Positions 1-64,000 of a DNA stretch of 64,000 nucleotides are shown here, piece by piece; position 1 is the stretch's first letter; each line of letters opens with the position of its first letter. Under the pieces are notes generated by a model that was not told the DNA's origin, did not search any database, and was given only the letters and a program-made list of their open reading frames with translations. Origin of the DNA: Telmatobacter sp. DSM 110680 (lineage in GTDB: Bacteria > Acidobacteriota > Terriglobia > Terriglobales > Acidobacteriaceae); NCBI RefSeq assembly GCF_039994875.1, contig NZ_CP121196.1:1736001-1800000 (forward strand), written 5' to 3'. The translations under genes were made by a program, and so were the position numbers.

Positions 1-594
1 GTGGCCGGCGCGCACACGATGCTGGGCTACACGCGAATCGTTGCGCCATTCGCCGGAGTGGTGACCGCACGCATGGCCGATCCAGGGACAATGGCCGCAC
101 CCGGGGTGTCCCTGCTGCAGATCGATCAGGCCGGAGTTGTGCAGCTTCAGGTCACAGTGGACGAGTCCCTGATCGCTGCCATTCGCAAGGGGATGAAAGT
201 CCAGGTCGCAGGCAATAGTGCTGACTCCTCAACGATCGACGGTACGGTTGCGGAGATTATGCCCGCCGCCGATCCGGCTAGTCACAGCTTTCTGATCAAG
301 ATTGATCTGCCGCCCTCAAACCACCTACGCGCGGGCATGTATGCAACTGCGTCGTTTAACAACGGCGTTCGGCAGGCGATTGTTGTCCCCCGAACAGCCA
401 TTGTGAATCGCGGTTCACTCATTTGTGGATACGTTCTGGACAGCCAGGGAATCGCACAACTTAGAACCCTCACGCTGGGTGCAGAGCAAGCTGATTTCGT
501 TGAAGTTCTCTCAGGGCTCTCTTCTGGAGAAAAGCTTGTCGATGGTCCCGAAGATCGCGACCTTGCCGGCAAACGCGTCGAGGTTCAACCATGA
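1..594 (+). CDS. RND efflux periplasmic adaptor subunit (MFP/HlyD family), 5'-truncated by window edge
   Basis: The reading frame is open to base 1, so the real start lies upstream and only the C-terminal ~197 residues are seen. The visible part begins in the lipoyl-like half-motif (APFAGVVTARMADPG, residues ~16-30) and continues through the beta-barrel (VPRTAIVNRG) and membrane-proximal domains. Such adaptors bridge an inner-membrane RND pump to an outer-membrane channel. The stop overlaps the ATG of the downstream pump by 4 nt (ATGA, 591-594), so the two are translationally coupled. Substrate unknown. Confidence 0.9.
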   Translation: MAGAHTMLGYTRIVAPFAGVVTARMADPGTMAAPGVSLLQIDQAGVVQLQVTVDESLIAAIRKGMKVQVAGNSADSSTIDGTVAEIMPAADPASHSFLIKIDLPPSNHLRAGMYATASFNNGVRQAIVVPRTAIVNRGSLICGYVLDSQGIAQLRTLTLGAEQADFVEVLSGLSSGEKLVDGPEDRDLAGKRVEVQP

Positions 595-3500
595 AGCAGG
601 ACCTTGGAATCGCCGGGCGACTGGCACACAGCTTTCTCAATTCCAAACTGACGCCGCTGTTCGTCGCTGCGTCGCTGGCTGTCGGAATTTTTTCGGTTGT
701 CATCATCCCCCGCGAAGAAGAACCGCAGATTCTCGTACCAATGCTCGACATCACCACCGCCATGCCGGGCGCCTCACCGACAGAGGTTGAAGAACGCGTC
801 ACTCTACCCATCGAAAATCTCGTCCATCAGATCAGTGGTGTCGAGTATGTTTACTCAACGTCGAGCCCCGGGCAGAGCTTGGTCATCGTGCGGTTCCTGG
901 TCGGTACTCCGCAGGAAGATGCGCTGATCAAGGTTTACAGCAAGCTCTATTCCAACTTCGACCGCATGACTCCCGGCGTTTCCCAGCCGATCATCAAGGC
1001 CCGTTCGATTGATGATGTTCCTATTCTTGCCCTCACGCTTTGGGGCGCGCACTATAACGGGTATCAACTTCGCAGTTTCGCGGCAGAGATCCAGCACAAT
1101 ATCGCGCAGATTTCCGATGTGTCAGAGACGGTGATCATCGGCGGTCTTCCGCGCACCATGCGGGTTGTTCTCAGCACCGGAAAACTGAATGCGTACGGAT
1201 TGTCCGCGATGGCCATCGTCAGCCGTTTGCAGGGCGCCAACGCCACCGTGCAGGCAGGAAGATTTGCCGAAAATAATCAGGAGGTTCGCGTCGAGGCCGG
1301 GAACCTTTTTTCAAGCCAGGCAGATCTCGAAAGTGTAGTTGTCGGTGTCGTTCGTGGGCATCCGGTTTATCTTCGCGATGTTGCGGAAAAGATCGTTGAT
1401 GGCGCGGCGGAACCTTCGGATTATGTGGTTTTCGGCACTACGAATGCTGCCGCAACGGGAGTTCAGGGGGCGCGCCAATATCCCGCAGTCACCGTAACCG
1501 TGGCCAAGCGCAAAGGCACCAACGCAACTGAAATCTCAAATGCTGTTCTCAAGCGCGTTCATGAAATGCAGGGCGTCATCATCCCTGCCGATGTGACCGT
1601 GACCACTACGCGCAATTATGGAGAGACAGCCAAAAACAAATCAGATGAGTTGCTAGAGCACTTGCTGCTGGCGACTCTATCGGTCACTTTTCTGGTTGCC
1701 TTGTTTTTAGGATGGCGCGAGTCTGGAGTGGTGCTGCTCGCGATTCCGGTCACGCTCGCGCTCACCATGTCGGTGTTTTATTTGTTGGGTTACACCATCA
1801 ATCGGGTCACCTTGTTTGCCTTGATCTTCAGCATCGGCATTCTTGTGGACGACGCAATCGTGGTGGTCGAGAACATGGTGCGTCACTTCCGACTGCCTGA
1901 AAATCACGGTCGCCCGCTGAGCCAGATTGCAGTTGAAGCCGTAGCTGAAGTTGGCAATCCCACAATTCTCGCGACGTTTGCCGTAATTGCCGCTGTTCTT
2001 CCCATGGCCTTTGTTCGTGGCCTGATGGGGCCGTATATGCGTCCCATTCCTGTGGGTGCCTCGGCCGCAATGCTCTTTTCTCTGCTTGTCGCCTTTGTAG
2101 TTTCGCCGTGGGCCGCTCTCCGCTTGCTCGGAAAGCATCTCGAAGGTGCCAAACTGTTGGAACCGGACACTGAGAATTGGCGCACACGTCTATATCGCCG
2201 CATCATGACGCCGTTGATCCACTCCACGCATAATCGTGCTCTGTTCTTCGCTGGAGTGCTATTGCTTTTTCTGATTTCGGTCGCCCTTGTGCCGCTGGGT
2301 TTGGTGCGCGTAAAGATGTTGCCATTCGACAACAAGAGCGAACTACAGGTGGTCATCAACATGCCTGACGGGACGCCGCTGGAGCAGACTGCGAGAGTAG
2401 CCCAAGTTTTGGGTGACAAACTCGGCCAGCAGCCCGAGGTTCTGAACTACCAGACGTATACAGGAACGTCGGGCCCTTACAACTTCAACGGACTGGTGCG
2501 CCACTACTACATGCGCCGTCAGCCCAACCAGGCCGATATCCAGGTCAACTTGCTGCCCGCAAACCAGCGCAGCCTACAAAGCCATGCCATCGCTAAAAAA
2601 CTTCGGCCTCTGCTCGACGAAATCGGAAATGCTTACGGCGCGCGCATTCAGGTGAGCGAAGTTCCTCCTGGGCCGCCAGTAGTACAAACTTTGGTCGCGG
2701 AAGTCTACGGTCCTGACCTTGCAGGACAAACTCAAGTTGCGCAGCAGATCAAGGCGATCTTCCAGCACACGCCGGGAGTCGTCGACACAGACTGGTATGT
2801 CGAAGACGCTCAGCCAAGATTGGTGATGCATGTGAACGAGAGCAAAGCCGCCCAGCACGGCATTGCGGTTTCCGACGTTGCGCACGCATTGGCGCTTGCC
2901 ATCTCCGGAGCACAGGTCGGTCTGCTCCATGATCAACTCTCCCGCGAACCGATACCTGCAATCGTCGAACTTGACCGCGCAGAACGTTCGTCTGAGCAAG
3001 CCCTCGAAAACATTCGTTTGCCCGGAGCCGATGGCGGCATGATCTCTTTACGTGAGCTGGTCGTAGTCGAACGCAAAACCATTGAGCCCAGCATCTATCA
3101 CAAGAACCTGCGCCGCGTGGTGTACGTAACCGGCGACGTGGCCGGTCAGGAGGAGAGTCCGGTCTACGCGATTGGCAAGATGAACAAAGATCTTGATCGC
3201 CTCATTCTTCCGGCCGGATACATGCTCGCGCGGTATAACTCCGCGATGCCTGATTCCACGGATCATTACTCAATGAAGTGGGATGGCGAATGGCATATCA
3301 CAATCGAGGTGTTTCGCGATATGGGTCTCGCGTTTGCCGCAGTGCTCATTCTTATTTACGTACTGGTCGTAGGCTGGTTCCGTTCCTTCCTCGTTCCGCT
3401 CATCATCATGGCGCCGATTCCTCTCACTCTCGTCGGAATCATGCCAGCCCACGCGATGCTGGGCGCATTCTTCACCGCTACTTCGATGATCGGATTCATC

Positions 3501-3839
3501 GCCGGTGCCGGCATCATCGTGCGTAATTCAATCATTCTCGTTGACTTCATTGAACTCAGAATCCGTGAAGGAATGCCGCTGGCCGAAGCCGTCATCGATG
3601 CGGGAGCTACCCGATTTCGTCCCATGCTGCTTACTGCGGCCGCCGTTGTCGTCGGTGCCAGCGTCATACTCACCGACCCAATTTTTCAAGGTCTTGCTTT
3701 GTCGTTGATTGCGGGAGCGGTCGCTTCGACCTTTCTTTCGTGGCCGACCATTCCAGTTCTCTATTACATGCTGAACTCTGGTCATCAATCGAAGTCGGTA
3801 TCTAATTCAGAAATTGAAAAAGGAGCATTCACATCATGA
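591..3839 (+). CDS. RND efflux transporter permease, AcrB-like
   Basis: A 1082-aa inner-membrane pump of the resistance-nodulation-division superfamily, of usual full length. It shows the N-terminal transmembrane anchor, two large periplasmic loops and two six-helix bundles. The TM4 proton-relay signature is visible as GILVDDAIVVVENMV, with paired Asp as in hydrophobic/amphiphilic-efflux (HAE) members rather than the heavy-metal CusA type. The start overlaps the adaptor stop and the stop overlaps the next small gene (ATGA, 3836-3839). No outer-membrane TolC-type gene is visible on this side of the window, though one could lie upstream. Proton-driven export is established for the family; the substrate cannot be told. 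Confidence 0.93.
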   Translation: MKQDLGIAGRLAHSFLNSKLTPLFVAASLAVGIFSVVIIPREEEPQILVPMLDITTAMPGASPTEVEERVTLPIENLVHQISGVEYVYSTSSPGQSLVIVRFLVGTPQEDALIKVYSKLYSNFDRMTPGVSQPIIKARSIDDVPILALTLWGAHYNGYQLRSFAAEIQHNIAQISDVSETVIIGGLPRTMRVVLSTGKLNAYGLSAMAIVSRLQGANATVQAGRFAENNQEVRVEAGNLFSSQADLESVVVGVVRGHPVYLRDVAEKIVDGAAEPSDYVVFGTTNAAATGVQGARQYPAVTVTVAKRKGTNATEISNAVLKRVHEMQGVIIPADVTVTTTRNYGETAKNKSDELLEHLLLATLSVTFLVALFLGWRESGVVLLAIPVTLALTMSVFYLLGYTINRVTLFALIFSIGILVDDAIVVVENMVRHFRLPENHGRPLSQIAVEAVAEVGNPTILATFAVIAAVLPMAFVRGLMGPYMRPIPVGASAAMLFSLLVAFVVSPWAALRLLGKHLEGAKLLEPDTENWRTRLYRRIMTPLIHSTHNRALFFAGVLLLFLISVALVPLGLVRVKMLPFDNKSELQVVINMPDGTPLEQTARVAQVLGDKLGQQPEVLNYQTYTGTSGPYNFNGLVRHYYMRRQPNQADIQVNLLPANQRSLQSHAIAKKLRPLLDEIGNAYGARIQVSEVPPGPPVVQTLVAEVYGPDLAGQTQVAQQIKAIFQHTPGVVDTDWYVEDAQPRLVMHVNESKAAQHGIAVSDVAHALALAISGAQVGLLHDQLSREPIPAIVELDRAERSSEQALENIRLPGADGGMISLRELVVVERKTIEPSIYHKNLRRVVYVTGDVAGQEESPVYAIGKMNKDLDRLILPAGYMLARYNSAMPDSTDHYSMKWDGEWHITIEVFRDMGLAFAAVLILIYVLVVGWFRSFLVPLIIMAPIPLTLVGIMPAHAMLGAFFTATSMIGFIAGAGIIVRNSIILVDFIELRIREGMPLAEAVIDAGATRFRPMLLTAAAVVVGASVILTDPIFQGLALSLIAGAVASTFLSWPTIPVLYYMLNSGHQSKSVSNSEIEKGAFTS

Positions 3840-4024
3840 ACGTTGAACGCGGTGTGCGCCTCATGGCAGGTGTTATGGTTTTACTCTCGCTTGTGCTTGC
3901 GCATTTCTTTTCTCTCTATTGGCTTTGGTTGACGGTATTTGTAGGGCTCAACCTGTTGCAGTCGGCATTCACGAATTGGTGCCCCGCAATGAATATGCTG
4001 CGCTCCATAGGACTGAAGGGCTGA
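3836..4024 (+). CDS. DUF2892 / YgaP-type small membrane protein
   Basis: A 62-aa peptide with two predicted transmembrane helices (about residues 9-25 and 27-45) and the family-like C-terminal half GLNLLQSAFTNWCPAMNML, ending close to a Lys-Gly tail. This matches the stand-alone DUF2892 domain, the membrane part of rhodanese YgaP. It overlaps the pump stop by 4 nt, so it belongs to the efflux operon. Its biochemical role is not established. The single Cys in the NWCP segment is typical of the family and may matter for thiol chemistry (inference). Confidence 0.8.
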   Translation: MNVERGVRLMAGVMVLLSLVLAHFFSLYWLWLTVFVGLNLLQSAFTNWCPAMNMLRSIGLKG

Positions 4025-4029
4025 TAGAG

Positions 4030-4290
4030 ATGAGTCGACCGATGACTACGCGCACGCCGGCGCCGACGTCAGAACCTGGGGGCAATCACAGCGACCGTCT
4101 CAAGGATGAAGTCTATCGTCAGATGTTTCGACTGGAGGCAAATCGCCCCGGTGCCGATCTGGGCCTTGCGCTTGCACTGCTGCGTGCGTGGCTCGCTTCC
4201 AGTTCGGCGCCCCACACGCGTGAGTCAAATCAGTGGCTAAAGAAGATTTGCCCAATCTGCATTGCCATGATCGAGTCCAGTATTCGATGA
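4030..4290 (+). CDS. Small hypothetical protein (86 aa) of the efflux operon
   Basis: The ATG at 4030 lies 5 nt after the DUF2892 stop, so the ORF probably belongs to the same transcript. The frame is open further upstream, but that part overlaps the DUF2892 gene in another frame and is unlikely to be used. The product is polar at the N-terminus (Thr/Pro-rich), with an amphipathic helix (DEVYRQMFRLEANRPGADL) and a C-terminal CPIC motif next to a hydrophobic stretch. I do not recognise a family. A CxxC motif in a very small protein beside a membrane peptide suggests metal or redox binding, which is speculative. Confidence 0.55.
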   Translation: MSRPMTTRTPAPTSEPGGNHSDRLKDEVYRQMFRLEANRPGADLGLALALLRAWLASSSAPHTRESNQWLKKICPICIAMIESSIR

Positions 4291-4330
4291 CGGAAAGATA
4301 TACTGATCGTGTTCCGGAAAGCCTCAGCAT

Positions 4331-5242
4331 ATGCGCCCCGAATTAATCCAGGCGACGGATTTGCTGCGTCGCAATACCCCTGAATCCGTCGAAGAAGCTA
4401 TAGGTCTGCTCCAGAACACGGTCTATTCCTTCAGTATGAAAGTCTGCGGACATCCTGAAGATGCCGAAGACACCATGCAGGAGGTGCTATCCCGCTCGCT
4501 TCCGCACCTTGCAAAAATTCAAGATCCACAAGCTCTCGCAGTCTGGCTCTATACCGTGACGAGAAACCGCTGCTGGCGCATGCGTCGCAAGCCGGCTCAT
4601 GCTCCTCGACAGACAGCTTCGCTCGATGAATTGATGCCGGATGACGCGGAGCTGGGACGCTTGTTGCAAGATGCAGCAGAAGGACCTGAAGACAACCTGC
4701 TTCACGCCGAGCAACACCATCTGTTGCATCAGGCAATCTTGAAGATTCCAGCCCAATTGCGCATCGTTCTCGTTCTCTACGATATGGAAGAGTTGACCAC
4801 GGAACAGGTTGCCCAGGTTCTCGCCTTGCAACCCGGAACGGTTAGGGTCCGCCTGCATCGCGCCCGTTTATGGGTCCGCAAAGAGATGAGCAAGATGCTG
4901 GATCGCGCATCAACTTCAACTGAGGACACTAAGACAATTGAAAAAAAGTCCAAGAGGGCCGCAGTCAAAAGCGAAAGGCGTCCCGCCGAGTGTCGCGATT
5001 TGTTTTCGAATCTCTCCGAGTACATGGACCGTCGAACTGATCCCGTCACATGCGAACAAATGCGCGAACATATTGAAGCGTGTCCTGCGTGCATTGCTTT
5101 CCTTCGGGATTTGCGCGCCGCCATTGACCGCTGCCGCTCGCTTGAGCTTGAATGTGACTCCGCGGTAGCCCCGCGGCTCCGCGCCATCCTCACGCAGGAA
5201 TATCTAAGAATGCTGGGCACGCAGCCCACCCAGGCGAGCTAG
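4331..5242 (+). CDS. ECF sigma factor with C-terminal zinc-finger (anti-sigma-like) domain
   Basis: A 303-aa protein. Residues ~20-85 form sigma region 2 (AEDTMQEVLSR, WLYTVTRNRCWRMRR). Residues ~130-187 form region 4 with its helix-turn-helix (TEQVAQVLALQPGTVRVRLHRAR). A charged linker (~190-215) leads to residues ~220-270, which contain a zf-HC2/ZAS-like motif H247-x3-C251-x2-C254 with further Cys at 221 and 241. ECF factors are normally under 200 aa with the ZAS domain on a separate anti-sigma protein; here both are in one chain. It lies just after the RND operon, which it may control (inference). No transmembrane segment is seen, so it would be a soluble redox or zinc sensor. Confidence 0.85.
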   Translation: MRPELIQATDLLRRNTPESVEEAIGLLQNTVYSFSMKVCGHPEDAEDTMQEVLSRSLPHLAKIQDPQALAVWLYTVTRNRCWRMRRKPAHAPRQTASLDELMPDDAELGRLLQDAAEGPEDNLLHAEQHHLLHQAILKIPAQLRIVLVLYDMEELTTEQVAQVLALQPGTVRVRLHRARLWVRKEMSKMLDRASTSTEDTKTIEKKSKRAAVKSERRPAECRDLFSNLSEYMDRRTDPVTCEQMREHIEACPACIAFLRDLRAAIDRCRSLELECDSAVAPRLRAILTQEYLRMLGTQPTQAS

Positions 5243-5295
5243 TCCATTCGCTTGAGAAGCTTTAAGAGCATCCTGTTGGCTTTTAGTCCTCGTTG

Positions 5296-6192
5296 TCACT
5301 TTTGATTTGCGGTCTGCAGGGTTAGCTGGCCCGAGTCAATGGTCTGCCCGGAGCGAGCGATGGTTTGGAAATACATCTGATCGCCGTCGACTTCGACCAG
5401 CATGAAACTACGGTCGGTGTCGAGCTTGACCAAGTCAAGATCGCACGAGCTTCGAATGTTGTGGTATCTAAGCTCTCCTGACTCACCTTCAAGGAAGAAG
5501 TAGATGCCCTGTTGCGGTTTCAAATGCTCATACACGTGCTCGTGGCCACTCCACACAGCGTTGACGCCGTATTTGGTAAATAGCGGCATGAGTTGGTTGC
5601 GAAGGTCGATATCGGGACCATGGAACTTTGCACACGTGAATAACGGGTGATGGAAGTAGGCTATCTTCCATTTGGCGTTGGAGCTCTTCAGCTTGTCTTC
5701 AAGCCATGAGAGCTGCTGAGGAGTCATGTAGTTGCTGTCGAGCACGAAGAACTGAACATTCTTTTTCTGGAAGGTGTAGTAGCGATTGCCGCCCATGCTG
5801 TAGGGCTTGTAATTAATTTCGAGCTGCGGGTCATCGTGATTTCCCAGAGATGCGTAGAATTTCACGTTCTCATCGAGCAGTATCTTGTACGGCTCTTCGA
5901 ACTTCACCTGGAAGTCGCGAGGAGAGTGACCGCCGTAGATGTTGTCGCCATCCATGGTAACGAAATCAAATTTGACCACTGACCAGTAGCGCTGCATCTG
6001 GTTGGCAACTTCGAGTTCAGGGCGCTCACCCGTGCCGTTGTCGCCTATCACCGCCCAGCGCACTGAGCCGTCTTTTAAAGGCAGACGAATATCGGGCTTG
6101 GCTTCAGGTTGAGCTGGAGGCGTCTCGTCGCCGGGCAATCCCGGGTAAAAGGCAAGAAGAAGAGGCAGAAACAAAAGTTGTGTGTAACGCAT
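5296..6192 (-). CDS. Secreted metallophosphoesterase (calcineurin-like)
   Basis: The start at 6192 gives a signal peptide right at the N-terminus (MRYTQLLFLPLLLAFYPG); an ATG 33 nt upstream would overlap the preceding gene and bury it. The fold's metal-ligand motifs appear in order: GDNG, GDN (MDGDNIYGG), GNHD, HH (FHHPLF) and GHEH. These are the hallmarks of calcineurin-like or purple-acid-phosphatase-like hydrolases, with a dinuclear metal centre acting on phosphomonoesters or diesters. The length (~298 aa) fits. It is last of three minus-strand genes, 17 nt after the exported protein at 6209-6799. Substrate unknown. Confidence 0.85.
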   Translation of the reverse strand: MRYTQLLFLPLLLAFYPGLPGDETPPAQPEAKPDIRLPLKDGSVRWAVIGDNGTGERPELEVANQMQRYWSVVKFDFVTMDGDNIYGGHSPRDFQVKFEEPYKILLDENVKFYASLGNHDDPQLEINYKPYSMGGNRYYTFQKKNVQFFVLDSNYMTPQQLSWLEDKLKSSNAKWKIAYFHHPLFTCAKFHGPDIDLRNQLMPLFTKYGVNAVWSGHEHVYEHLKPQQGIYFFLEGESGELRYHNIRSSCDLDLVKLDTDRSFMLVEVDGDQMYFQTIARSGQTIDSGQLTLQTANQK

Positions 6193-6208
6193 CGGAGTGT
6201 GAACCTTT

Positions 6209-6799
6209 TCATTGAGGAAGCGCATTCGGTAAGAAATCGACGACCATGTTGGCGCTCGAGTCTCGCAGCGCCAATGTAGTTCCAGCGATGCAATAGTCCA
6301 TCCCTTTCGGCAGGGTAGGAAGGACCTTCAAAACGGTTGGCGGAACGGTTTGAATCGGCTGACCGTTTCGGTTAGGGAATTCGTCGTTGACGCGGAAGGC
6401 AGCAGGAGCACCGGGCTCAGCGTGATTCAGGCTGGATTTTATCTTCGCGCTACCAGGACCGTTCAAGACATTGGCGAGCAGTTTGCGAAATACCTTCGCT
6501 GCTTCTGGCGTAAATAGATCCCCTTGCTTCGCATTTGCGCGCGACTGCTGCACGGCATCGCGAAGTTGCTTGCGTTCCTGCTCCAGCTTGGCTACGTCCG
6601 ATGTCGGCTTCATCTTGTCAGCGGCGAGAGAGTGCTCTTTGCTGATGTAGTCCCTGGCCTGTTTGCTGAAATCCGAGAGGATCTTTTGATCGGAAGAAGA
6701 GATTGACGAGGTTTGCGCAGGAACAGTCTCTATGTGCATGGTCGCGAGTATCGCCAGGGCGATGGAGATTTGAAGACCGAAGCGAACGCGTCTAAACAT
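6209..6799 (-). CDS. Exported hypothetical protein (196 aa)
   Basis: It starts with a signal-like segment (residues ~8-28, cleavage near VPAQTS), so it is probably periplasmic. The first half is rich in charged, helical sequence (KQARDYISKEHSLAADKMK) and likely forms a helical hairpin. The second half is extended and ends shortly after DFLPNALPQ. No catalytic motif is recognised. It lies 18 nt after the phospholipase-D-like gene and 17 nt before the metallophosphoesterase, so a three-gene operon is likely. A supporting envelope role in the same process is inference. Confidence 0.6.
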   Translation of the reverse strand: MFRRVRFGLQISIALAILATMHIETVPAQTSSISSSDQKILSDFSKQARDYISKEHSLAADKMKPTSDVAKLEQERKQLRDAVQQSRANAKQGDLFTPEAAKVFRKLLANVLNGPGSAKIKSSLNHAEPGAPAAFRVNDEFPNRNGQPIQTVPPTVLKVLPTLPKGMDYCIAGTTLALRDSSANMVVDFLPNALPQ

Positions 6800-6817
6800 T
6801 GGTAGTCTCCTGCGTGC

Positions 6818-7960
6818 CTACTTGTCTTTTTCAGCTGTTTTCCCGGTATCGTCGGTCGCAGAGGACGCGACGATATTTTTAAGCGCATCCTGAACGGCTC
6901 CCTGCACCTCGTCGTGAAAGGCCTCCCGCACAGTCTGCGCGACTTCTTCGGGCTCGAACGGTGTTGAATCCTTGGTGTCGATAACCTTGTCAAGAACCTG
7001 CTCAAGAACGGGCTTAATGCTGATTTGCCGTGCAACTTCCTTCGCTACCTTTTTTGCGGGTACAACGATTGCTGAAGCGAGTTTTGTGTCCTCAATGACA
7101 GGTTCGGAACGTTTCCAGTCCTTCTCAAAGATCGCTTCCATCTCCTTGACGGTTTTCTTGTCGCGGAAGATTAGCCCGATCTCGCGTCGCGCCTCGAGCT
7201 CCAGCTTGCGCAGGCTCTGGCTGCCAAGGAAGGCGGAGTTGCCATCGCGGAGAATGGCGCGGAGGTGCAATCGCGAAGGAAGGCGGCGCACCGAGATATT
7301 GCCACCCTTGGCAGAGGCGCGAGAGAGAACACGTACTTCTGCGCCACTTGAAATTTTCTTCTGCAACAGTTTGAGGAAGTCGCGGTCGCTGATCTTCATC
7401 TCGTAGATCAGCAACTTCTTTTTGGTGCCGGCAATGAAGTTGGTAAGCTGCTTGCGCGCGTTCACCGGACTAACGACAAGATCGCCTTTTACATTCTTAT
7501 AGGGCCGCCGCTTGGAGTCGCTCTCGAAGAGACGAATAGCCTCTTTAACGACGCTTTTCTTTGAGGTGACGATGCCCAGCGAACGGCTGAGATCGATGTC
7601 CATGTGAGTGAAGTTGAATCCGAGCAAGTAGAGCATCTTGTCATCGATGATGAACATTTTGCCGTGATAGCGGACAAGATCGTCAGCAGTGCGAGTAACA
7701 GTAACGCCTTCGGCCAGAAGCCGCATCTCGAGGCGGCGAAGGTTCTTCTCTTCGCCTTGGTTGGTATGCGCGATCAGCGCCTGAACGGTGACGCCGCGGT
7801 TGACGGCGGCGACGAGCGCTTTTTCAATTTCGACACGATCAAAGCGAAAGATGAGAATTCGGATAATCTTTTTGGCTTTTCGCAGAGCGTCGAGGATGGG
7901 TTTAATTCCGTTATCCGGCTGAAGGAGCAGCTTCACGCGGTCTCTCCTGGGATGCTGCAA
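6818..7960 (-). CDS. Phospholipase D-like domain protein
   Basis: A 380-aa protein with two PLD half-sites. The first is canonical HxKx4D (H99, K101, D106; HGKMFIIDD) followed by GFNF. The second, near residues 232-247, reads HLRAILRDGNSAFLGS, with Lys replaced by Arg but His, Asp and the GS motif kept. The family includes cardiolipin synthases, nucleases and phosphatidyltransferases that act through a phospho-histidine. No signal peptide or N-terminal membrane anchor is seen, and the C-terminus (~300-380) is Lys/Ala-rich and probably helical. It heads a minus-strand run with an exported protein and a phosphoesterase. The K-to-R change may reduce or alter activity. Confidence 0.8.
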   Translation of the reverse strand: MQHPRRDRVKLLLQPDNGIKPILDALRKAKKIIRILIFRFDRVEIEKALVAAVNRGVTVQALIAHTNQGEEKNLRRLEMRLLAEGVTVTRTADDLVRYHGKMFIIDDKMLYLLGFNFTHMDIDLSRSLGIVTSKKSVVKEAIRLFESDSKRRPYKNVKGDLVVSPVNARKQLTNFIAGTKKKLLIYEMKISDRDFLKLLQKKISSGAEVRVLSRASAKGGNISVRRLPSRLHLRAILRDGNSAFLGSQSLRKLELEARREIGLIFRDKKTVKEMEAIFEKDWKRSEPVIEDTKLASAIVVPAKKVAKEVARQISIKPVLEQVLDKVIDTKDSTPFEPEEVAQTVREAFHDEVQGAVQDALKNIVASSATDDTGKTAEKDK

Positions 7961-8081
7961 CAGATTCTTATTACTGGAGATGCAATTTGCCCCCGGGAGG
8001 ATGTTCCGATGCTGCTGAGCACCCCAAAGGCCGTTCAGTTGCTTCTAAGTGTGCAGCGTAGTTGCAGCAAGAGGAGAAAGA

Positions 8082-9134
8082 ATGAAGTGCAACCACGGTG
8101 TCTGGATTGGAATCACGATCCTCACCCTATCACTGCTCCCACCGACGGCACACAGCCAGCCTGCCGAGCAATCAACAACAAAAACTGCGGGCAATCCTAA
8201 ACGGGACAATGACAACCCCGTTGACGCAGCAAAGCTGCACAATCCTTTGCTGTGGCACGATCCCGGAGCGATCGATGCTTTGGATCTGTACAACGGGCGA
8301 GGCGGCAAAGAGGGGCAGCCAGTTGCACCCTTCAAGTTTGAGTCAGAAAACATGCAAGGCACCAATCCTAAATTCGATGCCCGCGATGCAAACGGCACCA
8401 AATGGCGGGTGAAACTGGGGGATGAGGCGCGTCCGGAGGTTGTTGCATCGCGGCTATTGTGGGCAGTTGGCTACTTTGTGAACGACGATTATGTGATTAC
8501 CTCAGCCCGTGTGGAAGGCCTGCGCCTGGAACGTGGAAGGAAGCTGGCTAATGGCGAGCAAATTGAAGAAGCGCGATTCGAGAAGAAGCCTGATCAACAG
8601 AAGAAGATCGGGATATGGCGATGGAGAGAGAATCCATTCCTCGGCACCAGAGAATTCAACGGGCTGCGTGTGATGATGGCCGTAATGAACAACTGGGATC
8701 TGAAGGATGTGAATAATGCGGTGTATTCCGATAAATCAGCGGATCGCGACATCTTTCTTGCGAGCGATATTGGCGCGACCTTCGGAACGAACGGCCTGAG
8801 CTGGACAAAGGATCGTTCCAAGGGAGATGTGAATACGTTCAAGAAATCGAAATTCATTACTCATCAAAATGATCGTGTGGTCGACTTCGGAACTCCCGCA
8901 GCACCGGCGCCATTGCTGGCCGTGAATGCAAAACACTACCAGATGCGGCGCGACCTCGAATGGATCGGCAGAGGCATTCCGGTCACCGATGCGCGTTGGA
9001 TTGGTTCGCTGCTGAAACAACTGAGCCATCAACAACTGGTGGACGCTTTTCGCGCGGGTCATTTTCCGGCTGACGAGATTGACAGATATGTCGAAGTCGT
9101 AGGGGCGCGCATTCAGGAACTCAACGCCCTGTGA
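8082..9134 (+). CDS. Secreted hypothetical protein with kinase-like sequence features
   Basis: The ATG at 8082 is preceded by GAGGAG (8071-8076) and immediately begins a signal peptide (KCNHGVWIGITILTLSLLPP), so the longer frame from 8049 is rejected. About 350 aa. I do not recognise a family with certainty. The order of WRVKLGDEA, EVVASRLLWAVG, MNNWDLKDVNN and FLASDIGATFG resembles the Lys/Glu, catalytic Asp-Asn and metal-binding Asp segments of HipA/Fam20C-like atypical kinases. This is pattern-matching only. It is divergent from the PLD gene and convergent with the ABC exporter, 7 nt away. Confidence 0.55.
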   Translation: MKCNHGVWIGITILTLSLLPPTAHSQPAEQSTTKTAGNPKRDNDNPVDAAKLHNPLLWHDPGAIDALDLYNGRGGKEGQPVAPFKFESENMQGTNPKFDARDANGTKWRVKLGDEARPEVVASRLLWAVGYFVNDDYVITSARVEGLRLERGRKLANGEQIEEARFEKKPDQQKKIGIWRWRENPFLGTREFNGLRVMMAVMNNWDLKDVNNAVYSDKSADRDIFLASDIGATFGTNGLSWTKDRSKGDVNTFKKSKFITHQNDRVVDFGTPAAPAPLLAVNAKHYQMRRDLEWIGRGIPVTDARWIGSLLKQLSHQQLVDAFRAGHFPADEIDRYVEVVGARIQELNAL

Positions 9135-9141
9135 GCGACAA

Positions 9142-10965
9142 TCACGCAGAAACCGTTGCCGGCGCTTCATCGAGGCTGGCCTGAATGTCGTGAAGCTTCC
9201 TGTAGATCCCATCTTCGCGTTGCAGAAGTTCGTCGTGGGTCCCCGACTCCGCAATGGCGCCATTCTCGATGACAAAGATGCGACTGGCACGGCGAACGGT
9301 GGAGAGCCGATGGGCTATGACAATGGAAGTTTTGCCTTCCATCAATCGATCGAGAGCCTCGACGACAAGCTGTTCCGAGGCGGCATCAAGACCTGACGTC
9401 GGTTCGTCGAGGATGAGGATTGGCGTCTTGCGAATAATGGCTCGGGCGATAGCGACGCGCTGACGTTGGCCGCCAGAGAGTGTGACGCCTCGTTCGCCGA
9501 CGGGTGTATCGAATTTCTGCGGGAGTTTTTCAATGAACTCCATCGCATTCGCGGTTTCGGCAGCTTTGACGATCTGCGATTGCGTTGCGTCAGGACAGCC
9601 GTACGCGATGTTGTCCCATATTGTTCCGCTGAAGAGAACGGTATCTTGGAGAACGAAGCTGATCTGGCTGCGCAGGGATTTTTGTGTAAATTCGCGAATA
9701 TCGGTTCCATCAATCTTGACGACGCCGGCGGTGGGGTCATAGAAACGCGCGATGAGATTGATGATGGTGGTTTTGCCGGCGCCCGTGGGTCCGACTAGCG
9801 CCACCATTGCACCGGAATCAACATGCATGTTGACATCGGTCAGAACCGACTCGCTTTCCTTGTAGGAAAATTCAACGTGTTCGAAATCGACCTGACCTTT
9901 GAAGGCGGGAGCCTTACGAGCGTTGGGCTGATCGTGGACCTCGTCGTCACTGCGGAGGATTTCCTGTATGCGCTCAAAACCCGTTGCGGCTTTTGAGTAG
10001 GCATCGATGGTCTTGGAGATGTCCTGCATGGGCTTGTACATTTTGCCGAGATAGAAAATGAATACCACCATCGATCCTGGCGCTAGCCGCCCCGACATCG
10101 CGAGTTGCGCGCCGAACCAAAGCACCGCGCAGGTGCCGATCGCAGTAACGATATTCACGATGGGAACGAGCCGTGCCTTGAGAGAACGGGCAGCAAGAGC
10201 AGCCTCGACTGCCTCGAGGCTCTCACCCTCGAACCTGCGAATTTCGTAATCCTCGCGCGAAAACGCTTTGACAACGCGGATGGAAGACACGACCTCCGAA
10301 ACAAGAGAGACCATCCGCCCTTCTTTTTTGCGGACCTCGCGGGAGGCCTTTTTTACCTTGCGTGTATAGGTGTTGACGATAAAAAAAAGCGGAGGAACGA
10401 CCGCCAGCGCTATCAACGTGAATTGCCAGTTCACACAGAACATAACAATGATCATGCCGATCAGCGTGAGGGAATCGACCAGGATTCCGAGAAGCCCTGA
10501 GACAATGAAAGTCTGGATCGCATCAATGTCCACGGTTACTCGGCTAATAAGATCGCCCGTAGGCTTTGTGTCGTGGTAGGCAAGCGAGAGCCGCTGCACA
10601 TGGGTGTAAATCGTCCGTCGCAGATCATGCGCAATCCATTGTCCTACATTGGTGGTGAGGTATTTTTCGGCGTAGGTGCACAGCGCGTCAGTAACCGCGA
10701 TAACAAGAACTGCGATGCATGCGAAGAGGAGGATGTTGCGGGGCGCTGAACCTGCGGTCGCAACAATGGCCTTATGTAACCAGCCGTGCTGGTTCTTTCC
10801 TTGAAGCAGGTCGTCCAGAACGATCTTGAGCGGCCATGGTTCGAGAAGGCCCGCGATGCTTTCGCCGGCTATAGCGAGCAAGCCGAGCAATAACTCGCGC
10901 CGGTGGGGCCGCAGAAGTTCAAGGATGCTCAAGCCGGGCTTGCTGTCGAGCGCCTGAGAATTCAT
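9142..10965 (-). CDS. ABC exporter, fused permease-ATPase (MsbA/ABCB type)
   Basis: A 607-aa half-transporter. The N-terminal membrane domain has about six helices (~25-320). The C-terminal nucleotide-binding domain has Walker A GPTGAGKTT, signature LSGGQRQR, Walker B ILILDEPTSGLD and the switch histidine (IVIAHRLST). It would dimerise and export a lipid, peptide or drug across the inner membrane. It stands alone on the minus strand, ending 7 nt from the convergent secreted protein. Nothing nearby fixes the substrate. Confidence 0.93.
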   Translation of the reverse strand: MNSQALDSKPGLSILELLRPHRRELLLGLLAIAGESIAGLLEPWPLKIVLDDLLQGKNQHGWLHKAIVATAGSAPRNILLFACIAVLVIAVTDALCTYAEKYLTTNVGQWIAHDLRRTIYTHVQRLSLAYHDTKPTGDLISRVTVDIDAIQTFIVSGLLGILVDSLTLIGMIIVMFCVNWQFTLIALAVVPPLFFIVNTYTRKVKKASREVRKKEGRMVSLVSEVVSSIRVVKAFSREDYEIRRFEGESLEAVEAALAARSLKARLVPIVNIVTAIGTCAVLWFGAQLAMSGRLAPGSMVVFIFYLGKMYKPMQDISKTIDAYSKAATGFERIQEILRSDDEVHDQPNARKAPAFKGQVDFEHVEFSYKESESVLTDVNMHVDSGAMVALVGPTGAGKTTIINLIARFYDPTAGVVKIDGTDIREFTQKSLRSQISFVLQDTVLFSGTIWDNIAYGCPDATQSQIVKAAETANAMEFIEKLPQKFDTPVGERGVTLSGGQRQRVAIARAIIRKTPILILDEPTSGLDAASEQLVVEALDRLMEGKTSIVIAHRLSTVRRASRIFVIENGAIAESGTHDELLQREDGIYRKLHDIQASLDEAPATVSA

Positions 10966-11055
10966 GAATAATTTGGATGCGTGAACTTGAAGATTCGGTA
11001 TTTTTCCAGATTTTTCGTCCGGGAATGGCAGACCGCGGATTCTTTGCGTGCCTGC

Positions 11056-12549
11056 TCAATCAGCCGCGAGTCCCAGCGTCAACACAGTAATGTCGTCTTC
11101 CTGACCGAATTGCTGCGCGGTACCCGCGATCTCCTGTGCGGGCATGAGCGTAAGGCCGGCGAGGCGCTCGAAACCATAAAGCTCCCCAGATTTGGAACGC
11201 GCTTCCGGTACACCGTCAGAGAACAAGACGAGGCGCTCTCCTGGTGCCAGTCGTCCATGCACGAGCTTGTAGGTCTGATGCGACTCGATTCCCAGGGGCA
11301 GCGAAGGCTCGGTTTCGAGCTCGTGTCCGAGCAAGTACGGAGCGATGTGACCGGCGTTGGCAATCGTGTATTCCGCTGACAACGAGATGCTGACACAGCA
11401 AGCAGTCGTAAAGCCGAGCTGGCCCTGCGCAATCAGTGCGTTGTTGAGGCTGAAAAGAATATCGCCTGGATCGTGCGAAGTTTCCCTCCGCAGTACGCCG
11501 AGAATCATGGCGACGCGCATGGCAGCGGTCAAGCCCTTTCCTGAAACGTCTCCGACAATGGCTGTAAGAGACCCATCTTGAGCCGGGGATACAAAGAAGA
11601 AGTCGCCGCCGACTTCGCTCGCGGGCAAGTAGACAGAGTCAACTTGAAAGCCGGGCGTGGGGCTCGACGCACTCTGCAGCAGCAGTTGCTGCACAGTGCT
11701 TGCCGCCTGCAATTCGGCCGCAAAAGCTGCGCGTGCCCGGGCGGCGTCGACCATCTCAGCGCATAGAAGTGCGTTGGCGATCGCAGCTCCAGTCTGGAGT
11801 GCAATGGTATTCAGAAGTTTCAAATCCGCCGTGGAGTAAGACGAAGAAGATGAGGTCGCAAGCGCGATGATGCCGACTGATCTCTGCCCGGAGCGCAAGG
11901 GAGCGCAAATCAGAGCCTTCAACTCTCGCTCAGAGCCGAGCGCGCGCGTGTCAGAGGCGCAATCATTCACAATTTCCGCGATACCTCTTTCAAGCACCGA
12001 AGCAGCGAATAGCGAATTGATTCCCAGTGGTCCCGGATTTTCGATTCCGTCAGCGCCTGTTGGACCGAATGACGCAGCAAGATAAAGCGGGCCGTCCGCC
12101 TTCTCCGTGACTAGAATGCAGCCGCTCGTGGCGTGGATGAGTCGTTGCGCCTGCGCAAGAGCAGACTGACTGACAGACGACAGATTCAACAGCGCGGCAA
12201 GCTGCTCTGACAGTTGCTCGATCAGGTGGACTTCACGATAGAGATGAAGAACCTCCGAGGCAAGGGAGCGACCTTCGGATTCGCGAGCCGCCAAGTGCGC
12301 GAGCATTTGAGCCAACGCATTGGCAGCGGCCGATGGGCCTGTGACAAATCCAATGTTCGTATCTCCGACTTCGATCGGAGTTTTGTGCTCATCAGCTGCA
12401 GCCGTCTGCTCACCAAAGTAGACTTTTCCGGCAGTATCAAATATGCATGTGCCGTCCCCCATCGTCTCCCATAGCGTTCGGAACGCCGGAAAACTGCCCG
12501 ATCTGGGGTTGAGCAATGCCTTCAGAGTCACGCTCGGCATAGGCTTCAC
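11056..12549 (-). CDS. GAF-domain PP2C/SpoIIE-type serine phosphatase
   Basis: A 497-aa cytoplasmic regulator. Residues ~1-75 are undefined. A GAF-like sensor domain occupies ~115-265, followed by a short helical linker (ARARAAFAAELQAASTVQQ). A SpoIIE/PP2C phosphatase domain occupies ~295-495, with the metal-binding motifs EVGGDFF, GDVSGKG, FSDGV and EDDITV. RsbU-like phosphatases of this class usually dephosphorylate an anti-sigma-factor antagonist. The ATG overlaps the stop of the response-regulator gene by 4 nt, placing it as the output of the kinase/regulator operon (inference). No STAS or RsbW-like partner is visible in the window. Confidence 0.9.
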   Translation of the reverse strand: MKPMPSVTLKALLNPRSGSFPAFRTLWETMGDGTCIFDTAGKVYFGEQTAAADEHKTPIEVGDTNIGFVTGPSAAANALAQMLAHLAARESEGRSLASEVLHLYREVHLIEQLSEQLAALLNLSSVSQSALAQAQRLIHATSGCILVTEKADGPLYLAASFGPTGADGIENPGPLGINSLFAASVLERGIAEIVNDCASDTRALGSERELKALICAPLRSGQRSVGIIALATSSSSSYSTADLKLLNTIALQTGAAIANALLCAEMVDAARARAAFAAELQAASTVQQLLLQSASSPTPGFQVDSVYLPASEVGGDFFFVSPAQDGSLTAIVGDVSGKGLTAAMRVAMILGVLRRETSHDPGDILFSLNNALIAQGQLGFTTACCVSISLSAEYTIANAGHIAPYLLGHELETEPSLPLGIESHQTYKLVHGRLAPGERLVLFSDGVPEARSKSGELYGFERLAGLTLMPAQEIAGTAQQFGQEDDITVLTLGLAAD

Positions 12550-12941
12550 AATCCCGGTGACGGCAAACCTAAAATGGTGCGGGCTTCGGCGACCAGAGCA
12601 TCCGGATCGAACGGCTTGGTCATGTAGCGATCGGCTCCCACCTCGTTACCCCGCTGCCGATCAAACTCCTGGCCTTTCGCGGTTAACAGGATGATGTGAA
12701 TGTGGCTCATCCCCAATTCATTTTTGACGGCATTGCAAACATCGAATCCGTTCTTCTTGGGCATCATCACGTCAAGAAAAACAAGATTCGGCTGCTCCAC
12801 GCGAATCGTCTCAAGCGCCTCATCGCCGTTGCTTGCCGTGAACAAATCAACGCCTTCGAACTCGAGCTCTTCCAGGGACTGCTGGATCAGCGTGCGCAAG
12901 TGAGGTTCGTCGTCAACGATAAGAATTTTCATAGTGTTCAT
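12546..12941 (-). CDS. Single-domain response regulator (CheY-like)
   Basis: A 131-aa stand-alone receiver domain with the acidic pocket VDDE, phospho-acceptor Asp57 (VFLDVMMPKKNG), the Thr-Ala pair (LLTAKG) and the conserved Lys (TKPFDPD). No output domain is present. Its start overlaps the hybrid-kinase stop, and its stop overlaps the phosphatase start, both by 4 nt, so all three proteins are made from one coupled message. It probably takes phosphate from the upstream kinase and passes the signal by protein contact, perhaps to the phosphatase. Confidence 0.92.
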   Translation of the reverse strand: MNTMKILIVDDEPHLRTLIQQSLEELEFEGVDLFTASNGDEALETIRVEQPNLVFLDVMMPKKNGFDVCNAVKNELGMSHIHIILLTAKGQEFDRQRGNEVGADRYMTKPFDPDALVAEARTILGLPSPGL

Positions 12942-15900
12942 TGATAGATAAGGAAGAGTACGTTCTCCATGCCTTTCTCGAAGCGCAATGCGCGTACTGC
13001 TTCGTCACTGGACAAGAGGGAGTTCAAAATAATGATGTCGGGTTTCGCCAGAACCGCGCGCGAGACTAGTTCAGATCCATTGCTTTCTACTACCTGGTAT
13101 CCACGAGCCTCAAGAACATCGGTGATCGTGCGAATGGTCGAGGTGTCTTCATCCACTACCATCACCTTCTTTTTTGACTTCCCCTGGTCAAGCAAAGCGT
13201 CCACTTCATGGAAAAGCGAGGCAGTATCGATGGGCTTGGTGAGATAACGATCAACGCCAAGCCTGAAGCCCCTCTCCTTATCTTCGACAATGGAGAGAAT
13301 GATGATGGGAATGTCCATGGTGATGGGATCGTTCTTCAATACAGCCGCCACATCAAATCCATTCATCTCCGGCATCATGACGTCGAGAATGACAAGGCCA
13401 GGCGTTTCTTCGCGAATGAGCGCCAAGGCCTTACGGCCGTCTTCGGCAAGTCGCACGGTGTACCCGGCTTCAGTAAGTTCCTGCTGCAGCAATGAGCGGA
13501 TGTTCGGATCATCGTCGACAACCAAAACTGATTTATCGTGCGGCTGATGGGTAGCGACCCGATCGCGTAGTTGGCGGACGAGAGATTCGATATCCACAGA
13601 GCGCCGCCGTGGGATCGCATCAATTGCCGCAGCAGTGGTAAGGATCGGCAATGAGAATGAGAACGTGCTGCCATGGCCGGGCTCACTTTCAACCCAGATG
13701 CGACCTCCGTGATATTCCACGATCTCTTTGCAAATTGGCAGACCTAGTCCAGTGCCTTTTGGCTTGTCCGTCAGCGTGTCGCCCACTTGCTTGAATTTTT
13801 CGAAGACTTTAGGCTGGTCGCCTGCAGCGATGCCAATGCCGGAATCCTTGACACTCACAATCAATTCGTCTCCGTGTCGGTGCGCAGAACAAGTCACCGA
13901 ACCTGCATCGGTGAATTTCACGGCATTCGAAATGAGATTGATTACAACTTGGATGAGCCGATCCTGATCCCCCGTGCAACTGGGCAGCTCAGGTTCGATT
14001 TCGCGAACGAGTCGCAGTTTCTTAGCTTCGAATAGTGAAGAGGTGGCCGCGGTCGCGCGCTCCAGGACATCCGAAATTGAGACGTTTGCCATGTTCCAGG
14101 TGAACTTGCCGGCTTCGATCTTCGCCAAATCGAGCACATCATCAATCAGCTTGGTAAGGCGCTCGCCTTCGCTTACCACAACATCAAGATTCTCGATCAC
14201 CTGGCGTTTGGTTTGTTCGACCTTGAGCCCGTCAGAAGGAATGAGTGGGAACAACCGCTCCTCGAGTCGACGGCGAATGATCTTCGCGAATCCGAGCACT
14301 GAAGTCAGCGGCGTGCGCAGCTCATGGCTGACCGTAGAAAGGAAGGAACTCTTAGCCGCATCGGCCTCTTCCGCCACCGCCCTTGCCTGGCTCGCTTCTT
14401 CAAAAAGCTTGGCGTTGTGGATCGACACTCCCACCGCGGAAGCGATTGTCGACAGAAGCCGTTGATCGGCTTCTGTAAAACTGCCTTCCTCGTCGGTCGA
14501 TTGAACGCTGATGACGCCGATGGTCTGGCCGCCCGACGGAATCGGCACGCCAAGATAGGAAGCGCTGTGCCGTCCAATCTGTTCGATACCAAGCTTGGCG
14601 CGATTACGATCCATATCCTCGTTGATCAGGAGAGGCTGGCCGGTGCGAATAATCTGCGACGTGATTCCGGTGCCGTAAGGTCGCGGCTGAGCAGCATCTT
14701 CGCCAAAGCTGTAAGGGAAGAGCAACGTCATTGTCTTGCGGTCGAGCAGCGACACATAGGCAATGGGCGCGTTGAAGAGTCCACGTACTTGTTCGCCGAC
14801 AAGCTGGATCAGCCGGTCCTCGTCCAGTTGAGTCGCGAGGGCCTGGGTAATGTGGTTGATCGTGACTAGCTCTGCCGCGCGTTCGCGGACCTCGCGCTCA
14901 CGCTGATTGATCAGGAGGTAGGCGTTCGCATTGTCCAGGGCAATGGTTGTGTAGGCTGCCAGATTTTCAAGCAGGCTGAGATGCTGCTCGGTGTAGGCAT
15001 GCTTCTTGAAACTCTGCACGCTCAGGACGCCGAGGATGCGCTCCTGTGCAATCAGCGGCAGGTAGATCATCGATGCCGGTGGTTGAGCGATGCTGCCATC
15101 TTCGAGTTCCCTGCTCCCGTGCTCGTATGTGGGAATGTACTTTGAGTACTCCGCCTCTACATCGTTGATCAGGATTGGTTGGCGGTGGTCGATGCACCAT
15201 ACGGCAAATTGGCTCTTATCTTCAGCGGAACGCGTGTAAGGGGCGTAGCGCTTTCCATTCTCAATGGCCAGCGTGTATTCAATGAGTTTTTGTTCCGGTC
15301 GATAGAGACCGACACCAAAGATACTTGCATCGACGATCTGGTTTACCCGCTCATATAGCTTGAATAGAATGACATTGAGATCGAGCGAGGCCGTGATTTC
15401 CTTGCCGATTTCGCTGAGTAGTTCGATGCTATCTTTTTGCGCAGCAATCTCGGCGGCCTGGGCGCGAATCTCCTGAGTGCGTTCATTGACCGTCGCCTCG
15501 AGAGCTTTCGCCTGGGCCTCAAGGGCCTCAGTCTTGCGAAGAGATTTTCTGCGCTCGTATACGCTGATCAGGCGCCAGCCCGCAATGGCGAGGATTATGA
15601 ACAGGAGGAAATAAATGACATTGGCAACGGTAGTGCGATACCAAGGTGGCTGAATGCTAAAAGCAAACGTACCCTCAGGGCTGATCCGGCCGTCAGCGTC
15701 TTTTGAGCGAACACGGAAGCGATAATTCCCGGGACCCAGCCCGCTGTAGTTCGCTTCTTTTTCCTTTTCCCAAACCGACCAATCACGGTCGGCGCCCTCC
15801 AGCAGATATTGATAAGTGATTACGCCCGCGTCTCTAAAGCTCGTCGAAGCATACTGGAAGCGCACCGCATCGCTGCCGGGAGGCAGTCGAAGCTCTGCCG

Positions 15901-17974
15901 CACCCGGTACGGTTGTGCCGCCGTACACGACGTTCGATCCCGCGTTCACCTGCCGAACAAGGGGCGCAGGTTGATCGACCATTGCTGTCTGGAGACGAGG
16001 ATTGAAGCGAACTAATTCCTCTCCTGCACCCCATACACTGCCGTCCGGATCAACGAATGCTGGAAATAGTTTGAATCGCGTGAGGGGACGGTAGGTATTC
16101 TCATCCAGATGCACACTTCCATCGGCATTTTGGAAAATGCGGGCGATCCGTCGACCCTCTGCAGAAGTAGTTTCTGTCCAGATACTTCCGTCCTCGAGCT
16201 TAAAGAGGAGCGGGCTGGCGTCGCGAGCGTCGATGGGCAGCAGCAGCTGGTTGTCCACAATAAATTTATGACTTGGAGAATCCCAGCGATAGATATTCTT
16301 AACGCGATCGATGAGTGCGTAAACGTTGCCGAGAACAACGCTGACACTTGTTACCCCGTTGGGAACTCCTTCTGCGCCGGACATAACCTCGGCCTTTGAA
16401 TCCCGCAATCCCGAGGGTGCAACGGTAACGCGAAGCAGCTTGCCTTTTGCTCCCCCAACCCACAGAATTCCGCTCGCCTCTTCAGCCAAGGTTCGAGCTT
16501 CGAAAACGGTGTTCGGCAGTCTCCCTTCGTCGATCCACTGATGACCATCCCAGCGCATTGAACCAACGTCGTCGCCGTGGCCAATGAAGACACGTTCCGG
16601 CGTCTTTTCCGATTGCCGCAATGTGTATGTCTGCTCATTCAACGAATGAAGAGAGGGCAACGCGGGGACGAGTTGGTTACCCACTACTTTCATAACTCCT
16701 TCGCTCGTCGAAGCTAGAAGCTGATCATGTGCAGTTCCCGAAGGGTCCTTGAATACAAGAAGATTGAAGCCCTGCGTTGCACCTCCAATTGAGGCTAGAG
16801 AGGGGCGATTGGTGTGCGGATCAAATACCAGCTTTTGAACCGGAACCGAGCCTCCGCCATTGGCGACATACACAGAACCCTGAAACCGGACTGCATCCAA
16901 TTGGCCGGTGCGGGCGAAGAAGGAGATGGGAGAAGCGATCTCGACCCGGGAGATGCCTTCGGTAGTGCCAATCCAAAGCGCGCCGTCCCGATCCTCGAAT
17001 GCGCTTAGAGCGTCGGGGTCAAGCAGGCCATCCGCGACGTCGATGATCTGCCGAAGGCTGCCGTCATGACGCAGAACGACGACACCACCGGTCAGAGTAG
17101 TAATGCAGATGCTTCCATCTTTCAAGAATGTCGAAGTGTAGACCTTGTACTTCTTCAGATAGTCGTCCGCCTGGGTGACGAACGGAGTCGATTTTTGCCC
17201 GTCGTAAAGCGAGAGCATGCCATCGCGTGCAGACACAAGCATGTGGCCGTCGTCATACGCATTCAAAAACAGCTTGTTCGCATCCCGATAAGCTTCGCCG
17301 CCCGGAAGGTTCTTCAGATCGTCGCCAACAATTTCCTGAAGGCCGATTCCATTCTGCGCGGTGTAGAGGTGCCCACGCACAAAAGAGAGAGCTTGAAACC
17401 TCGTTCCGTCAGAAGGCCGCCATGCATGCATGCCGTGGCCATCCCAGCGGAAGAGCATCTCGAAAGTACGAAAAAATATTCCTTGTGGCGTAACTACCGT
17501 CTGCCATACATCGGTAAAATTGCGGTCTTTCTCCGGGACTTTGTCGAACAACGAGACGTAGTGCAGGGTTCCCGAGGCGTCCGGATCTAGGTAGCCAAAT
17601 CCTCCATTGCCGCCCAACCAGATCTTGCCGGAGTCATCGATAGCTAGAGACCGTACGATCTCCATGGCGGTGTCAATCTTTCGCCAGGAGACCCCGTCGT
17701 ACTCCAGCACGTCTCCGCCGGACACGCCGAAGTACATGAGCCCCCGGCGATCCTGAACGATCGTCCACACCTGCCCATAGGCATTGAACTCATCATGTGA
17801 ATGCGATTCGAGCACCGGCATTCCAACCTCTGTCTTTTGCGGAGCAGAAGAGGAGGTCGGCGCGGTCGAGACAGCTCCCTTCGCGCAGGTGACGGAGACA
17901 AATGCCAGAGCCAGACAAACCAGAAAAGGAGTGCGCGGGCGAACGATCAGTCGCGAAGTCAAGGAGCTTTCCAA
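12938..17974 (-). CDS. Giant hybrid sensor histidine kinase (propeller, Y_Y_Y, GAF x2, HisKA, HATPase, REC, degenerate REC)
   Basis: 1678 aa. A signal segment is followed by a long periplasmic two-component-regulator propeller (~60-710; repeats such as GKIWLGGNGGFGYLD and GALWIGTTEG), a Y_Y_Y domain (~715-770) and one transmembrane helix (~780-802). Inside lie a coiled coil, two GAF domains (~860-990, ~1050-1185), HisKA with the phospho-His in FLSTVSHELRTPL (~1217), an HATPase (GLGLPICKEIVEYHGG) and a receiver with Asp near 1530 (VILDVMMPEMNG). A second receiver-like tail (~1605-1678) has Asn where the phospho-Asp should be (IIILNSLL) and stops before the conserved Lys. The start codon appears to be TTG; a second TTG shortly after is possible. 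Heads a three-gene coupled operon. Homologous propeller sensors often detect polysaccharide breakdown products. Confidence 0.9.
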   Translation of the reverse strand: MESSLTSRLIVRPRTPFLVCLALAFVSVTCAKGAVSTAPTSSSAPQKTEVGMPVLESHSHDEFNAYGQVWTIVQDRRGLMYFGVSGGDVLEYDGVSWRKIDTAMEIVRSLAIDDSGKIWLGGNGGFGYLDPDASGTLHYVSLFDKVPEKDRNFTDVWQTVVTPQGIFFRTFEMLFRWDGHGMHAWRPSDGTRFQALSFVRGHLYTAQNGIGLQEIVGDDLKNLPGGEAYRDANKLFLNAYDDGHMLVSARDGMLSLYDGQKSTPFVTQADDYLKKYKVYTSTFLKDGSICITTLTGGVVVLRHDGSLRQIIDVADGLLDPDALSAFEDRDGALWIGTTEGISRVEIASPISFFARTGQLDAVRFQGSVYVANGGGSVPVQKLVFDPHTNRPSLASIGGATQGFNLLVFKDPSGTAHDQLLASTSEGVMKVVGNQLVPALPSLHSLNEQTYTLRQSEKTPERVFIGHGDDVGSMRWDGHQWIDEGRLPNTVFEARTLAEEASGILWVGGAKGKLLRVTVAPSGLRDSKAEVMSGAEGVPNGVTSVSVVLGNVYALIDRVKNIYRWDSPSHKFIVDNQLLLPIDARDASPLLFKLEDGSIWTETTSAEGRRIARIFQNADGSVHLDENTYRPLTRFKLFPAFVDPDGSVWGAGEELVRFNPRLQTAMVDQPAPLVRQVNAGSNVVYGGTTVPGAAELRLPPGSDAVRFQYASTSFRDAGVITYQYLLEGADRDWSVWEKEKEANYSGLGPGNYRFRVRSKDADGRISPEGTFAFSIQPPWYRTTVANVIYFLLFIILAIAGWRLISVYERRKSLRKTEALEAQAKALEATVNERTQEIRAQAAEIAAQKDSIELLSEIGKEITASLDLNVILFKLYERVNQIVDASIFGVGLYRPEQKLIEYTLAIENGKRYAPYTRSAEDKSQFAVWCIDHRQPILINDVEAEYSKYIPTYEHGSRELEDGSIAQPPASMIYLPLIAQERILGVLSVQSFKKHAYTEQHLSLLENLAAYTTIALDNANAYLLINQREREVRERAAELVTINHITQALATQLDEDRLIQLVGEQVRGLFNAPIAYVSLLDRKTMTLLFPYSFGEDAAQPRPYGTGITSQIIRTGQPLLINEDMDRNRAKLGIEQIGRHSASYLGVPIPSGGQTIGVISVQSTDEEGSFTEADQRLLSTIASAVGVSIHNAKLFEEASQARAVAEEADAAKSSFLSTVSHELRTPLTSVLGFAKIIRRRLEERLFPLIPSDGLKVEQTKRQVIENLDVVVSEGERLTKLIDDVLDLAKIEAGKFTWNMANVSISDVLERATAATSSLFEAKKLRLVREIEPELPSCTGDQDRLIQVVINLISNAVKFTDAGSVTCSAHRHGDELIVSVKDSGIGIAAGDQPKVFEKFKQVGDTLTDKPKGTGLGLPICKEIVEYHGGRIWVESEPGHGSTFSFSLPILTTAAAIDAIPRRRSVDIESLVRQLRDRVATHQPHDKSVLVVDDDPNIRSLLQQELTEAGYTVRLAEDGRKALALIREETPGLVILDVMMPEMNGFDVAAVLKNDPITMDIPIIILSIVEDKERGFRLGVDRYLTKPIDTASLFHEVDALLDQGKSKKKVMVVDEDTSTIRTITDVLEARGYQVVESNGSELVSRAVLAKPDIIILNSLLSSDEAVRALRFEKGMENVLFLIYQ

Positions 17975-18181
17975 TGTGTGTATACCGATGGGGAGACGTG
18001 TTATCCGAAGGGGGAACAGGCCGATATTAATATGACGACGGGGCTAAGTCGAGCAATATCTGCGCGCGATCCCCATTTTGGTTGCAGATTCTGCTGTCAA
18101 TTTGTTGCATCTTGCTTGCTTGAACGGTGGTGGCGTACTCTGACGGAAACTCGACGAACACTGCTGAGGAAACAGTACGGT

Positions 18182-20428
18182 TCACTTCTGAATTTGCTGA
18201 GAGTGCGTTTCTTCCAAAAATGCCAACTCTGAACTCAAGGGTTGCGGCAGACTAACCAATATTCCGACGCTCATCAATTCCTGACCCGTAACGTCACGAT
18301 CCGGCATGGTTCCATCCTCAAAATGAACTCGGTAACGCTTGCCCGGTTCCAGACCGGCCAGCACAAACCGATGCTCCGTTTCGTTTGGAATCGATCCTCG
18401 AAAGACAAACGCCACACCTCTGCGACGGGCCGGGTCCCAATACTCCATTCCATCCCAGTGCACTCCATCGGGTCTTTCCGAAATATGGTAGAGACGAGCA
18501 TCGCGTATCAGCGGCCGCAACTTCTCTTTGTAAATCATGAAGGCGTGCCGGGCTGCTGCGTGCTGCTGGGGCGACCAGGCAGTCGTATCGAGCATGATGC
18601 TCATCCAACCCATCATTCCGCTGCGCAGCATGTAGAGAAAATTCTCCAGGCGGGGCGTGGTCCATTTTTCTACGTAACTTTCCAGCATGGCCGGTGGCAG
18701 GACGTGGCTCGTGTCGTAGAAAGCGCGTCGATTGGAAAGGGGATCATAGGTGTCAGTGATGGAGAAGTAGTCCCCATGTGCCGCCGATCCAAAGTCCACC
18801 ATGCGACCGCCGTCATTGCAAATCTCGAACAAAAGTCCCGGATGCTCGCGGCGCAAGCGTTCGTAGATGTCGTAATACGCTCGAACCGAGTGATAGCTCA
18901 CGTCGGTGGAATTTGAGCCCAATGCGAATTCGAAGCCCGAATCGTGATCGATCTTGAGGGTGCTCATATTGGGTGGAGTGTGCGGATGATCTTTTCTGGT
19001 GCAGCCTTCTGCGACCAGGTAGCCATCGTGCTCCAACATGTCGAGGTGATAGCTCTCCACAATTCGCTTTACTTCCGCAGCCGCATAGCTATGCGCTGCG
19101 GGAACGCCCAGGTCAATGGTCTGTCCCTTGAATTCCTCTGGCTTCCAGTCTGCGCTCACATCATCGATCAGCCAGTCACGCACCTTGGTGTCGCGAACGT
19201 TCAAGGCGCCCGGCGTGTTATCCACACCAGCCTGGCTCCAATCAACCCAGATTCCAAACCGCAAGCCCTGCCGGTGGGCTTCATCCGCGATGGCGGCTAG
19301 TCCGTGGGGAAATTTTTTCGGGTCAGGATACCAATCACCCACTCCGCGAAACCATCCGGCATCAAGATGAAACATCTCCAGGCCCAGTTCACGCGAGTCC
19401 GCAATCATGCGTAGCGCGAGAGGCTCGTCGACCTGCATTCCGCTTCCCCAACTGTTATTTACCATCAGTGGATACTGCGGGTCTTTCCATGTAAGCGGAT
19501 TTCCAAGAACAGTTCGCACCCAGGGACGCAGTTGATTCCCGGCGTCATCCGGACCACCTATGAACGCGCCGAGAAAGACTGTCGGTGTCTCAAAACTTTC
19601 GCCGGGTTGAACTCTCGTCTGAAACGGTCCTAACTCATCATTTAATCCCAGGCGACTCTCAATCTTGTTTCCGACTCGGTTCAGAGTAATTCGGGTGCGT
19701 CCACTGAATTCGATGCCGGCATACCATCCTGCTCGAGCTTCGTTGCGGGAATATATAAAGAACGCGGGAATGATCTCGCGCCCTTCTCCGGAGACCGGAT
19801 GCGCATAGGTCGACGATCGGCCGATCCAACGATAGCCGTCTTCGACTGATTCTTCATGGGTGCCCTGATTCGATGGGGTGTCTGCGCCCTTCTCTACATA
19901 GAAATTCCACAAATTGGCGTCCGGCGAGTATTGCCAACTGACGTCGAGGCTGTCGATCAAGGGCAGCCAGATCTCCTTTGTGCCACGATTCTCAACGATG
20001 ATGCGATGTTCAAAGGGGCCAAACCCAGCGCGAGCATCCCACTGCCAACGCAGACGCAGCCCCACCTCTGCACATTCGTAAACAAATTCCAGATGCCGCG
20101 CGCTGACGATCCCAAGTTTGGGTTTTAGCTGCCACCTTACAGGAACTGGAGCGCCATTGATAAATACGTTCGCAGGGAGCGTCTCTTTCTGCTCATTGCG
20201 CAAAGCGGGTCTACCGGTTCGCTTAAGACTCGTCAGAATTGGAGCGCTGCGGGTTGCGCTCACTTCAATTTGCGCGTCTGAAGTCCTCAACGTGGCGACA
20301 GGATCTGGTGACTGTGCGTATGCGTTGCACGAAAGACACGAACCGCTCACCGCAACCACACATAAGAGGACTCGCCCGGCAACACTGGGAAGCCGCACAA
20401 ATTCTTTCTCATCCTCAACGACGTGCAT
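18182..20428 (-). CDS. Secreted glycoside hydrolase of the GH36/GH27 (alpha-galactosidase) type
   Basis: The start at 20428 is chosen because GGGAG sits 8 nt upstream and a signal peptide follows (RVLLCVVAVSGSCLSCNAYAQS). The open frame upstream overlaps the preceding gene and has no such signal. The ~748-aa product has an N-terminal beta-sandwich (~40-300), a TIM barrel (MIADSRELGLEMFHLDAGW, LRFGIWVDWSQAG, MLEHDGYL) and a C-terminal beta domain. The Asp in EHDGY and the Asp region of CNDGGRMVDFG fit the nucleophile and acid/base positions of clan GH-D (assignment by pattern). It lies 14 nt after a six-hairpin-type enzyme, so the two are co-transcribed for oligosaccharide breakdown outside the cytoplasm. 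Confidence 0.85.
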   Translation of the reverse strand: MHVVEDEKEFVRLPSVAGRVLLCVVAVSGSCLSCNAYAQSPDPVATLRTSDAQIEVSATRSAPILTSLKRTGRPALRNEQKETLPANVFINGAPVPVRWQLKPKLGIVSARHLEFVYECAEVGLRLRWQWDARAGFGPFEHRIIVENRGTKEIWLPLIDSLDVSWQYSPDANLWNFYVEKGADTPSNQGTHEESVEDGYRWIGRSSTYAHPVSGEGREIIPAFFIYSRNEARAGWYAGIEFSGRTRITLNRVGNKIESRLGLNDELGPFQTRVQPGESFETPTVFLGAFIGGPDDAGNQLRPWVRTVLGNPLTWKDPQYPLMVNNSWGSGMQVDEPLALRMIADSRELGLEMFHLDAGWFRGVGDWYPDPKKFPHGLAAIADEAHRQGLRFGIWVDWSQAGVDNTPGALNVRDTKVRDWLIDDVSADWKPEEFKGQTIDLGVPAAHSYAAAEVKRIVESYHLDMLEHDGYLVAEGCTRKDHPHTPPNMSTLKIDHDSGFEFALGSNSTDVSYHSVRAYYDIYERLRREHPGLLFEICNDGGRMVDFGSAAHGDYFSITDTYDPLSNRRAFYDTSHVLPPAMLESYVEKWTTPRLENFLYMLRSGMMGWMSIMLDTTAWSPQQHAAARHAFMIYKEKLRPLIRDARLYHISERPDGVHWDGMEYWDPARRRGVAFVFRGSIPNETEHRFVLAGLEPGKRYRVHFEDGTMPDRDVTGQELMSVGILVSLPQPLSSELAFLEETHSQQIQK

Positions 20429-20442
20429 AAGAAACTCCCGAA

Positions 20443-23040
20443 TCACGGCTTGAACTCGACGGTTGCACGCGCCCTTCGATAAGGACCTGATCCGGCAGGC
20501 GATGCGGCGAAGGTCAAATCTATCGCGCTGTCTTCCAGGGTTTGTGCCACGACACCCTGTACGCTTGCGATGGTCCATCCCGTTTGAAGACCCACGTGAG
20601 AATTTCGATCTGAAGGCACGTCCGCAATCAGAGTAAGAATATTTCGTTGCAACTGAAAGCTCACGAGACGAATGCCGGTATCTGGATCTCCGAGAAGTGG
20701 GCGTGGCCGCTCGGGAACGATCGAAACACCTCCTCGCCATTCAACTTCGATCTCGCTCTGTCCGTGAGGTGCATCGAGAGCAATCCTGGCCTCAGTCTGC
20801 TGCGGAAAGTTCTCCACCCTAACGGCAATTGGTCGATGGTTGAAAACCGCCTGCCCGATCGTCGCGCCGAGAGGGATGTCGGGAGTGAAGTCGAATTTGA
20901 ACGGCGCACCAGGGTTCTCAATCGTCAATTTGAGTCCGTTAGCCTTGCGATGCAACTCAATCGCAATCGAGTTGTGGGACACACCTATGTTTCTCAAAGA
21001 GACATTGGCCCAATTTGCCGGCAGGCGCGGAGCAAACGAAAGATGGTTATTGATGGAGTCCACTTGCAAGCCGAGCAATCCGTGAACCGTGGCATCGAGA
21101 AATCCCGCGGAAGACCAGGTCTGCTCCGGCACAGACTCGATTTGCGGGCGATAAAAGTTTCCGGCCAGTACCTCCGGCATATGACCAGGAGAATCAAGCG
21201 AGCCGAGCGGAAGGAGAGTCATCCACAGACTCAGTCCGGAAACCGGGCGATGCTCTGACCAGAATGTTTCGGCCAGTGCAGCTGTGCCTACTGGCCACAC
21301 ACTCCCTTTCGCGTAGGAATCGGGATCGAAGCCCGCAGAGCCAGCGCCAATGCCACGCGTGCCCCAATCGGTCTGAAACGAATTTGACGCCAGTTGATCC
21401 AGGACAACGCTGGTCTGTTCAGGGCCGAAGAGATGTAAGCTCAGAGCTTCTCCCGGGCCACTGCGCTGTTCCGCCATATCCTTTCCTGACAAATCGTGGC
21501 CACTGATCCAGAAGGACGTTTCGGAACTCCAATAGCGGCTGCCGATGGAATTTCGAGCGCGGCCACTAGCTTTCGAGGCTTCGGCCGCAAGAGAATTGTG
21601 ACCGGTGATCGTCGCCAGATGAGCAAATGCCGTGCTGGCTGTGACCCAACTGGTGGAGAGCCCGAGATCATCCGACATCCGATCCTGTTCATTGCCTCCC
21701 TCTTTGTCAGCAGGGATGCGTGGAAGCGCCGTCGCGGGATCAATCACCGAACGGCAATATCGATATGCCGCTTCAATTTCATCCCAATGCTGATTTGCGA
21801 ACCCTGAATCTCCAGAAGCATCCACATAGCTAGCCAATGTGCCGAGAAACTGGAACGTGACATCAACATGGACAAACATGTAGGGATACTTTCCGCCCCA
21901 ATCAATGAAGTGTGCACTTTGCGAAAGCTCGTGCCAGATCATCCCTGTTTTGCGGTCTTGATAACGAAGAATGAACTCCAACTCGGCGCGAGCCTGCGCA
22001 AGATCGCCGGCGCTCATGGCTCCCTGTGCAGCCACCATTCCATCTCCGGCAAAGAACCACTCGTACTGCGGCCGGCGCGTACCCCGCGTAGCTCCGTATC
22101 CAGCGACGTATCCACATCCAAGGTCCAGATTGCATACCCATGCCTGATCGATCGCAATTTCTGCCCAGGCAATTGCCTTATTCGCTTCGCTATCCGGCGT
22201 CTCGATGCGCAGATCCCTTTCAGTGACCTCGCGAAAATGAGTTGCTGCCTCTGCTTCAAGTGATTCCCGATCGCGAATGAGTTGATTGAAAAGCGATCCC
22301 GAATCGGCATGCGGCGAGTTGAGAGTAATGAATAGCCTTGCAATCCCGGAATGACCTGGGCGCAAAGTTAACCCAATTCCTGCCTGGCTCGCATCATGAA
22401 TTGCGCTGTTGCTTGGATTGTCGTGCGCTACGATGTCCGGTGAGCCGACTGTCGCTGAATATCGGTTCTCTGGCTCAGACAAAACAAACGCAGACAGCGA
22501 TGAATTCCAGGCGTAGGACTGTCCACCGACGCCGGCAGGCCACATCAGGTTCATTACTGGAATGGCACGTACTTCAATGTCGATCGACTTCGCGCCCTCA
22601 ACGGAGTAGCTCAGGATTGCTCCCGGGTGATCCAGGGGAACAAATAACGTCTCGCGAACGATGAAGTCCGGACCAAGATAGGTGCACGTCACCGACTCTG
22701 GCTTGTATGTGACTCGGCTAAGAAGATCCTTACCATTGATTGCGGCAGTCGATCCCTGCGGGCGAAACGCGACGCTATAGCCGCTCAGAATCTGGAATGG
22801 ATAGGCCCAAACCTCCATCCCCTCCGATACATATCCCTGGATGAGAGAGCGCCGACCATGCACGGCAATGAAGCGATGTGGCGCGAACGTTTCTGTATCC
22901 AGCACCAAGATAGCTTCTGTGCGGGAGCTCGACGCTGGTTGCTGACCACGCGCAAAGAGGAGGTTTGCCGCGAGGTTCGTTACCATCCCGACGAGAAGGA
23001 GAACTCTACCCGCGTTGACTGTCCATCGAGATTCGTACAT
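20443..23040 (-). CDS. Secreted (alpha/alpha)6-barrel glycosidase-like protein (amylo-alpha-1,6-glucosidase-like)
   Basis: The ATG at 23040 has a GGAG ribosome site 5 nt upstream; an in-frame ATG 24 nt earlier does not. About 865 aa. A hydrophobic signal/anchor segment (residues ~7-28) is followed by a beta-sandwich N-domain (~35-290) and a helical toroid (~290-680). The toroid contains FAGDGMVAAQGAMSAGD, KTGMIWHELSQS and DDLGLSTSWVTAS, typical of six-hairpin glycosidases and debranching enzymes, and a beta domain closes the chain. The family is certain only at fold level, and substrate is unknown. It is followed after 14 nt by the GH36-type gene. Confidence 0.7.
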   Translation of the reverse strand: MYESRWTVNAGRVLLLVGMVTNLAANLLFARGQQPASSSRTEAILVLDTETFAPHRFIAVHGRRSLIQGYVSEGMEVWAYPFQILSGYSVAFRPQGSTAAINGKDLLSRVTYKPESVTCTYLGPDFIVRETLFVPLDHPGAILSYSVEGAKSIDIEVRAIPVMNLMWPAGVGGQSYAWNSSLSAFVLSEPENRYSATVGSPDIVAHDNPSNSAIHDASQAGIGLTLRPGHSGIARLFITLNSPHADSGSLFNQLIRDRESLEAEAATHFREVTERDLRIETPDSEANKAIAWAEIAIDQAWVCNLDLGCGYVAGYGATRGTRRPQYEWFFAGDGMVAAQGAMSAGDLAQARAELEFILRYQDRKTGMIWHELSQSAHFIDWGGKYPYMFVHVDVTFQFLGTLASYVDASGDSGFANQHWDEIEAAYRYCRSVIDPATALPRIPADKEGGNEQDRMSDDLGLSTSWVTASTAFAHLATITGHNSLAAEASKASGRARNSIGSRYWSSETSFWISGHDLSGKDMAEQRSGPGEALSLHLFGPEQTSVVLDQLASNSFQTDWGTRGIGAGSAGFDPDSYAKGSVWPVGTAALAETFWSEHRPVSGLSLWMTLLPLGSLDSPGHMPEVLAGNFYRPQIESVPEQTWSSAGFLDATVHGLLGLQVDSINNHLSFAPRLPANWANVSLRNIGVSHNSIAIELHRKANGLKLTIENPGAPFKFDFTPDIPLGATIGQAVFNHRPIAVRVENFPQQTEARIALDAPHGQSEIEVEWRGGVSIVPERPRPLLGDPDTGIRLVSFQLQRNILTLIADVPSDRNSHVGLQTGWTIASVQGVVAQTLEDSAIDLTFAASPAGSGPYRRARATVEFKP

Positions 23041-23165
23041 CCCATCTCCAAGCAGCGAGGCCATCCAGTAAGACCAGATTAGCTGCGCCGGGCACGCCAG
23101 TTCAGGAGTTTCCAGAGAACTCGCAGATTAACATCCAGATACTATCGAACTCCGGGCGTCGACGA

Positions 23166-24983
23166 TTATGGTGTACGGTTGGGAGGCGAAGGAAGCGAGG
23201 AGATCTTTCGTATGGCTTCACCTTCTTTGACTTCGTAAATGGCGTCTGCTTTCACATCGTGAAATTCCTGAACCTGCCCGCTTGGCCACCGCACCTCAAC
23301 CTTCTTCATCACGGCATCGTTGCCCAGGCCGAAGTGTAAGCGCGAATCGCTTGTAGACAGGTAACTACTTCCCGCGCGGACTTCATCCACTTGCGTCATC
23401 GACGGACTCGTTACAATGACGCGCGCCCCGATCGCGGACCGGTTGCTCTTCACGCCTACAAGCCGGATAAGCACTCGGTGGTTTTCGTTACGACCGTCGT
23501 TGAGAAACAGGGACGGCGGCCGCCCAACATTGAAGACAACAACGTCGAGGTTGCCATCATTATTGATATCTCCAACAGCAGTGCCGCGTCGCGATTCCAT
23601 GGGCCCGTCATTCAGGCCGGAGGCATCTGCAATTTCACCGAAGGTTCGGTCGCCCTGATTGCGAAATAGTTGAATTGGCTCCGCGAATCGTGGTTCCTCC
23701 GGCACATTGTCCAACAACGATGAAAAATTCCCTGAAGCCATCAAGATATCGGGCCATCCATCGTTGTCAAAGTCGCCAAAGCTTGTTCCCCACTTCACAG
23801 GTGCGAATGTTTTAGCTGCGATCCCCGTCTTCGGAGCGATATCAAAAAACGGAGCTCCACCCTGGTTCCGGTAAAGGCTGGCAGGCTGACGGCCGTATCG
23901 GGTAACAAAGAGATCAAGCTTGCCGTCGTGATCGAAATCGCCATAATCGACGGCCATGTTGCCATAGATCTGGCCGTTGTCTCCCGCTGCGGTCCCCGAC
24001 AGAATTCCAACATCCTCAAAGGTTCCGTTTCCAAGGTTGTGATAGAGGAAGTTATATCCGTCGTCGTTAGTTACAAAAAGATCAGGCCACCCATCACCGT
24101 CGTAATCGCCCCACGCGACACCCATCCCGTGAAGTTTCTGAGGATCATTCACTCCCGCCTTCGCGGATACATCTTCGAAGGTCCCGTCGCCGCGGTTTCT
24201 GAAGAGAAAGTCGGTTTCTCCCTCCATCACATCTGGCAATTGGACCAGCACGCCCTTGTAGGCGAAAGAAGTTGGCGGCGGCAAATGACGAATATCGGTC
24301 GAAACATATCGAGCGACAAAAAGGTCAACGTAACCGTCACGATCATAGTCGGCCCAGGCGGCGCCCGCGCTGAATCCTCCCACCGCTAAACCGGCCTTCT
24401 CCGTAACGTCTTGAAATTTGCAGCCGCCCATATTGCGATAGAGCACATTGTGTCCGTATCCGGTCACGTAGAGGTCTGGCAATCCATCATTGTCGAAGTC
24501 GGCAACTGCAAGACCTGTTGCCCACCGTTTCGTAAGCAGGCCCGAAGATTTCGTGACATCTGTGAAATGGGTCGTTGCGGAGTTGCTGTCCTGCTGATAG
24601 AGCGTGACCATCAGATCGCCACCTTTAAGGTATTGGTCGATCGACGAGTCATTGACAACCGCAATGTCGAGTTTGCCGTCGTTATTGCAATCAAAGAGCG
24701 CGACACCACCGCCGCTCATGGTGTCGACGATATAACGCCTCTCTGTCGTCGTTCGAGGCATGGTGGTAAGCCCAACTTGCCTGGCGATATCGCGAAAATG
24801 GATGGGTGATTTGGCGCGAGACGCCGAAGAGCTTGTCGCTGATTTTGCATTGGTGGGTTTCGCGTTAGAAGATGTGCTGACGATTGCTTTCGACTCGAGG
24901 TTATTAGCTGTGGGAGACATCTGAGGACCCGCTCGAAGCGTCACCGCGATCCAAAGAAACGCAATCAGGAAGCGAACCTTCAT
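23166..24983 (-). CDS. Secreted FG-GAP/VCBS-repeat protein with ASPIC/UnbV C-terminus (CRTAC1 family)
   Basis: A 605-aa protein with a signal peptide (MKVRFLIAFLWIAVTLRA). It then has about seven FG-GAP/VCBS repeats carrying calcium-type DxDxDG loops, such as FDCNNDGKLDIAV, YDRDGYVDLFV and FDNDGWPDILM, which build a beta-propeller. The last ~90 residues form the ASPIC/UnbV domain (NRSAIGARVIV, LHFGLGND, VRWPSGQVQEF). Proteins of this type are abundant in Acidobacteriota and are thought to be exported binding or scaffolding proteins; the ligand is unknown. Same strand as the two glycosidases but separated by ~125 nt. Confidence 0.9.
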   Translation of the reverse strand: MKVRFLIAFLWIAVTLRAGPQMSPTANNLESKAIVSTSSNAKPTNAKSATSSSASRAKSPIHFRDIARQVGLTTMPRTTTERRYIVDTMSGGGVALFDCNNDGKLDIAVVNDSSIDQYLKGGDLMVTLYQQDSNSATTHFTDVTKSSGLLTKRWATGLAVADFDNDGLPDLYVTGYGHNVLYRNMGGCKFQDVTEKAGLAVGGFSAGAAWADYDRDGYVDLFVARYVSTDIRHLPPPTSFAYKGVLVQLPDVMEGETDFLFRNRGDGTFEDVSAKAGVNDPQKLHGMGVAWGDYDGDGWPDLFVTNDDGYNFLYHNLGNGTFEDVGILSGTAAGDNGQIYGNMAVDYGDFDHDGKLDLFVTRYGRQPASLYRNQGGAPFFDIAPKTGIAAKTFAPVKWGTSFGDFDNDGWPDILMASGNFSSLLDNVPEEPRFAEPIQLFRNQGDRTFGEIADASGLNDGPMESRRGTAVGDINNDGNLDVVVFNVGRPPSLFLNDGRNENHRVLIRLVGVKSNRSAIGARVIVTSPSMTQVDEVRAGSSYLSTSDSRLHFGLGNDAVMKKVEVRWPSGQVQEFHDVKADAIYEVKEGEAIRKISSLPSPPNRTP

Positions 24984-25133
24984 TCAGTGAACTTTAACAC
25001 GCTAAACACTCATCAATCCTCGATGTGATCTATGGTTAGCGCTTCAAGAAACATCAAAAAGTAGCCAGTGTGGCGCTTCAGAAATTAACCTGTGATCGCT
25101 TGCTCACGGTGGCTTAGGAGAAGGTGAAAAACA

Positions 25134-27185
25134 ATGCAAGGCAAGATTCGCAATCTGGCGGTCTGCGCAATTTTGTTTTCAATGATGGTTATGGTCGAAG
25201 GACAGGACAAGCCATTCGCTCCCATATCCATTCTTGACATTCCCACCATCGCTGGACGCCCCGTGCAACTCGATGCAAAGGGCAAACTGTTGCCCTGGCC
25301 AATGCCAGACAATATTGGCTACTCCTATTCGTCTTACGTCCTGAGCCAATGGACGATTGTGTGGGATCAGTACAATCGTCAGCGCCTCCCTTATTACTAC
25401 TGCTGTTTCGATTTCGATCGCACCACTTTTGAGCTGCAACCTGATCCGCACTGGGCTAATTCCACCGGCTACCTGCGCGCAATGATGGAAGGATTCATTG
25501 AGCGCTTGTACCCCTACACGGCAAACACGCAAACGCTGACTTTTCTTCAGTCATTCGTTGACTACGAGTTGGAACACGGACTTACGCCCGAAGGGTACGC
25601 GTGGTCGCAGGTGCCTTATGCCTCGGCGAATCCCGGAGCGGAACGATACAGCGGATGGAGCAATCTGGGCGAAGACTACATCGAGCCGCACGTCGTGGGT
25701 GAAGACGGCTACGCGTACCTCAGGCTCTATGAATTGACCGGGAATACGAAGTATCTGCGCGCTGCCATCCGGTGCGCAGAGGCCCTCGTGAAGAATTGGA
25801 CGCCCGGAGACGCGGAACATTCTCCGTGGCCAGTGCGCTGCTACGCGCGTGACGGCAAGGCGCCCGGTGGGCCCATGGGACCCTACTCGGCCAACGTGGT
25901 TGAGCCCATGATGCTCTTCGATGAACTCATTCGCATCAAGCAAGGCAACGTGTCCGACTATCAGCGCGTGCGTTCGGCCGTGTGGGAATGGTTCAAGACG
26001 TATCCCCTCGCACACAATGTCTGGGTCGGATACTTCGAAGACACCGTCCCCAGCATGGGGAACATGAACCAGGTGATTCCGTTGGAATTCGCTCGCTATG
26101 TCCTGCTGCATCCCGAAAGGGACCCTGACTGGCGCGAGCATGCAAGAAAGTTGATCGAATGGGTGAAGACGACTCCGAAATGGCCCAAGTATGTGGTACA
26201 CGGCGCGACCATTACAACGGAACAGGGCAATGGCAAAGAATATTGCTGCAACGATCCAGGTCAATGCTGCGACAGCCATACATCGCGTCTTGCCGCGGTT
26301 GAGGCTCTTTACTATGCGAAAACCGGGGACGTCGCTTACCGCGACGAAGCTTATCGCTCGTATAACTGGGTCACTTACTTTCAGGGCCTCTCTTCGGCGG
26401 CGCACAGTCCGTTTGCCGCGCAATGGTGGTTCACCGATGAGTTCGCTGACGGCCCGCGCCGCATGATGGATGCTTTCTGGGCCGTGCCGGAATGGGCGCC
26501 GGCAGAGGAATCGCATCTGCTCGGCTCGAGTTCTGTCGTGACTGGAATCCACTACGGCAAAGGCTCGGTGACTTACTCAACCTTCGATCTTGAAAGTGAT
26601 GACGTTCTGCGCATCGACTTTGTCCCGCAGTTCATCAACGCCGACGGAAAGCCGATGGCGCGACACACTGATCTTAACCAGGCCGGTTTCACCTTCGATG
26701 AGAAGACGCGCGTACTACGCATTCGCCACGTAGACGCCCGCAGCATCGACATCCAGGGTGAGGATGGATCGCCGTCGGCGCGGATGGTGACCTTCGATGA
26801 TCCGCATCTTCCCACAGGAACTGTGATCAAGGGAGAGTACCCTGCGGGCGTCATCGAGTGGGGAGAGAATCAGTGGGCCATGCATGTCCCGCAAGGCAAA
26901 TTTGGCACGTTCAACCTTGCTCTCGCCGATCCCAGTGAGCACCATGCGGAGTTCCAGTTCTACTGGCCGCGTTACTTCGTTGGTTTGGATGTGTATAACG
27001 GCGGACCTCAAGATGCCACCGTAACCATTCGCTGCCCCGAGATGCGCGAAGTGACATATACCGTAAAGTCCGGCGAACTTCGGCGACTCAGAACCAATTG
27101 GCCCGACCGCAGTTCTAGAGTGTCCTTCGAATTTCAAAACGGCGAAGGCCTGCTCTTCGACAACCTCGCTTTTCGCGCGGACTAA
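25134..27185 (+). CDS. Secreted hypothetical protein, probable (alpha/alpha)6-type carbohydrate enzyme
   Basis: A 683-aa product with an AGGAGAAGG ribosome site upstream of the ATG and a signal peptide ending near MMVMVEGQ. Residues ~100-440 are helix-rich, with repeated tyrosine/tryptophan segments (DGYAYLRLYELTGNTKYLRAA, TSRLAAVEALYYAKTGDVAYRDEA) typical of six-hairpin barrels. Residues ~470-683 look like beta domains. A Cys cluster (YCCNDPGQCCDSH) near residue 370 could bind metal or form disulfides. I cannot name the family. The context of secreted glycosidases on the other strand suggests polysaccharide processing. Ends 75 nt before the tRNA-Glu copy that bounds the mobile element. Confidence 0.65.
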   Translation: MQGKIRNLAVCAILFSMMVMVEGQDKPFAPISILDIPTIAGRPVQLDAKGKLLPWPMPDNIGYSYSSYVLSQWTIVWDQYNRQRLPYYYCCFDFDRTTFELQPDPHWANSTGYLRAMMEGFIERLYPYTANTQTLTFLQSFVDYELEHGLTPEGYAWSQVPYASANPGAERYSGWSNLGEDYIEPHVVGEDGYAYLRLYELTGNTKYLRAAIRCAEALVKNWTPGDAEHSPWPVRCYARDGKAPGGPMGPYSANVVEPMMLFDELIRIKQGNVSDYQRVRSAVWEWFKTYPLAHNVWVGYFEDTVPSMGNMNQVIPLEFARYVLLHPERDPDWREHARKLIEWVKTTPKWPKYVVHGATITTEQGNGKEYCCNDPGQCCDSHTSRLAAVEALYYAKTGDVAYRDEAYRSYNWVTYFQGLSSAAHSPFAAQWWFTDEFADGPRRMMDAFWAVPEWAPAEESHLLGSSSVVTGIHYGKGSVTYSTFDLESDDVLRIDFVPQFINADGKPMARHTDLNQAGFTFDEKTRVLRIRHVDARSIDIQGEDGSPSARMVTFDDPHLPTGTVIKGEYPAGVIEWGENQWAMHVPQGKFGTFNLALADPSEHHAEFQFYWPRYFVGLDVYNGGPQDATVTIRCPEMREVTYTVKSGELRRLRTNWPDRSSRVSFEFQNGEGLLFDNLAFRAD

Positions 27186-27259
27186 AAATCAGCGCAAACA
27201 GAAGACACGGCAGGCACGTGACGAGAATTCCAGGGACGTGGAGAGGTTATTGATCTTAT

Positions 27260-27341
27260 TTGGCGTCCCCGACGGGATTTGAACCCGTGTTATCGCCGTG
27301 AAAGGGCGGTGTCCTAGGCCGGGCTAGACGACGGGGACGCT
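27260..27341. repeat. attL-side 82-bp direct repeat containing a full tRNA-Glu gene
   Basis: Bases 27260-27341 are identical to 37507-37588 and in the same orientation. The repeat covers the whole tRNA with its CCA plus 1 bp on one side and 3 bp on the other; flanks diverge immediately outside. Together with the adjacent tyrosine integrase, this marks the left end of an integrated element of about 10.2 kb. Excision would leave one copy. Confidence 0.9.
27261..27338 (-). tRNA. tRNA-Glu (anticodon TTC), copy 1
   Basis: Read on the minus strand, the gene runs from GTCCCCG to CGGGGAC, G73 and an encoded CCA. The acceptor stem is 7 perfect pairs. The anticodon loop is CTTTCAC (TTC), and the T-arm is ACGGG-TTCAAAT-CCCGT. 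The first anticodon-stem pair is a C-A mismatch (CCGCC against GGCGA), shared with copy 2. Both copies look intact. Confidence 0.95.
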
Positions 27342-27349
27342 GGCCAATA

Positions 27350-27378
27350 ACTATAAACACTTTGAAAACAGTAGTCTA
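27350..27378 (-). promoter_or_regulatory. Candidate sigma-70 promoter for tRNA-Glu copy 1
   Basis: On the minus strand: TAGACT (27373-27378), 17-bp spacer, TATAGT (27350-27355), with 11 nt to the first tRNA base. It lies in element-derived sequence. The flank of copy 2 shows no comparable box. Confidence 0.5.
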
Positions 27379-27430
27379 AAAAAACTCCTCCTTGCTTTCG
27401 TTCACAAATAGCATTAAATTCCTGTGTGGT

Positions 27431-27450
27431 ATTGCCCTATAATTGCCCTA
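27431..27450 (+). promoter_or_regulatory. Candidate integrase arm-type sites, left end
   Basis: Two direct copies of ATTGCCCTA (27431-27439 and 27442-27450), 11 bp apart start to start, lie between the tRNA and the integrase start. A matching pair occurs at the right end (37440-37459). Equal spacing of one helical turn suggests a recombination-protein binding site. Confidence 0.5.
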
Positions 27451-27460
27451 CGGTTTCCTG

Positions 27461-28720
27461 ATGCCACGAACACGTCAAGACTCTCGAATCAATTCACGCT
27501 CCGCGCGAGTGAAACTGAAGCCCACCACAAGACCAGGGGCGGAGCCGTATTGGTGTGCCATCTCTAGGGGGCTTGCAATCGGCTACAGAAAAGGCACGAA
27601 CGGCGGAACATGGATCGCTCGGCACTTCGCCGTCGGAACAGGCAGGAGGAAGGCATCTTTAGGCGTCGCTGACGATCACGAGGATGCTGATGGTATTCGC
27701 GTCCTGTCATTCGACCAAGCACAAGAACGCGCACGGACATGGGTTTCTCGGATGGTGCAAGAGGAAAACGGCGAGATTGCCAGCGGTCCGTATACGGTAG
27801 CAGAAGCAATGGCGGATTATGTGAACGACCGTTTCAAAGTGAAGCGCAAGCCACAGAACCGCACGAAGGCAATAATCAATGCGCACATTATCCCAGCCCT
27901 CGGACACATCGATGTGTCCAAGCTGAGAATCGGAACAGTGAAGGCATGGCGCGACAGTCTTGCAGAGAAACCCCCACGGCTCAGGACGAAGCGGGGGAAG
28001 AAGCAAGCGTACCGGGGATTTGACGAAGGTGATGTAGACGCCATGCGCAAGCGTCAAGCCACGGCGAACCGGATTCTCACTGTGCTCAAGGCTGCTTTGA
28101 ATTTCGCAAAATCAGAAGGTCGCATCGGAACTGATCTTGCTTGGAAAGATGCGAAGCCGTTTCGTAAGGTTGACGTACCAAAAATTAGATTCCTCACGGA
28201 TGATGAGGTGAAGTCTCTCATAAGCCACTGTGAGCCGGACTTTGCATTGCTAGTCAAAGGGGCGTTACTGACTGGTGCGAGATATGGTGAATTGACCGCG
28301 CTCCGGGTTGAAAACGTCGATTTAGGTGGACAACAAATCTACGTTGCGGAAAGCAAAAATGGTGACTCTCGCTATGTTGATTTGAATAATGAGGGGGTCG
28401 AATTGTTTAGGCAAGTAATCGCAGGACGAGACGCCAAAGAACATGTGTTCGTTCGTAGCAACTCAAAGCCGTGGAAGACATCGGAGCAATTCAGGCCAAT
28501 GAACGCGGCATGTGAAGCTGCGAAAATCGAAGAGTGTACGTTTCATATACTCAGACACACTTACGCAAGCCATGCTGTAATGGCAGGTCTGCCCATCGCG
28601 GTCTTGGCGGAACATCTCGGACACAAGGACACACGAATCACAGAACGACATTATGCGCATTTCTCGCAGGGATACAGACAGATGATGGTAAGACAGAAGG
28701 CGCCGGGGTTTGGCTTTTAA
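27461..28720 (+). CDS. Tyrosine-type integrase of the tRNA-Glu island
   Basis: The first real ATG is at 27461; a TTG at 27443 lies inside the putative arm sites and is less likely. About 419 aa: an N-terminal arm-binding region, a core-binding SAM-like domain (~100-190) and a catalytic domain with Arg (GARYGELTALR, ~273), Lys in AESKNGDSRYVDL, HxxR in FHILRHTYASH (~361), LGHKDTRITERHY and the nucleophilic Tyr near 397. All required residues are present, so it should be active. It points into the element from its left end and is the natural partner for the 82-bp tRNA repeats. It should cut and rejoin DNA within the tRNA gene. Confidence 0.95.
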   Translation: MPRTRQDSRINSRSARVKLKPTTRPGAEPYWCAISRGLAIGYRKGTNGGTWIARHFAVGTGRRKASLGVADDHEDADGIRVLSFDQAQERARTWVSRMVQEENGEIASGPYTVAEAMADYVNDRFKVKRKPQNRTKAIINAHIIPALGHIDVSKLRIGTVKAWRDSLAEKPPRLRTKRGKKQAYRGFDEGDVDAMRKRQATANRILTVLKAALNFAKSEGRIGTDLAWKDAKPFRKVDVPKIRFLTDDEVKSLISHCEPDFALLVKGALLTGARYGELTALRVENVDLGGQQIYVAESKNGDSRYVDLNNEGVELFRQVIAGRDAKEHVFVRSNSKPWKTSEQFRPMNAACEAAKIEECTFHILRHTYASHAVMAGLPIAVLAEHLGHKDTRITERHYAHFSQGYRQMMVRQKAPGFGF

Positions 28721-28825
28721 CGTGCGTTCGATCGTTCAGGCTTGAATGCAGTGCGGCGCTTCGAGTGATATGACTGCGAATCAGATGGGACACCCAAATC
28801 AATATGAGAGCGAGAAGACACCCAA

Positions 28826-29476
28826 ATGGCGAAGACTAAGAACGAACCGAAAGCAAACTTTAGGACAACTGATGACACGGATGCAGACCTCGTTTTTACG
28901 AGGCTAGACGACAAAGTCGGAATCATCAAAGACAGCATTTTGCGAAGCAGTCGCTTTGGAGTAAAGGACAGCGAAGCATTTGAGAAGCTATGTAAAAGCA
29001 TTGGACTCGCGGTAAGAAGTGTTGAGTTAGCCGATGAGGAGGGCCTGTCGCATTTCAACTATGAGATCGTCGATGGTTCTGTTCGGACTATCGAACAGAA
29101 CATGAAGAAGATTGCTTCGTGCCTGAGAAATGGCTCAACTTTCCAAGTAATTTATATTGCCGGCCAAAGAGATGAGGACGTGATCGTTGGCGAGAACTTG
29201 GAGTGGAAGATTGTCTCCTTCAATAATTCTGGTCTAGGGTTGACGTTCTCCCAACAGGACATCAATGGCAGTTTCCACTTCTCACTGGATAATTACTTCA
29301 AGCCAAAGGCGCATCCGAAACAACTAAACCTGCCATACATCCATTTCGCCAAACCACAGGGGCCAACTAAGAAAGCACTGAAAGCTGGAAGGGATTTCAA
29401 TGCTGCTTACGCAGCAGAAAAGAAGAAACAAGTAGCAGCAACGAAACGAACAAAGAAGACAAAAGCCAAACGCTAA
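28826..29476 (+). CDS. Island hypothetical protein (216 aa)
   Basis: No family recognised. The first two thirds is a mixed alpha/beta sequence (TFQVIYIAGQRDEDVIVGENLEWKI split across strands, LGLTFSQQDINGSFHFSL), and the last ~40 residues are Lys/Ala/Thr-rich (AAYAAEKKKQVAATKRTKK), probably a nucleic-acid-binding or disordered tail. It lies ~105 nt after the integrase and ~100 nt before the UDG-like gene on the same strand, in the slot that often holds cargo or defence genes. The ATG at 28826 is preceded by a weak purine-rich site (GAGAAG). Confidence 0.65.
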   Translation: MAKTKNEPKANFRTTDDTDADLVFTRLDDKVGIIKDSILRSSRFGVKDSEAFEKLCKSIGLAVRSVELADEEGLSHFNYEIVDGSVRTIEQNMKKIASCLRNGSTFQVIYIAGQRDEDVIVGENLEWKIVSFNNSGLGLTFSQQDINGSFHFSLDNYFKPKAHPKQLNLPYIHFAKPQGPTKKALKAGRDFNAAYAAEKKKQVAATKRTKKTKAKR

Positions 29477-29575
29477 GGGCGCTTTTGCTTGCGCCGGGAC
29501 CTTAACGTAGGGAAGCTATCAGATGAGCCGAGTCATTCCTGAAAGAGCAATCGACATGAAATCGGAGGCCGACAA

Positions 29576-30265
29576 GTGATTGCTGAAATCGAAGCGATGG
29601 CACGTGGATTCTACGGCTATGGAAGGTGGGACGCGCCCTACTGGTTCATCGGCCCTGAGCAGGGCGGTGATAATAATGAAATTCGCGGAAAGGCATTCCT
29701 GAAGCTGGAGAAAGACGGGCTTTGCGACTGCGAGGAATTTCATAAAGAAATTCGTGAATTTAAATGGCATCGTGAGAGTCCCGCGCTTCAGCCGACTTGG
29801 AGACGGTTGATTTTGCTCTTGAAGGCGTTCCGTAATGATTTCTCAACAGAAGAGCTTTCAGACGAAGAGACACTGCGCGGGAGCCTCCGCGATTATCAGC
29901 GTGATTATTGGGGAATGAACGACGCAGAAACGTGCGTCATAGAGCTTTCAGGTCTGTCCGCCAAAAATGCTAAGACTGGGGCAACGTATGAGCCGATCAA
30001 AGAGAAATATCTCAAAGAGAGAATCGGAACAATTCACACCAAAATTCACCGACAAGAGTTCAAACCCAAAATTGTGATTATGTATGGCTTTGGCGAGAAA
30101 GAGCATTGGCCGAAAATCGCTGGTGTTCCTTTTGTTCGCCACCTCGTAGAAAAGCGAGGCCCGACGACTTTTGCTTTCGCAGAGCATCCTAGTGCTCGTT
30201 ATCAAGAAGACTCATATTGGGTCGAATTGGGGAAGCGGCTGCGCAAAGAATCTGAGCGTCCCTGA
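29576..30265 (+). CDS. Island protein resembling the uracil-DNA-glycosylase superfamily (229 aa)
   Basis: The GTG start at 29576 is set by a strong GGAGG (29564-29568) 7 nt upstream. The N-terminal strand runs into WFIGPEQGGDNN (residues ~23-34) and the C-terminal segment has AFAEHPSARYQ (~200-210). These two positions match the layout of the UDG-superfamily motif A (G-x-D/E-P-G-type loop) and motif B (HPS-x-R). Between them lie helices and a strand (KPKIVIMYGF). Catalytic function is not proven: the motif A water-activating residue is Glu or Gln here. A base-excision, mismatch or base-sensing defence role is possible. No other family fits better. Confidence 0.6.
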   Translation: MIAEIEAMARGFYGYGRWDAPYWFIGPEQGGDNNEIRGKAFLKLEKDGLCDCEEFHKEIREFKWHRESPALQPTWRRLILLLKAFRNDFSTEELSDEETLRGSLRDYQRDYWGMNDAETCVIELSGLSAKNAKTGATYEPIKEKYLKERIGTIHTKIHRQEFKPKIVIMYGFGEKEHWPKIAGVPFVRHLVEKRGPTTFAFAEHPSARYQEDSYWVELGKRLRKESERP

Positions 30266-30300
30266 CTGTCCTTGGACCGATGTGCAGCATTGTTTGCTGT

Positions 30301-30471
30301 CTATACCTTTTGAGCAGCTTCGCTTTTGCGCTTCTGTGCCTTTGCCATTGCCGCTTGCGCCTTCCTTATTCCAAGGTCAGCGCGTTTGTTCTTCAAACTC
30401 TCTTCTTCGTGGTCGATTTGCACTTCTTGAGTCTTCAAAGCGTTCGGTCCAATGACTTCCCATATTCTCAT
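30301..30471 (-). CDS. Small charged ORF (56 aa) beside the putative origin
   Basis: This minus-strand ORF has an ATG at 30471 with GGAG 9 nt upstream (AGCAGGAGACAATCATC then ATG) and ends with TAG at 30301-30303. The product begins MRIWEVIGPNALKTQEVQID, then becomes a Lys/Ala/Glu-rich helix (RKAQAAMAKAQKRKSEAAQ) probably forming a coiled coil. No family recognised. It is convergent with the UDG-like gene (35-nt gap) and sits downstream of the iteron region, so it could be a replication or copy-control accessory (inference). Confidence 0.5.
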   Translation of the reverse strand: MRIWEVIGPNALKTQEVQIDHEEESLKNKRADLGIRKAQAAMAKAQKRKSEAAQKV

Positions 30472-30542
30472 GATGATTGTCTCCTGCTGTATTTACCGAA
30501 ATCGATTTTCAGACAATTCACACCAGCTCGATTGACAAATCG

Positions 30543-30570
30543 TCGAATATCTCGGCCCGAGATTCTTCGA
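30543..30570. repeat. Imperfect 28-bp palindrome in the origin region
   Basis: An inner palindrome ATCTCGG-C-CCGAGAT (30549-30563) is flanked by TCGAA and TTCGA, giving two nested arms. It lies between the 56-aa ORF and the iterons. Suitable as a protein-binding site or cruciform. Confidence 0.5.
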
Positions 30571-30682
30571 TAAATCCTATTTCTTATTTGAATTTCTCGG
30601 AATTTCTGCTGGTGCGGCGCAACATTCGGATGAATTGCGGAATTATGAAATTCATTTCTCCGTGATCCGAGATGGTGAAATC

Positions 30683-30948
30683 ATGTAGGGTATGTATGGT
30701 TCATGTAGGGTAACCCTACATGCCGCAAAGCCCGGTACTTATTGACGATTTCATCTAAAAACACAAGAAACGTAGGGTATGTATAGTAATTTATAAAAAA
30801 TATATAAAAAGAAATTCATTTTCCCTTTGAAAAAGTTTTGCTTGGACACCCTACATCCCTACATCCCCTACATTTCTTTCAAATCAGCAATATTCACGGG
30901 CCTTTCAAGGCATGTATGGTTCTTGCATTCTGCCTCACAACCCTACAT
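30683..30948. other. Iteron cluster: putative replication origin of the island
   Basis: Seven perfect copies of ATGTAGGG or its complement CCCTACAT occur in 266 bp: 30683, 30703 (direct), 30714, 30849, 30857, 30866 and 30941 (inverse). There is a degenerate copy at 30771 inside a longer repeat GTAGGGTATGTAT(A/G)G shared with 30685. An AT-rich stretch (30782-30834) lies between the two clusters and could be the melting region. The cluster abuts the 3' end of the SF3-helicase gene, whose product together with the primase is the obvious origin user. Inference: plasmid-like or phage-satellite-like replication origin. Confidence 0.65.
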
Positions 30949-30951
30949 CCG

Positions 30952-32436
30952 TCAGATCAGTGTCCCGTCATCGACAACAGAGAAGTCCACATCAATCACG
31001 TATTTAATTCCCTTTCCGTTCCTGCTGTTTCTTACTCCATCGATTGCCTTCAGCTTTCGACCAAAATCAACACTGCTTGCGTGAGTGAACCAATACCTGT
31101 CGTTCGTCTCAGCCCATTTCAGCCAGAGATCGTATGCCTCCTGCCCTGTGTACGTGTTCTTCACCCTATTTGCCCAAATCCAGTCTTCAACGTAGTTCTT
31201 CTTACGCTGCTCATTGTGCTGGCGCATTGAGACTGCCTCACTGATGCTTTTGGTCATCGGGTCTGCTCCACTGGCATCAACAGACTGCCACAGCAGAAGC
31301 CAGTCGATGCTGTACATCCAATCAGGGTGAGCCTGTTTCATGTCGTTCGGCGTCTCTACTTCGTAAAATCGACGTGCGGAGGTTGTGTCGGTATTGATGA
31401 TTTCCATTGACCAGTTCGAAGCGCCAATCAACTGAATAATCTTTCTCTTTTTATCCACCTGTTGCGTGTACATCTTTCGAGCCGAGGAATAGTCATCAGT
31501 GATGAATCCTTTCAGACGCTCCTTGTCAACCTTCTCCAGCTTCGCCATCTCATCCAGAAAGGCGACTGGAATTGTTGCGCACTGCATGTAATAGTTCGGG
31601 TCTACGAGCTTGTCAAATTCAGTCTTTGTGTATCCACCTCGTTGCAATGGTGAAAGGAAAGTCTCGACTGCCGTCGATTTACCGTTTCCTGTTCTGCCAG
31701 TGAGAACAATCATCATCGGGTCTTTCGTGGATATGAGCTTCATCGGGTTCATGACTCGTTTGATGTTCCAAACCCAATGCTTGAAAACCGCCAATGTCTG
31801 CTCTCGTGTCGCGGGGTTTTTATCGATTATGCCAATGAACTTTGCCCATTGCTCGGTTGCTGCTTTGTGCATTTCCGAATTTGGGTCCTGTGCCTCTGCT
31901 GATGTCAGAGAAGCCAGAATCTCTTTCAGGCAGTCGATTACCTCGTCCCTGTGCCATTTCTCTGCTGCGACCTCAATCCGTCTTTCGGCGTATCTCAGAG
32001 AGTAGTCGTGTACGAATGCATAAAGATCATTGATCAAGTCGCTCATCGAGCAAGCTCCATCTTTTCGGCCGGGATTCTGAATCGAGTCAAGGCGAACGGT
32101 GATTCTTTCGGCGCACACATACAGCCTTACAAAGTCGTCTGCATCTTCTGGATACTTGCCGAGTTTCGTGATGACATCAAGTTTGTTGTATACCGGCTGT
32201 AACTCCGCATCCGAGAGGTTCCATTCCTGCTTTGCCCATCGAAGCACATCATCCGCAATAGGCGTTTCAATGAACTCTCGCACATGGTCCTTCCATCGCT
32301 TTCTGTATCGCGTCGAGAATGTGCCGTCCCCCTTCGCAATCGCAATCGAAGCCTTCAGTTTGTCGAACTCCTCCTGCTTCACATCCGCCAGTGCAACTTC
32401 AAATGCTTCATCAATCGTCTCCAATGTAGTGTTCAT
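30952..32436 (-). CDS. SF3-type replicative helicase (VapE/P4-primase C-domain-like)
   Basis: The start at 32436 is chosen for its GGGAG site 8 nt upstream and its position 4 nt after the primase stop; the longer frame lacks this. About 494 aa. The N-terminal half (~1-215) is helical. The ATPase core has Walker A GRTGNGKST (~250), Walker B PVAFLDEM and the sensor motif IQLIGASNW, the order used by superfamily-3 helicases of phages and satellites (VapE, P4 alpha, D5). A winged-helix-like C-terminus follows (~440-494). It would unwind the island's origin, which lies just downstream. Confidence 0.85.
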   Translation of the reverse strand: MNTTLETIDEAFEVALADVKQEEFDKLKASIAIAKGDGTFSTRYRKRWKDHVREFIETPIADDVLRWAKQEWNLSDAELQPVYNKLDVITKLGKYPEDADDFVRLYVCAERITVRLDSIQNPGRKDGACSMSDLINDLYAFVHDYSLRYAERRIEVAAEKWHRDEVIDCLKEILASLTSAEAQDPNSEMHKAATEQWAKFIGIIDKNPATREQTLAVFKHWVWNIKRVMNPMKLISTKDPMMIVLTGRTGNGKSTAVETFLSPLQRGGYTKTEFDKLVDPNYYMQCATIPVAFLDEMAKLEKVDKERLKGFITDDYSSARKMYTQQVDKKRKIIQLIGASNWSMEIINTDTTSARRFYEVETPNDMKQAHPDWMYSIDWLLLWQSVDASGADPMTKSISEAVSMRQHNEQRKKNYVEDWIWANRVKNTYTGQEAYDLWLKWAETNDRYWFTHASSVDFGRKLKAIDGVRNSRNGKGIKYVIDVDFSVVDDGTLI

Positions 32437-32440
32437 CGCT

Positions 32441-33271
32441 TTATCTCCCTGTAAATTTAATTTGCAGTTGCCGCTGTCTTGTTTTGTCAGGGTCAACCAT
32501 CCTGTGTAGCTCAATAATTAGATTTGCTTGTTCTTGCGTAAAAGTGCAGTGCTCGATAATCCCCCATATTTTGCAGAAATGCTCATTTCTCTGCCCGGTC
32601 GTCATTTGCTTCAAATGGTCCCTAATGCATCGAAGCCCATCAAACGTTTGCATATTGCCTGTGCCGGACAACGTTCGCTTCCAGTTCGGCAAGTCAACAA
32701 CCAATGACAGTTCTGCTTCGCGTTCTTTGTCTGCGTCAATGAGCAACTGAATTACATCATTCGTCAGAATGTTGTCTCTGCTCTCTTTGATCCGGCAATC
32801 CACAGTACCGAAATACAATCGCGAGGCGTCCTTGCACTGTTTATCTGCCGTGTCATAGATGTGCAGCAAGCTGCGCATGACCTGGCAGCACTCATCATGC
32901 TTTTCTACTGGTTGCTCACTTCGAAACATGATTCGGAATCGCGGATCGTCGTCAGTGTGCGATGGAGTCACATAAAATCCAGCACCAAATGCATCATAGA
33001 AAGCATCATCGAACAGTTCAGAGATCGTCATTCCGCTGTCAATATCGACCATGAACAATTGACGGCTTTTGAACTCTGATGAATTGCGATAGTCGCTTGT
33101 CAGAGCCGAACTCGTGGCATATCCGCCGACGGTTATCCACTCGAACGTTTCAGGCCATGACATGTCGATAGTGGTCCAGCCGTATTTCGTCCTGCTCATC
33201 AGTGCCTTGCGCTCGTCAGGGTCAGGCAGCTTGCCTTGAAGTAGGGTGTGTGTGGATAGCAGCACGATCAC
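32441..33271 (-). CDS. Archaeo-eukaryotic-type primase (AEP/PrimPol-like)
   Basis: A 276-aa protein starting at GTG (33269-33271), overlapping the TGA of the 43-aa ORF by 3 nt inside GTGA; GTG at 33265 is an alternative with better spacing to the upstream GGGAG. AEP motifs appear in order: DxD in FMVDIDSG, SxH in VTPSHTDDD, and a third segment ASRLYFGTVD. AEP primases fused or adjacent to SF3 helicases start DNA synthesis in plasmids, satellites and viruses. Here the two activities are separate, with the genes 4 nt apart, and form a mini-replisome for the island. Confidence 0.75.
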   Translation of the reverse strand: MIVLLSTHTLLQGKLPDPDERKALMSRTKYGWTTIDMSWPETFEWITVGGYATSSALTSDYRNSSEFKSRQLFMVDIDSGMTISELFDDAFYDAFGAGFYVTPSHTDDDPRFRIMFRSEQPVEKHDECCQVMRSLLHIYDTADKQCKDASRLYFGTVDCRIKESRDNILTNDVIQLLIDADKEREAELSLVVDLPNWKRTLSGTGNMQTFDGLRCIRDHLKQMTTGQRNEHFCKIWGIIEHCTFTQEQANLIIELHRMVDPDKTRQRQLQIKFTGR

Positions 33272-33399
33272 TGCTCCCGCTCGTCGAGCATCGCAACGCC
33301 AACCCCGGTATCGGAGGGCGTCGCTTCAAACATTCGTGCGGCTCTTTTTAAGAGAGTGATTGTGTCGTTTGGACGTGAAGCGTCCAGTGAATGTGTCAT
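33268..33399 (-). CDS. 43-aa ORF leading the primase-helicase operon
   Basis: ATG at 33399 with GGAG at a 7-nt spacing; TGA at 33268-33270 overlaps the primase GTG. The product (starts MTHSLDASRPND, ends AMLDEREQ) is short, polar and helical. Its exact overlap with the next gene and its good ribosome site argue for translation. It may only serve as a leader that couples ribosomes into the primase gene, or be a small regulator. Confidence 0.6.
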   Translation of the reverse strand: MTHSLDASRPNDTITLLKRAARMFEATPSDTGVGVAMLDEREQ

Positions 33400-33401
33400 A
33401 T

Positions 33402-33475
33402 ATCGCTCCTTGTGCCTGTCAGATCGCTTGGACCGTCGTGGGCTGATCAGGGAGATCAGCCCAGACAGGAGCGAT
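33402..33475 (-). promoter_or_regulatory. Structured mRNA leader able to mask the ribosome site of the 43-aa ORF
   Basis: In the minus-strand transcript, ATCGCTCCT (complement of 33467-33475) is perfectly complementary to AGGAGCGAT (complement of 33402-33410), which contains the Shine-Dalgarno of the 43-aa ORF. The 9-bp pairing encloses a second perfect 9-bp hairpin with a 5-nt loop (33440-33462). An alternative pairing GACAGG/CCTGTC also exists. The arrangement suggests control of primase-helicase translation. Confidence 0.55.
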
Positions 33476-33650
33476 TGACTTCGCTGGATTCGAGGGCCAG
33501 CTATACGATTTCTCGTCAGGTGTATTTAGTTCGGGGGGTAGGGGCATTGCTGGAGGGAACAGAACTTGTAATTCAGCTATATCAATTCACTGGATTGAAT
33601 TTCGGCCGTTCAGATATGCCCACGAACCCTCCCTTTCTAACTACAAATAC

Positions 33651-33679
33651 AGTGTACGATTTCCGCACCAAAAAGTCAA
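33651..33679 (-). promoter_or_regulatory. Sigma-70 promoter for the 43-aa ORF-primase-helicase operon
   Basis: Minus strand: TTGACT (33674-33679), exactly 17 bp, TACACT (33651-33656). The transcript would have a leader of about 245 nt before the 43-aa ORF, containing the hairpins at 33402-33475. Confidence 0.65.
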
Positions 33680-33871
33680 GTAAATGTATGAAAGAAAAGA
33701 TAGTTACCAGCGTTCCTGTTGACCATTTTTGGAGTTTTTAAGAGCGTTACCGATGGGCGGATTTGGGGCCTGTTTTGTCCACTAGTCCGGGCCGCTGAGT
33801 CGTTCAAATGATCGCATTCCGACCTTCCCGGAACTGGATAAGCCTGTAAGCGACTGTCTAAACAGGGCATA

Positions 33872-33890
33872 GCCTGACAGAGCGTCAGGC
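33872..33890. repeat. 7-bp inverted repeat upstream of the recombinase
   Basis: GCCTGAC (33872-33878) and GTCAGGC (33884-33890) are separated by 5 nt. No T-tract follows, so a terminator is unlikely; it may be part of the recombinase site just to its right. Confidence 0.35.
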
Positions 33891-33899
33891 AAAGTCTGC

Positions 33900-33961
33900 A
33901 AAACTGTCAAATATACATTATAAAATTGACTACTTGACAGTTTCGCGGAAACGTCTTAGAC
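33900..33961 (+). promoter_or_regulatory. Serine-recombinase promoter with overlapping inverted-repeat operator / possible res site
   Basis: TTGACA (33933-33938), 17-bp spacer, TAGACT (33956-33961) form a near-consensus promoter. A perfect 10-bp inverted repeat AAACTGTCAA (33900-33909) / TTGACAGTTT (33933-33942) flanks AT-rich DNA and covers the -35 box. This is the usual design for resolvase autoregulation at a res subsite. Confidence 0.65.
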
Positions 33962-33988
33962 TTCAATCTGACACTTGGGGGCTTCCAA

Positions 33989-34603
33989 ATGAGCGGTCAG
34001 GTAATTGGATACGTCAGAGTTTCCACTCTGGAGCAGAACACCGGGAGACAGCGGGAGCAAATGAAGGACGAGCACTTGGATGATGTGTATGAGGATCACA
34101 TCAGCGGGAAGTCCCTTGAGCGTCCTGAGCTAGACAGGCTGCGTCGCCACGTCCGCAAGGGAGATACCGTCGTGGTTTACAGCATGGACCGTCTGGCGCG
34201 GAATCTGCGCGATCTACGCAACCTTGTAGATGAATTAACCGACCGTGGAATAGTCGTCCGATTCCTGAAAGAGCATCTGGAGTTCACCGGGGAGCCGAAC
34301 AGCACGGCCAAGCTGATGCTGAACATCATGGGGGCGGTTGCTGAATTTGAGCGGGAGCTAATTCTGGAAAGGCAGCGGGAAGGAATTGCGCTTGCGAAGG
34401 CTGAAGGCAAATACAAAGGTGGAAAATTCAAGCTAAGTGCAGCCAAAGTGCGGGAGCTGAACAATCGTGCATCGGCTGGAAACATCTCCAAGGCTGCTCT
34501 AGCGAGGGAGTTTGGAATTTCGCGGGAAACCCTCTACCAATATCTGAAGGCAGACACATCAGCAAAGGAAAGTGTAAGCAAACTCTCAAATGAAACCCTG
34601 TGA
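33989..34603 (+). CDS. Serine recombinase (resolvase/invertase family)
   Basis: A 204-aa small serine recombinase. Catalytic Ser12 lies in GYVRVSTLEQNTGRQ, with conserved Arg residues in YSMDRLARNLRDL. The dimerisation E-helix (MLNIMGAVAEFERELILERQREGI) and a C-terminal helix-turn-helix (SKAALAREFGISRETLYQYL) follow. Length and layout match Tn3/Hin-type resolvases. The ATG at 33989 follows a near-consensus promoter overlapped by an inverted repeat. In a replicating element it would resolve dimers or control inversion; no transposase is nearby. Its last 18 nt overlap the convergent 98-aa gene. Confidence 0.93.
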   Translation: MSGQVIGYVRVSTLEQNTGRQREQMKDEHLDDVYEDHISGKSLERPELDRLRRHVRKGDTVVVYSMDRLARNLRDLRNLVDELTDRGIVVRFLKEHLEFTGEPNSTAKLMLNIMGAVAEFERELILERQREGIALAKAEGKYKGGKFKLSAAKVRELNNRASAGNISKAALAREFGISRETLYQYLKADTSAKESVSKLSNETL

Positions 34604-34882
34604 CGCTAGTTCCACTCGCACGTAAAACTGGCCACGTGAATCGCTGTCGTACACATCTAACATGACCACAAAAGTAGCAAAGCGCCAATGCCGCCAGCAC
34701 TTCCTGCCGTCAACATAAACTGGTACAGACTCGTCAGACTTGGAAGACTTATGGCTTGGCTTCTGGCCACTGCTTGTCACCGCACGAGATCGACAGTCCA
34801 CGCAAATCGCGTGAACGTACTGGCACAAAGGGGCAGGTAGGGAATTATTGCAAATGGCGCATTGAGGTTGTTTTTTCTTCAT
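34586..34882 (-). CDS. Cys-rich small protein (98 aa) downstream of the R-M operon
   Basis: Residues ~8-32 carry two CxxC pairs (CAICNN and CVDCRSR) around a CQYVH segment, suggesting a zinc ribbon. The rest contains a basic, aromatic stretch (GRKCWRHWRFATFV) and ends in beta-like sequence. It starts 29 nt after the methyltransferase stop on the same strand, so it is probably the last gene of the C-R-M operon. Function unknown; a DNA-binding accessory is possible. The 3' end overlaps the convergent recombinase by 18 nt. Confidence 0.55.
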   Translation of the reverse strand: MKKKQPQCAICNNSLPAPLCQYVHAICVDCRSRAVTSSGQKPSHKSSKSDESVPVYVDGRKCWRHWRFATFVVMLDVYDSDSRGQFYVRVELASQGFI

Positions 34883-34911
34883 GAATCTTTCTTGCGAGGT
34901 GGCGGCGCGTC

Positions 34912-35889
34912 TCAGAACAGAAGATTCGATGGAGCCGTCTCTGCCGACTGATCAGGTGCCACTGAAATGCTTTCTGGTTTTTCGGGTCGCTTCGGTTGGA
35001 ACAGGGGAGCGGACTGCAAATGCCTAAGTCTGCTTTCTGCTAGGGCGGCGTATTCAGGGACCAACTCGAAACCGAGATACCTGCGATTGAGACGCTGCGC
35101 AACAATCGCGGTTGTGCCTGATCCCATGAAGGGGTCCAAGACAACATCGTTCGGAGACGATCCCGCGAGAATGCAGTTCTCAACGAGTTGCTCAGGAAAG
35201 ACGGCGAAATGCGCACCTCGGAATTTTCCGAGAGGTATACTCCAGACCGTTCTCTTGTTCCTTCCGAGAGGATGGAAGTATTGATCCCAACGTCCGTCGT
35301 GAAGGTTTTGGTTGCCCTTGTTTTTACCAGCTTCCGGCGTTCCATTTCGCTTCCCGAGGTGAGCGCGGCCCCCCTTCATCTTGGAGTTAGGAGAAAAGGT
35401 GACGTGTGGCTCCCGGATTGCATCTGCATCGTAGAAATAGGCCGATGACTTGGCCAGCAAGAAGAGATGCTCATGTGAAGTGGTTGGCCTGTCTTTTACT
35501 GACGAGGGCATAGCGTTTGGCTTCTCCCAAATGATTTCGCTTCGTAGAAGCCAACCGGAATCCTGAAGCCCAAGGGCAACTCGCCACGGGATTCCCAGCA
35601 TTTGGCCTTGACGGTAGGTATCTCCAAGATTCAGCCAAAGCGTTCCATCGGCGGCCAAAGCGTCTTTTAAGTCAGCAAACACCTGCACCAAACGCTTTAC
35701 ATACTGCACATGATCGGATTCTTTGCCCAACTCATCACAGGCGATTTCGCTAACACCTGCATAGTCTCGGTGGCCGAAGTACGGCGGACTCGTAATGATG
35801 GTCTTTACGATGCCACTCGGAACCTCAGTTGCAAGGCGCTTGCTATCTCCAACTATGATCCTATCGTGCCATTCGCCAACTGATTTCAT
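34912..35889 (-). CDS. Type II DNA methyltransferase, beta class (N4-cytosine or N6-adenine)
   Basis: A 325-aa AdoMet-dependent enzyme. Catalytic motif IV is TSPPYFGHRDY near residue 33 and the AdoMet-binding motif I is DPFMGSGTT near residue 253, i.e. order IV then I, the beta class. SPPY is more often seen in N4-cytosine enzymes. The target-recognition region lies between (~150-230; Gly/Lys/Asn-rich). The start overlaps the restriction-gene stop by 4 nt (35886-35889). It would protect island and host DNA from the partner nuclease. Confidence 0.92.
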   Translation of the reverse strand: MKSVGEWHDRIIVGDSKRLATEVPSGIVKTIITSPPYFGHRDYAGVSEIACDELGKESDHVQYVKRLVQVFADLKDALAADGTLWLNLGDTYRQGQMLGIPWRVALGLQDSGWLLRSEIIWEKPNAMPSSVKDRPTTSHEHLFLLAKSSAYFYDADAIREPHVTFSPNSKMKGGRAHLGKRNGTPEAGKNKGNQNLHDGRWDQYFHPLGRNKRTVWSIPLGKFRGAHFAVFPEQLVENCILAGSSPNDVVLDPFMGSGTTAIVAQRLNRRYLGFELVPEYAALAESRLRHLQSAPLFQPKRPEKPESISVAPDQSAETAPSNLLF

Positions 35890-36905
35890 GTCTCCTCAAG
35901 GCCGTTTATGCTCGGCAATTCAAGCTTCTTGGGCTTCAAGTCACCAGAAAGCAACGTCTCAATAAACTCGTTGAGGCCAGTCTGCGCAACTTCGCCAAAT
36001 TCCGTAAACTCATTCGGACTCAAATCGAAGAGAACAGCGTGATCCACGTATGCCTTGATACTCTCAGCTTCACGCACTGACCAATTTCTCGCCACGATGA
36101 CCGTTACAAGGTAGTCTAAGCCGTCCTCTGCACGAATGGCATTCAAGGCTTGCATTAAGTCTCGTGTAAACAGATGAGCGTGTCCGCCTCCCTCTGTCTC
36201 GCGAGTCTTGATTGGCATAAGAACACGAGCAACGCACTTTCCTTGATTGTCGAGTAGACGTGCGCTCACGTCAAACGTCTCCTGTGCAATATTCACTTGA
36301 CTCTCAGGAATCTCGACTGATGAAAACCTTCCATAGTTGCCGTGCTTTTTGAAATATGCTTGGAATGCTGCGACGAGGGCCGTGCGGCTGATGGTTTCTT
36401 TTTCGTGTCCTTTGATACTTCGACGTGATCCTTCGAGTCGGTCAATGATGATCTCTCGGACGGCATCCCATTCGAATGTCCCAACGTTTGCCCGATAGCG
36501 GAAGATCAGTTTCGCTAACACTATTTGCTGCATCTTCTTGGATGCAACACGAGTTGAACTCACAATGCGAGTGATTAGCGGTGCGAGTCGTTGTTGCGGG
36601 GCATCCCGAATAATCCAAGCAAAAAAATAGTAGCAAGCTTTTGAGTGCTGATAGCTTCTTCCAACGCCGTCGGTCAAGAGAGGAATGTTCGTGTCTGTCG
36701 AATCGTAGCAAAGGCTGATGCCTTGCAGAATCTCTTCCTCCGTGCTCTCCAACAGCAATTCCGTAAGGTTTTTTTTGCTCTGGCGCAGCTTTTGAAACTG
36801 GCCTGTGACCCAGTCATAAAAAGGTTTGGCTTGATCAGCCAGCTTCGCTAATTCCGTTAGCCTCGAATGAGAGAGGTCAATGCCTCCTAGCTCTAATCGA
36901 CTCAT
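35886..36905 (-). CDS. Probable type II restriction endonuclease (339 aa)
   Basis: No close family recognised by eye. It is assigned from context: it sits between a controller-like HTH gene and a methyltransferase with 4-nt overlaps on both sides, the classical C-R-M layout. Helical N-terminal half (~1-180), then a mixed alpha/beta part with candidate PD-(D/E)xK-like elements (EDGLDYLVTVIVAR; MPIKTRETEGGG). The catalytic residues cannot be assigned safely. Recognition sequence unknown. Confidence 0.7.
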   Translation of the reverse strand: MSRLELGGIDLSHSRLTELAKLADQAKPFYDWVTGQFQKLRQSKKNLTELLLESTEEEILQGISLCYDSTDTNIPLLTDGVGRSYQHSKACYYFFAWIIRDAPQQRLAPLITRIVSSTRVASKKMQQIVLAKLIFRYRANVGTFEWDAVREIIIDRLEGSRRSIKGHEKETISRTALVAAFQAYFKKHGNYGRFSSVEIPESQVNIAQETFDVSARLLDNQGKCVARVLMPIKTRETEGGGHAHLFTRDLMQALNAIRAEDGLDYLVTVIVARNWSVREAESIKAYVDHAVLFDLSPNEFTEFGEVAQTGLNEFIETLLSGDLKPKKLELPSINGLEET

Positions 36906-37153
36906 TCGGAGTCCTTATCGTTCTTCGGTAACAGACGATCAAATCCAGCAAGCATCTCCGACAAGGGAACTTCAAGGGCATGGCACACCTTCAATAAGGT
37001 GGTCATGGTGATAGGCCGTCCAGCTTCGATTTGTTGCCAATGTCTTGCGGAGAATCCAAGAGGAATCATGTCTTCTTGGCTCAAGCCTCTTTTCTTCCGC
37101 AGTTTGCGCACACGTGTCCCGAGCGCAACGAAAAAAGCTGAAAAATCGGGCAT
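36902..37153 (-). CDS. XRE-family HTH regulator, R-M controller (C protein)-like
   Basis: An 83-aa single-domain regulator: VRKLRKKRGLSQEDMIPLGFSARHWQQIEAG is a lambda-Cro/C1-type helix-turn-helix, followed by the usual MTTLLKVCHALEVPLSEML helices. Size and position fit controller proteins that delay restriction until DNA is methylated. Its stop overlaps the endonuclease start by 4 nt. The Shine-Dalgarno is weak (GGAG 14 nt away), as often seen for controller genes. Confidence 0.85.
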   Translation of the reverse strand: MPDFSAFFVALGTRVRKLRKKRGLSQEDMIPLGFSARHWQQIEAGRPITMTTLLKVCHALEVPLSEMLAGFDRLLPKNDKDSE

Positions 37154-37169
37154 GGCTACTTCTACGTCT

Positions 37170-37193
37170 CCACGAGCGAAAGCACCACGAGCG
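37170..37193. promoter_or_regulatory. Direct repeat upstream of the HTH gene, candidate operator
   Basis: CCACGAGCG occurs at 37170-37178 and 37185-37193, 15 bp apart, only 17 bp upstream of the controller start. Tandem operator boxes at this place are expected for a self-regulating controller, although the known C-box sequence is not recognised. Confidence 0.35.
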
Positions 37194-37439
37194 GATTAGC
37201 TGTTTGTGCTCTGCGCTGTTGACTCTCTAGCTCCTCGTCATGGAACAGCGTCCCTGTTCCTCTTCCCACAAGTCATGAGGGATTCAGGCTGCGAGGAGCT
37301 GTTATCTGCGCGCCATGCTGAAGGCTAATGACCGCATCATTCTGTGGAGGGAACCTATGGCTTAGTGCTGAGCTGTGGCACAGAGAAAAAGCAAGTTCTC
37401 TGAGTCTAGGTTGGGAGTGACCGGCATATTCACAACGGC
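37194..37439. other. Non-coding right end of the island
   Basis: No credible gene. It holds two small hairpins: GGAACAG/CTGTTCC (37242-37260) and CAGAGAA/TTCTCTG (37381-37402). An inverted AGCTCCTCG/CGAGGAGCT pair also brackets about 60 bp here. These may be regulator or recombination-protein sites. Confidence 0.4.
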
Positions 37440-37459
37440 ATTGCCCTAAAATTACCCTA
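37440..37459 (+). promoter_or_regulatory. Candidate integrase arm-type sites, right end
   Basis: ATTGCCCTA (37440-37448) and ATTACCCTA (37451-37459), again 11 bp apart, match the left-end pair at 27431-27450 with one base changed. They sit 47 bp inside the right repeat. Confidence 0.5.
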
Positions 37460-37506
37460 CAGATGTACCATTGCGGAACTCGACGGTCTGTATCTAATTG
37501 ATTTTA

Positions 37507-37588
37507 TTGGCGTCCCCGACGGGATTTGAACCCGTGTTATCGCCGTGAAAGGGCGGTGTCCTAGGCCGGGCTAGACGACGGGGACGCT
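37507..37588. repeat. attR-side 82-bp direct repeat containing a full tRNA-Glu gene
   Basis: Identical to 27260-27341. Marks the right boundary of the integrated element. Host-type coding resumes with the transporter at 37964. Confidence 0.9.
37508..37585 (-). tRNA. tRNA-Glu (anticodon TTC), copy 2
   Basis: Sequence identical to copy 1, with encoded CCA and the same C-A mismatch in the anticodon stem. Its 5' flank (37586 onward) should be the ancestral chromosomal flank, since the element lies on the 3' side. No clear promoter was found within 60 bp, so it could have been co-transcribed with something further right. Confidence 0.95.
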
Positions 37589-37963
37589 ACTGAAAAAGGG
37601 CAGAAAGGCGACCAGATTGGCCGGAAAGCGCCCTTATGAAGGGTACCAACCCCACTCAACCCTGTCAAAACACGCGACGCCCCGCCTTGCACTTCGCGAA
37701 ACCGAAACAGCACGGTTGCACATGGCGCCGAGGCCGAACTCGCGGTTGGGGTGCTTCAGCGATGAGAATCTCTCCGCGATTCAAAGTTGTCGTCCATACA
37801 ACGGAGTCGCCGCCGCATTTCGTCCTGAGCCCTCGGAAAATCAATCCCCGCCCAACGGCAGGGCCAATCGCGGTGAGGAATGAACTCAGCGGTTCAGCAT
37901 ATGCCGGGAAGGCAAGGTAGGCGGGAAGTCAGCGTGTTCGGCTCGCTCATTTAATCTCGAACT
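37589..37963. other. Intergenic region, no gene seen
   Basis: About 375 nt between the tRNA and the transporter gene. Open frames here lack ribosome sites and recognisable composition. A preQ1 riboswitch was looked for before the transporter and not seen. Confidence 0.5.
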
Positions 37964-38647
37964 GTGAACCGGCGCTATCGCTATCTCGACCTGATGACCA
38001 TCGGATTCGTGGTGGTACTGCTGATTTCAAACCTTGTTGGTCCAAAGATATGCCGCATCGGCCCGCTACGCCCCAGTGCCGCCGAGTTTCTGTTTCCGCT
38101 GACCTACATCTGCGGCGATGTTTTCACCGAGGTCTATGGGTACGGATCGTCGCGGCGCGCCATCTGGCTGGGATTCTTTGCGATGGCGCTCTTGATTGCC
38201 ATGGGGCAGGTAGCGGTCAGTCTCCCTCCCGCTCCGGAGTGGCACGGGCAGGAAGCTTTCGCCAATGTTTTCAGCGTTGTGCCTCGCTTTGCTTTGGCGA
38301 GCCTGGTGGCGTACTGGTGCGGCGAATTCACCAATAGCTTTACCCTCGCGAAATTGAAGTTGCTCACCGGTGGCCGCTGGCTATGGACGCGGACGGTGGG
38401 CTCAACGCTGACCGGCCAGGCTGTCGATACAACCGTGCTGATCGTCATCGCCTTCGCAGGCACCCAACCGCCCGGAATGCTCGTGCGCATGATTGTTTCT
38501 GCCTATCTGATCAAGGTTGCGGTCGAAGTGATGGCCACTCCGGTAACCTATCTCGTGGTGGGATGGCTCAAGCGCAGAGAGTCCGCAGACGCATTCGACA
38601 ACCAGACAGATTTCAACCCATTCAGGTTGCAGGGGGAGAGCGCCTGA
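37964..38647 (+). CDS. Queuosine precursor transporter (YhhQ / VUT family)
   Basis: A 227-aa inner-membrane protein with about six helices. Family-typical segments include LLISNLVGPKI, FPLTYICGDVFTEVYGYGSSRRAIW and the C-terminal YLIKVAVEVMATPVTYLVV. Members import preQ0/preQ1 for queuosine tRNA modification. The start is GTG at 37964. Monocistronic in appearance. Queuosine is added to GUN-anticodon tRNAs, so the nearby tRNA-Glu is not its target. Confidence 0.88.
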   Translation: MNRRYRYLDLMTIGFVVVLLISNLVGPKICRIGPLRPSAAEFLFPLTYICGDVFTEVYGYGSSRRAIWLGFFAMALLIAMGQVAVSLPPAPEWHGQEAFANVFSVVPRFALASLVAYWCGEFTNSFTLAKLKLLTGGRWLWTRTVGSTLTGQAVDTTVLIVIAFAGTQPPGMLVRMIVSAYLIKVAVEVMATPVTYLVVGWLKRRESADAFDNQTDFNPFRLQGESA

Positions 38648-38877
38648 CGTCACCGGCAGACCGGGTGGCAACAAGGTAAATGCTCTGGCTGCAAAAATTT
38701 GCGACAATCGATTGATTTCAAGCATCTACCACCCAAGGCAAACGGGCAGTTTTCTAACAACACAGGGCAGAGAACTCTGTTCCTAATCACAAGGTCCGGC
38801 TACGCCCGGGTTGTAACATGAATTTCGTTCATCCATCGGCCCGATAGAGGGCGGGGAATCCAGTAAGAGGTTTAGTT

Positions 38878-39990
38878 TTGAGACGCATTCTTATTTTTGG
38901 TATTGCATTGCTCTCGGGTCTGGTTGTAGTCGGCTGCCAACAGGGAACGCAGAAGGCTCCGCAAGCGGCGGCTGGCATGCAGGCCATGCCGGTGAAGACG
39001 GTCGCTGTATCTCTGCAGCCAGTGGCGCAGAGCAGCGAATACATGGCAACCATCAAATCGAGACGGTCGGCAACAATTCTGCCGCAGGTAAACGGTATTC
39101 TCACCAAAATCCTGGTGCACAGCGGCGAGCACGTCAAAGCTGGCCAGGCGCTCATGGAGATCGATCCCCGCCAGCAGCAGGCGACGGTTGCGGCGCAGGG
39201 AGCCACCGAGCGACAGAAGAAGGCGCTCCTGGACTACAACACAATCGAACTCGATCGCCAAAAGAAGCTATTTGCCGCAGGTGTAACCAGCCGTGACGCG
39301 ATGGACCAGGCTCAACAGGCCTTCGACAACGCCAAGGCTGACTACGAGGCCTCCCGTGGAACACGCGACATGCAGGAACAACAACTGGGGTACTTCACAT
39401 TACGCGCGCCCTTTGACGGCGTGGTAGGCGATATCCCGGTGCATGTGGGCGACTACGTCTCTCCGTCGATGGGTACCACCGCCTCCGCGCTTACCACGGT
39501 CGATCAAGCCGGGGACCTGGAGGCATACATCTACATTCCGACAGAGCGCTCAAGCGAGGCGCGGGTTGGGTTAGCCGTGGAACTCTCTGACACCAGCGGC
39601 AAGCTTCTCGAGAAGACGAAGATTGATTTTCTGTCTCCCCAGGTTGACCCCACCCTGCAAGGCATCTTGGCAAAGGCCCCCTTGCACCCAACGCCGGAGA
39701 TTATGCGCAATGCCCAGCTGATCAAGGCACGCATCATCTGGAGCACCAAGCCAATGGTGGTCGTTCCAGTCCTGGCGGTGACGCGGCAGGGAGGACAGCC
39801 ATTTGTATATGTCCTGCAGAAGCAACCTAACGGCCAGTTCACTGCTGCGGAAACACCTGTGACGCTCGGCGACACGGTCGAGAATTCCTATTCCATCACC
39901 TCCGGTCTCAAAGCTGGCGACCAGGTGGTGATATCGAGCACCCAGTTCCTCGTAAACGGAATGCCGGTGTCTCCTCTTCCCGGTGCATAA
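38878..39990 (+). CDS. RND efflux periplasmic adaptor lipoprotein (AcrA/MexA type)
   Basis: A TTG start at 38878 with GAGG 7 nt upstream gives a lipoprotein signal ending in VVVGC (Cys20), so the protein is anchored in the inner membrane by lipid. Lipoyl halves (LPQVNGILTKILVHSGEHVKAG and RAPFDGVVGDIPVHVGDYVS, each shown here in shortened sense), an alpha-helical hairpin (~95-150) and a barrel follow. 370 aa, normal length. It forms an operon with the pump at 40052 (61-nt gap). Confidence 0.92.
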   Translation: MRRILIFGIALLSGLVVVGCQQGTQKAPQAAAGMQAMPVKTVAVSLQPVAQSSEYMATIKSRRSATILPQVNGILTKILVHSGEHVKAGQALMEIDPRQQQATVAAQGATERQKKALLDYNTIELDRQKKLFAAGVTSRDAMDQAQQAFDNAKADYEASRGTRDMQEQQLGYFTLRAPFDGVVGDIPVHVGDYVSPSMGTTASALTTVDQAGDLEAYIYIPTERSSEARVGLAVELSDTSGKLLEKTKIDFLSPQVDPTLQGILAKAPLHPTPEIMRNAQLIKARIIWSTKPMVVVPVLAVTRQGGQPFVYVLQKQPNGQFTAAETPVTLGDTVENSYSITSGLKAGDQVVISSTQFLVNGMPVSPLPGA

Positions 39991-40051
39991 CGTCCGCTTG
40001 TAGACGTAGCGCCATGGTGCGCTCGCCGGGAACAACGAAAGAGGGCTCATC

Positions 40052-43000
40052 TTGTTTGTTGATTTCTTTATTCATCGACCAGTGTTTGCGACGGTTACCG
40101 CGCTGATGATTATTCTGTCGGGAGCGATCTGCATTCCCAATCTGCCGATTGCGATGTATCCCACGCTCGCGCCGCCACAAGTCAACGTGGTCTGCAATTA
40201 CGTGGGCGCCAATGCTGACACTGTAGAAAAAGCCGTCACCATCCCTCTGGAAGAATCAATCAACGGCGTGGAGGGCATGCGCTACATCCGCTCCTCCAGC
40301 ACGAATAACGGAACCAGCCAGATCACCGCGACATTTCAAACTGGCTACAACCTGGATATCGCGGCTGTCGATGTACAAAACCGCGTCGCCAGCGTTACCG
40401 GACGTTTGCCGGCTGCCGTCAACGCGACCGGCATCTCCATCAGCAAAGCCAATACCAACTTTGTGTTTGGCGCTGGATTCTTTACGCGCGACGGCCGGTA
40501 CTCCCACGAGTTTATTTCGAATTACCTCGACGTGTACGTCAAGGACGCCCTGAAGCGCGTGCCCGGCGTCGGCGACGTGAACATCTTCGGCGAACGTAAG
40601 TATGCCATGCGCGTATGGATCGATCCGCTGAAGCTCGCAGCCAACGGATTGACTGCCACCGACGTGATCAACGCACTGCAGGAGCAGAACGTCGAAATTC
40701 CTGCCGGTCAATTAGGGCAACAGCCTTCCAACGACAAGCAGGCATTTCAAATCCCAGTCCGCGTCGTGGGCCGCCTTTCAAGTCCTGAGCAGTTCAACAA
40801 CATCATCTTGAAGAGCAATCCGAACGGGCTTATTTTGCTTAAGAACGTCGGCCGGTCCGAGGTTGGCGCGGAAGATTACAGTTCTTCTCTTGAGTACAAC
40901 GGCCTCTCGGCACAGGGTGTCGGTGTCATCCAGCTCTCCAACGCCAATGCGCTCGATGTAGACAGCAAGGCAAAGGCAGCCCTGAAGGAGTTGTCAAAGA
41001 GCTTTCCTCCCGGACTTGAATATGCCGTCGCCTTCGATTCGACCACCGTGGTTGGCGAGTCGATCCGCGAAGTGCTGGTCACGCTCGCCGAAGCCATCGG
41101 CATCGTGATTCTCGTCATCTTCCTCTTCCTGCTCGACTGGCGAGCAACCATCATTCCCGCAGTAACAATCCCGGTTTCGCTTATCGGAACGTTTGCCTTC
41201 ATTCGCATCTTCGACTTTTCCATTAATTCGCTCACGCTCTTCGGAATCACCCTGGCAACGGGACTGGTGGTGGACGACGCCATCGTAGTGATTGAAAACG
41301 TGCAGCGCCACATCGCCATGGAGCACTCCAATCCGCACGAAGCCACGTCGCGCGCCATGAGCGAAGTCACCAGCGCGGTCATTGCCACTTCGCTCGTTTT
41401 GATCGCGGTGTTCGTGCCGGTTTCGTTTTTTCCGGGAACTACGGGCATTCTGTACAGGCAGTTCTCGCTGACCATCGCGTTCTCGATCGCAATCTCGGCA
41501 TTCAACGCGCTGACGCTTTCACCAGCACTCTCGGCGATGTTTCTGCGCGGAGAGGAGGCGCGGCCGCAGCAACTCGACTTTCTGCACATTCGGCCACTTT
41601 CGCGCGCCTTTGCCGCCTTCATTCATGGTGCCGATCGTTTCGTAACATGGCTGTCCACGACTTATGCAAAGATCATCCACGTAGCTTTGCAGCTGCGCTT
41701 TGTCCTGCTGCTGCTCTTCTTTGCGGGGCTCGGGGCCACTGTCTGGATTTACGGCAAGGTTCCCACAGGGTTCATACCGCAGGAAGACCAGAGCTTTCTC
41801 ATCGGAATTGTTCAGGCGCCCCCGGGGTCTTCGCTGGCGTACACCTCTGCTCTGGCTGATCGCGCCCAAGCCATCATCTATTCGAACAAGGATATTGCCG
41901 GTGCCTTCTCCATCATGGGTTTCAGTTTTTCAGGCAACGCGTCCAATGCCGGCCTGATGTTCATCAGCACAAAGCCCGCAAAAGATCGCCGCGGCAAAGG
42001 CCATTCCGCTGGAGACATCGTTGCCGACCTCTCGCCCAAGCTCAGTTCGTTAATGTTCCAGCCAAACGGCGGATTGGTGGCCGTCATTCAGCCCCCAGCC
42101 GTGCAAGGCGTTGGCAGCTACGGCGGTTTCCAATTCATGCTGCAGGATACTGGCGTGAATACGATCTCCGATCTAGACCGCGTGGCTCACCAGATTGTCG
42201 GCGCAGGTCGTGCGCGCAAAGATATCACCGGCCTTATCACGACATTCTCTGCGAACGACCCGCAGGTTCTCGTGACCATCGATCGCGAAAAAGCCAAGGC
42301 CATGAACGTTCCGCTTTCGCAGATCACCACCGCACTGGGCGTCTTCATGGGTTCGCAGTATGTCAACGATTTCGATTTCAACAATCGAACCTATCGCGTC
42401 TATGCGCAGGCCGATCAGCCCTATCGCATGACCGCGAAAGATTTGCACAATTACTACGTTCGGTCCGATCCCGGGCAGATGATTCCACTCGATAACCTGG
42501 CTACGGTTTCTGAGAGTTCGGGTCCTCCAGTCATTAGTCATTACAACTTGTTCCGCGCCGTGGAGATCGACGGTTCGCCAGCGCCGGGATACAGTTCGGG
42601 GCAGGGCATCACCGGAATGGAAGATCTGGCAAAACAGAACATCATGCCAGGTATGCGTTACGAATGGACAGGCTTGACGCTGGATGAAATCGAGTCGAGC
42701 GGACGCGCGTTGCTCATCTTCGGCCTGGGAATTTTGGTTGTGTATCTCACCCTCTCGGCGCAGTACGAGAGCTTCGCGCTGCCTTTTATCATCCTGCTGG
42801 CTGTGCCCATGGCGGTTTTAGGTGCCTTGGGATTGGTTGCTCTGCGCGGCCTTTCAAATGATGTCTACTGCCAGATCGGGTTGGTAATGCTGATTGGCCT
42901 GTCCGCCAAAAATGCGATTCTGATCGTCGAATTCGCAGAGCAACTGCGGCGCAAAGGACGGTCCATTGCAGAAGCCGCGATCGAAGCCGCTGAGTTGCGA

Positions 43001-43234
43001 TTACGGCCGATCCTGATGACGTCGTTTGCGTTCATCCTCGGCGTTCTCCCGCTGGTATTCGCTACGGGTGCGGGTGCTCTCGGCCGCCGTTCCGTGGGAA
43101 CCACGATCGTTGGCGGTATGCTGCTCTCCACCGTGCTGAATCTGGTGTTCATCCCTGTGCTCTACGTGCTGCTCAGCCGCCTGCTGCGGCGCGGTGATGC
43201 TCACGAAGGAAGCACTGCGGAGGGACTTGTCTAG
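40052..43234 (+). CDS. RND multidrug efflux pump, HAE-1 family
   Basis: 1060 aa, starting from TTG with GAGG 7 nt upstream. It has an N-terminal anchor (FFIHRPVFATVTALMIILSG), the TM4 relay motif GLVVDDAIVVIENVQRH, and a conserved second-half signature (IGLVMLIGLSAKNAILIVEF), all as in AcrB/MexB. It is a proton-driven trimeric exporter of hydrophobic compounds. No outer-membrane factor gene follows, so it probably shares a TolC-type channel encoded elsewhere. This is a second, distinct RND system from that at 591-3839 (different TM4 context and length). Confidence 0.95.
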   Translation: MFVDFFIHRPVFATVTALMIILSGAICIPNLPIAMYPTLAPPQVNVVCNYVGANADTVEKAVTIPLEESINGVEGMRYIRSSSTNNGTSQITATFQTGYNLDIAAVDVQNRVASVTGRLPAAVNATGISISKANTNFVFGAGFFTRDGRYSHEFISNYLDVYVKDALKRVPGVGDVNIFGERKYAMRVWIDPLKLAANGLTATDVINALQEQNVEIPAGQLGQQPSNDKQAFQIPVRVVGRLSSPEQFNNIILKSNPNGLILLKNVGRSEVGAEDYSSSLEYNGLSAQGVGVIQLSNANALDVDSKAKAALKELSKSFPPGLEYAVAFDSTTVVGESIREVLVTLAEAIGIVILVIFLFLLDWRATIIPAVTIPVSLIGTFAFIRIFDFSINSLTLFGITLATGLVVDDAIVVIENVQRHIAMEHSNPHEATSRAMSEVTSAVIATSLVLIAVFVPVSFFPGTTGILYRQFSLTIAFSIAISAFNALTLSPALSAMFLRGEEARPQQLDFLHIRPLSRAFAAFIHGADRFVTWLSTTYAKIIHVALQLRFVLLLLFFAGLGATVWIYGKVPTGFIPQEDQSFLIGIVQAPPGSSLAYTSALADRAQAIIYSNKDIAGAFSIMGFSFSGNASNAGLMFISTKPAKDRRGKGHSAGDIVADLSPKLSSLMFQPNGGLVAVIQPPAVQGVGSYGGFQFMLQDTGVNTISDLDRVAHQIVGAGRARKDITGLITTFSANDPQVLVTIDREKAKAMNVPLSQITTALGVFMGSQYVNDFDFNNRTYRVYAQADQPYRMTAKDLHNYYVRSDPGQMIPLDNLATVSESSGPPVISHYNLFRAVEIDGSPAPGYSSGQGITGMEDLAKQNIMPGMRYEWTGLTLDEIESSGRALLIFGLGILVVYLTLSAQYESFALPFIILLAVPMAVLGALGLVALRGLSNDVYCQIGLVMLIGLSAKNAILIVEFAEQLRRKGRSIAEAAIEAAELRLRPILMTSFAFILGVLPLVFATGAGALGRRSVGTTIVGGMLLSTVLNLVFIPVLYVLLSRLLRRGDAHEGSTAEGLV

Positions 43235-43240
43235 CGCCGA

Positions 43241-43573
43241 CTAACGGTTGCGATGCGCAATGATGTAATCCTTGATGCGGTCGTAGATCTGGTTCGACAC
43301 AATGCCCTTGTCGAGAAGGTCGTTCTTGGCGCGATATGGCCGATAGCGAATGATGCGCGCCGCCCAGGTTGGAGTCATCCCCGGCGCCTTCATTAGTTCT
43401 TCGAGGCTCGCGGTGTTGATATCGATCCGCGCGTCCGGCGCTGGTGCGCTTTGTGCGCCCGATGCTGGCCGCGTGGCCTGATCATCAAGCCTCCACGCAA
43501 GCCCCACGCGTCCGGTCATTAGAACGGAAATCATGGCTATAGCCAGGAGTGCCAAGAGGGTATTTGTTCTCAC
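43241..43573 (-). CDS. ComEA-like helix-hairpin-helix protein, membrane-anchored
   Basis: 110 aa. An N-terminal hydrophobic segment (LLALLAIAMISVLMTG) acts as anchor or signal, followed by an Ala/Pro linker and a tandem HhH module (IDINTASLEELMKAPGMTPTWAARII; KNDLLDKGIVSNQIYDRI). HhH domains bind DNA non-specifically. ComEA proteins act in DNA uptake, but many related small proteins have no proven role. Convergent with the pump (6-nt gap). Confidence 0.8.
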   Translation of the reverse strand: MRTNTLLALLAIAMISVLMTGRVGLAWRLDDQATRPASGAQSAPAPDARIDINTASLEELMKAPGMTPTWAARIIRYRPYRAKNDLLDKGIVSNQIYDRIKDYIIAHRNR

Positions 43574-43673
43574 TGGTCCATTGTCTGCCCTGCTGGAGAA
43601 GCCGTAAACCTTTGGTTCGAATCAGTCGGAAAACAGCGAGACTCAGCCCCCTGTTTCCTGCAAAAATAGAGGC

Positions 43674-45545
43674 ATGGCAACACCCCCGATTGCTTCCTCT
43701 ACCAAACAGATGCTTCGCAGTCGCGTTCTCGGCAATACGCGTCTAGTCATTCTCCTAGTGCTCTTTGCTCTTCTGGCCGTCTGTCTTATCTTTACCTGGA
43801 CCACGCGCGATGCGATGGGGAATCTCTCGTTTCTCAGTCCCAAGAACAATGCAAACCTTGCGACCGGGAGCAAGAAAACCATTGTCGATGTGAGTCCCTG
43901 GCAAACCGCCCAGGCTCTCGCTCCTCTCGCCGTGAGCGCGGAAGAAAAGGAGCACGCACAGGAGGCCGAACGGCTTGCGGACCACGAGGTGGACCAGGCA
44001 TTTGCTGCGGCGCTGCGCCAGGCCACGATTGATTCGCAGCACCTTATTCTCACCGGCGATGCTCTCGAACTCTCCAAGAGGGTAGCGCAACTTCAGCAGT
44101 TGATTGCCCAGGATCGGGACGAAGTACAGACCATTACGGAACAGTTGAAGTCGCCGCCCAAAAACGGCAAGCCTTCTGAATACGACGAAGGTGATCTCGA
44201 GGTAGCGAAGGCGCAACTAGGCCTGGATACGGATGAGCTTGCAGACGCCCAGCAGGATCTGAATCGCGCCTCAGGAGACCAGACTTCGCAAATACAGGCG
44301 GAGTTGAACGCCCACGAAGCCACGATGCGCGACTATGACAAGCAGGTACATGAAGGCGGTCAGGTTGCGGCTATCTCATCACGGCGCTACTTGACCATGG
44401 CCGGAAGAGTCAGTGCATGGTTTCGGCAGCGAAGTCGATACGCCTCGCTGCAGCAAGCGCTCAATCAGACGCGCTCAGACATCGCGAATCTCACCGCGCA
44501 GCACAATGCACTTGAAGCCAGAGCCAACGCCACGGCGGCCGCCAAGACAGACGATCTCGATCAAAGACTTCAAGGACTCAAGGACAGAACGGCGCAACGG
44601 CAGATCCTTAGCATTACCGACGATCGCATCCAGACCGATCAGCAGCTTGCGACCGTCTACAGCAAATGGTCTGCACAAGTGCTCTTGCAGCACCGCATTG
44701 TGCTGCATCTCATTTTGCAGTCGCTTGCTCTCATTGCTTTCATCGGCATCTGCATGGTGGCGTGCGATGCACTCGTCCGCCGAATCATGTCGACCCGATT
44801 GCTCGATCAGCGGCGTTCGCAAACGCTGCGCAGCATCCTGGAACTCTCCATCCAGGTTGTCGGAGTCATTCTCATATTGCTCGTGATTTTCGGAACTCCA
44901 CGCGAGACGCCAACAATTCTAGGACTCACCACCGCAGCGCTCACCATCGCATTGCAGGACTTCATCATTGCTTTCCTCGGCTGGTTCGTACTTATAGGTA
45001 AAAACGGCATCCACGTGGGCGACTGGGTCGAGATCAACGGCGTGGGCGGCGAAGTGATCGATGTCAAACTGTTCAGCACCACACTGCTCGAGACCGGGAC
45101 GCTTGCGGACCGCGGGCTGCCGACTGGACGGAGGATCACTTTTATGAATGGGTTCGCTATCCGCGGGCAATACTTCAACTTCTCCACGAGCGGCCAATGG
45201 ATGTGGGACGAAATTAGTCTCAGCCTTCCAGCCACGGAGAATATGCACGAACTGCTTGACCGGATTCAAAAGGTCGTGGTGGCGGAGACGGAAAAGAACG
45301 CGAGCCTTGCCGAGCAGGAGTGGAAGCGCGGCGCGCACGGCAGCAGTCTCAGCCGCTTCAGCGGTAGCGCTGTCGAGAATCTGCGCCCCTCGGCGTCCGG
45401 AATCGAGGTGCTGGTTCGCTATGTAACCCGGGCTTCAGAGCGCTTTGAGGTGCGCAACCGGCTCTATCAAAAGCTCCTTGAAATGTTGCGTGATCCCGCC
45501 AATCAGCCCGCATCAGCAACAATCTCGAGCGGCCAAAACGCCTGA
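43674..45545 (+). CDS. MscS-family mechanosensitive channel with large N-terminal coiled-coil domain
   Basis: 623 aa. One N-terminal helix (~20-42) is followed by a long coiled-coil periplasmic region (~75-300; repeated Gln/Asp/Glu heptads) and then three to four helices (~325-440). The pore helix and MscS beta-domain follow (TTAALTIALQDFIIAFLGWF; KNGIHVGDWVEINGVGGEV). It is expected to open under membrane tension or osmotic downshock, and the extended N-part resembles MscK/YbdG-like variants. Monocistronic. Confidence 0.88.
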   Translation: MATPPIASSTKQMLRSRVLGNTRLVILLVLFALLAVCLIFTWTTRDAMGNLSFLSPKNNANLATGSKKTIVDVSPWQTAQALAPLAVSAEEKEHAQEAERLADHEVDQAFAAALRQATIDSQHLILTGDALELSKRVAQLQQLIAQDRDEVQTITEQLKSPPKNGKPSEYDEGDLEVAKAQLGLDTDELADAQQDLNRASGDQTSQIQAELNAHEATMRDYDKQVHEGGQVAAISSRRYLTMAGRVSAWFRQRSRYASLQQALNQTRSDIANLTAQHNALEARANATAAAKTDDLDQRLQGLKDRTAQRQILSITDDRIQTDQQLATVYSKWSAQVLLQHRIVLHLILQSLALIAFIGICMVACDALVRRIMSTRLLDQRRSQTLRSILELSIQVVGVILILLVIFGTPRETPTILGLTTAALTIALQDFIIAFLGWFVLIGKNGIHVGDWVEINGVGGEVIDVKLFSTTLLETGTLADRGLPTGRRITFMNGFAIRGQYFNFSTSGQWMWDEISLSLPATENMHELLDRIQKVVVAETEKNASLAEQEWKRGAHGSSLSRFSGSAVENLRPSASGIEVLVRYVTRASERFEVRNRLYQKLLEMLRDPANQPASATISSGQNA

Positions 45546-45572
45546 CGACCTTCAGCGTTTTGACCGCTTCAG

Positions 45573-45601
45573 TTGACATAGCATCATGTATGCCTTACTT
45601 T
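45573..45601 (+). promoter_or_regulatory. Candidate promoter of the his operon
   Basis: TTGACA (45573-45578) with a 17-bp spacer leads to a poor -10 (TACTTT, 45596-45601). A start just downstream would leave the leader-peptide ATG (45610) almost at the 5' end. Confidence 0.35.
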
Positions 45602-45609
45602 CTAAATAG

Positions 45610-45687
45610 ATGCAGAGCAGCCGCCATCACGGTCATCACCACCATCATGGGACAACCATGCCGGCGGACTGTCATGGCCTGAACTAG
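45610..45687 (+). CDS. his operon leader peptide (25 aa, 7 His in 8 residues)
   Basis: The ORF starts ATG at 45610 and stops TAG at 45685-45687. Residues 6-13 are HHGHHHHH, with another His at 22. Such a run directly upstream of hisI is the classical histidine sensor of transcription attenuation: a ribosome stalling here when charged tRNA-His is scarce changes the RNA fold downstream. No Shine-Dalgarno is seen, so initiation may be leaderless or near-leaderless. The symbol hisL is used for such leaders in enterobacteria; here it is by analogy. Confidence 0.85.
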   Translation: MQSSRHHGHHHHHGTTMPADCHGLN

Positions 45688-45746
45688 ACGGCCAGAGAGA
45701 TCAGAAGAACCCAAAGCCCGCCGGCATAAGAGCCGGTGGGCTTTTT
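45658..45746 (+). promoter_or_regulatory. his attenuator: antiterminator and intrinsic terminator
   Basis: Terminator: AAGCCCGCCGGC (45714-45725) pairs with GCCGGTGGGCTT (45732-45743), with one G-U, a 6-nt loop and a following T-run (45742-45746). Antiterminator: ATGCCGGCGG (45658-45667), within the leader ORF just after the His codons, is perfectly complementary over 10 bp to CCGCCGGCAT (45718-45727), which is the left arm of the terminator. The two cannot form together. A small TGGCC/GGCCA hairpin (45675-45694) could be the pause or alternative element. Confidence 0.88.
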
Positions 45747-45782
45747 CATTTGGTGCAAAATCCAATCAGTTTCAGGAAGACA

Positions 45783-46136
45783 ATGAGCACACAACCAACA
45801 ATTGACTTTGAGAAGATGGATGGCCTGGTGGCCGGCATCGTACAGGACTCACAAACCGGCGAGGTATTGATGCTGGGTTTTCTAAACCCCGAAAGCTACG
45901 CCAAAACAATCGAAACCGGATTCGTCACTTTCTGGAGCCGCACGCGCCAGAAGCTGTGGATGAAGGGCGAAAGTAGCGGCAATCGGCTGCGCGTCGTCTC
46001 AGCTGCGACTGACTGCGACAACGACGCGCTGCTGTTCAAGGTTGTGGTCGAAGGCGATGGGCTGGTTTGCCACGAAGGCACTGTCAGCTGCTTTACCAAG
46101 CTGTTGGGATTCTCCGCGGAGGTGGCCCGTGGCTAA
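45783..46136 (+). CDS. hisI: Phosphoribosyl-AMP cyclohydrolase
   Basis: The ATG at 45783 has AGGA 5-6 nt upstream; the longer frame starts inside the terminator and is rejected. 117 aa. HisI motifs are visible: [33 protein letters not shown](S)SG, and metal-binding Cys residues in [11 protein letters not shown] and [12 protein letters not shown]. It catalyses ring opening of PR-AMP, the third step of histidine synthesis. It is mono-functional: the HisE pyrophosphohydrolase domain usually fused behind it is absent. Overlaps hisG by 8 nt. Confidence 0.95.
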
Positions 46137-47004
46137 CAAACTTCGTCTCGGCCTTCCGAAAGGCAGTCTTCAAGATTCAACGATCGCGCTGTTCAAGCGC
46201 GCCGGCTGGAACATCTACGCCGATGGTCGCTCCTATTTCCCCTCCATTGACGATGCGGAGATCGAATGCATGCTGATTCGCGCGCAGGAGATGGCGCGCT
46301 ATGTCGAGCATGGCGTACTCGATGCAGGACTCACCGGAATCGACTGGGTAGTTGAGAGCGGTCTCGATGTCACCAGCGTCACCACCCTGATCTACGCCAA
46401 GCAAAGCCGCCGCAAGGTGCGCTGGGTGCTGGCCGTTCCTGAAGCGAGCGGATTTCAGCGCGCAGAAGATCTAGAAGGCAAGATTATTGCCACTGAGCTT
46501 GTAGAAGTGACCAAGAAGTATTTCGCCGACAAGGGCGTGAACGTAAAAGTGGAATTCAGTTGGGGCGCCACCGAAGTCAAGCCTCCCACATTGGCCGATG
46601 CGATTGTTGAAGTAACCGAGACTGGCAGCTCGCTCAAGGCCAACCATCTGAAAATCATCGATACCGTGATGGAAAGCGAAACCCATCTGATCGCCGGCAA
46701 GGCAGCGCTTGCCGATACATGGAAGCGCAAGAAAATCGACCAGCTCGCCGTGATGCTCCGCGGTGCCATTGACGCGCAGTCTCAGGTTGGGTTGATGCTC
46801 AATGTAAAACGTGCCGATCTTGAAGCTGTACTGGCAGTGCTGCCGGCGCTCAACTCCCCTACGATCTCACAACTCAGCAACTCCGAATGGGTCGCCGTCA
46901 ACACGATTGTGGAAGAGCGGATTGCCCGTGACGTCATCCCAAAGCTCAAGACTGCCCGCGCCACTGGCATCGTCGAGTATCCGCTCAACAAAGTCGTGCT
47001 CTAG
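46129..47004 (+). CDS. hisG: ATP phosphoribosyltransferase, long form
   Basis: The GTG at 46129 follows GGAGG at a 6-nt spacing and overlaps the hisI stop. 291 aa, the long (HisG_L) form with its own C-terminal regulatory domain. Motifs: [29 protein letters not shown] and [20 protein letters not shown] (PRPP/ATP region). The extra ~80 C-terminal residues ([20 protein letters not shown]) are the ACT-like histidine-binding domain. First, feedback-inhibited step of the pathway; no hisZ is needed. Confidence 0.95.
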
Positions 47005-47024
47005 AAAGTGACAGAACGAGAACC

Positions 47025-48338
47025 ATGAAATTGATTCGAACTCAAGGTCGAGGAGCACGTAAGGCTGAAGAAGTTCTGGCCACGTTGGAAAAACGCGGCG
47101 GAGCGGCATTCGAGCGGGTGTTGCCGGTCGTCCGCCGAATCGTCGCGAACGTCCGTCGCAGCGGTGATCGAGCATTGCATCGCTACGCAGCGCAGTTTGA
47201 CGGGCTTGGCGATACGGCAACCATTCGCATCTCCGCACAGGAGATGGCCGACGCATGGGATGTGATTGATCCGTCGCTCCGCGTAGCTCTCAAGACTGCG
47301 GCTGCGCAAATTCGCGCATTCGCAAAAATGCAGTTACCCAGATCATGGAGCAAGTCGTCCACCGCAGGCCTCACCGTTGGTCAGATCGTGCGCCCGATTG
47401 ACGCGGTTGGTTGCTATGTGCCGAGCGGCCGTCATCCGCTTCCGTCCACGCTATTGATGACCGCGATACCCGCGCAGGTAGCGGGCGTGCAGCGCATCGT
47501 CGTGGTGTCTCCCAAACCGGCGCCAGAGACGCTGGCAGCCGCACACCTCCTCGGCATCAAAGAACTCTACCGCGTCGGCGGAGCGCACGCCATTGCCGCT
47601 CTCGCTCACGGCACGCCTACGATCGCGCGCGTTGACAAGATCGTCGGCCCCGGCAATCTCTATGTCACCGCCGCCAAACGGCTCGTCGCCTTTGACTGCG
47701 CCATCGACATGCTGGCTGGCCCCACCGAGATCATTGTGACCAGCGAACGCGGCGACCCGGCTGAGATTGCCGCAGACCTCGTTGCGCAGGCCGAACACGA
47801 TCCCGAGGCTCTCGCCATCTTCATCACCACGCGGCACGATCTAGCGAAGCAGGTCATCGGGGAAGCAAAAACGCAAAGCCGCAAGAACGCCATCGCCCGA
47901 ACTGCTCTCGACCGTAACAGCCTGGCCATTGTCGCCGCCACTCTCGAAGAAGCGCGTTCCCTTACCAATCGTCTTGCGCCAGAGCACCTGACCGTCGATT
48001 CAATCGAAGATCTGGAATGGGTTTCGAGTGCCGGCTCAGTATTTGTTGGAGGCTGGTCCGCCCAACCCATGGGAGACTACATCTCTGGCCCCAATCACAC
48101 GCTGCCGACCGGTGGAATGGCGCGCATTCGCGGCGGCCTCAGTGTAAACGACTTTGTAAAACTGATCACAGTGCAGCAGTACGATGCTGCAGCCATCGGC
48201 GAACTTGGGCCGCACGCAGTGTTGTTGGCCGAGGCCGAAGGACTAACGGCGCATGCTGCAGCGATACGAATGCGCTTTCGCAAAAGGTCATCGAACCGCA
48301 CCGCAAATCGAAGCAGCGCGAGGAGAGCCCGTGGATAA
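47025..48338 (+). CDS. hisD: Histidinol dehydrogenase
   Basis: 437 aa. NAD-dependent, zinc-containing enzyme for the last two oxidation steps (histidinol to histidine). Signatures: GPGNLYVTAAKRLV, DMLAGPTEIIV, DLVAQAEHDPEA and LAPEHLTVDS with the catalytic Glu-His. Twenty nt after hisG, and its stop overlaps the hisC GTG region by 8 nt. The C-terminus has an extra Arg-rich tail (MRFRKRSSNRTANRSSARRA), perhaps a product of the overlap. Confidence 0.96.
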   Translation: MKLIRTQGRGARKAEEVLATLEKRGGAAFERVLPVVRRIVANVRRSGDRALHRYAAQFDGLGDTATIRISAQEMADAWDVIDPSLRVALKTAAAQIRAFAKMQLPRSWSKSSTAGLTVGQIVRPIDAVGCYVPSGRHPLPSTLLMTAIPAQVAGVQRIVVVSPKPAPETLAAAHLLGIKELYRVGGAHAIAALAHGTPTIARVDKIVGPGNLYVTAAKRLVAFDCAIDMLAGPTEIIVTSERGDPAEIAADLVAQAEHDPEALAIFITTRHDLAKQVIGEAKTQSRKNAIARTALDRNSLAIVAATLEEARSLTNRLAPEHLTVDSIEDLEWVSSAGSVFVGGWSAQPMGDYISGPNHTLPTGGMARIRGGLSVNDFVKLITVQQYDAAAIGELGPHAVLLAEAEGLTAHAAAIRMRFRKRSSNRTANRSSARRARG

Positions 48339-49428
48339 ATCCGCTTTGAAAGTCCACCCCGCTCCGCGCGCGCGTGTCCAGGCGATGAAGGAATATCACC
48401 CGCCTCTCGGAAATCGTGACGCCATGCGACTAGACTTCAACGAGAACACCATTGCGTGTTCCCCGAAAGTCCGCGATGTCTTGAGTTGCATCTCCGCTGG
48501 CCATCTCACCCGCTATCCCGAGCGTGGCCCCGTGGAGCGCGTCGTTGCAGAACATCTCCGCGTGCAGCCCGAACAGGTGGTATTGACCAACGGCGTCGAT
48601 GAAGCGATACACGTTCTTTTCGAAACCTTCCTCGATGCCGGCGACGAATTGTTGCTGCCTGTGCCCACCTACACCATGTATGAGGTGTATGCGTCGGCGA
48701 CCGACGCGCGAATAGTTCCAGTCCTGGCGCTTGACGATATGCAGTTTCCCTTCGAGGGTCTGGCAAGCGCGATCACCCCGCGCACCAGGATCATTGCTAT
48801 CGCGAATCCCAACAGCCCTTCAGGTTCCATCACGACGCGCGCGCAGATTATCGAACTCGCTCAACTCGCTCCGCAGGCGGTGGTCCTGGTTGATGAAGCC
48901 TACTTCCACTTCCACGGCGAGACGGTCATCGATCTTATCGATACGCTACCCAATGTCATGATCGCGCGCACGTTCTCAAAGGCCTATGGGCTGGCCGGAT
49001 TGCGGCTTGGGGTTCTGGCAGGTCCGGTCCAGCTCATCTCCTGGATCCGACGCGTGCTTTCTCCTTACAGCGTCAACTCTCTGGCGCTCGCCTGCTTGCC
49101 GCCGGCGCTGCAAGATACTGCTTATCTCGATTGGTACGTCGGGGAAGTCTTGGCAGCACGCGCGGACTTCGAAGCGGCTCTCGATGCTGCTGCTATACGC
49201 CGCTGGCCGAGTCAAGCCAATTTCATCCTCGTCTACATTGGTCTGCAGCACGCTGAATTCGTGCGTCTGATGTCAGCCGGAGGAGTGCTGGTCCGCGATC
49301 GCTCCAACGATCCGGGCTGTGACGGTTGCGTCCGAATCACCATTGGTACTCGCGAACAGATGCGCGAGGCAGTCGTAGTGCTCAACAACACACTGCACAC
49401 GCTCAAGACCGCAAAGGAGAAGCAATGA
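48331..49428 (+). CDS. hisC: Histidinol-phosphate aminotransferase
   Basis: The GTG at 48331 has GGAG about 5 nt upstream; earlier in-frame starts would lie deep in hisD. 365 aa, fold-type I PLP enzyme: LDFNENT substrate loop, [30 protein letters not shown] and the PLP lysine in [16 protein letters not shown]. It transfers amino nitrogen from glutamate to imidazole-acetol phosphate. Stop overlaps hisB ATG (ATGA). Confidence 0.95.
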
Positions 49429-50054
49429 CAGCCAGTGCTGACGACAAAACGCCGAAAAATAAGACGGTTCGCAGGTCAGCGGTCGCACGCGACACCCATG
49501 AAACCCGCATCGCCATTGCACTCACAATCGAAGGCAAGGGCATCTACAAAGTCTCCACGGGCATTCGCTTCTTCGATCACATGCTGGAATTGTTTACGCG
49601 TCACGGCGCATTCGACTTGGAACTTTCCTGCAAGGGTGACCTCGACGTTGATCAGCATCACACCGTAGAGGATGTGGGCATCACGCTCGGCGAAGCGTTC
49701 GATCGCGCCCTCGGCGACAAGCGCGGAATACTGCGCGCCGGCTATTTCATCATGCCGATGGACGAGACACTCGCCATATCTGCCGTCGATTTAAGCGGGC
49801 GCGCAGCCTACGCGGTTGACACCAAGGTTCGCACACGCCTCGTAGGCGACCTCCAGACCGAGTTGGTTACAGACTTCTTCGAGGGTTTCGCGCGTGGCGC
49901 CCGTGCCAACGTGCACGTGAAGACAATGTACGGCCGGTCGAACCATCACAAAATTGAAGCAATCTTCAAGGCATTTGCCCGTGCCCTGCGCGTCGCCTGT
50001 TCGCGCGATAAGCAACTGGGCGAAATGCTGCCCAGCACCAAAGGGCTGCTCTGA
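49425..50054 (+). CDS. hisB: Imidazoleglycerol-phosphate dehydratase
   Basis: The ATG at 49425 overlaps the hisC stop. 209 aa, mono-functional, without the N-terminal histidinol-phosphatase domain of enterobacterial HisB. Manganese-binding His-rich motifs [18 protein letters not shown] and [17 protein letters not shown] are present. An N-terminal Lys/Arg-rich extension of ~25 residues precedes the fold. The stop overlaps the hisH ATG by 1 nt (TGATG). Confidence 0.96.
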
Positions 50055-50659
50055 TGCGGGTTACAGTCATCGACTACAAAGCTGGCAATCTCACGTCCGT
50101 GTTGAAGGCGCTGCGGCATCTGGGCGCGGAGACGGTGGTGACGGATTCGGACGTATCGCTCATCGGTTCTGCTGAGCGGATCGTGCTGCCGGGAGTGGGG
50201 CATTTTGCGGCAACCGATCGGCTGAATTCAACGGGCATGACCTCGGCCATTCGCGCGGCCATCAGTCGCGGCGTTCCATTCCTCGGCATATGCGTGGGGA
50301 TGCAGTGGCTGTACGCTGGGTCCACAGAAGCACCAGACCACGCTGGGCTCTCGCATTTCCCTGAATCCTGCACACGCTTCCCCGAATGCAACCAGAAAGT
50401 TCCCCATGTAGGCTGGAATTCGCTGGAGACCAAGGGTGGCTCGCGCCTTTTGGCAGGAGTCGCGCCCGGTGAGTTTGTTTACTTTACCCACTCGTACAAG
50501 GCTCCCATCACGGCAGACACCGCTGCAGTCGCAAACTACATTGAGAATTTCGCCGCCGCGGCAGAACGGGACAACGTCATGGGCGTCCAGTTTCATCCGG
50601 AGAAGTCCGGTGAGACTGGATTGAAGATCCTGCGCAATTTTCTGGAGTGGACATGCTGA
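50054..50659 (+). CDS. hisH: Imidazole glycerol phosphate synthase, glutaminase subunit
   Basis: 201 aa. Class I glutamine amidotransferase: oxyanion and nucleophile region [13 protein letters not shown] (Cys), and His/Glu of the triad in [11 protein letters not shown]. It supplies ammonia through the channel of HisF to form IGP and AICAR. Overlaps hisF by 7 nt. Start region [16 protein letters not shown] is canonical. Confidence 0.96.
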
Positions 50660-51432
50660 CCAAGCGCATCATCGCCTGTCTCGATGTCCACGCTGGCCGA
50701 GTGGTGAAAGGCGTCCAGTTTGTGGACATCGTCGACGCCGGTGATCCCGCTGCGCTGGCCGCTCGCCATGCCCGCGAAGGAGCCGACGAAATCGTCCTGC
50801 TCGATATCACCGCCACCCACGAAGGACGGCGAACCCTGCTCGAAACAGTGCGTCGCACCGCACGCGAGTTATTTGTCCCATTCACGGTGGGCGGTGGCAT
50901 CCGCAGTGCGGAAGAAGCCGAGATGGTGTTCGAAGCCGGAGCCGACAAGATCAGCATCAATTCGGCCGCGCTAGCCGATCCTTTGCTGATCACCAGAATC
51001 GGCCTCAGCTTCGGAGCGCAGGCTGTCGTAGTGGCGATCGATGCAAAGCGCGATCCCGAAGCCGAAGACCCCGTGCGCGACGCGCAGGTATTTCTGCAGG
51101 GTGGACGCAAGCTCGCCGGACGTCGCGTTGTCGAGTGGGCGCTTGAGGCCGAGGCTCGCGGTGCCGGAGAGATTCTGCTGACCTCGATGGACGCCGACGG
51201 CACGCGCGCCGGTTTCGATTGTGAACTCACCGCAGCCGTCAGCGAAGCGGTCAACATTCCCGTAATTGCTTCGGGTGGCGCCGGTACAGTGGCGCACTTT
51301 GCCGACGTCTTCGGAAGAGGCAAAGCGGATGCGGCCCTCGCGGCAAGCATCTTTCACTTCGGCGTATCCAGCGCCCGCTCGCTCAAGCAAGAACTCGTCG
51401 CTGCCGGAATTCCCATGAGGTTGCCATGTTGA
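50653..51432 (+). CDS. hisF: Imidazole glycerol phosphate synthase, cyclase subunit
   Basis: The ATG at 50653 has GGAG 5 nt upstream and gives the canonical [20 protein letters not shown]; a GTG 6 nt earlier is possible. 259 aa TIM barrel with catalytic Asp11 (CLDV) and the second Asp in [10 protein letters not shown] (about 130), and phosphate-binding GGIRS and ASGGAG loops. Works as a heterodimer with HisH. Overlaps hisA by 7 nt. Confidence 0.96.
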
Positions 51433-52103
51433 TTCCCTCAATTGACCTGATGGGTGGCCGAATCGTTCAGCTGGTGCAAGGCAAAAAGCTGCGCCTCTCC
51501 TTTGACGATTTCGAATACTGGATCGAAAAATTCTCTCGCTTCCCACTGGTACAGTTGATCGACCTCGACGCGGCGATGCGCCAGGGCGACAACTACGCGT
51601 TAGTCGCACAGATCGCACGGCGGCTTCCGTGCCAGGTTGGCGGAGGCGTTCGTTCCATCGAGCGGGCACAGCAGGTACTCGATACCGGCGCCAGGCGCGT
51701 CATCATCGGATCCGCGCTGTTCTCTGAGGAAGGCGCGGTCAACGTCGATTTTGCGTCGGCACTTGCATTGGCTGTGGGCTCAGAACACCTCATCGCAGGA
51801 GTCGACACCAAGGGCGGCCGCATAGCGGTAAAGGGCTGGAAAGCGCAGGTCGCGCTGACGCCGGACGATGCGATTCCACAACTGGATCCGTATGTGCACG
51901 GATATCTCTACACCCATGTGGATGGCGAAGGACTAATGCAGGGTTTCCCCATCGATACCGCAGCGCGCTTGCGCAGGTTGACGGTTCACCATCTCATCGT
52001 GGCGGGTGGAATCCGCAGTCAGTCGGAGATTGATGATCTCGATGCAATGCGCGTAGATGCGGTGGTGGGCATGGCTGTCTACACAAATCTGCTCGCTATT
52101 TGA
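51426..52103 (+). CDS. hisA: ProFAR isomerase (HisA-type)
   Basis: 225 aa, a little shorter than the usual ~240. TIM barrel homologous to His[18 protein letters not shown] with the catalytic Asp7, [31 protein letters not shown] with the second Asp, and a phosphate loop VAGGIRS. It performs the Amadori isomerisation between HisI and HisHF. Last gene of the operon; no hisE or histidinol-phosphatase gene is in the cluster. Confidence 0.93.
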
Positions 52104-52205
52104 TGCTCAAAGGCCCATCGAAATCTCATATCTTGCCCGGCATTTGCATCGGATATTCTGAAAGCCTGGTGCCAAAAAATGCGTCAACAAGGGAGAACCT
52201 GGACC

Positions 52206-53375
52206 ATGACGAAGCAAAGTGGAATCCGCCTGGCAAAGAGACTCGATGAGGTCGGATTCTCCGATATCGTGCAGATCCGTAACAAGGTCATGGAAATGCG
52301 TGCCGAAGGCCTGCAGGTTCACTCCCTGCATGGCGGCGAACCCTACTTCGAGACGCCGGAAGAAATCAAGTACGCGGCGGTCAAGGCCCTTGTCGAGAAC
52401 TACACCCACTATGCGCCGTCGTCGGGCGTCTTGCCATTGCGCAAGGCTCTTGTTGAGAAGCTTGCCGCAAAAAACAAAATCGACGTGACGACCGATGAGG
52501 TAATTGCGACCGTCGGCGGCTCACAATCTTTATATGGAGCCTTCCAGAGCGTGCTTGATCCGGGCGATGACGCGCTGGTCTTCTCGCCTTATTGGACGCC
52601 GATTGGCGACCTTGTCACTGGAGCACAGGCCCGCCCTCTGCTTGTCCCAACCATTACGGCAAGGCGCAACGGAATCCGCAAGACGCTGGAGCAGTTCTCG
52701 ACTCCCAAAACTCGAGCCATCTACTACAACACTCCGCAGAATCCCAGCGGTCTTGTCTTCACGCGCGCAGAAGCGGAAGAGGTGGCTTCGTTTGCCCGTG
52801 ACCGCGACCTGATTGTGATTGCCGATGAGGCTTACGAAGATCTTGTATACGAGGGCGACCATGTATCCATTGCGTCCCTGCCGGGAATGGCCGAGCGCAC
52901 GATTACCTGTTTCACGTTTTCAAAAACCTATGCGATGACCGGCTGGCGCGCAGGGTATGCAGTGGCTAAAGAGCCATTCATGACAGCGCTGCGGAAGATC
53001 GTCCTCTACTCGACAAATGGCGTGACTACTTTTGTGCAGCAGGCGATGATCCATGCGCTCAAAACGCCTTCCTCTGAGATCGCCGCGCATCGCGAAGAGT
53101 ATCGGAAGCGTAGGGACTTACTGGTTGGAGTGTTGAACGAGGTCGGACTCAAGTGCGAACCACCCGCTGGTGCCTTTTATGCATTTCCAAATGTTGAGAA
53201 GATTCACAAGAATAGCCGCACGGCTGCGCAAATCCTGCTTGAAAAAGCGCACATCGCCACCATTCCCGGATCGGTCTTCGGGGCGCAGGGCGAAGGCCAC
53301 CTCCGTTTTGGATATGCCATCACCGTCAAGGAAATCGAGGATTGCGCTTCGGCGCTGCGCAAGTTTCTCAGCTAA
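52206..53375 (+). CDS. Aspartate/aromatic-type aminotransferase (PLP fold type I)
   Basis: The ATG at 52206 has GGGAG ~10 nt upstream; the frame from 52179 is less likely. About 389 aa. Motifs: GGSQSLYGAFQS, NTPQNPSGLV, VIADEAYEDLVYEG, PLP-Lys in FTFSKTYAMTGWRAGY, and a C-terminal substrate Arg region (GHLRFGYA). Class I aminotransferase near AspC/AlaT. It starts 102 nt after hisA, so may be independent. Exact substrate cannot be told. Confidence 0.9.
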   Translation: MTKQSGIRLAKRLDEVGFSDIVQIRNKVMEMRAEGLQVHSLHGGEPYFETPEEIKYAAVKALVENYTHYAPSSGVLPLRKALVEKLAAKNKIDVTTDEVIATVGGSQSLYGAFQSVLDPGDDALVFSPYWTPIGDLVTGAQARPLLVPTITARRNGIRKTLEQFSTPKTRAIYYNTPQNPSGLVFTRAEAEEVASFARDRDLIVIADEAYEDLVYEGDHVSIASLPGMAERTITCFTFSKTYAMTGWRAGYAVAKEPFMTALRKIVLYSTNGVTTFVQQAMIHALKTPSSEIAAHREEYRKRRDLLVGVLNEVGLKCEPPAGAFYAFPNVEKIHKNSRTAAQILLEKAHIATIPGSVFGAQGEGHLRFGYAITVKEIEDCASALRKFLS

Positions 53376-54598
53376 CTCTCTTTAGGTTGGGCTTCACCGA
53401 TCGCGCGGCTGGTCTCAACTCGTGACGCCCGCAGCAGCACGGCAATTTGCTTCAGGTGAAGCTGAACCGCGTACGCACGCAGGATCTCTGCCTGCGAGAA
53501 GCTGAATCCCGTGTGGCGAACTTTTGCCATCCGCTCTTCAAGCTCGGCGATGTCCTGCTCGAGGTTCAGGTTGGGTGGCGCAACGTGAAATCGCCAGCCG
53601 TGAATGCATTTCGCAACATACTGAAAACCCGATTCGATATCAGTCACCAGTCGGCCCAGCTCTGGTTCCAGCTGCTGTGCATAGCGGTCTTCATAGCTCT
53701 CTCTGACGGCGAGCTCCAGCGCCACCAGCGCATCGAAGATCGTTCGGCCAAACTGCGCCAGCATGCCCAATCCTTCCCGCCAACCAGGACCACCCGAAGG
53801 TTCATTGCGCATCTCTTCCAGCAGCGCATTGTTACCCCGCAACATGGCGAGTGAATCTTGGCGAAGCTCTGGCAGGTTCTGCGCGGGCACCCCACGGAAT
53901 CCCTGCAGAATGCCTTCAAAGAACGCATCAAGAACGAGAAATTCCTGGGCGAGTCCATCGCGCAGACGCAGCCGCGCGCGATCGGGAAACACCAGCGTCG
54001 ATACGACGACAGCCACCAGAATCCCCAGAAACACTTCGCCCACACGGTGCAGCGCCAGCAGCCAGTGCGACCCTGTTTTCTGTACAAGCATCACAATGGA
54101 GATGGTCACACCGGCGAGCCTCGAACTGTTGCGCAGGCCAAGCAATCCGCAGAGAATGACGGCGGATAACACGGCCAGAATGTAGTTCCATGGCAAAACG
54201 CCGAACAGTGAAAACGCAAACCCAAATGCCGCGCCGATCATGGTGCCAAGAATGCGGTCCCGCGACGCGCTGATGGTGGCGCCGAAGTTCGACTGCAGTA
54301 CGATGATCGCGCTGATGGCTCCCCAGTAGCCGTCGTGCAATCCAAATCGTATTGCGATCCACCAGCAGAGTGCCGCTGAGAGAGCGGTTTTGGTTGCGTG
54401 GATCAGCAGCCGCCTGCGTTCCCAGTTCAGCAGGCCGTGATTCGCGCGGCGGTCAACCCTCAGCTTGGCTGCGAGTTCCTGCTGCGACCACGTTTTGGGG
54501 TTGGATAATCGCATCGAAGGCATTGAAGTCCAGCACTTCATTGATAGCACGCCGCGCCAGACGAGGAATCGCGACCGCGCACTCTCAGCATGTAGCAT
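53372..54598 (-). CDS. FUSC/YccS-like membrane protein
   Basis: 408 aa. About six closely packed helices (~70-215; SAALCWWIAIRFGLHDGYWGAIS, GTMIGAAFGFAFSLFGVLPW, GVTISIVMLVQ, FLGILVAVVVSTLVFP) match the FUSC/aromatic-acid-exporter domain, followed by a helical cytoplasmic tail (~230-408). Such proteins are linked to export of aromatic acids or fusaric-acid-like compounds. The start is uncertain (in-frame ATGs at residues 1, 20 and 26, none with a good ribosome site). Divergent from the dehydrogenase gene. Confidence 0.8.
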   Translation of the reverse strand: MLHAESARSRFLVWRGVLSMKCWTSMPSMRLSNPKTWSQQELAAKLRVDRRANHGLLNWERRRLLIHATKTALSAALCWWIAIRFGLHDGYWGAISAIIVLQSNFGATISASRDRILGTMIGAAFGFAFSLFGVLPWNYILAVLSAVILCGLLGLRNSSRLAGVTISIVMLVQKTGSHWLLALHRVGEVFLGILVAVVVSTLVFPDRARLRLRDGLAQEFLVLDAFFEGILQGFRGVPAQNLPELRQDSLAMLRGNNALLEEMRNEPSGGPGWREGLGMLAQFGRTIFDALVALELAVRESYEDRYAQQLEPELGRLVTDIESGFQYVAKCIHGWRFHVAPPNLNLEQDIAELEERMAKVRHTGFSFSQAEILRAYAVQLHLKQIAVLLRASRVETSRAIGEAQPKES

Positions 54599-54637
54599 AG
54601 AGGCAGAACTGCGAACCTCTGCGCATTAAGTTTATCT

Positions 54638-55609
54638 ATGCTTCGCGTCGGATACTCCGAAAACCTGTCTGCTGACCTGCTCGCCGATTTCCCCACGGGA
54701 ATCGAGCTTATTCGTTTGCCTCGCGATCTGGATCACGATGTTGACATCGAAGTGTGGATTCCGGATCCGTATCCGACGAGAAACACGCAGATCGTTCCGC
54801 ATTTGCGGGGCGTAAAACTGGTGCTATCGCTCATGGCGGGAACAGAGTGGATTCCCGCGGCGGTGGGACCCCACGTCACAATCTGCAATGCGCGCGGCGC
54901 GCACAATATCCCGACGGCTGAGTGGACACTATCGGCAATCCTGACCATGTTGAAGCACTTTCCTCTGTTCCTTGACGTTCAGCGATCGGGAGAATGGAAG
55001 CGCCGCTTCGAAGCCAGCGCGGAATATGCGGCAACCAGCGGCGATGCCCGAGCACATTACCCGCCCGTGATGCTCGAAGAACTGACCGGGAAATCCGTCC
55101 TGCTGGTCGGCTATGGTTCCATCGGCAAAGAGATCGAGCGGATGCTCAGCCCTTTCAATGTTGAATTGACGCGGCTGGCTCGGACGGCGCGCATGAATCC
55201 CACAGTGCATGGTGTGGAAGAACTGGATGCCTTGCTGCCAAAGGCCCAGATCGTGGTGCTGATTCTCCCCGCGACAGCCGAAACGCAATGGCTTATCGAC
55301 GCACACCAGTTTTCGCTCATGCAGCAGGGAACTCTGCTCGTCAATGCAGCCAGGGGGCCGATTGTGAATACGGACGCCTTGGTTGACGCACTGCATAGCG
55401 GCAAAATACGTGCGGCGCTCGATGTCACGGATCCTGAACCGCTACCGGTGGGACACCCATTGTGGAAGTGCCCGAACCTTCTGGTCTCCCCGCACGTCGG
55501 CGCATCAAGTCCGCAGTTCGCGCCTCGCGCGTTGAAGACAGCCGCCGATGAATTGCGGCGCTATATGGCGGGTGAACCGCTGCTCAACGTGGTGCAAGCC
55601 GCAGTCTGA
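54638..55609 (+). CDS. D-2-hydroxyacid dehydrogenase family protein
   Basis: 323 aa. Rossmann NAD-binding motif VLLVGYGSIGKEIERML, catalytic Arg in NAARGPIVNTDALVDAL, Glu in DVTDPEPLPVGHP, and His in SPHVGASS. Fits GhrA/SerA-type enzymes reducing 2-keto acids to D-2-hydroxyacids. Its 3' end overlaps the convergent transporter by 49 nt. Substrate unknown. Confidence 0.9.
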   Translation: MLRVGYSENLSADLLADFPTGIELIRLPRDLDHDVDIEVWIPDPYPTRNTQIVPHLRGVKLVLSLMAGTEWIPAAVGPHVTICNARGAHNIPTAEWTLSAILTMLKHFPLFLDVQRSGEWKRRFEASAEYAATSGDARAHYPPVMLEELTGKSVLLVGYGSIGKEIERMLSPFNVELTRLARTARMNPTVHGVEELDALLPKAQIVVLILPATAETQWLIDAHQFSLMQQGTLLVNAARGPIVNTDALVDALHSGKIRAALDVTDPEPLPVGHPLWKCPNLLVSPHVGASSPQFAPRALKTAADELRRYMAGEPLLNVVQAAV

Positions 55610-56196
55610 ACTTCACGCGCAGCACGTTTCCAGTCGCGGAGGCCGAGAACAGCAAGGCCAACAAGTCCCGCATACAAAACTGCTGTCAGCCACAGGTCCT
55701 TGTACATGTACTCGCCGATATAGACGAGATTGACGACAATCCAGAGCCACCAGTTGGCGATATGTTTGCGCGCCTGCCACCAGCTTCCCACCAGGCTGAA
55801 ACTGGTGAGTGTGGCGTCGAGATAAGGCAGTGCGGCATGCAGTCGCTTAGCCAGTTCACCCAAAACAAAGCTGCCCGCGATCCCCGCAAGTAGCGCGATC
55901 ACCAGACTCGACCATGCCAACGGAACGACGCGCACCTCGCCTTCTTCTCGCACGCCGCGCCACCAGTGCCACCACCCATAGAGAGTGAAGGCAATGAAGA
56001 ATATCTGCAGCAGCGCGTCGGATAACAAACGCGCGCGATAGAAGACAACGAGATAGAGTACGTCCGCAGCAAGCACCACGGGCCAGCAGATCAACAGCCG
56101 CTTCGTGGTGAGCCAGATGCCCAGAGCGGTGGTAACGAAGCCTGCAAGTTCCACCCAGTTTGTGGCGAGATAGTGGGCAATGGCCGCGAACGTCAT
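55561..56196 (-). CDS. PnuC-family transporter, probably thiamine-specific (PnuT)
   Basis: The start at 56196 overlaps the kinase stop by 4 nt (ATGA). 211 aa with seven to eight helices and the family signature SWWQARKHIANWWLWIVVNLVYIGEYMYK split over a loop, where the Trp/Asn residues line the vitamin site. PnuC members import nicotinamide riboside; PnuT members import thiamine. The TPP riboswitch and TonB receptor at the head of the operon favour thiamine (inference from context). The 3' end overlaps the convergent dehydrogenase by 49 nt. Confidence 0.85.
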   Translation of the reverse strand: MTFAAIAHYLATNWVELAGFVTTALGIWLTTKRLLICWPVVLAADVLYLVVFYRARLLSDALLQIFFIAFTLYGWWHWWRGVREEGEVRVVPLAWSSLVIALLAGIAGSFVLGELAKRLHAALPYLDATLTSFSLVGSWWQARKHIANWWLWIVVNLVYIGEYMYKDLWLTAVLYAGLVGLAVLGLRDWKRAAREVQTAACTTLSSGSPAI

Positions 56197-57371
56197 GCGC
56201 GCACCGCCAACCGTTCGCGCGATTCCGCCCATTGGCGCAGAGGTTCCAGAATTTTCCTGCGTCCAGGTCCGCTGAACCATCGCGCGTGGCCAACCAGGTA
56301 ATCACGCGACGCTATGCGAGCCTTCTCCGCTGAATACAATACCCCGACAAAATAGTCCGCTTCGGTAAGCGCAAATTCCGCATGACACAGCGCAAGCATC
56401 GGGACCAGCGCGTGGGCCTCCGCCCGGCTGAGCGGTCTCACTCCCTCGTAGCCTTCCAGTAGTGCCCACAGATCGTCAAGGTGCACCGAAACATCTTCGC
56501 CACCATTTGTATCGCGCATGAGCACCAGCCAATCCACAACATTGCGCTCGATAGCCTGGGTGAGGTCGTAGACAGCAGCGGTGCGATCAACCAGTCCAAA
56601 ATCGATGACCGATACGGCTTGCGCCCGACGACTTTTATCACTCCAGAAGAAATTTGAAGCGTGCAGATCATTATGAGTCCACAGCGGTTGAAGCGATACC
56701 AGCAGAGGTTTCAATTCTTCGTGAAATGGCTGCAATAGAGTGAGCGCCTCTTCGAAATCCCGTCGCGTCCACTCATCCTCAACTAACGCGGGACGTGCGG
56801 ACGCGTAAGTTTCAAATGCCTTCAAAGGATCGTCAGACGCAAAGATGGTAAAGCTCGCTACCAGCGGCCGCGGTTTCCTTCTTGGCGCATTGTAACTTCC
56901 AGCGGCAACGTGAAGTCGCGCAAGCATCTCGCCCGCCGACCGAGCGTGATCAACGGATCGGAATGGCGTCCAGGAAATCGCATCTTCATACGAATCGATC
57001 CCATTGGGGATATCGTGCACCTCGTATGTCCAATCGCCGATTTCAACTGCAGTTTCTTCAGTGTCGGCGGTAAAAACGCGTGGAACCTCCACGCCATTCT
57101 TCCGCAAGTGCTTCATAAACCGGTGCTCTTCCATGAGCCCTTCAACATCGCGCACCGACCGCGCATGTCGCTTAACAAAAACATTTCCACGACTTGTTCT
57201 AACCACACTCGCTGCGGAAAACGGTCGCGGGCTGGCTGACAGAATCTCGACCGGCTCGCTAACCTCCGGCATCTTCGCAAGTACGGCTCGCACCTCGCTC
57301 AATGTCAACGGTGGCCAGTCCGGCTCAACCAGCGATCCATCCAACCCGTGCGCTTTTGTCGATTCGTTCAA
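56193..57371 (-). CDS. Aminoglycoside-phosphotransferase-fold kinase, probable thiamine kinase
   Basis: The start is TTG at 57371 with AAGGA close upstream. 392 aa. Kinase motifs: N-terminal VVRTSRGNVFVKRHAR (ATP Lys), catalytic loop WTHNDLHASNFFW (Asp-Asn) and metal-binding Asp in VIDFGLVDR. The APH fold includes ThiK, homoserine and choline kinases. Its place between a TPP-riboswitch-controlled receptor and a PnuT-like permease suggests phosphorylation of imported thiamine, trapping it in the cell. Gap to the TonB gene 27 nt. Confidence 0.85.
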   Translation of the reverse strand: MNESTKAHGLDGSLVEPDWPPLTLSEVRAVLAKMPEVSEPVEILSASPRPFSAASVVRTSRGNVFVKRHARSVRDVEGLMEEHRFMKHLRKNGVEVPRVFTADTEETAVEIGDWTYEVHDIPNGIDSYEDAISWTPFRSVDHARSAGEMLARLHVAAGSYNAPRRKPRPLVASFTIFASDDPLKAFETYASARPALVEDEWTRRDFEEALTLLQPFHEELKPLLVSLQPLWTHNDLHASNFFWSDKSRRAQAVSVIDFGLVDRTAAVYDLTQAIERNVVDWLVLMRDTNGGEDVSVHLDDLWALLEGYEGVRPLSRAEAHALVPMLALCHAEFALTEADYFVGVLYSAEKARIASRDYLVGHARWFSGPGRRKILEPLRQWAESRERLAVRA

Positions 57372-57398
57372 AACACTTCCTTACCGCAGGAGCAATTG

Positions 57399-59672
57399 CT
57401 AAAACGAGTAGTGCGCTGAGAGCCGTACGGTCGTCGGCGCACCCTGATGGATGAACGTATCTCCGTAGCTCGCTCCCGTGTCCTTCCAGTACCGTTTGTC
57501 GAGAATATTATCGGCGTACATGTGCAGTGTGATGCGGCCCTTTTCGCCGCCCGGCGTGTAGCGCGCCCCAAGATTGAAGATGTTGTAGCCACCTACGCTA
57601 ACAACGTCGTCGCGGGTCGCCTCTTTGCGGCTGGTGTAACTCCAGCCCGGCATCAGGTGCAGACCGCGCGCGTGCGCCACCAGCAGATCGGCAAATAGAT
57701 TTGTATGAAATCGCGGTACGTTGATGACCTGCTTGTCGTCGAACGACGGCGTTCCGGTGCCAGTTGAGACAGCGCGCATCGCTGTTCCCGAGGCGCTTAG
57801 CTGAATCCAGTTCGCTGCTTTGCCTTGCGCATTCATCTCGATTCCTTCATGCGTTTCATGACCATCCGATTCGAAGCATTGATCGCCCGCGCTTCCTGTA
57901 GGACAAAATGCGTCGGCACCATCGATCACCCTCGGATAGAAAAACGGCTGTCGCATTCGGAAGAGCGCCGCAGTCAGCAGAATGCCGCGCTCATATTTCG
58001 CGCCGACCTCCGCCTGCCGCGTCATAAAGGGAGTCAGGAACGCGCTTGTGTTATCGACCCACCACGGAGCCTGCGGCCCCAGCGAAAGCAGGGTGCCGTA
58101 ATTGCCGTAGAGCGTGAGGCTCTCAACCGGCGAGTATGTGGCTGCATACTGCGGTAGCCACAGCGACCTCGCCGCGGTGTAGTTGAAGTCGGTCACCCGC
58201 ACGAAACGCCCACCCGCCTGCAGCACGACATGACCGGGAAGATGTGCTCGCTCCTGCACGATGCCGGCACTTTGGTGGTTGTAGTCGGCAAGTGCCGAAG
58301 CTCCCGCCTGCGCATCATCCGGCGCGTAAACGATATTCGGTTGATAGACGTTCTCCACGCCGAGCGGCTGGTAAACAATGCTCGACGATAGATCGACCGA
58401 GCGATGAAATAATGAGCCACCCCCCGCCACATCGTGGCTTATTTTGCCGGTGCTGAAATGGCCCTGCAGCAAAGCCTCGCCGATCGCATCGATCCGCAAT
58501 TCGCCAGGACTGCGATAGTCATAAATCTCGTAGCTGCCGTCGGGGCAGAAAAAATAATAGGGCGAATCAGGGCAGAGAGAATTCCCGTCCGCATCCAGCG
58601 CCGGCCCATACGGCCATATCACGTTGTCGTCAACAAGCGAGTGACTATAAGAACCACCGAGATGAAGATTCCAATTCGCGGCAAGTCTGCGTTCAAGCCG
58701 CGCCCCGGCGTTCAACGTATCAAAAGTATTCGGCTTCGACCACGGCTGAAAGCCAAGCATGACGGAGGGATACACAGGCGACGGCACCGTTGTCCCGCCC
58801 AGCAATTGATAACCTGCCTCGGAACGGCCCACCTTGTGCTGATATTCAAAGTCGGTCATTAGTTGCGTCACTGATCCTAGTTGCCATCTTCCGTTCGCCG
58901 CGCCCATACCGCGCCATCCGTTCGCCCCCTCCACGTAGGTGTGGATGTCTTCTCCGGCAGCAGTGATCAAAAGACCCGAGCCGCCATGAAATCCACGCGC
59001 GACAAACTGCACCGCGCCATACGAAGTTCCACGGTGGTCGGTCTCAATATCCAGCGTAGGCCGCTCGCCTGCATACGGTTCTTTAGTTGCGTAATCGATA
59101 ACGCCCCCCGCAGAAGCAATCCCGCTTTCGAGCCCCGCGATCCCTTTGATAAATTCAACCCGCTGCTTGTTTTCAAGCGCAACATCCTGCTCGCCGGCGA
59201 TTGTCATCCCGTTAATCTGCATCCCCGTCGCCAGGTCGATCGGGAATCCGCGAATCTCGTAATCACCGTAGTAGCCCACGGGCGCATAGTCTTCCCCAAT
59301 AGACGCATCGTTCTTTACGACATCGGATAATACACGCGCGATCTGGTCGCTCATCAACCCGCTGGTTATGGCGAGGACAGAAAGCGGCGTCTCCCGGACG
59401 GGTAGGTTGTCGAGACCTGCCGACGTTGAAGCATCCGAGAGATAGTCGTCTTTCACTTCGCCGTGCACGACAACAGTGGTTGTGACGCGATCGAGTTTTT
59501 GCTGAGATGAAACTTGCGGAGCCGGCGCGTTTGGCGTCTGTGCATCCGCCGGCGCAGACGTTGTGCTCTGACCCCAGCCAAAGGAACCTGCCGTAGCAAG
59601 TAAGCTCACGATGATCCACCGCAGACTACTCCGGCGGCGCAATCGTCGCAGATGAGATTGAAGCGCACGCAT
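57399..59672 (-). CDS. TonB-dependent outer-membrane receptor, probable thiamine uptake (OMR type)
   Basis: 757 aa. A signal peptide (IIVSLLATAGSFGWGQS) is followed by a plug domain (~75-190; PVRETPLSVLAITSGL, EVRGFPIDLATGMQINGM-like region) and a 22-strand barrel ending in the terminal Phe (LSAHYSF) needed for outer-membrane insertion. Expression is governed by the TPP riboswitch at 59741-59823, so thiamine or a precursor is the likely cargo. First gene of the run receptor-kinase-permease. Confidence 0.92.
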   Translation of the reverse strand: MRALQSHLRRLRRRSSLRWIIVSLLATAGSFGWGQSTTSAPADAQTPNAPAPQVSSQQKLDRVTTTVVVHGEVKDDYLSDASTSAGLDNLPVRETPLSVLAITSGLMSDQIARVLSDVVKNDASIGEDYAPVGYYGDYEIRGFPIDLATGMQINGMTIAGEQDVALENKQRVEFIKGIAGLESGIASAGGVIDYATKEPYAGERPTLDIETDHRGTSYGAVQFVARGFHGGSGLLITAAGEDIHTYVEGANGWRGMGAANGRWQLGSVTQLMTDFEYQHKVGRSEAGYQLLGGTTVPSPVYPSVMLGFQPWSKPNTFDTLNAGARLERRLAANWNLHLGGSYSHSLVDDNVIWPYGPALDADGNSLCPDSPYYFFCPDGSYEIYDYRSPGELRIDAIGEALLQGHFSTGKISHDVAGGGSLFHRSVDLSSSIVYQPLGVENVYQPNIVYAPDDAQAGASALADYNHQSAGIVQERAHLPGHVVLQAGGRFVRVTDFNYTAARSLWLPQYAATYSPVESLTLYGNYGTLLSLGPQAPWWVDNTSAFLTPFMTRQAEVGAKYERGILLTAALFRMRQPFFYPRVIDGADAFCPTGSAGDQCFESDGHETHEGIEMNAQGKAANWIQLSASGTAMRAVSTGTGTPSFDDKQVINVPRFHTNLFADLLVAHARGLHLMPGWSYTSRKEATRDDVVSVGGYNIFNLGARYTPGGEKGRITLHMYADNILDKRYWKDTGASYGDTFIHQGAPTTVRLSAHYSF

Positions 59673-59673
59673 G

Positions 59674-59700
59674 CCTTGTTCCCGCTTTCAAGAAACAAGG
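59674..59700 (-). promoter_or_regulatory. Start-codon hairpin: expression platform of the TPP riboswitch
   Basis: In the minus-strand RNA, CCTTGTT (complement of 59694-59700) pairs with AACAAGG (complement of 59674-59680), one base before the receptor ATG, with GCGGGA inside the loop region. No T-run follows, so control of ribosome access rather than termination is likely. Confidence 0.5.
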
Positions 59701-59740
59701 GCGTCTGTGCTGGAAGAGGAAGGACTGGGCCAAACTGGCT

Positions 59741-59823
59741 TCGAAAGCTTCCCACGCCGGCATTATCCGGATCGGGTTCGAGGGTATCTTCTCAGCCCCA
59801 CTTTGTGGAGCACCCCTGTTTCA
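59741..59823 (-). ncRNA. TPP riboswitch (THI element)
   Basis: On the minus strand all conserved blocks occur in order and spacing: GGGGTGC, GGCTGAGA, ATACCC, GAACCCGATCCGGATAA, TGCCGGCG and GTGGGAA, with helix P3 (TCCAC/GTGGG). These form the thiamine-pyrophosphate pocket (CUGAGA and GGAUAA loops). High TPP would shut off the downstream receptor, kinase and permease. Confidence 0.97.
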
Positions 59824-59958
59824 ATAACTAGATTGAAACACCGTTCGCGACCAGAATGCAAATCCCGCGTTCCTGATCGTGTGACCAAACCGTAGTTTTG
59901 CAGGTTACTTCGAATGTCCTCTACAGCCGTGCTGTGAAAGGGCGGCCAACCGAATCGT

Positions 59959-61194
59959 TTAATCCGCGTTTTCGGGAAGGGGAACGATCGGTTGAAGCGC
60001 AGTGTCCGGACGCCCTCGCCAGCGGAACAGCATCCACGCAAGCGTCAGGCATGCCACAATGCTGACGCCAGCGTCCGTGACAATACTGCCGGTCAAGCCC
60101 ATCCAGTCATATCCTTTCCCATCGATGAGCTGCATGTAAGTGATGGGCATGTTGCTGGCAGCCAGCAGAACGGTAAAAAGCGTAGCAGCGAAGGGATTGT
60201 CGGGACCGATAACTTCAAAGGCGATCCCATTCCCAGTGGCAAAAGCGAGCGCTTGAAACAAATTTTCGCCGGTGATCGCGACGCCAAAGCTCCACGGCTG
60301 ACGCGGTAGAGTCAGAAGACTCAGCGTAAAGATGGCTCCTACGATGCCGATGGCAAGATAAACGGGACGAAGAGGGAATCGACGCGCTAGCGGAAACAGC
60401 AGAAAGCTCCCCGCAATACCTGCTAGTGAAGATCCAACTCCTGCGAACAAACTGACGGTGCGGTCGTTAGCAGAGAAGTCAGCGCCCGTTCCTCCCAGAA
60501 CGTTCGTAAGCGCAAAAGACGCTGCGGGAAAAAGAAAGAGTGCCAACGCCATCAGGACGCTTCTCTGCTTCAGCAGCGACACCAACTCGCGATTGAATCG
60601 TCCAAAGCTCTCCCGTGCCGGTCTGCGACGCGCCGGAGGCGACGGGATCACAAGAAAGAGAAGCATCGGCACAAGAACTGCGCTGCCCATCAGCATTCCA
60701 GCCAACGCCGGCGCAAGCCGGCTGACCAGTTGACCGGCGAGAATCATCATCAGCCCGCCTGCGCCGAGGTTCGAGACCGCGAACCATACGCCGAGCCGTC
60801 CGTCCTCTTTCTTGTCGACGAGGCTGCCCATCCATCCTCCTACCGAACCCTGGTAGAGCATGGCCGCGGCGAAGCCGGGCAGCATGACCGCTTCAACCAG
60901 GCCGGGTCGGTCAGGATGCGCCACGGTGACGGCGATAGCGACTGCGGTGAGCGATCCGAAGATTACCGCGTAAGTCCGGCGGCTCAACCACGCATCCAGC
61001 ATCGGAGAGACAGCAAAGATCCAGAAGCCGGGCGAAAGAATTGCAGCAGCAATGGCGGCAACGTGTCCCGCGGGAATGCCGTGGGCAGCAAGAAGCTCAG
61101 GAATGACAACGGCGCAAAAACCGCCCGTGAGCCCGAACGGCGCGTTGGTCAGACCCATCAGCCACGTTGGCGGCAGCCGCCGCGCATTCTCCAT
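59959..61194 (-). CDS. MFS transporter (AmpG/SLC45-like group)
   Basis: 411 aa with about twelve helices. The opening LPPTWLMGLTNAPFGLTGGF and loops rich in Arg fit the major facilitator superfamily; weak resemblance to AmpG-type permeases. It lies upstream of the TPP riboswitch on the same strand with a ~135-nt gap and is not controlled by it. Substrate cannot be told. Proton-coupled transport is the family norm. Confidence 0.85.
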   Translation of the reverse strand: MENARRLPPTWLMGLTNAPFGLTGGFCAVVIPELLAAHGIPAGHVAAIAAAILSPGFWIFAVSPMLDAWLSRRTYAVIFGSLTAVAIAVTVAHPDRPGLVEAVMLPGFAAAMLYQGSVGGWMGSLVDKKEDGRLGVWFAVSNLGAGGLMMILAGQLVSRLAPALAGMLMGSAVLVPMLLFLVIPSPPARRRPARESFGRFNRELVSLLKQRSVLMALALFLFPAASFALTNVLGGTGADFSANDRTVSLFAGVGSSLAGIAGSFLLFPLARRFPLRPVYLAIGIVGAIFTLSLLTLPRQPWSFGVAITGENLFQALAFATGNGIAFEVIGPDNPFAATLFTVLLAASNMPITYMQLIDGKGYDWMGLTGSIVTDAGVSIVACLTLAWMLFRWRGRPDTALQPIVPLPENAD

Positions 61195-61750
61195 GCAACA
61201 GACCTCGTGAGAGCCAGGCGATTGTTCTTGAAGGCGGAAGACCCAGTGTTGATTGTTTTACAGGACGACAGGGATTCTGAAAAGCCGCATTGTGAGTAGG
61301 ATCACGTTCTATCTTGTAGTTCTGATTGTTCCTATAGGCGAATTCTCACTACGAGTAAGTCAGAAGAAATGAACATCTGCAACTTACTCGGAGCATATCT
61401 ATCGAAGTAGTTCCGCAAGTTATCCAGCTCAAATTTCAATTTTGAGTTGGAATTAGATACTGCACCGCAGAAATCTATTATGAATGCACCATGAATGGTG
61501 ATATCCACAGAAAGCAATGGGGTTTTGCACTTGCATCCACAGATCGAACAGGCCTACTGTCTCTAACTAGCTGGTGACTCTGTAGCTGATTGGAACAGCA
61601 ACTCCGGCCTGGTGAAAAGCGTAAGTACCGGTTTTGGTTTTAAGGTTCGCGGTCGGCAGCAATGTCGATAGTGAGTTGAAAGGTCAAGATTGAGAGTGCG
61701 CCGGAACCCAGATCAGGAATGTTGTGACCTGAATGGAACCCGAAGATTCA
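61195..61750. other. Intergenic leader region before the hairpin array
   Basis: About 560 nt with no credible gene. It is AT-rich from 61300 to 61510, with small palindromes such as CACCATGAATGGTG near 61490, then shifts to GC-richer sequence. The promoter of the array RNA should lie here, but I could not fix one. Confidence 0.5.
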
Positions 61751-61820
61751 TCCGCAGCGCAAGCTGAGGATGCAAAGTTCGATCCAGCCAGGGAGACATC
61801 ATCGACTCAGCCGTAGATGC

Positions 61821-62480
61821 GGAAACGGGGTAACCCGAGGAAGCAGATACGGGTCAGCCGAGGAACCAAGGTTCGGGGTAACTCGAAACGCGGTGAATCG
61901 GCGAACGGTGAGAGACCCAAGATTTAGGGCAACCTGGAAATTGGTCAATTGCCGTAGCCAAGGAAGAAGACCCGGGGCAACTCGGAGCTTCAACCAAGGC
62001 AAACCGATGGGTGCGTGATCCGGGGTAACTCGGATATCCATCAGTCGGTACCGGAGGATTCGAAGTGCGGGGCAACCTTCACGACGAATCGTCGGCGATA
62101 CCGAAAGGCTGATTCTCGGGGCGACTTGAGGACTGGCAGCTCGGCACCGCCGAAAGATGCGATCATCGGGGCGACTTGATGAGCCATCGCCGGTAAAGCC
62201 GGAGATGCAGGACGAGGGGAAACCCAAGTCCTACATCGGGGGCGAGGCAGGAGGAAGCAGGCCACGGGGCAACCCGGAACCTGGCTGAAACCAGCAGCGC
62301 CGAAGGCATGAGAGGTTCGGGGCAACTCGAGCATCCATCGCCGGCACAGCCGAAGGACCGAAGCCAAGGGGCAACCCAAGGATTCGGACGCCGGCTCAGG
62401 AGAAAGGGAGCGCGGAAGGGGCAACCCGGAAACGCCGCCCGGTCTGAGCGGGAAGATGCAGGAAGCGGGGCAACTCGCAG
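61821..62480 (+). ncRNA. Tandem array of 14 GNRA-tetraloop hairpins (~49-nt period), putative structured RNA
   Basis: Tetraloops (GTAA, GCAA, GCGA or GAAA) start at 61830, 61878, 61929, 61977, 62025, 62072, 62121, 62171, 62219, 62269, 62322, 62371, 62421 and 62470; gaps are 47-53 nt, mean 49.2. Most stems are 4-8 bp and change in sequence while keeping pairing, e.g. ATCCGGG/CTCGGAT (62018-62035), TCATCGGG/CTTGATGA (62163-62182), GCGGG/CTCGC (62465-62478). Pairing often uses G-U read on the plus strand, so the RNA is the plus-strand transcript. A second small hairpin (CCGG- or CGGC-type, e.g. CATC-G-CCGG loop CCGG-A-GATG at 62185-62207) recurs in many units. Units 6, 9, 12 and 13 have weaker or short stems. 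Repeats are not identical, so this is not a CRISPR array. Function unknown. Confidence 0.8.
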
Positions 62481-62537
62481 CCTCATCAACAGGCCGATAG
62501 AGACGATGTTTGATCCATTGAGCTAAAAGATCATCCG

Positions 62538-62573
62538 GAAAACGCCGGAGGCCGCAAGGTCTCCGGCGTTTTC
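62538..62573 (+). terminator. Strong bidirectional intrinsic terminator after the array
   Basis: GAAAACGCCGGAG (62538-62550) pairs perfectly with CTCCGGCGTTTTC (62561-62573) over 13 bp; the inner GCCGCAAGGT can itself close as CC-GCAA-GG. A and T runs at both edges make it work both ways, ending the array RNA and the convergent isochorismatase-like gene. Confidence 0.85.
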
Positions 62574-62639
62574 AATTTCAGGGGCGAAATGGTGGATGCC
62601 CTTACGCGTTGAGCCGATCTGCTCCAAAATAATCCTGAG

Positions 62640-63239
62640 TCAAACTGACGTCGATTGAAGCGCCTTCACCAGCTCATCAGCAGTGATGACGGTGGCCCGC
62701 TGAGGAAAGAATCTTTCCGTCAGACAGGCACGCAGCTCGGCGTCCAGATCGGCGCAGCAATCCCTCAGAACGAAGAGGTTATAGTCGGCGTCACTGGCAT
62801 GCAGTAATGTCGACAGCACCACACCGCTGGTCGCGATTCCCAGCAGGATGAGGGTATCGATTCTGTTTGCCCGCAGAATCATGTCGAGTTCTGTACCGGC
62901 AAATGCGCCGATGCGGTGCTTGGTGATCACAACTTCGTCGTCATTTGGCGCAACGTCCCCATGAATTGCACCGGCAGGTCCCTGGAAGATCTGCTGCCAT
63001 TGAGGGGAATTCTTGATCGCGCCGATGAGCTGGTTTCGCGTATCCACTTCGGGAAGCCCCGGTCGAAAACCCACCCGCACGTGGATTACGCGGATGTTGT
63101 TGTTCCGGGCCGCACTGAGCGCGCTTCTGACGCGGTAGAGGAACTCCGGCTCATCTTTTGTGTAGATCTTAACCACCGAGGCCTGCAGATCCATGCTCAA
63201 CAGTGCGGTGCGGCTTGCTTCAATCTTCAGATGAGCCAT
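62640..63239 (-). CDS. Isochorismatase-like (cysteine-hydrolase fold) protein lacking the usual Cys
   Basis: 199 aa. The fold's Asp (LLSMDLQ, ~17) and Lys (VITKHRIGAFAGTELD, ~108) are present. At the nucleophile position the sequence is GIATSGVVLSTLLHA, where Val replaces the Cys expected in T-x-x-C-V. A CC pair occurs later (LRDCCADLD), conserved in the same subfamily by memory. Catalysis of a typical amidase or isochorismatase type is therefore doubtful; it may bind or act by another residue. Monocistronic or paired with the 58-aa gene upstream (21-nt gap). Confidence 0.82.
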   Translation of the reverse strand: MAHLKIEASRTALLSMDLQASVVKIYTKDEPEFLYRVRSALSAARNNNIRVIHVRVGFRPGLPEVDTRNQLIGAIKNSPQWQQIFQGPAGAIHGDVAPNDDEVVITKHRIGAFAGTELDMILRANRIDTLILLGIATSGVVLSTLLHASDADYNLFVLRDCCADLDAELRACLTERFFPQRATVITADELVKALQSTSV

Positions 63240-63260
63240 TTACCAGACCTCGGTTTGATT

Positions 63261-63437
63261 CTAGAAGATCAGCACCGCAATCGCGGTCACGACCGATCCG
63301 ACAAGGACGAGGACGAGGTTCATGTCGAACTCTCGCGTTCTGCCGCCGAGTTGAATGCGCAGTGGCTGGATGCCGTTCGCGTCGTGCAGCGTGCCCCTGT
63401 ACATCCCGCGCGTCAACACTGCTACAAAGAATCCCAT
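63261..63437 (-). CDS. Small membrane protein (58 aa)
   Basis: ATG at 63437 (a second ATG one codon earlier, 63440, is equally possible); TAG at 63261-63263. The N-terminal ~38 residues are mixed polar (GFFVAVLTRGMYRG, LRIQLGGRTREFD), and the C-terminal 20 residues form one hydrophobic helix (MNLVLVLVGSVVTAIAVLIF). No ribosome site of note. It lies between a membrane protein and the isochorismatase-like gene on the same strand. No family known to me. Confidence 0.45.
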   Translation of the reverse strand: MGFFVAVLTRGMYRGTLHDANGIQPLRIQLGGRTREFDMNLVLVLVGSVVTAIAVLIF

Positions 63438-63466
63438 CATCGGACGGCAAAAATGACTCTAGAATT

Positions 63467-63922
63467 CTAGACCGACCTCAGCTCCTTCACTTCCTCAGCA
63501 AGTTCTTTCGGCGTCTTCATAATGTGCCGAAAGCCCACCACGAGCACCAGCGCAACGCTATGCAACGCGCCCAGGATTCCAATTGTGATGGCGCATCCCA
63601 GCAAGCCGAGGTGCAGCGCCGCCTCGCAAAGGTGTTGTACGCACCACACCATCAAAGAAATGCCCAGCGGGCATCCCACTACCATCCCATAGCCGATCAT
63701 GCCATTGTCTCCGCTCATCCCCTTGAACAGCAAAACAAACCAGATGATCGTGCAAGAAATGAACATGGTGATCGCCCACGGGCCCGCGTGGCTTATGTGC
63801 TTCGCAGAATCATAAGCCGCTCTGGGGGACCCGGTGACGGTGTGCCAGGTTGGAATTGGAAAGTTTCCAATCTGAGTGAATAGTTCCGGCGCAGGGGGCG
63901 GAGCCTGCGCGATTGATTTCAT
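63467..63922 (-). CDS. Hypothetical membrane protein (151 aa)
   Basis: ATG at 63922. A Pro-rich N-terminal segment is followed by three to four hydrophobic helices (GPWAITMFISCTIIWFVLLF; GMIGYGMVVGCPLGISLMVW; CAITIGILGALHSVALVLVV) and a short charged C-terminal tail (TPKELAEEVKELRSV). No motif recognised. It starts the minus-strand run 63922-62640. The last 78 nt of the window, upstream of it, show no further gene. Confidence 0.65.
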   Translation of the reverse strand: MKSIAQAPPPAPELFTQIGNFPIPTWHTVTGSPRAAYDSAKHISHAGPWAITMFISCTIIWFVLLFKGMSGDNGMIGYGMVVGCPLGISLMVWCVQHLCEAALHLGLLGCAITIGILGALHSVALVLVVGFRHIMKTPKELAEEVKELRSV

Positions 63923-64000
63923 AGCATCATTCAGGTTCGTTGTCGTGGGTGTGCCCGCCTCGAGTGCGAGAATTCTTGGAGGAGCATCTCTCTTGATTGT

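What the first reader, a model, noticed from the sequence alone, without database searches (positions are those of the whole stretch)
61821..62480. Tandem array of 14 GNRA hairpins with ~49-nt period: candidate new structured RNA
Fourteen tetraloop hairpins are spaced 47-53 nt apart over 650 nt, each with a G(T/C/A)(A/G)A loop closed by G-C. Outer base pairs vary while pairing is mostly kept, which looks like internal covariation among units. G-U wobble pairs work only on the plus strand, fixing the direction. A second small hairpin recurs in many units, and the region ends at a strong intrinsic terminator. Frames inside lack ribosome sites and recognisable composition. It matches no RNA class I can name. 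It might be a scaffold or decoy for a GNRA-binding protein, or an RNA that assembles into a repeat lattice; both are guesses.
Basis: partly seen in the sequence, partly recalled or inferred. Interest (0 to 1): 0.95.

Follow-up and report, generated by a model that had tools for sequence, protein, structure and literature searches.

The report
Hairpin-array RNA from backwards tRNA
Bacteria of the family Acidobacteriaceae carry a gene, absent from the Rfam library of RNA families, that is predicted to make a probably non-coding RNA of about 300 to 1,200 letters strung with up to 17 hairpins whose tips share one four-letter fold; it probably descends from a transfer-RNA gene read backwards and likely serves as a docking scaffold.

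Summary
Fourteen GNRA hairpins, 47-53 nt apart, fill 61826-62478 on the + strand; fold z is -12.2 on + and -3.4 on -. They are the middle of a predicted ~1.0-kb gene with a conserved promoter box, a conserved 5' domain, a stem closing 5' end on 3' end, and an intrinsic terminator (62538-62573). Rfam has no match. The gene recurs across the window's genus, which includes Occallatibacter savannae (5'-end model: 53 of 68 genomes), and in 3 of 78 other genera sampled in the family; neighbours are poorly kept. Among 479 hairpins from 43 genomes the stems covary strongly. In those genomes 174 of 201 tetraloops on stems of 6 bp or more are GNRA, none TNCG. CsrA is absent. In five genomes a closely similar promoter box and terminator flank a transcript antisense to a tRNA-like sequence. 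Profiles of the array RNA's two ends match all six tRNA-like sequences known to me, in antisense, and none of five real tRNA-Arg genes, so the gene probably arose from a tRNA read backwards. Function is inferred: most likely an architectural RNA whose GNRA caps dock onto G-C helices, or onto a shape-reading protein.

The parts
61523..61541 (+). Conserved promoter box TTTTGCACTTGCATCCACA; likely -35 TTGCAT at 61531-61536
   Evidence: Found with up to 2 mismatches in 65 of 80 genus genomes, once in 53 of those 65; the pattern read backwards rings in 5 of 80; coordinates; the -35 reading is inferred
61555..61560 (+). Likely -10 box TACTGT, 18 nt after the -35; predicted start near 61567
   Evidence: TANNNT at 17-19 nt spacing in 43 of 62 aligned 5' ends; inference
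61568..61587 (+). 5' strand of the closing stem; resembles antisense of a tRNA acceptor/T-arm end
   Evidence: 51 genomes: native duplex mean -13.39 against -11.96 (sd 0.37) with swapped partners, 0 of 300; profile match to antisense tRNA-like loci
61735..61838 (+). Conserved 5' domain (model R1), hairpin 61741-61781, running into the first array hairpin
   Evidence: A1 of 13 genomes, 4 of 23 predicted pairs with two-sided changes; R1 finds 41 of 80 genus genomes, own included
61826..62478 (+). Array of 14 GNRA hairpins, period 47-53 nt
61826..61837 (+). Hairpin 1 (GTAA)
61872..61887 (+). Hairpin 2 (GTAA)
61923..61938 (+). Hairpin 3 (GCAA)
61972..61985 (+). Hairpin 4 (GCAA)
62018..62035 (+). 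Hairpin 5 (GTAA)
62069..62078 (+). Hairpin 6 (GCAA)
62113..62132 (+). Hairpin 7 (GCGA)
62163..62182 (+). Hairpin 8 (GCGA)
62216..62225 (+). Hairpin 9 (GAAA)
62265..62276 (+). Hairpin 10 (GCAA)
62315..62332 (+). Hairpin 11 (GCAA)
62368..62377 (+). Hairpin 12 (GCAA)
62418..62427 (+). Hairpin 13 (GCAA)
62465..62478 (+). Hairpin 14 (GCAA)
62512..62536 (+). 3' strand of the closing stem; resembles antisense of a tRNA D-arm and 5' acceptor strand
62538..62573 (+). Intrinsic terminator, 16-nt arms, ending in GTTTTC
   Evidence: Inverted repeat I1; hairpin in the fold of 61560-62580

Best explanation
This is a gene for a predicted, probably non-coding RNA of about 1.0 kb whose two ends likely pair to close a ring that displays 14 GNRA-capped hairpins, and it likely works as an architectural RNA in which the GNRA caps would dock onto neighbouring helices. 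Shown by sequence comparison: a conserved promoter box, 5' domain, closing stem, covarying hairpins and terminator, kept together while neighbouring genes differ. Shown: GNRA is kept while the stem letters under it drift, and the number of hairpins differs between species, which fits a multivalent device. Shown: a closely similar promoter box precedes an antisense tRNA-like sequence in five genomes, and the array RNA's ends match the ends of that antisense sequence. Inferred: the gene arose from a tRNA-Arg-like locus transcribed backwards whose interior expanded into the array. Inferred and untested: transcription, the ring fold, and docking of GNRA caps into G-C minor grooves of the same or other copies (as in self-assembling ornate RNAs) or onto a protein that reads their shape.
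For: Covariation: 479 distinct units from 43 of 61 genomes examined; pairs -1/+1 to -11/+11 have z 6-22 on the diagonal (permutation z, not corrected for kinship; +-1 to +-3 were used for picking). On all 80 units sampled outside G000, G001 and G008, 75.5% of cells pair against 20-43% slid, and 191 cells have two-sided changes against 77 shuffled, 0 of 300, and 29-73 slid; one search gives the like on 62 of them. Strand: G-U 321 against A-C 170 at seven unselected positions; fold z -12.2 on + against -3.4 on -. GNRA selection: 174 of 201 tetraloops with stems of 6 bp or more in the 43 genomes with a chain, TNCG 0; shuffles give 1.6 GNRA of about 44. In 12 genomes not chosen for a chain, 8 of 18 are GNRA against 0.2 shuffled. 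Closing stem: 0 of 300 swaps as good, 51 genomes. Autonomy: promoter box in 65 of 80 genus genomes; a homologue of the window's 59-aa ORF is found in 9 of 56 fetched stretches, the isochorismatase in 4, the MFS gene in none. Range: R2 in 53 of 68 genus genomes and 54 of 398 family genomes, 4 of 79 genera. Antisense-tRNA link: five units with a closely similar promoter box. Profiles of array-RNA ends find them in 859 kb with array RNAs masked: 5' end (promoter excluded) E 4e-5, 7.7e-5, 0.0057, 0.067; 3' end E 0.0013, 0.0025, 0.12, 0.37, plus 0.071 at L207. Run on 11 antisense sequences, both profiles match all six tRNA-like ones and none of five real tRNA-Arg. 5' ends score mean z 2.66 against the antisense tRNA-likes, 1.15 against their sense strands.
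Against: No transcript is shown. No receptor for the GNRA loops was identified, and the loop's second and third letters vary. 7 of 37 good genus genomes lack an R2 match, so it is dispensable or diverges fast. 18 of 61 genomes lack a chain of four or more GNRA units. Hairpins with 6-nt loops are also in excess in the arrays, 83 against 42 shuffled. The repeat unit's own profile matches none of the antisense tRNA sequences. Beyond the acceptor region only 12 of 73 sequences reach z>3 against them, and the mean is no better than for the sense strand, 1.12 against 1.34. Several profile matches are weak: L213 is not among the 14 rows shown for the 5' profile and L215 not among those for the 3' profile. 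At +-8 A-C exceeds G-U.
Confidence: 0.45

Rival explanations
1. A protein sponge: each GNRA-capped hairpin binds one copy of a regulator, as CsrB does for CsrA, but with an unknown protein that reads hairpin shape.
For: Hairpin number varies from 5 to 17 among the 43 genomes with a chain while the hairpin form stays; GNRA is selected over other loops.
Against: CsrA is absent from this genome while the same search rings in 3 of 14 control genomes; outside the stem-loop no position is fixed, the best being G at -15 in 340 of 479 and at +19 in 339 of 479.
Confidence: 0.27
2. An antisense regulator of a tRNA: the RNA's ends pair with the T-arm/acceptor and D-arm of a tRNA and the array is a stabilising body.
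For: 5' and 3' ends match antisense tRNA-like ends; five genomes carry antisense tRNA-like units with a closely similar promoter box.
Against: Similarity to the antisense of real tRNA-Arg genes is weak (mean z 1.03 for the 5' end; no profile match); the two ends pair better with each other than with ends of other genomes.
Confidence: 0.12
3. A precursor cut at each unit into many short hairpin RNAs that act individually.
For: Regular units with spacers between them.
Against: Stem sequences drift, so no common seed is kept; the conserved closing stem suggests an intact molecule.
Confidence: 0.08
4. A DNA-level repeat or decaying relic with no RNA function, for example a REP/BIME-like array.
For: Variable copy number and a 3-unit super-repeat (0 of 200 shuffles) suggest local duplication.
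Against: Single place in the own genome, G-U excess on one strand, conserved promoter box, closing stem and terminator.
Confidence: 0.06

Closest known systems
Ornate large RNAs ROOL, GOLLD and OLE
   Same: Large, highly structured bacterial RNAs of unclear function; ROOL and GOLLD often lie near tRNA islands (PMC12286853, passages seen)
   Different: No Rfam match; no copy in viral contigs with the 5'-domain pattern; a regular tandem of one hairpin type, which I know of in none of the three (recalled)
CsrB/RsmZ-type sponges
   Same: Several like hairpins in one RNA (recalled)
   Different: CsrA absent; none of the window's 14 array loops holds GGA
REP/BIME arrays and naRNA4 of E. coli
   Same: Tandem short hairpins of about 40-50 nt that can be transcribed (recalled)
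   Different: Single locus with its own promoter box, terminator and closing stem
tRNA-Arg-like genes, antisense strand
   Same: Ends of the RNA and the five promoter-linked tRNA-like loci
   Different: ARAGORN finds no tRNA at the window's locus; interior replaced by the array
Acido-1 and Acido-Lenti-1 RNAs
   Same: Predicted structured RNAs of Acidobacteria (table passage of PMC2864571)
   Different: Both carry Rfam accessions in that table, and neither was reported in the window

Membership tests
Any Rfam 15 family | Score at or above the family's gathering threshold | tested here: not met
   Only TPP and two tRNA matches in the window; 5 sub-threshold matches, best E 1, in 61300-62700
CsrB/RsmZ sponge | CsrA encoded in the genome | tested here: not met
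   PF02599 not found in G000
CsrB/RsmZ sponge | GGA in hairpin loops | tested here: inconclusive
   0 of the window's 14 array loops; the 479 units were picked as GNRA, so their loops are no test; loops in spacers were not examined
Ornate large RNAs (ROOL, GOLLD, OLE) | Long RNA with extensive covarying structure | tested here: met
   that it is transcribed is predicted
Ornate large RNAs (ROOL, GOLLD, OLE) | Sequence and structure match to one of the three models | tested here: not met
Ornate large RNAs (ROOL, GOLLD, OLE) | Homo-oligomeric RNA-only particle | not testable with these tools
   needs in vitro RNA and cryo-EM
REP/BIME | Many dispersed copies per genome | tested here: not met
   One place in the 5.99-Mb genome by DNA search and by array pattern
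Antisense-tRNA transcription unit | Closely similar promoter box | tested here: met
Antisense-tRNA transcription unit | Ends homologous to antisense tRNA-like ends | tested here: met
   strongest E 4e-5 and 0.0013, weaker for other copies, six of six tRNA-like and none of five real tRNA-Arg
Antisense-tRNA transcription unit | Repeat unit homologous to tRNA arms | tested here: not met
   unit profile gives no match to 11 antisense sequences, six tRNA-like and five tRNA-Arg
Protein-coding gene | Frame kept between species | tested here: not met
   8 of 13 spacings are not multiples of 3; of 308 matches of six ORFs the 25 printed, all of the longest minus ORF, fall in all three minus frames, though one reaches 55% over 74 aa in G099, and open minus stretches of 91-264 codons occur in the 20 genomes printed

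The most novel reading that the evidence does not exclude
A tRNA gene read backwards was hollowed out and refilled with up to 17 GNRA hairpins, giving a new kind of RNA machine: a closed ring of docking knobs that folds on itself or on its sister copies into an RNA-only particle.
Probability: 0.3. Interest if true: 0.95.

Novelty: categorically new. Interest (0 to 1): 0.86.

Why it matters
It would add a family of large structured bacterial RNA with a plain modular design, one hairpin repeated, that makes multivalent GNRA docking directly testable by changing loop identity or copy number. The antisense-tRNA link would give a traceable origin for a large RNA of unknown function, which is rare as far as I know (recalled), and echoes the report that ROOL and GOLLD often lie near tRNA islands (PMC12286853, passages seen). 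One record matched by the 5'-domain pattern, Occallatibacter savannae AB23, is a named strain, so the test should be practicable.

Tried and rejected
CsrB-like sponge through CsrA: rejected, CsrA absent. Rfam families: none (only found the two tRNA-likes). Coding: matches of the longest minus ORF scatter over frames. Pairing across units (CATC of one unit with GATG of the next): weak, its diagonal z at most 3.3; the i to i+2 control reaches 5.8 elsewhere. Replication origin: the skew shows no clear switch at the array. Phage origin: the 5'-domain pattern has 0 matches in viral contigs. Neighbour linkage: poor (in that script the reference point was misplaced in some stretches, so I use presence only and no distances). 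Repeat unit as tRNA arms: no profile match; pairwise scores beyond the acceptor pass z 3 in only 12 of 73, best in the short copies of G013 and G042. A consensus structure for the 5' terminal region A2: RNAalifold gave two pairs only. Kink-turn, sigma-54 promoter and DnaA-box readings were considered by eye and not tested. The 3-unit super-repeat may be duplication history and not geometry.

Literature: six topic searches listed no paper that I recognised as describing this RNA: GNRA tandem and Acidobacteria, ornate RNAs in Acidobacteria, antisense tRNA, Acidobacteriaceae small RNA (no paper), reverse-complement tRNA transcripts, Terracidiphilus/Occallatibacter transcriptome; two more were for comparison. 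For these I saw search listings and starts of abstracts. Passages were seen of PMC12286853 and PMC2864571. The library holds open-licence PMC papers only.

Full report
What is there. Window 61826-62478 holds 14 plus-strand GNRA hairpins 47-53 nt apart. Fold z is -12.2 on + and -3.4 on -. Rfam has no family for it at gathering scores in the whole window, nor in 61300-62700 at E up to 10 beyond five sub-threshold matches. The window lies at 1736001-1800000 of a 5.99-Mb single-contig genome in which the array occurs at one place.

Relatives. The array's DNA matches 23 of 99 genomes, the own one included, all in the same genus; some of these matches cover little more than the terminator. A model of the 5' domain (R1, 13 sequences) finds 41 of 80 genomes of the genus, 33 of 397 of the order in 3 of 80 genera, and 3 of 396 of the phylum, all in the genus; searches over more than 40 genomes use stricter filters and can lose weak matches. 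A pattern from the 5' domain finds 17 named records, all titled Acidobacteria, Acidobacteriota, Acidobacteriaceae, Terracidiphilus or Occallatibacter, with Occallatibacter savannae AB23 and two Terracidiphilus MAGs among them. The AB23 contig has the length of the G008 contig carrying the array (992511 bases), which is how I place the genus; that is an inference. A listed title says that Terracidiphilus gabretensis has been moved to Occallatibacter (PMC12935467, listing seen).

Promoter and ends. TTTTGCACTTGNATCCACA with up to 2 mismatches occurs in 65 of 80 genus genomes (36 of 42 good ones), once in 53 of the 65; the pattern read backwards rings in 5 of 80. At up to 1 mismatch it occurs in 34 of 398 family genomes, all in this genus. 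A model of the 5' end (R2, 34 sequences, essentially a sequence profile) finds 53 of 68 genus genomes; in one of them, G009, the only match is an antisense-tRNA unit. Over the family it finds 54 of 398 genomes: 43 of 50 of this genus and 11 in three of 78 other genera. Of the 11 other-genus loci read, G130 and G319 carry chains of GNRA hairpins about 49 nt apart; the other nine have none to three GNRA hairpins of 4 bp or more in the RNA itself. Measured lengths from promoter to terminator run from 360 to 1194 nt in the genus; that detector missed the terminator in part of the 60 genomes, and in G169 of another genus the terminator ends about 320 nt from the promoter. Neighbours are poorly kept: of 56 fetched stretches of differing length, a homologue of the 59-aa ORF is in 9, the isochorismatase in 4, the MFS gene in none.

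Structure. Among 61 genomes examined, 43 have four or more chained GNRA hairpins, giving 479 distinct units; the pair matrix has a sharp diagonal to +-11. On all 80 units sampled outside the window's genome and its two closest relatives, 75.5% of cells pair against 20-43% slid, and 191 cells have two-sided changes against 77 in shuffles (0 of 300) and 29-73 slid. A MAFFT alignment of 62 of them gives 146 against 57 and 18-43; there all 10 pairs show two-sided changes, a measure that 59 of 500 shuffles also reach. At seven positions not used for picking hairpins 65% of cells pair, against 22-42% slid, over all 479; one unit per genome gives 65% too. At those positions G-U exceeds A-C, 321 to 170, though not at +-8 (21 to 29). 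Tetraloops on stems of 6 bp or more are GNRA in 174 of 201 and TNCG in none in the 43 chain genomes. In 12 genomes without a chain 8 of 18 are GNRA, against 0.2 in shuffles. A merely stable cap could also be TNCG, so the GNRA fold itself seems needed (inference). Loops of 6 nt are in excess too, 83 against 42. Of the 13 spacings here 8 are not multiples of three, and the printed matches of the longest minus ORF fall in all three minus frames, one of them 55% over 74 aa in G099. The 5' and 3' ends pair: mean duplex energy -13.39 against -11.96 when partners are swapped, 0 of 300, in 51 genomes. Units three apart are more alike than others, 0 of 200 shuffles. A held-out unit model finds all 14 units here, three of them weakly.

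Antisense tRNA. R2's second matches in G016 and G051, and a DNA search, led to five units in G016, G051, G103, G009 and G045. In each, a closely similar promoter box is followed by the antisense of a tRNA-like sequence and then a terminator, GCGCCAGRG in four and GTGCCAGGG in one. ARAGORN calls the sense strands Thr cgt (G016), Ser gct (G051), Ala cgc (G103), Ser gct (G009) and undetermined ccga (G045). Of 11 other tRNA hits checked 10 are tRNA-Arg and one tRNA-His. The anticodons drift, so I infer that the five do not serve as ordinary tRNAs. Profiles of the array RNAs' 5' end (promoter excluded) and 3' end, run over 859 kb with array RNAs masked, find these loci in the antisense direction: 5' end L193 4e-5, L214 7.7e-5, L194 0.0057, L215 0.067; 3' end L193 0.0013, L214 0.0025, L207 0.071, L194 0.12, L213 0.37. 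L213 is not among the 14 rows shown for the 5' end, nor L215 among those for the 3' end. Most other rows lie in stretches that hold array RNAs the masking missed. Run on 11 antisense sequences alone, both profiles match all six tRNA-like ones (these five and L207 of G008) at matching ends, and none of five real tRNA-Arg. 5' ends score mean z 2.66 against the antisense tRNA-likes, 1.15 against their sense strands and 1.03 against antisense tRNA-Arg, 32 of 74 above z 3; the short RNA of G013 aligns to the antisense over about 65 nt. Against this: the unit profile matches no tRNA, and beyond the acceptor most array RNAs are no closer to the antisense than to the sense, 12 of 73 above z 3. I hold descent from an antisense tRNA as probable for the gene's ends and open for the repeat unit.

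How it works. CsrA is absent, so the best-known hairpin sponge does not apply. What selection keeps is a GNRA cap on a G-C-rich stem (G at -3 in 433 of 479, at -2 in 374 of 479; these positions were part of the picking), a regular spacing, and pairing ends; it does not keep the number of units. That fits multivalent docking. GNRA loops docking into G-C minor grooves is established RNA chemistry (recalled). Self-assembly without protein has a precedent in ROOL, GOLLD and OLE (PMC12286853, abstract start and passages). A protein that reads the hairpin's shape is the main rival. Transcription, fold and function are all untested.

Verdict. The feature is real and the window's RNA belongs to no family in the library searched. 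The design and the antisense-tRNA link set it apart from the kinds I compared, so I rate it categorically new, with the mechanism at moderate confidence.

Noticed in passing
window 27261-27338 and 37508-37585: Two tRNA-Glu (ttc) genes on the minus strand, identical over the 75 nt compared, bracket a stretch of lower G+C (0.46-0.52 over 28-38 kb); looks like an integrated element at a tRNA.
   Followed up: partly
window 59732-59827: TPP riboswitch on the minus strand just upstream of a TonB-dependent receptor gene (57399-59672).
   Followed up: no
L213 (G103), promoter boxes at 1288 and 3506 of the reverse strand: An antisense-tRNA unit and an array RNA gene lie 2.2 kb apart on the same strand.
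   Followed up: partly
L041 (G033), L134 (G013), L137 (G042): Two copies of the RNA gene lie near each other on one contig; the G013 and G042 copies are only about 360 nt long.
   Followed up: partly
L207 987-1061: tRNA-Ser (cga)-like sequence in G008, 84% like the antisense-tRNA unit of G016; no promoter box seen by eye in the flank printed.
   Followed up: partly
L035 (G017) near 7571: 5' domain kept, but only one GNRA hairpin of 3 bp or more was listed after it before an apparent terminator: a shortened array.
   Followed up: no
window about 61500-61541 and related loci: Two ATCCACA boxes precede the likely -10 and resemble DnaA boxes by eye.
   Followed up: no
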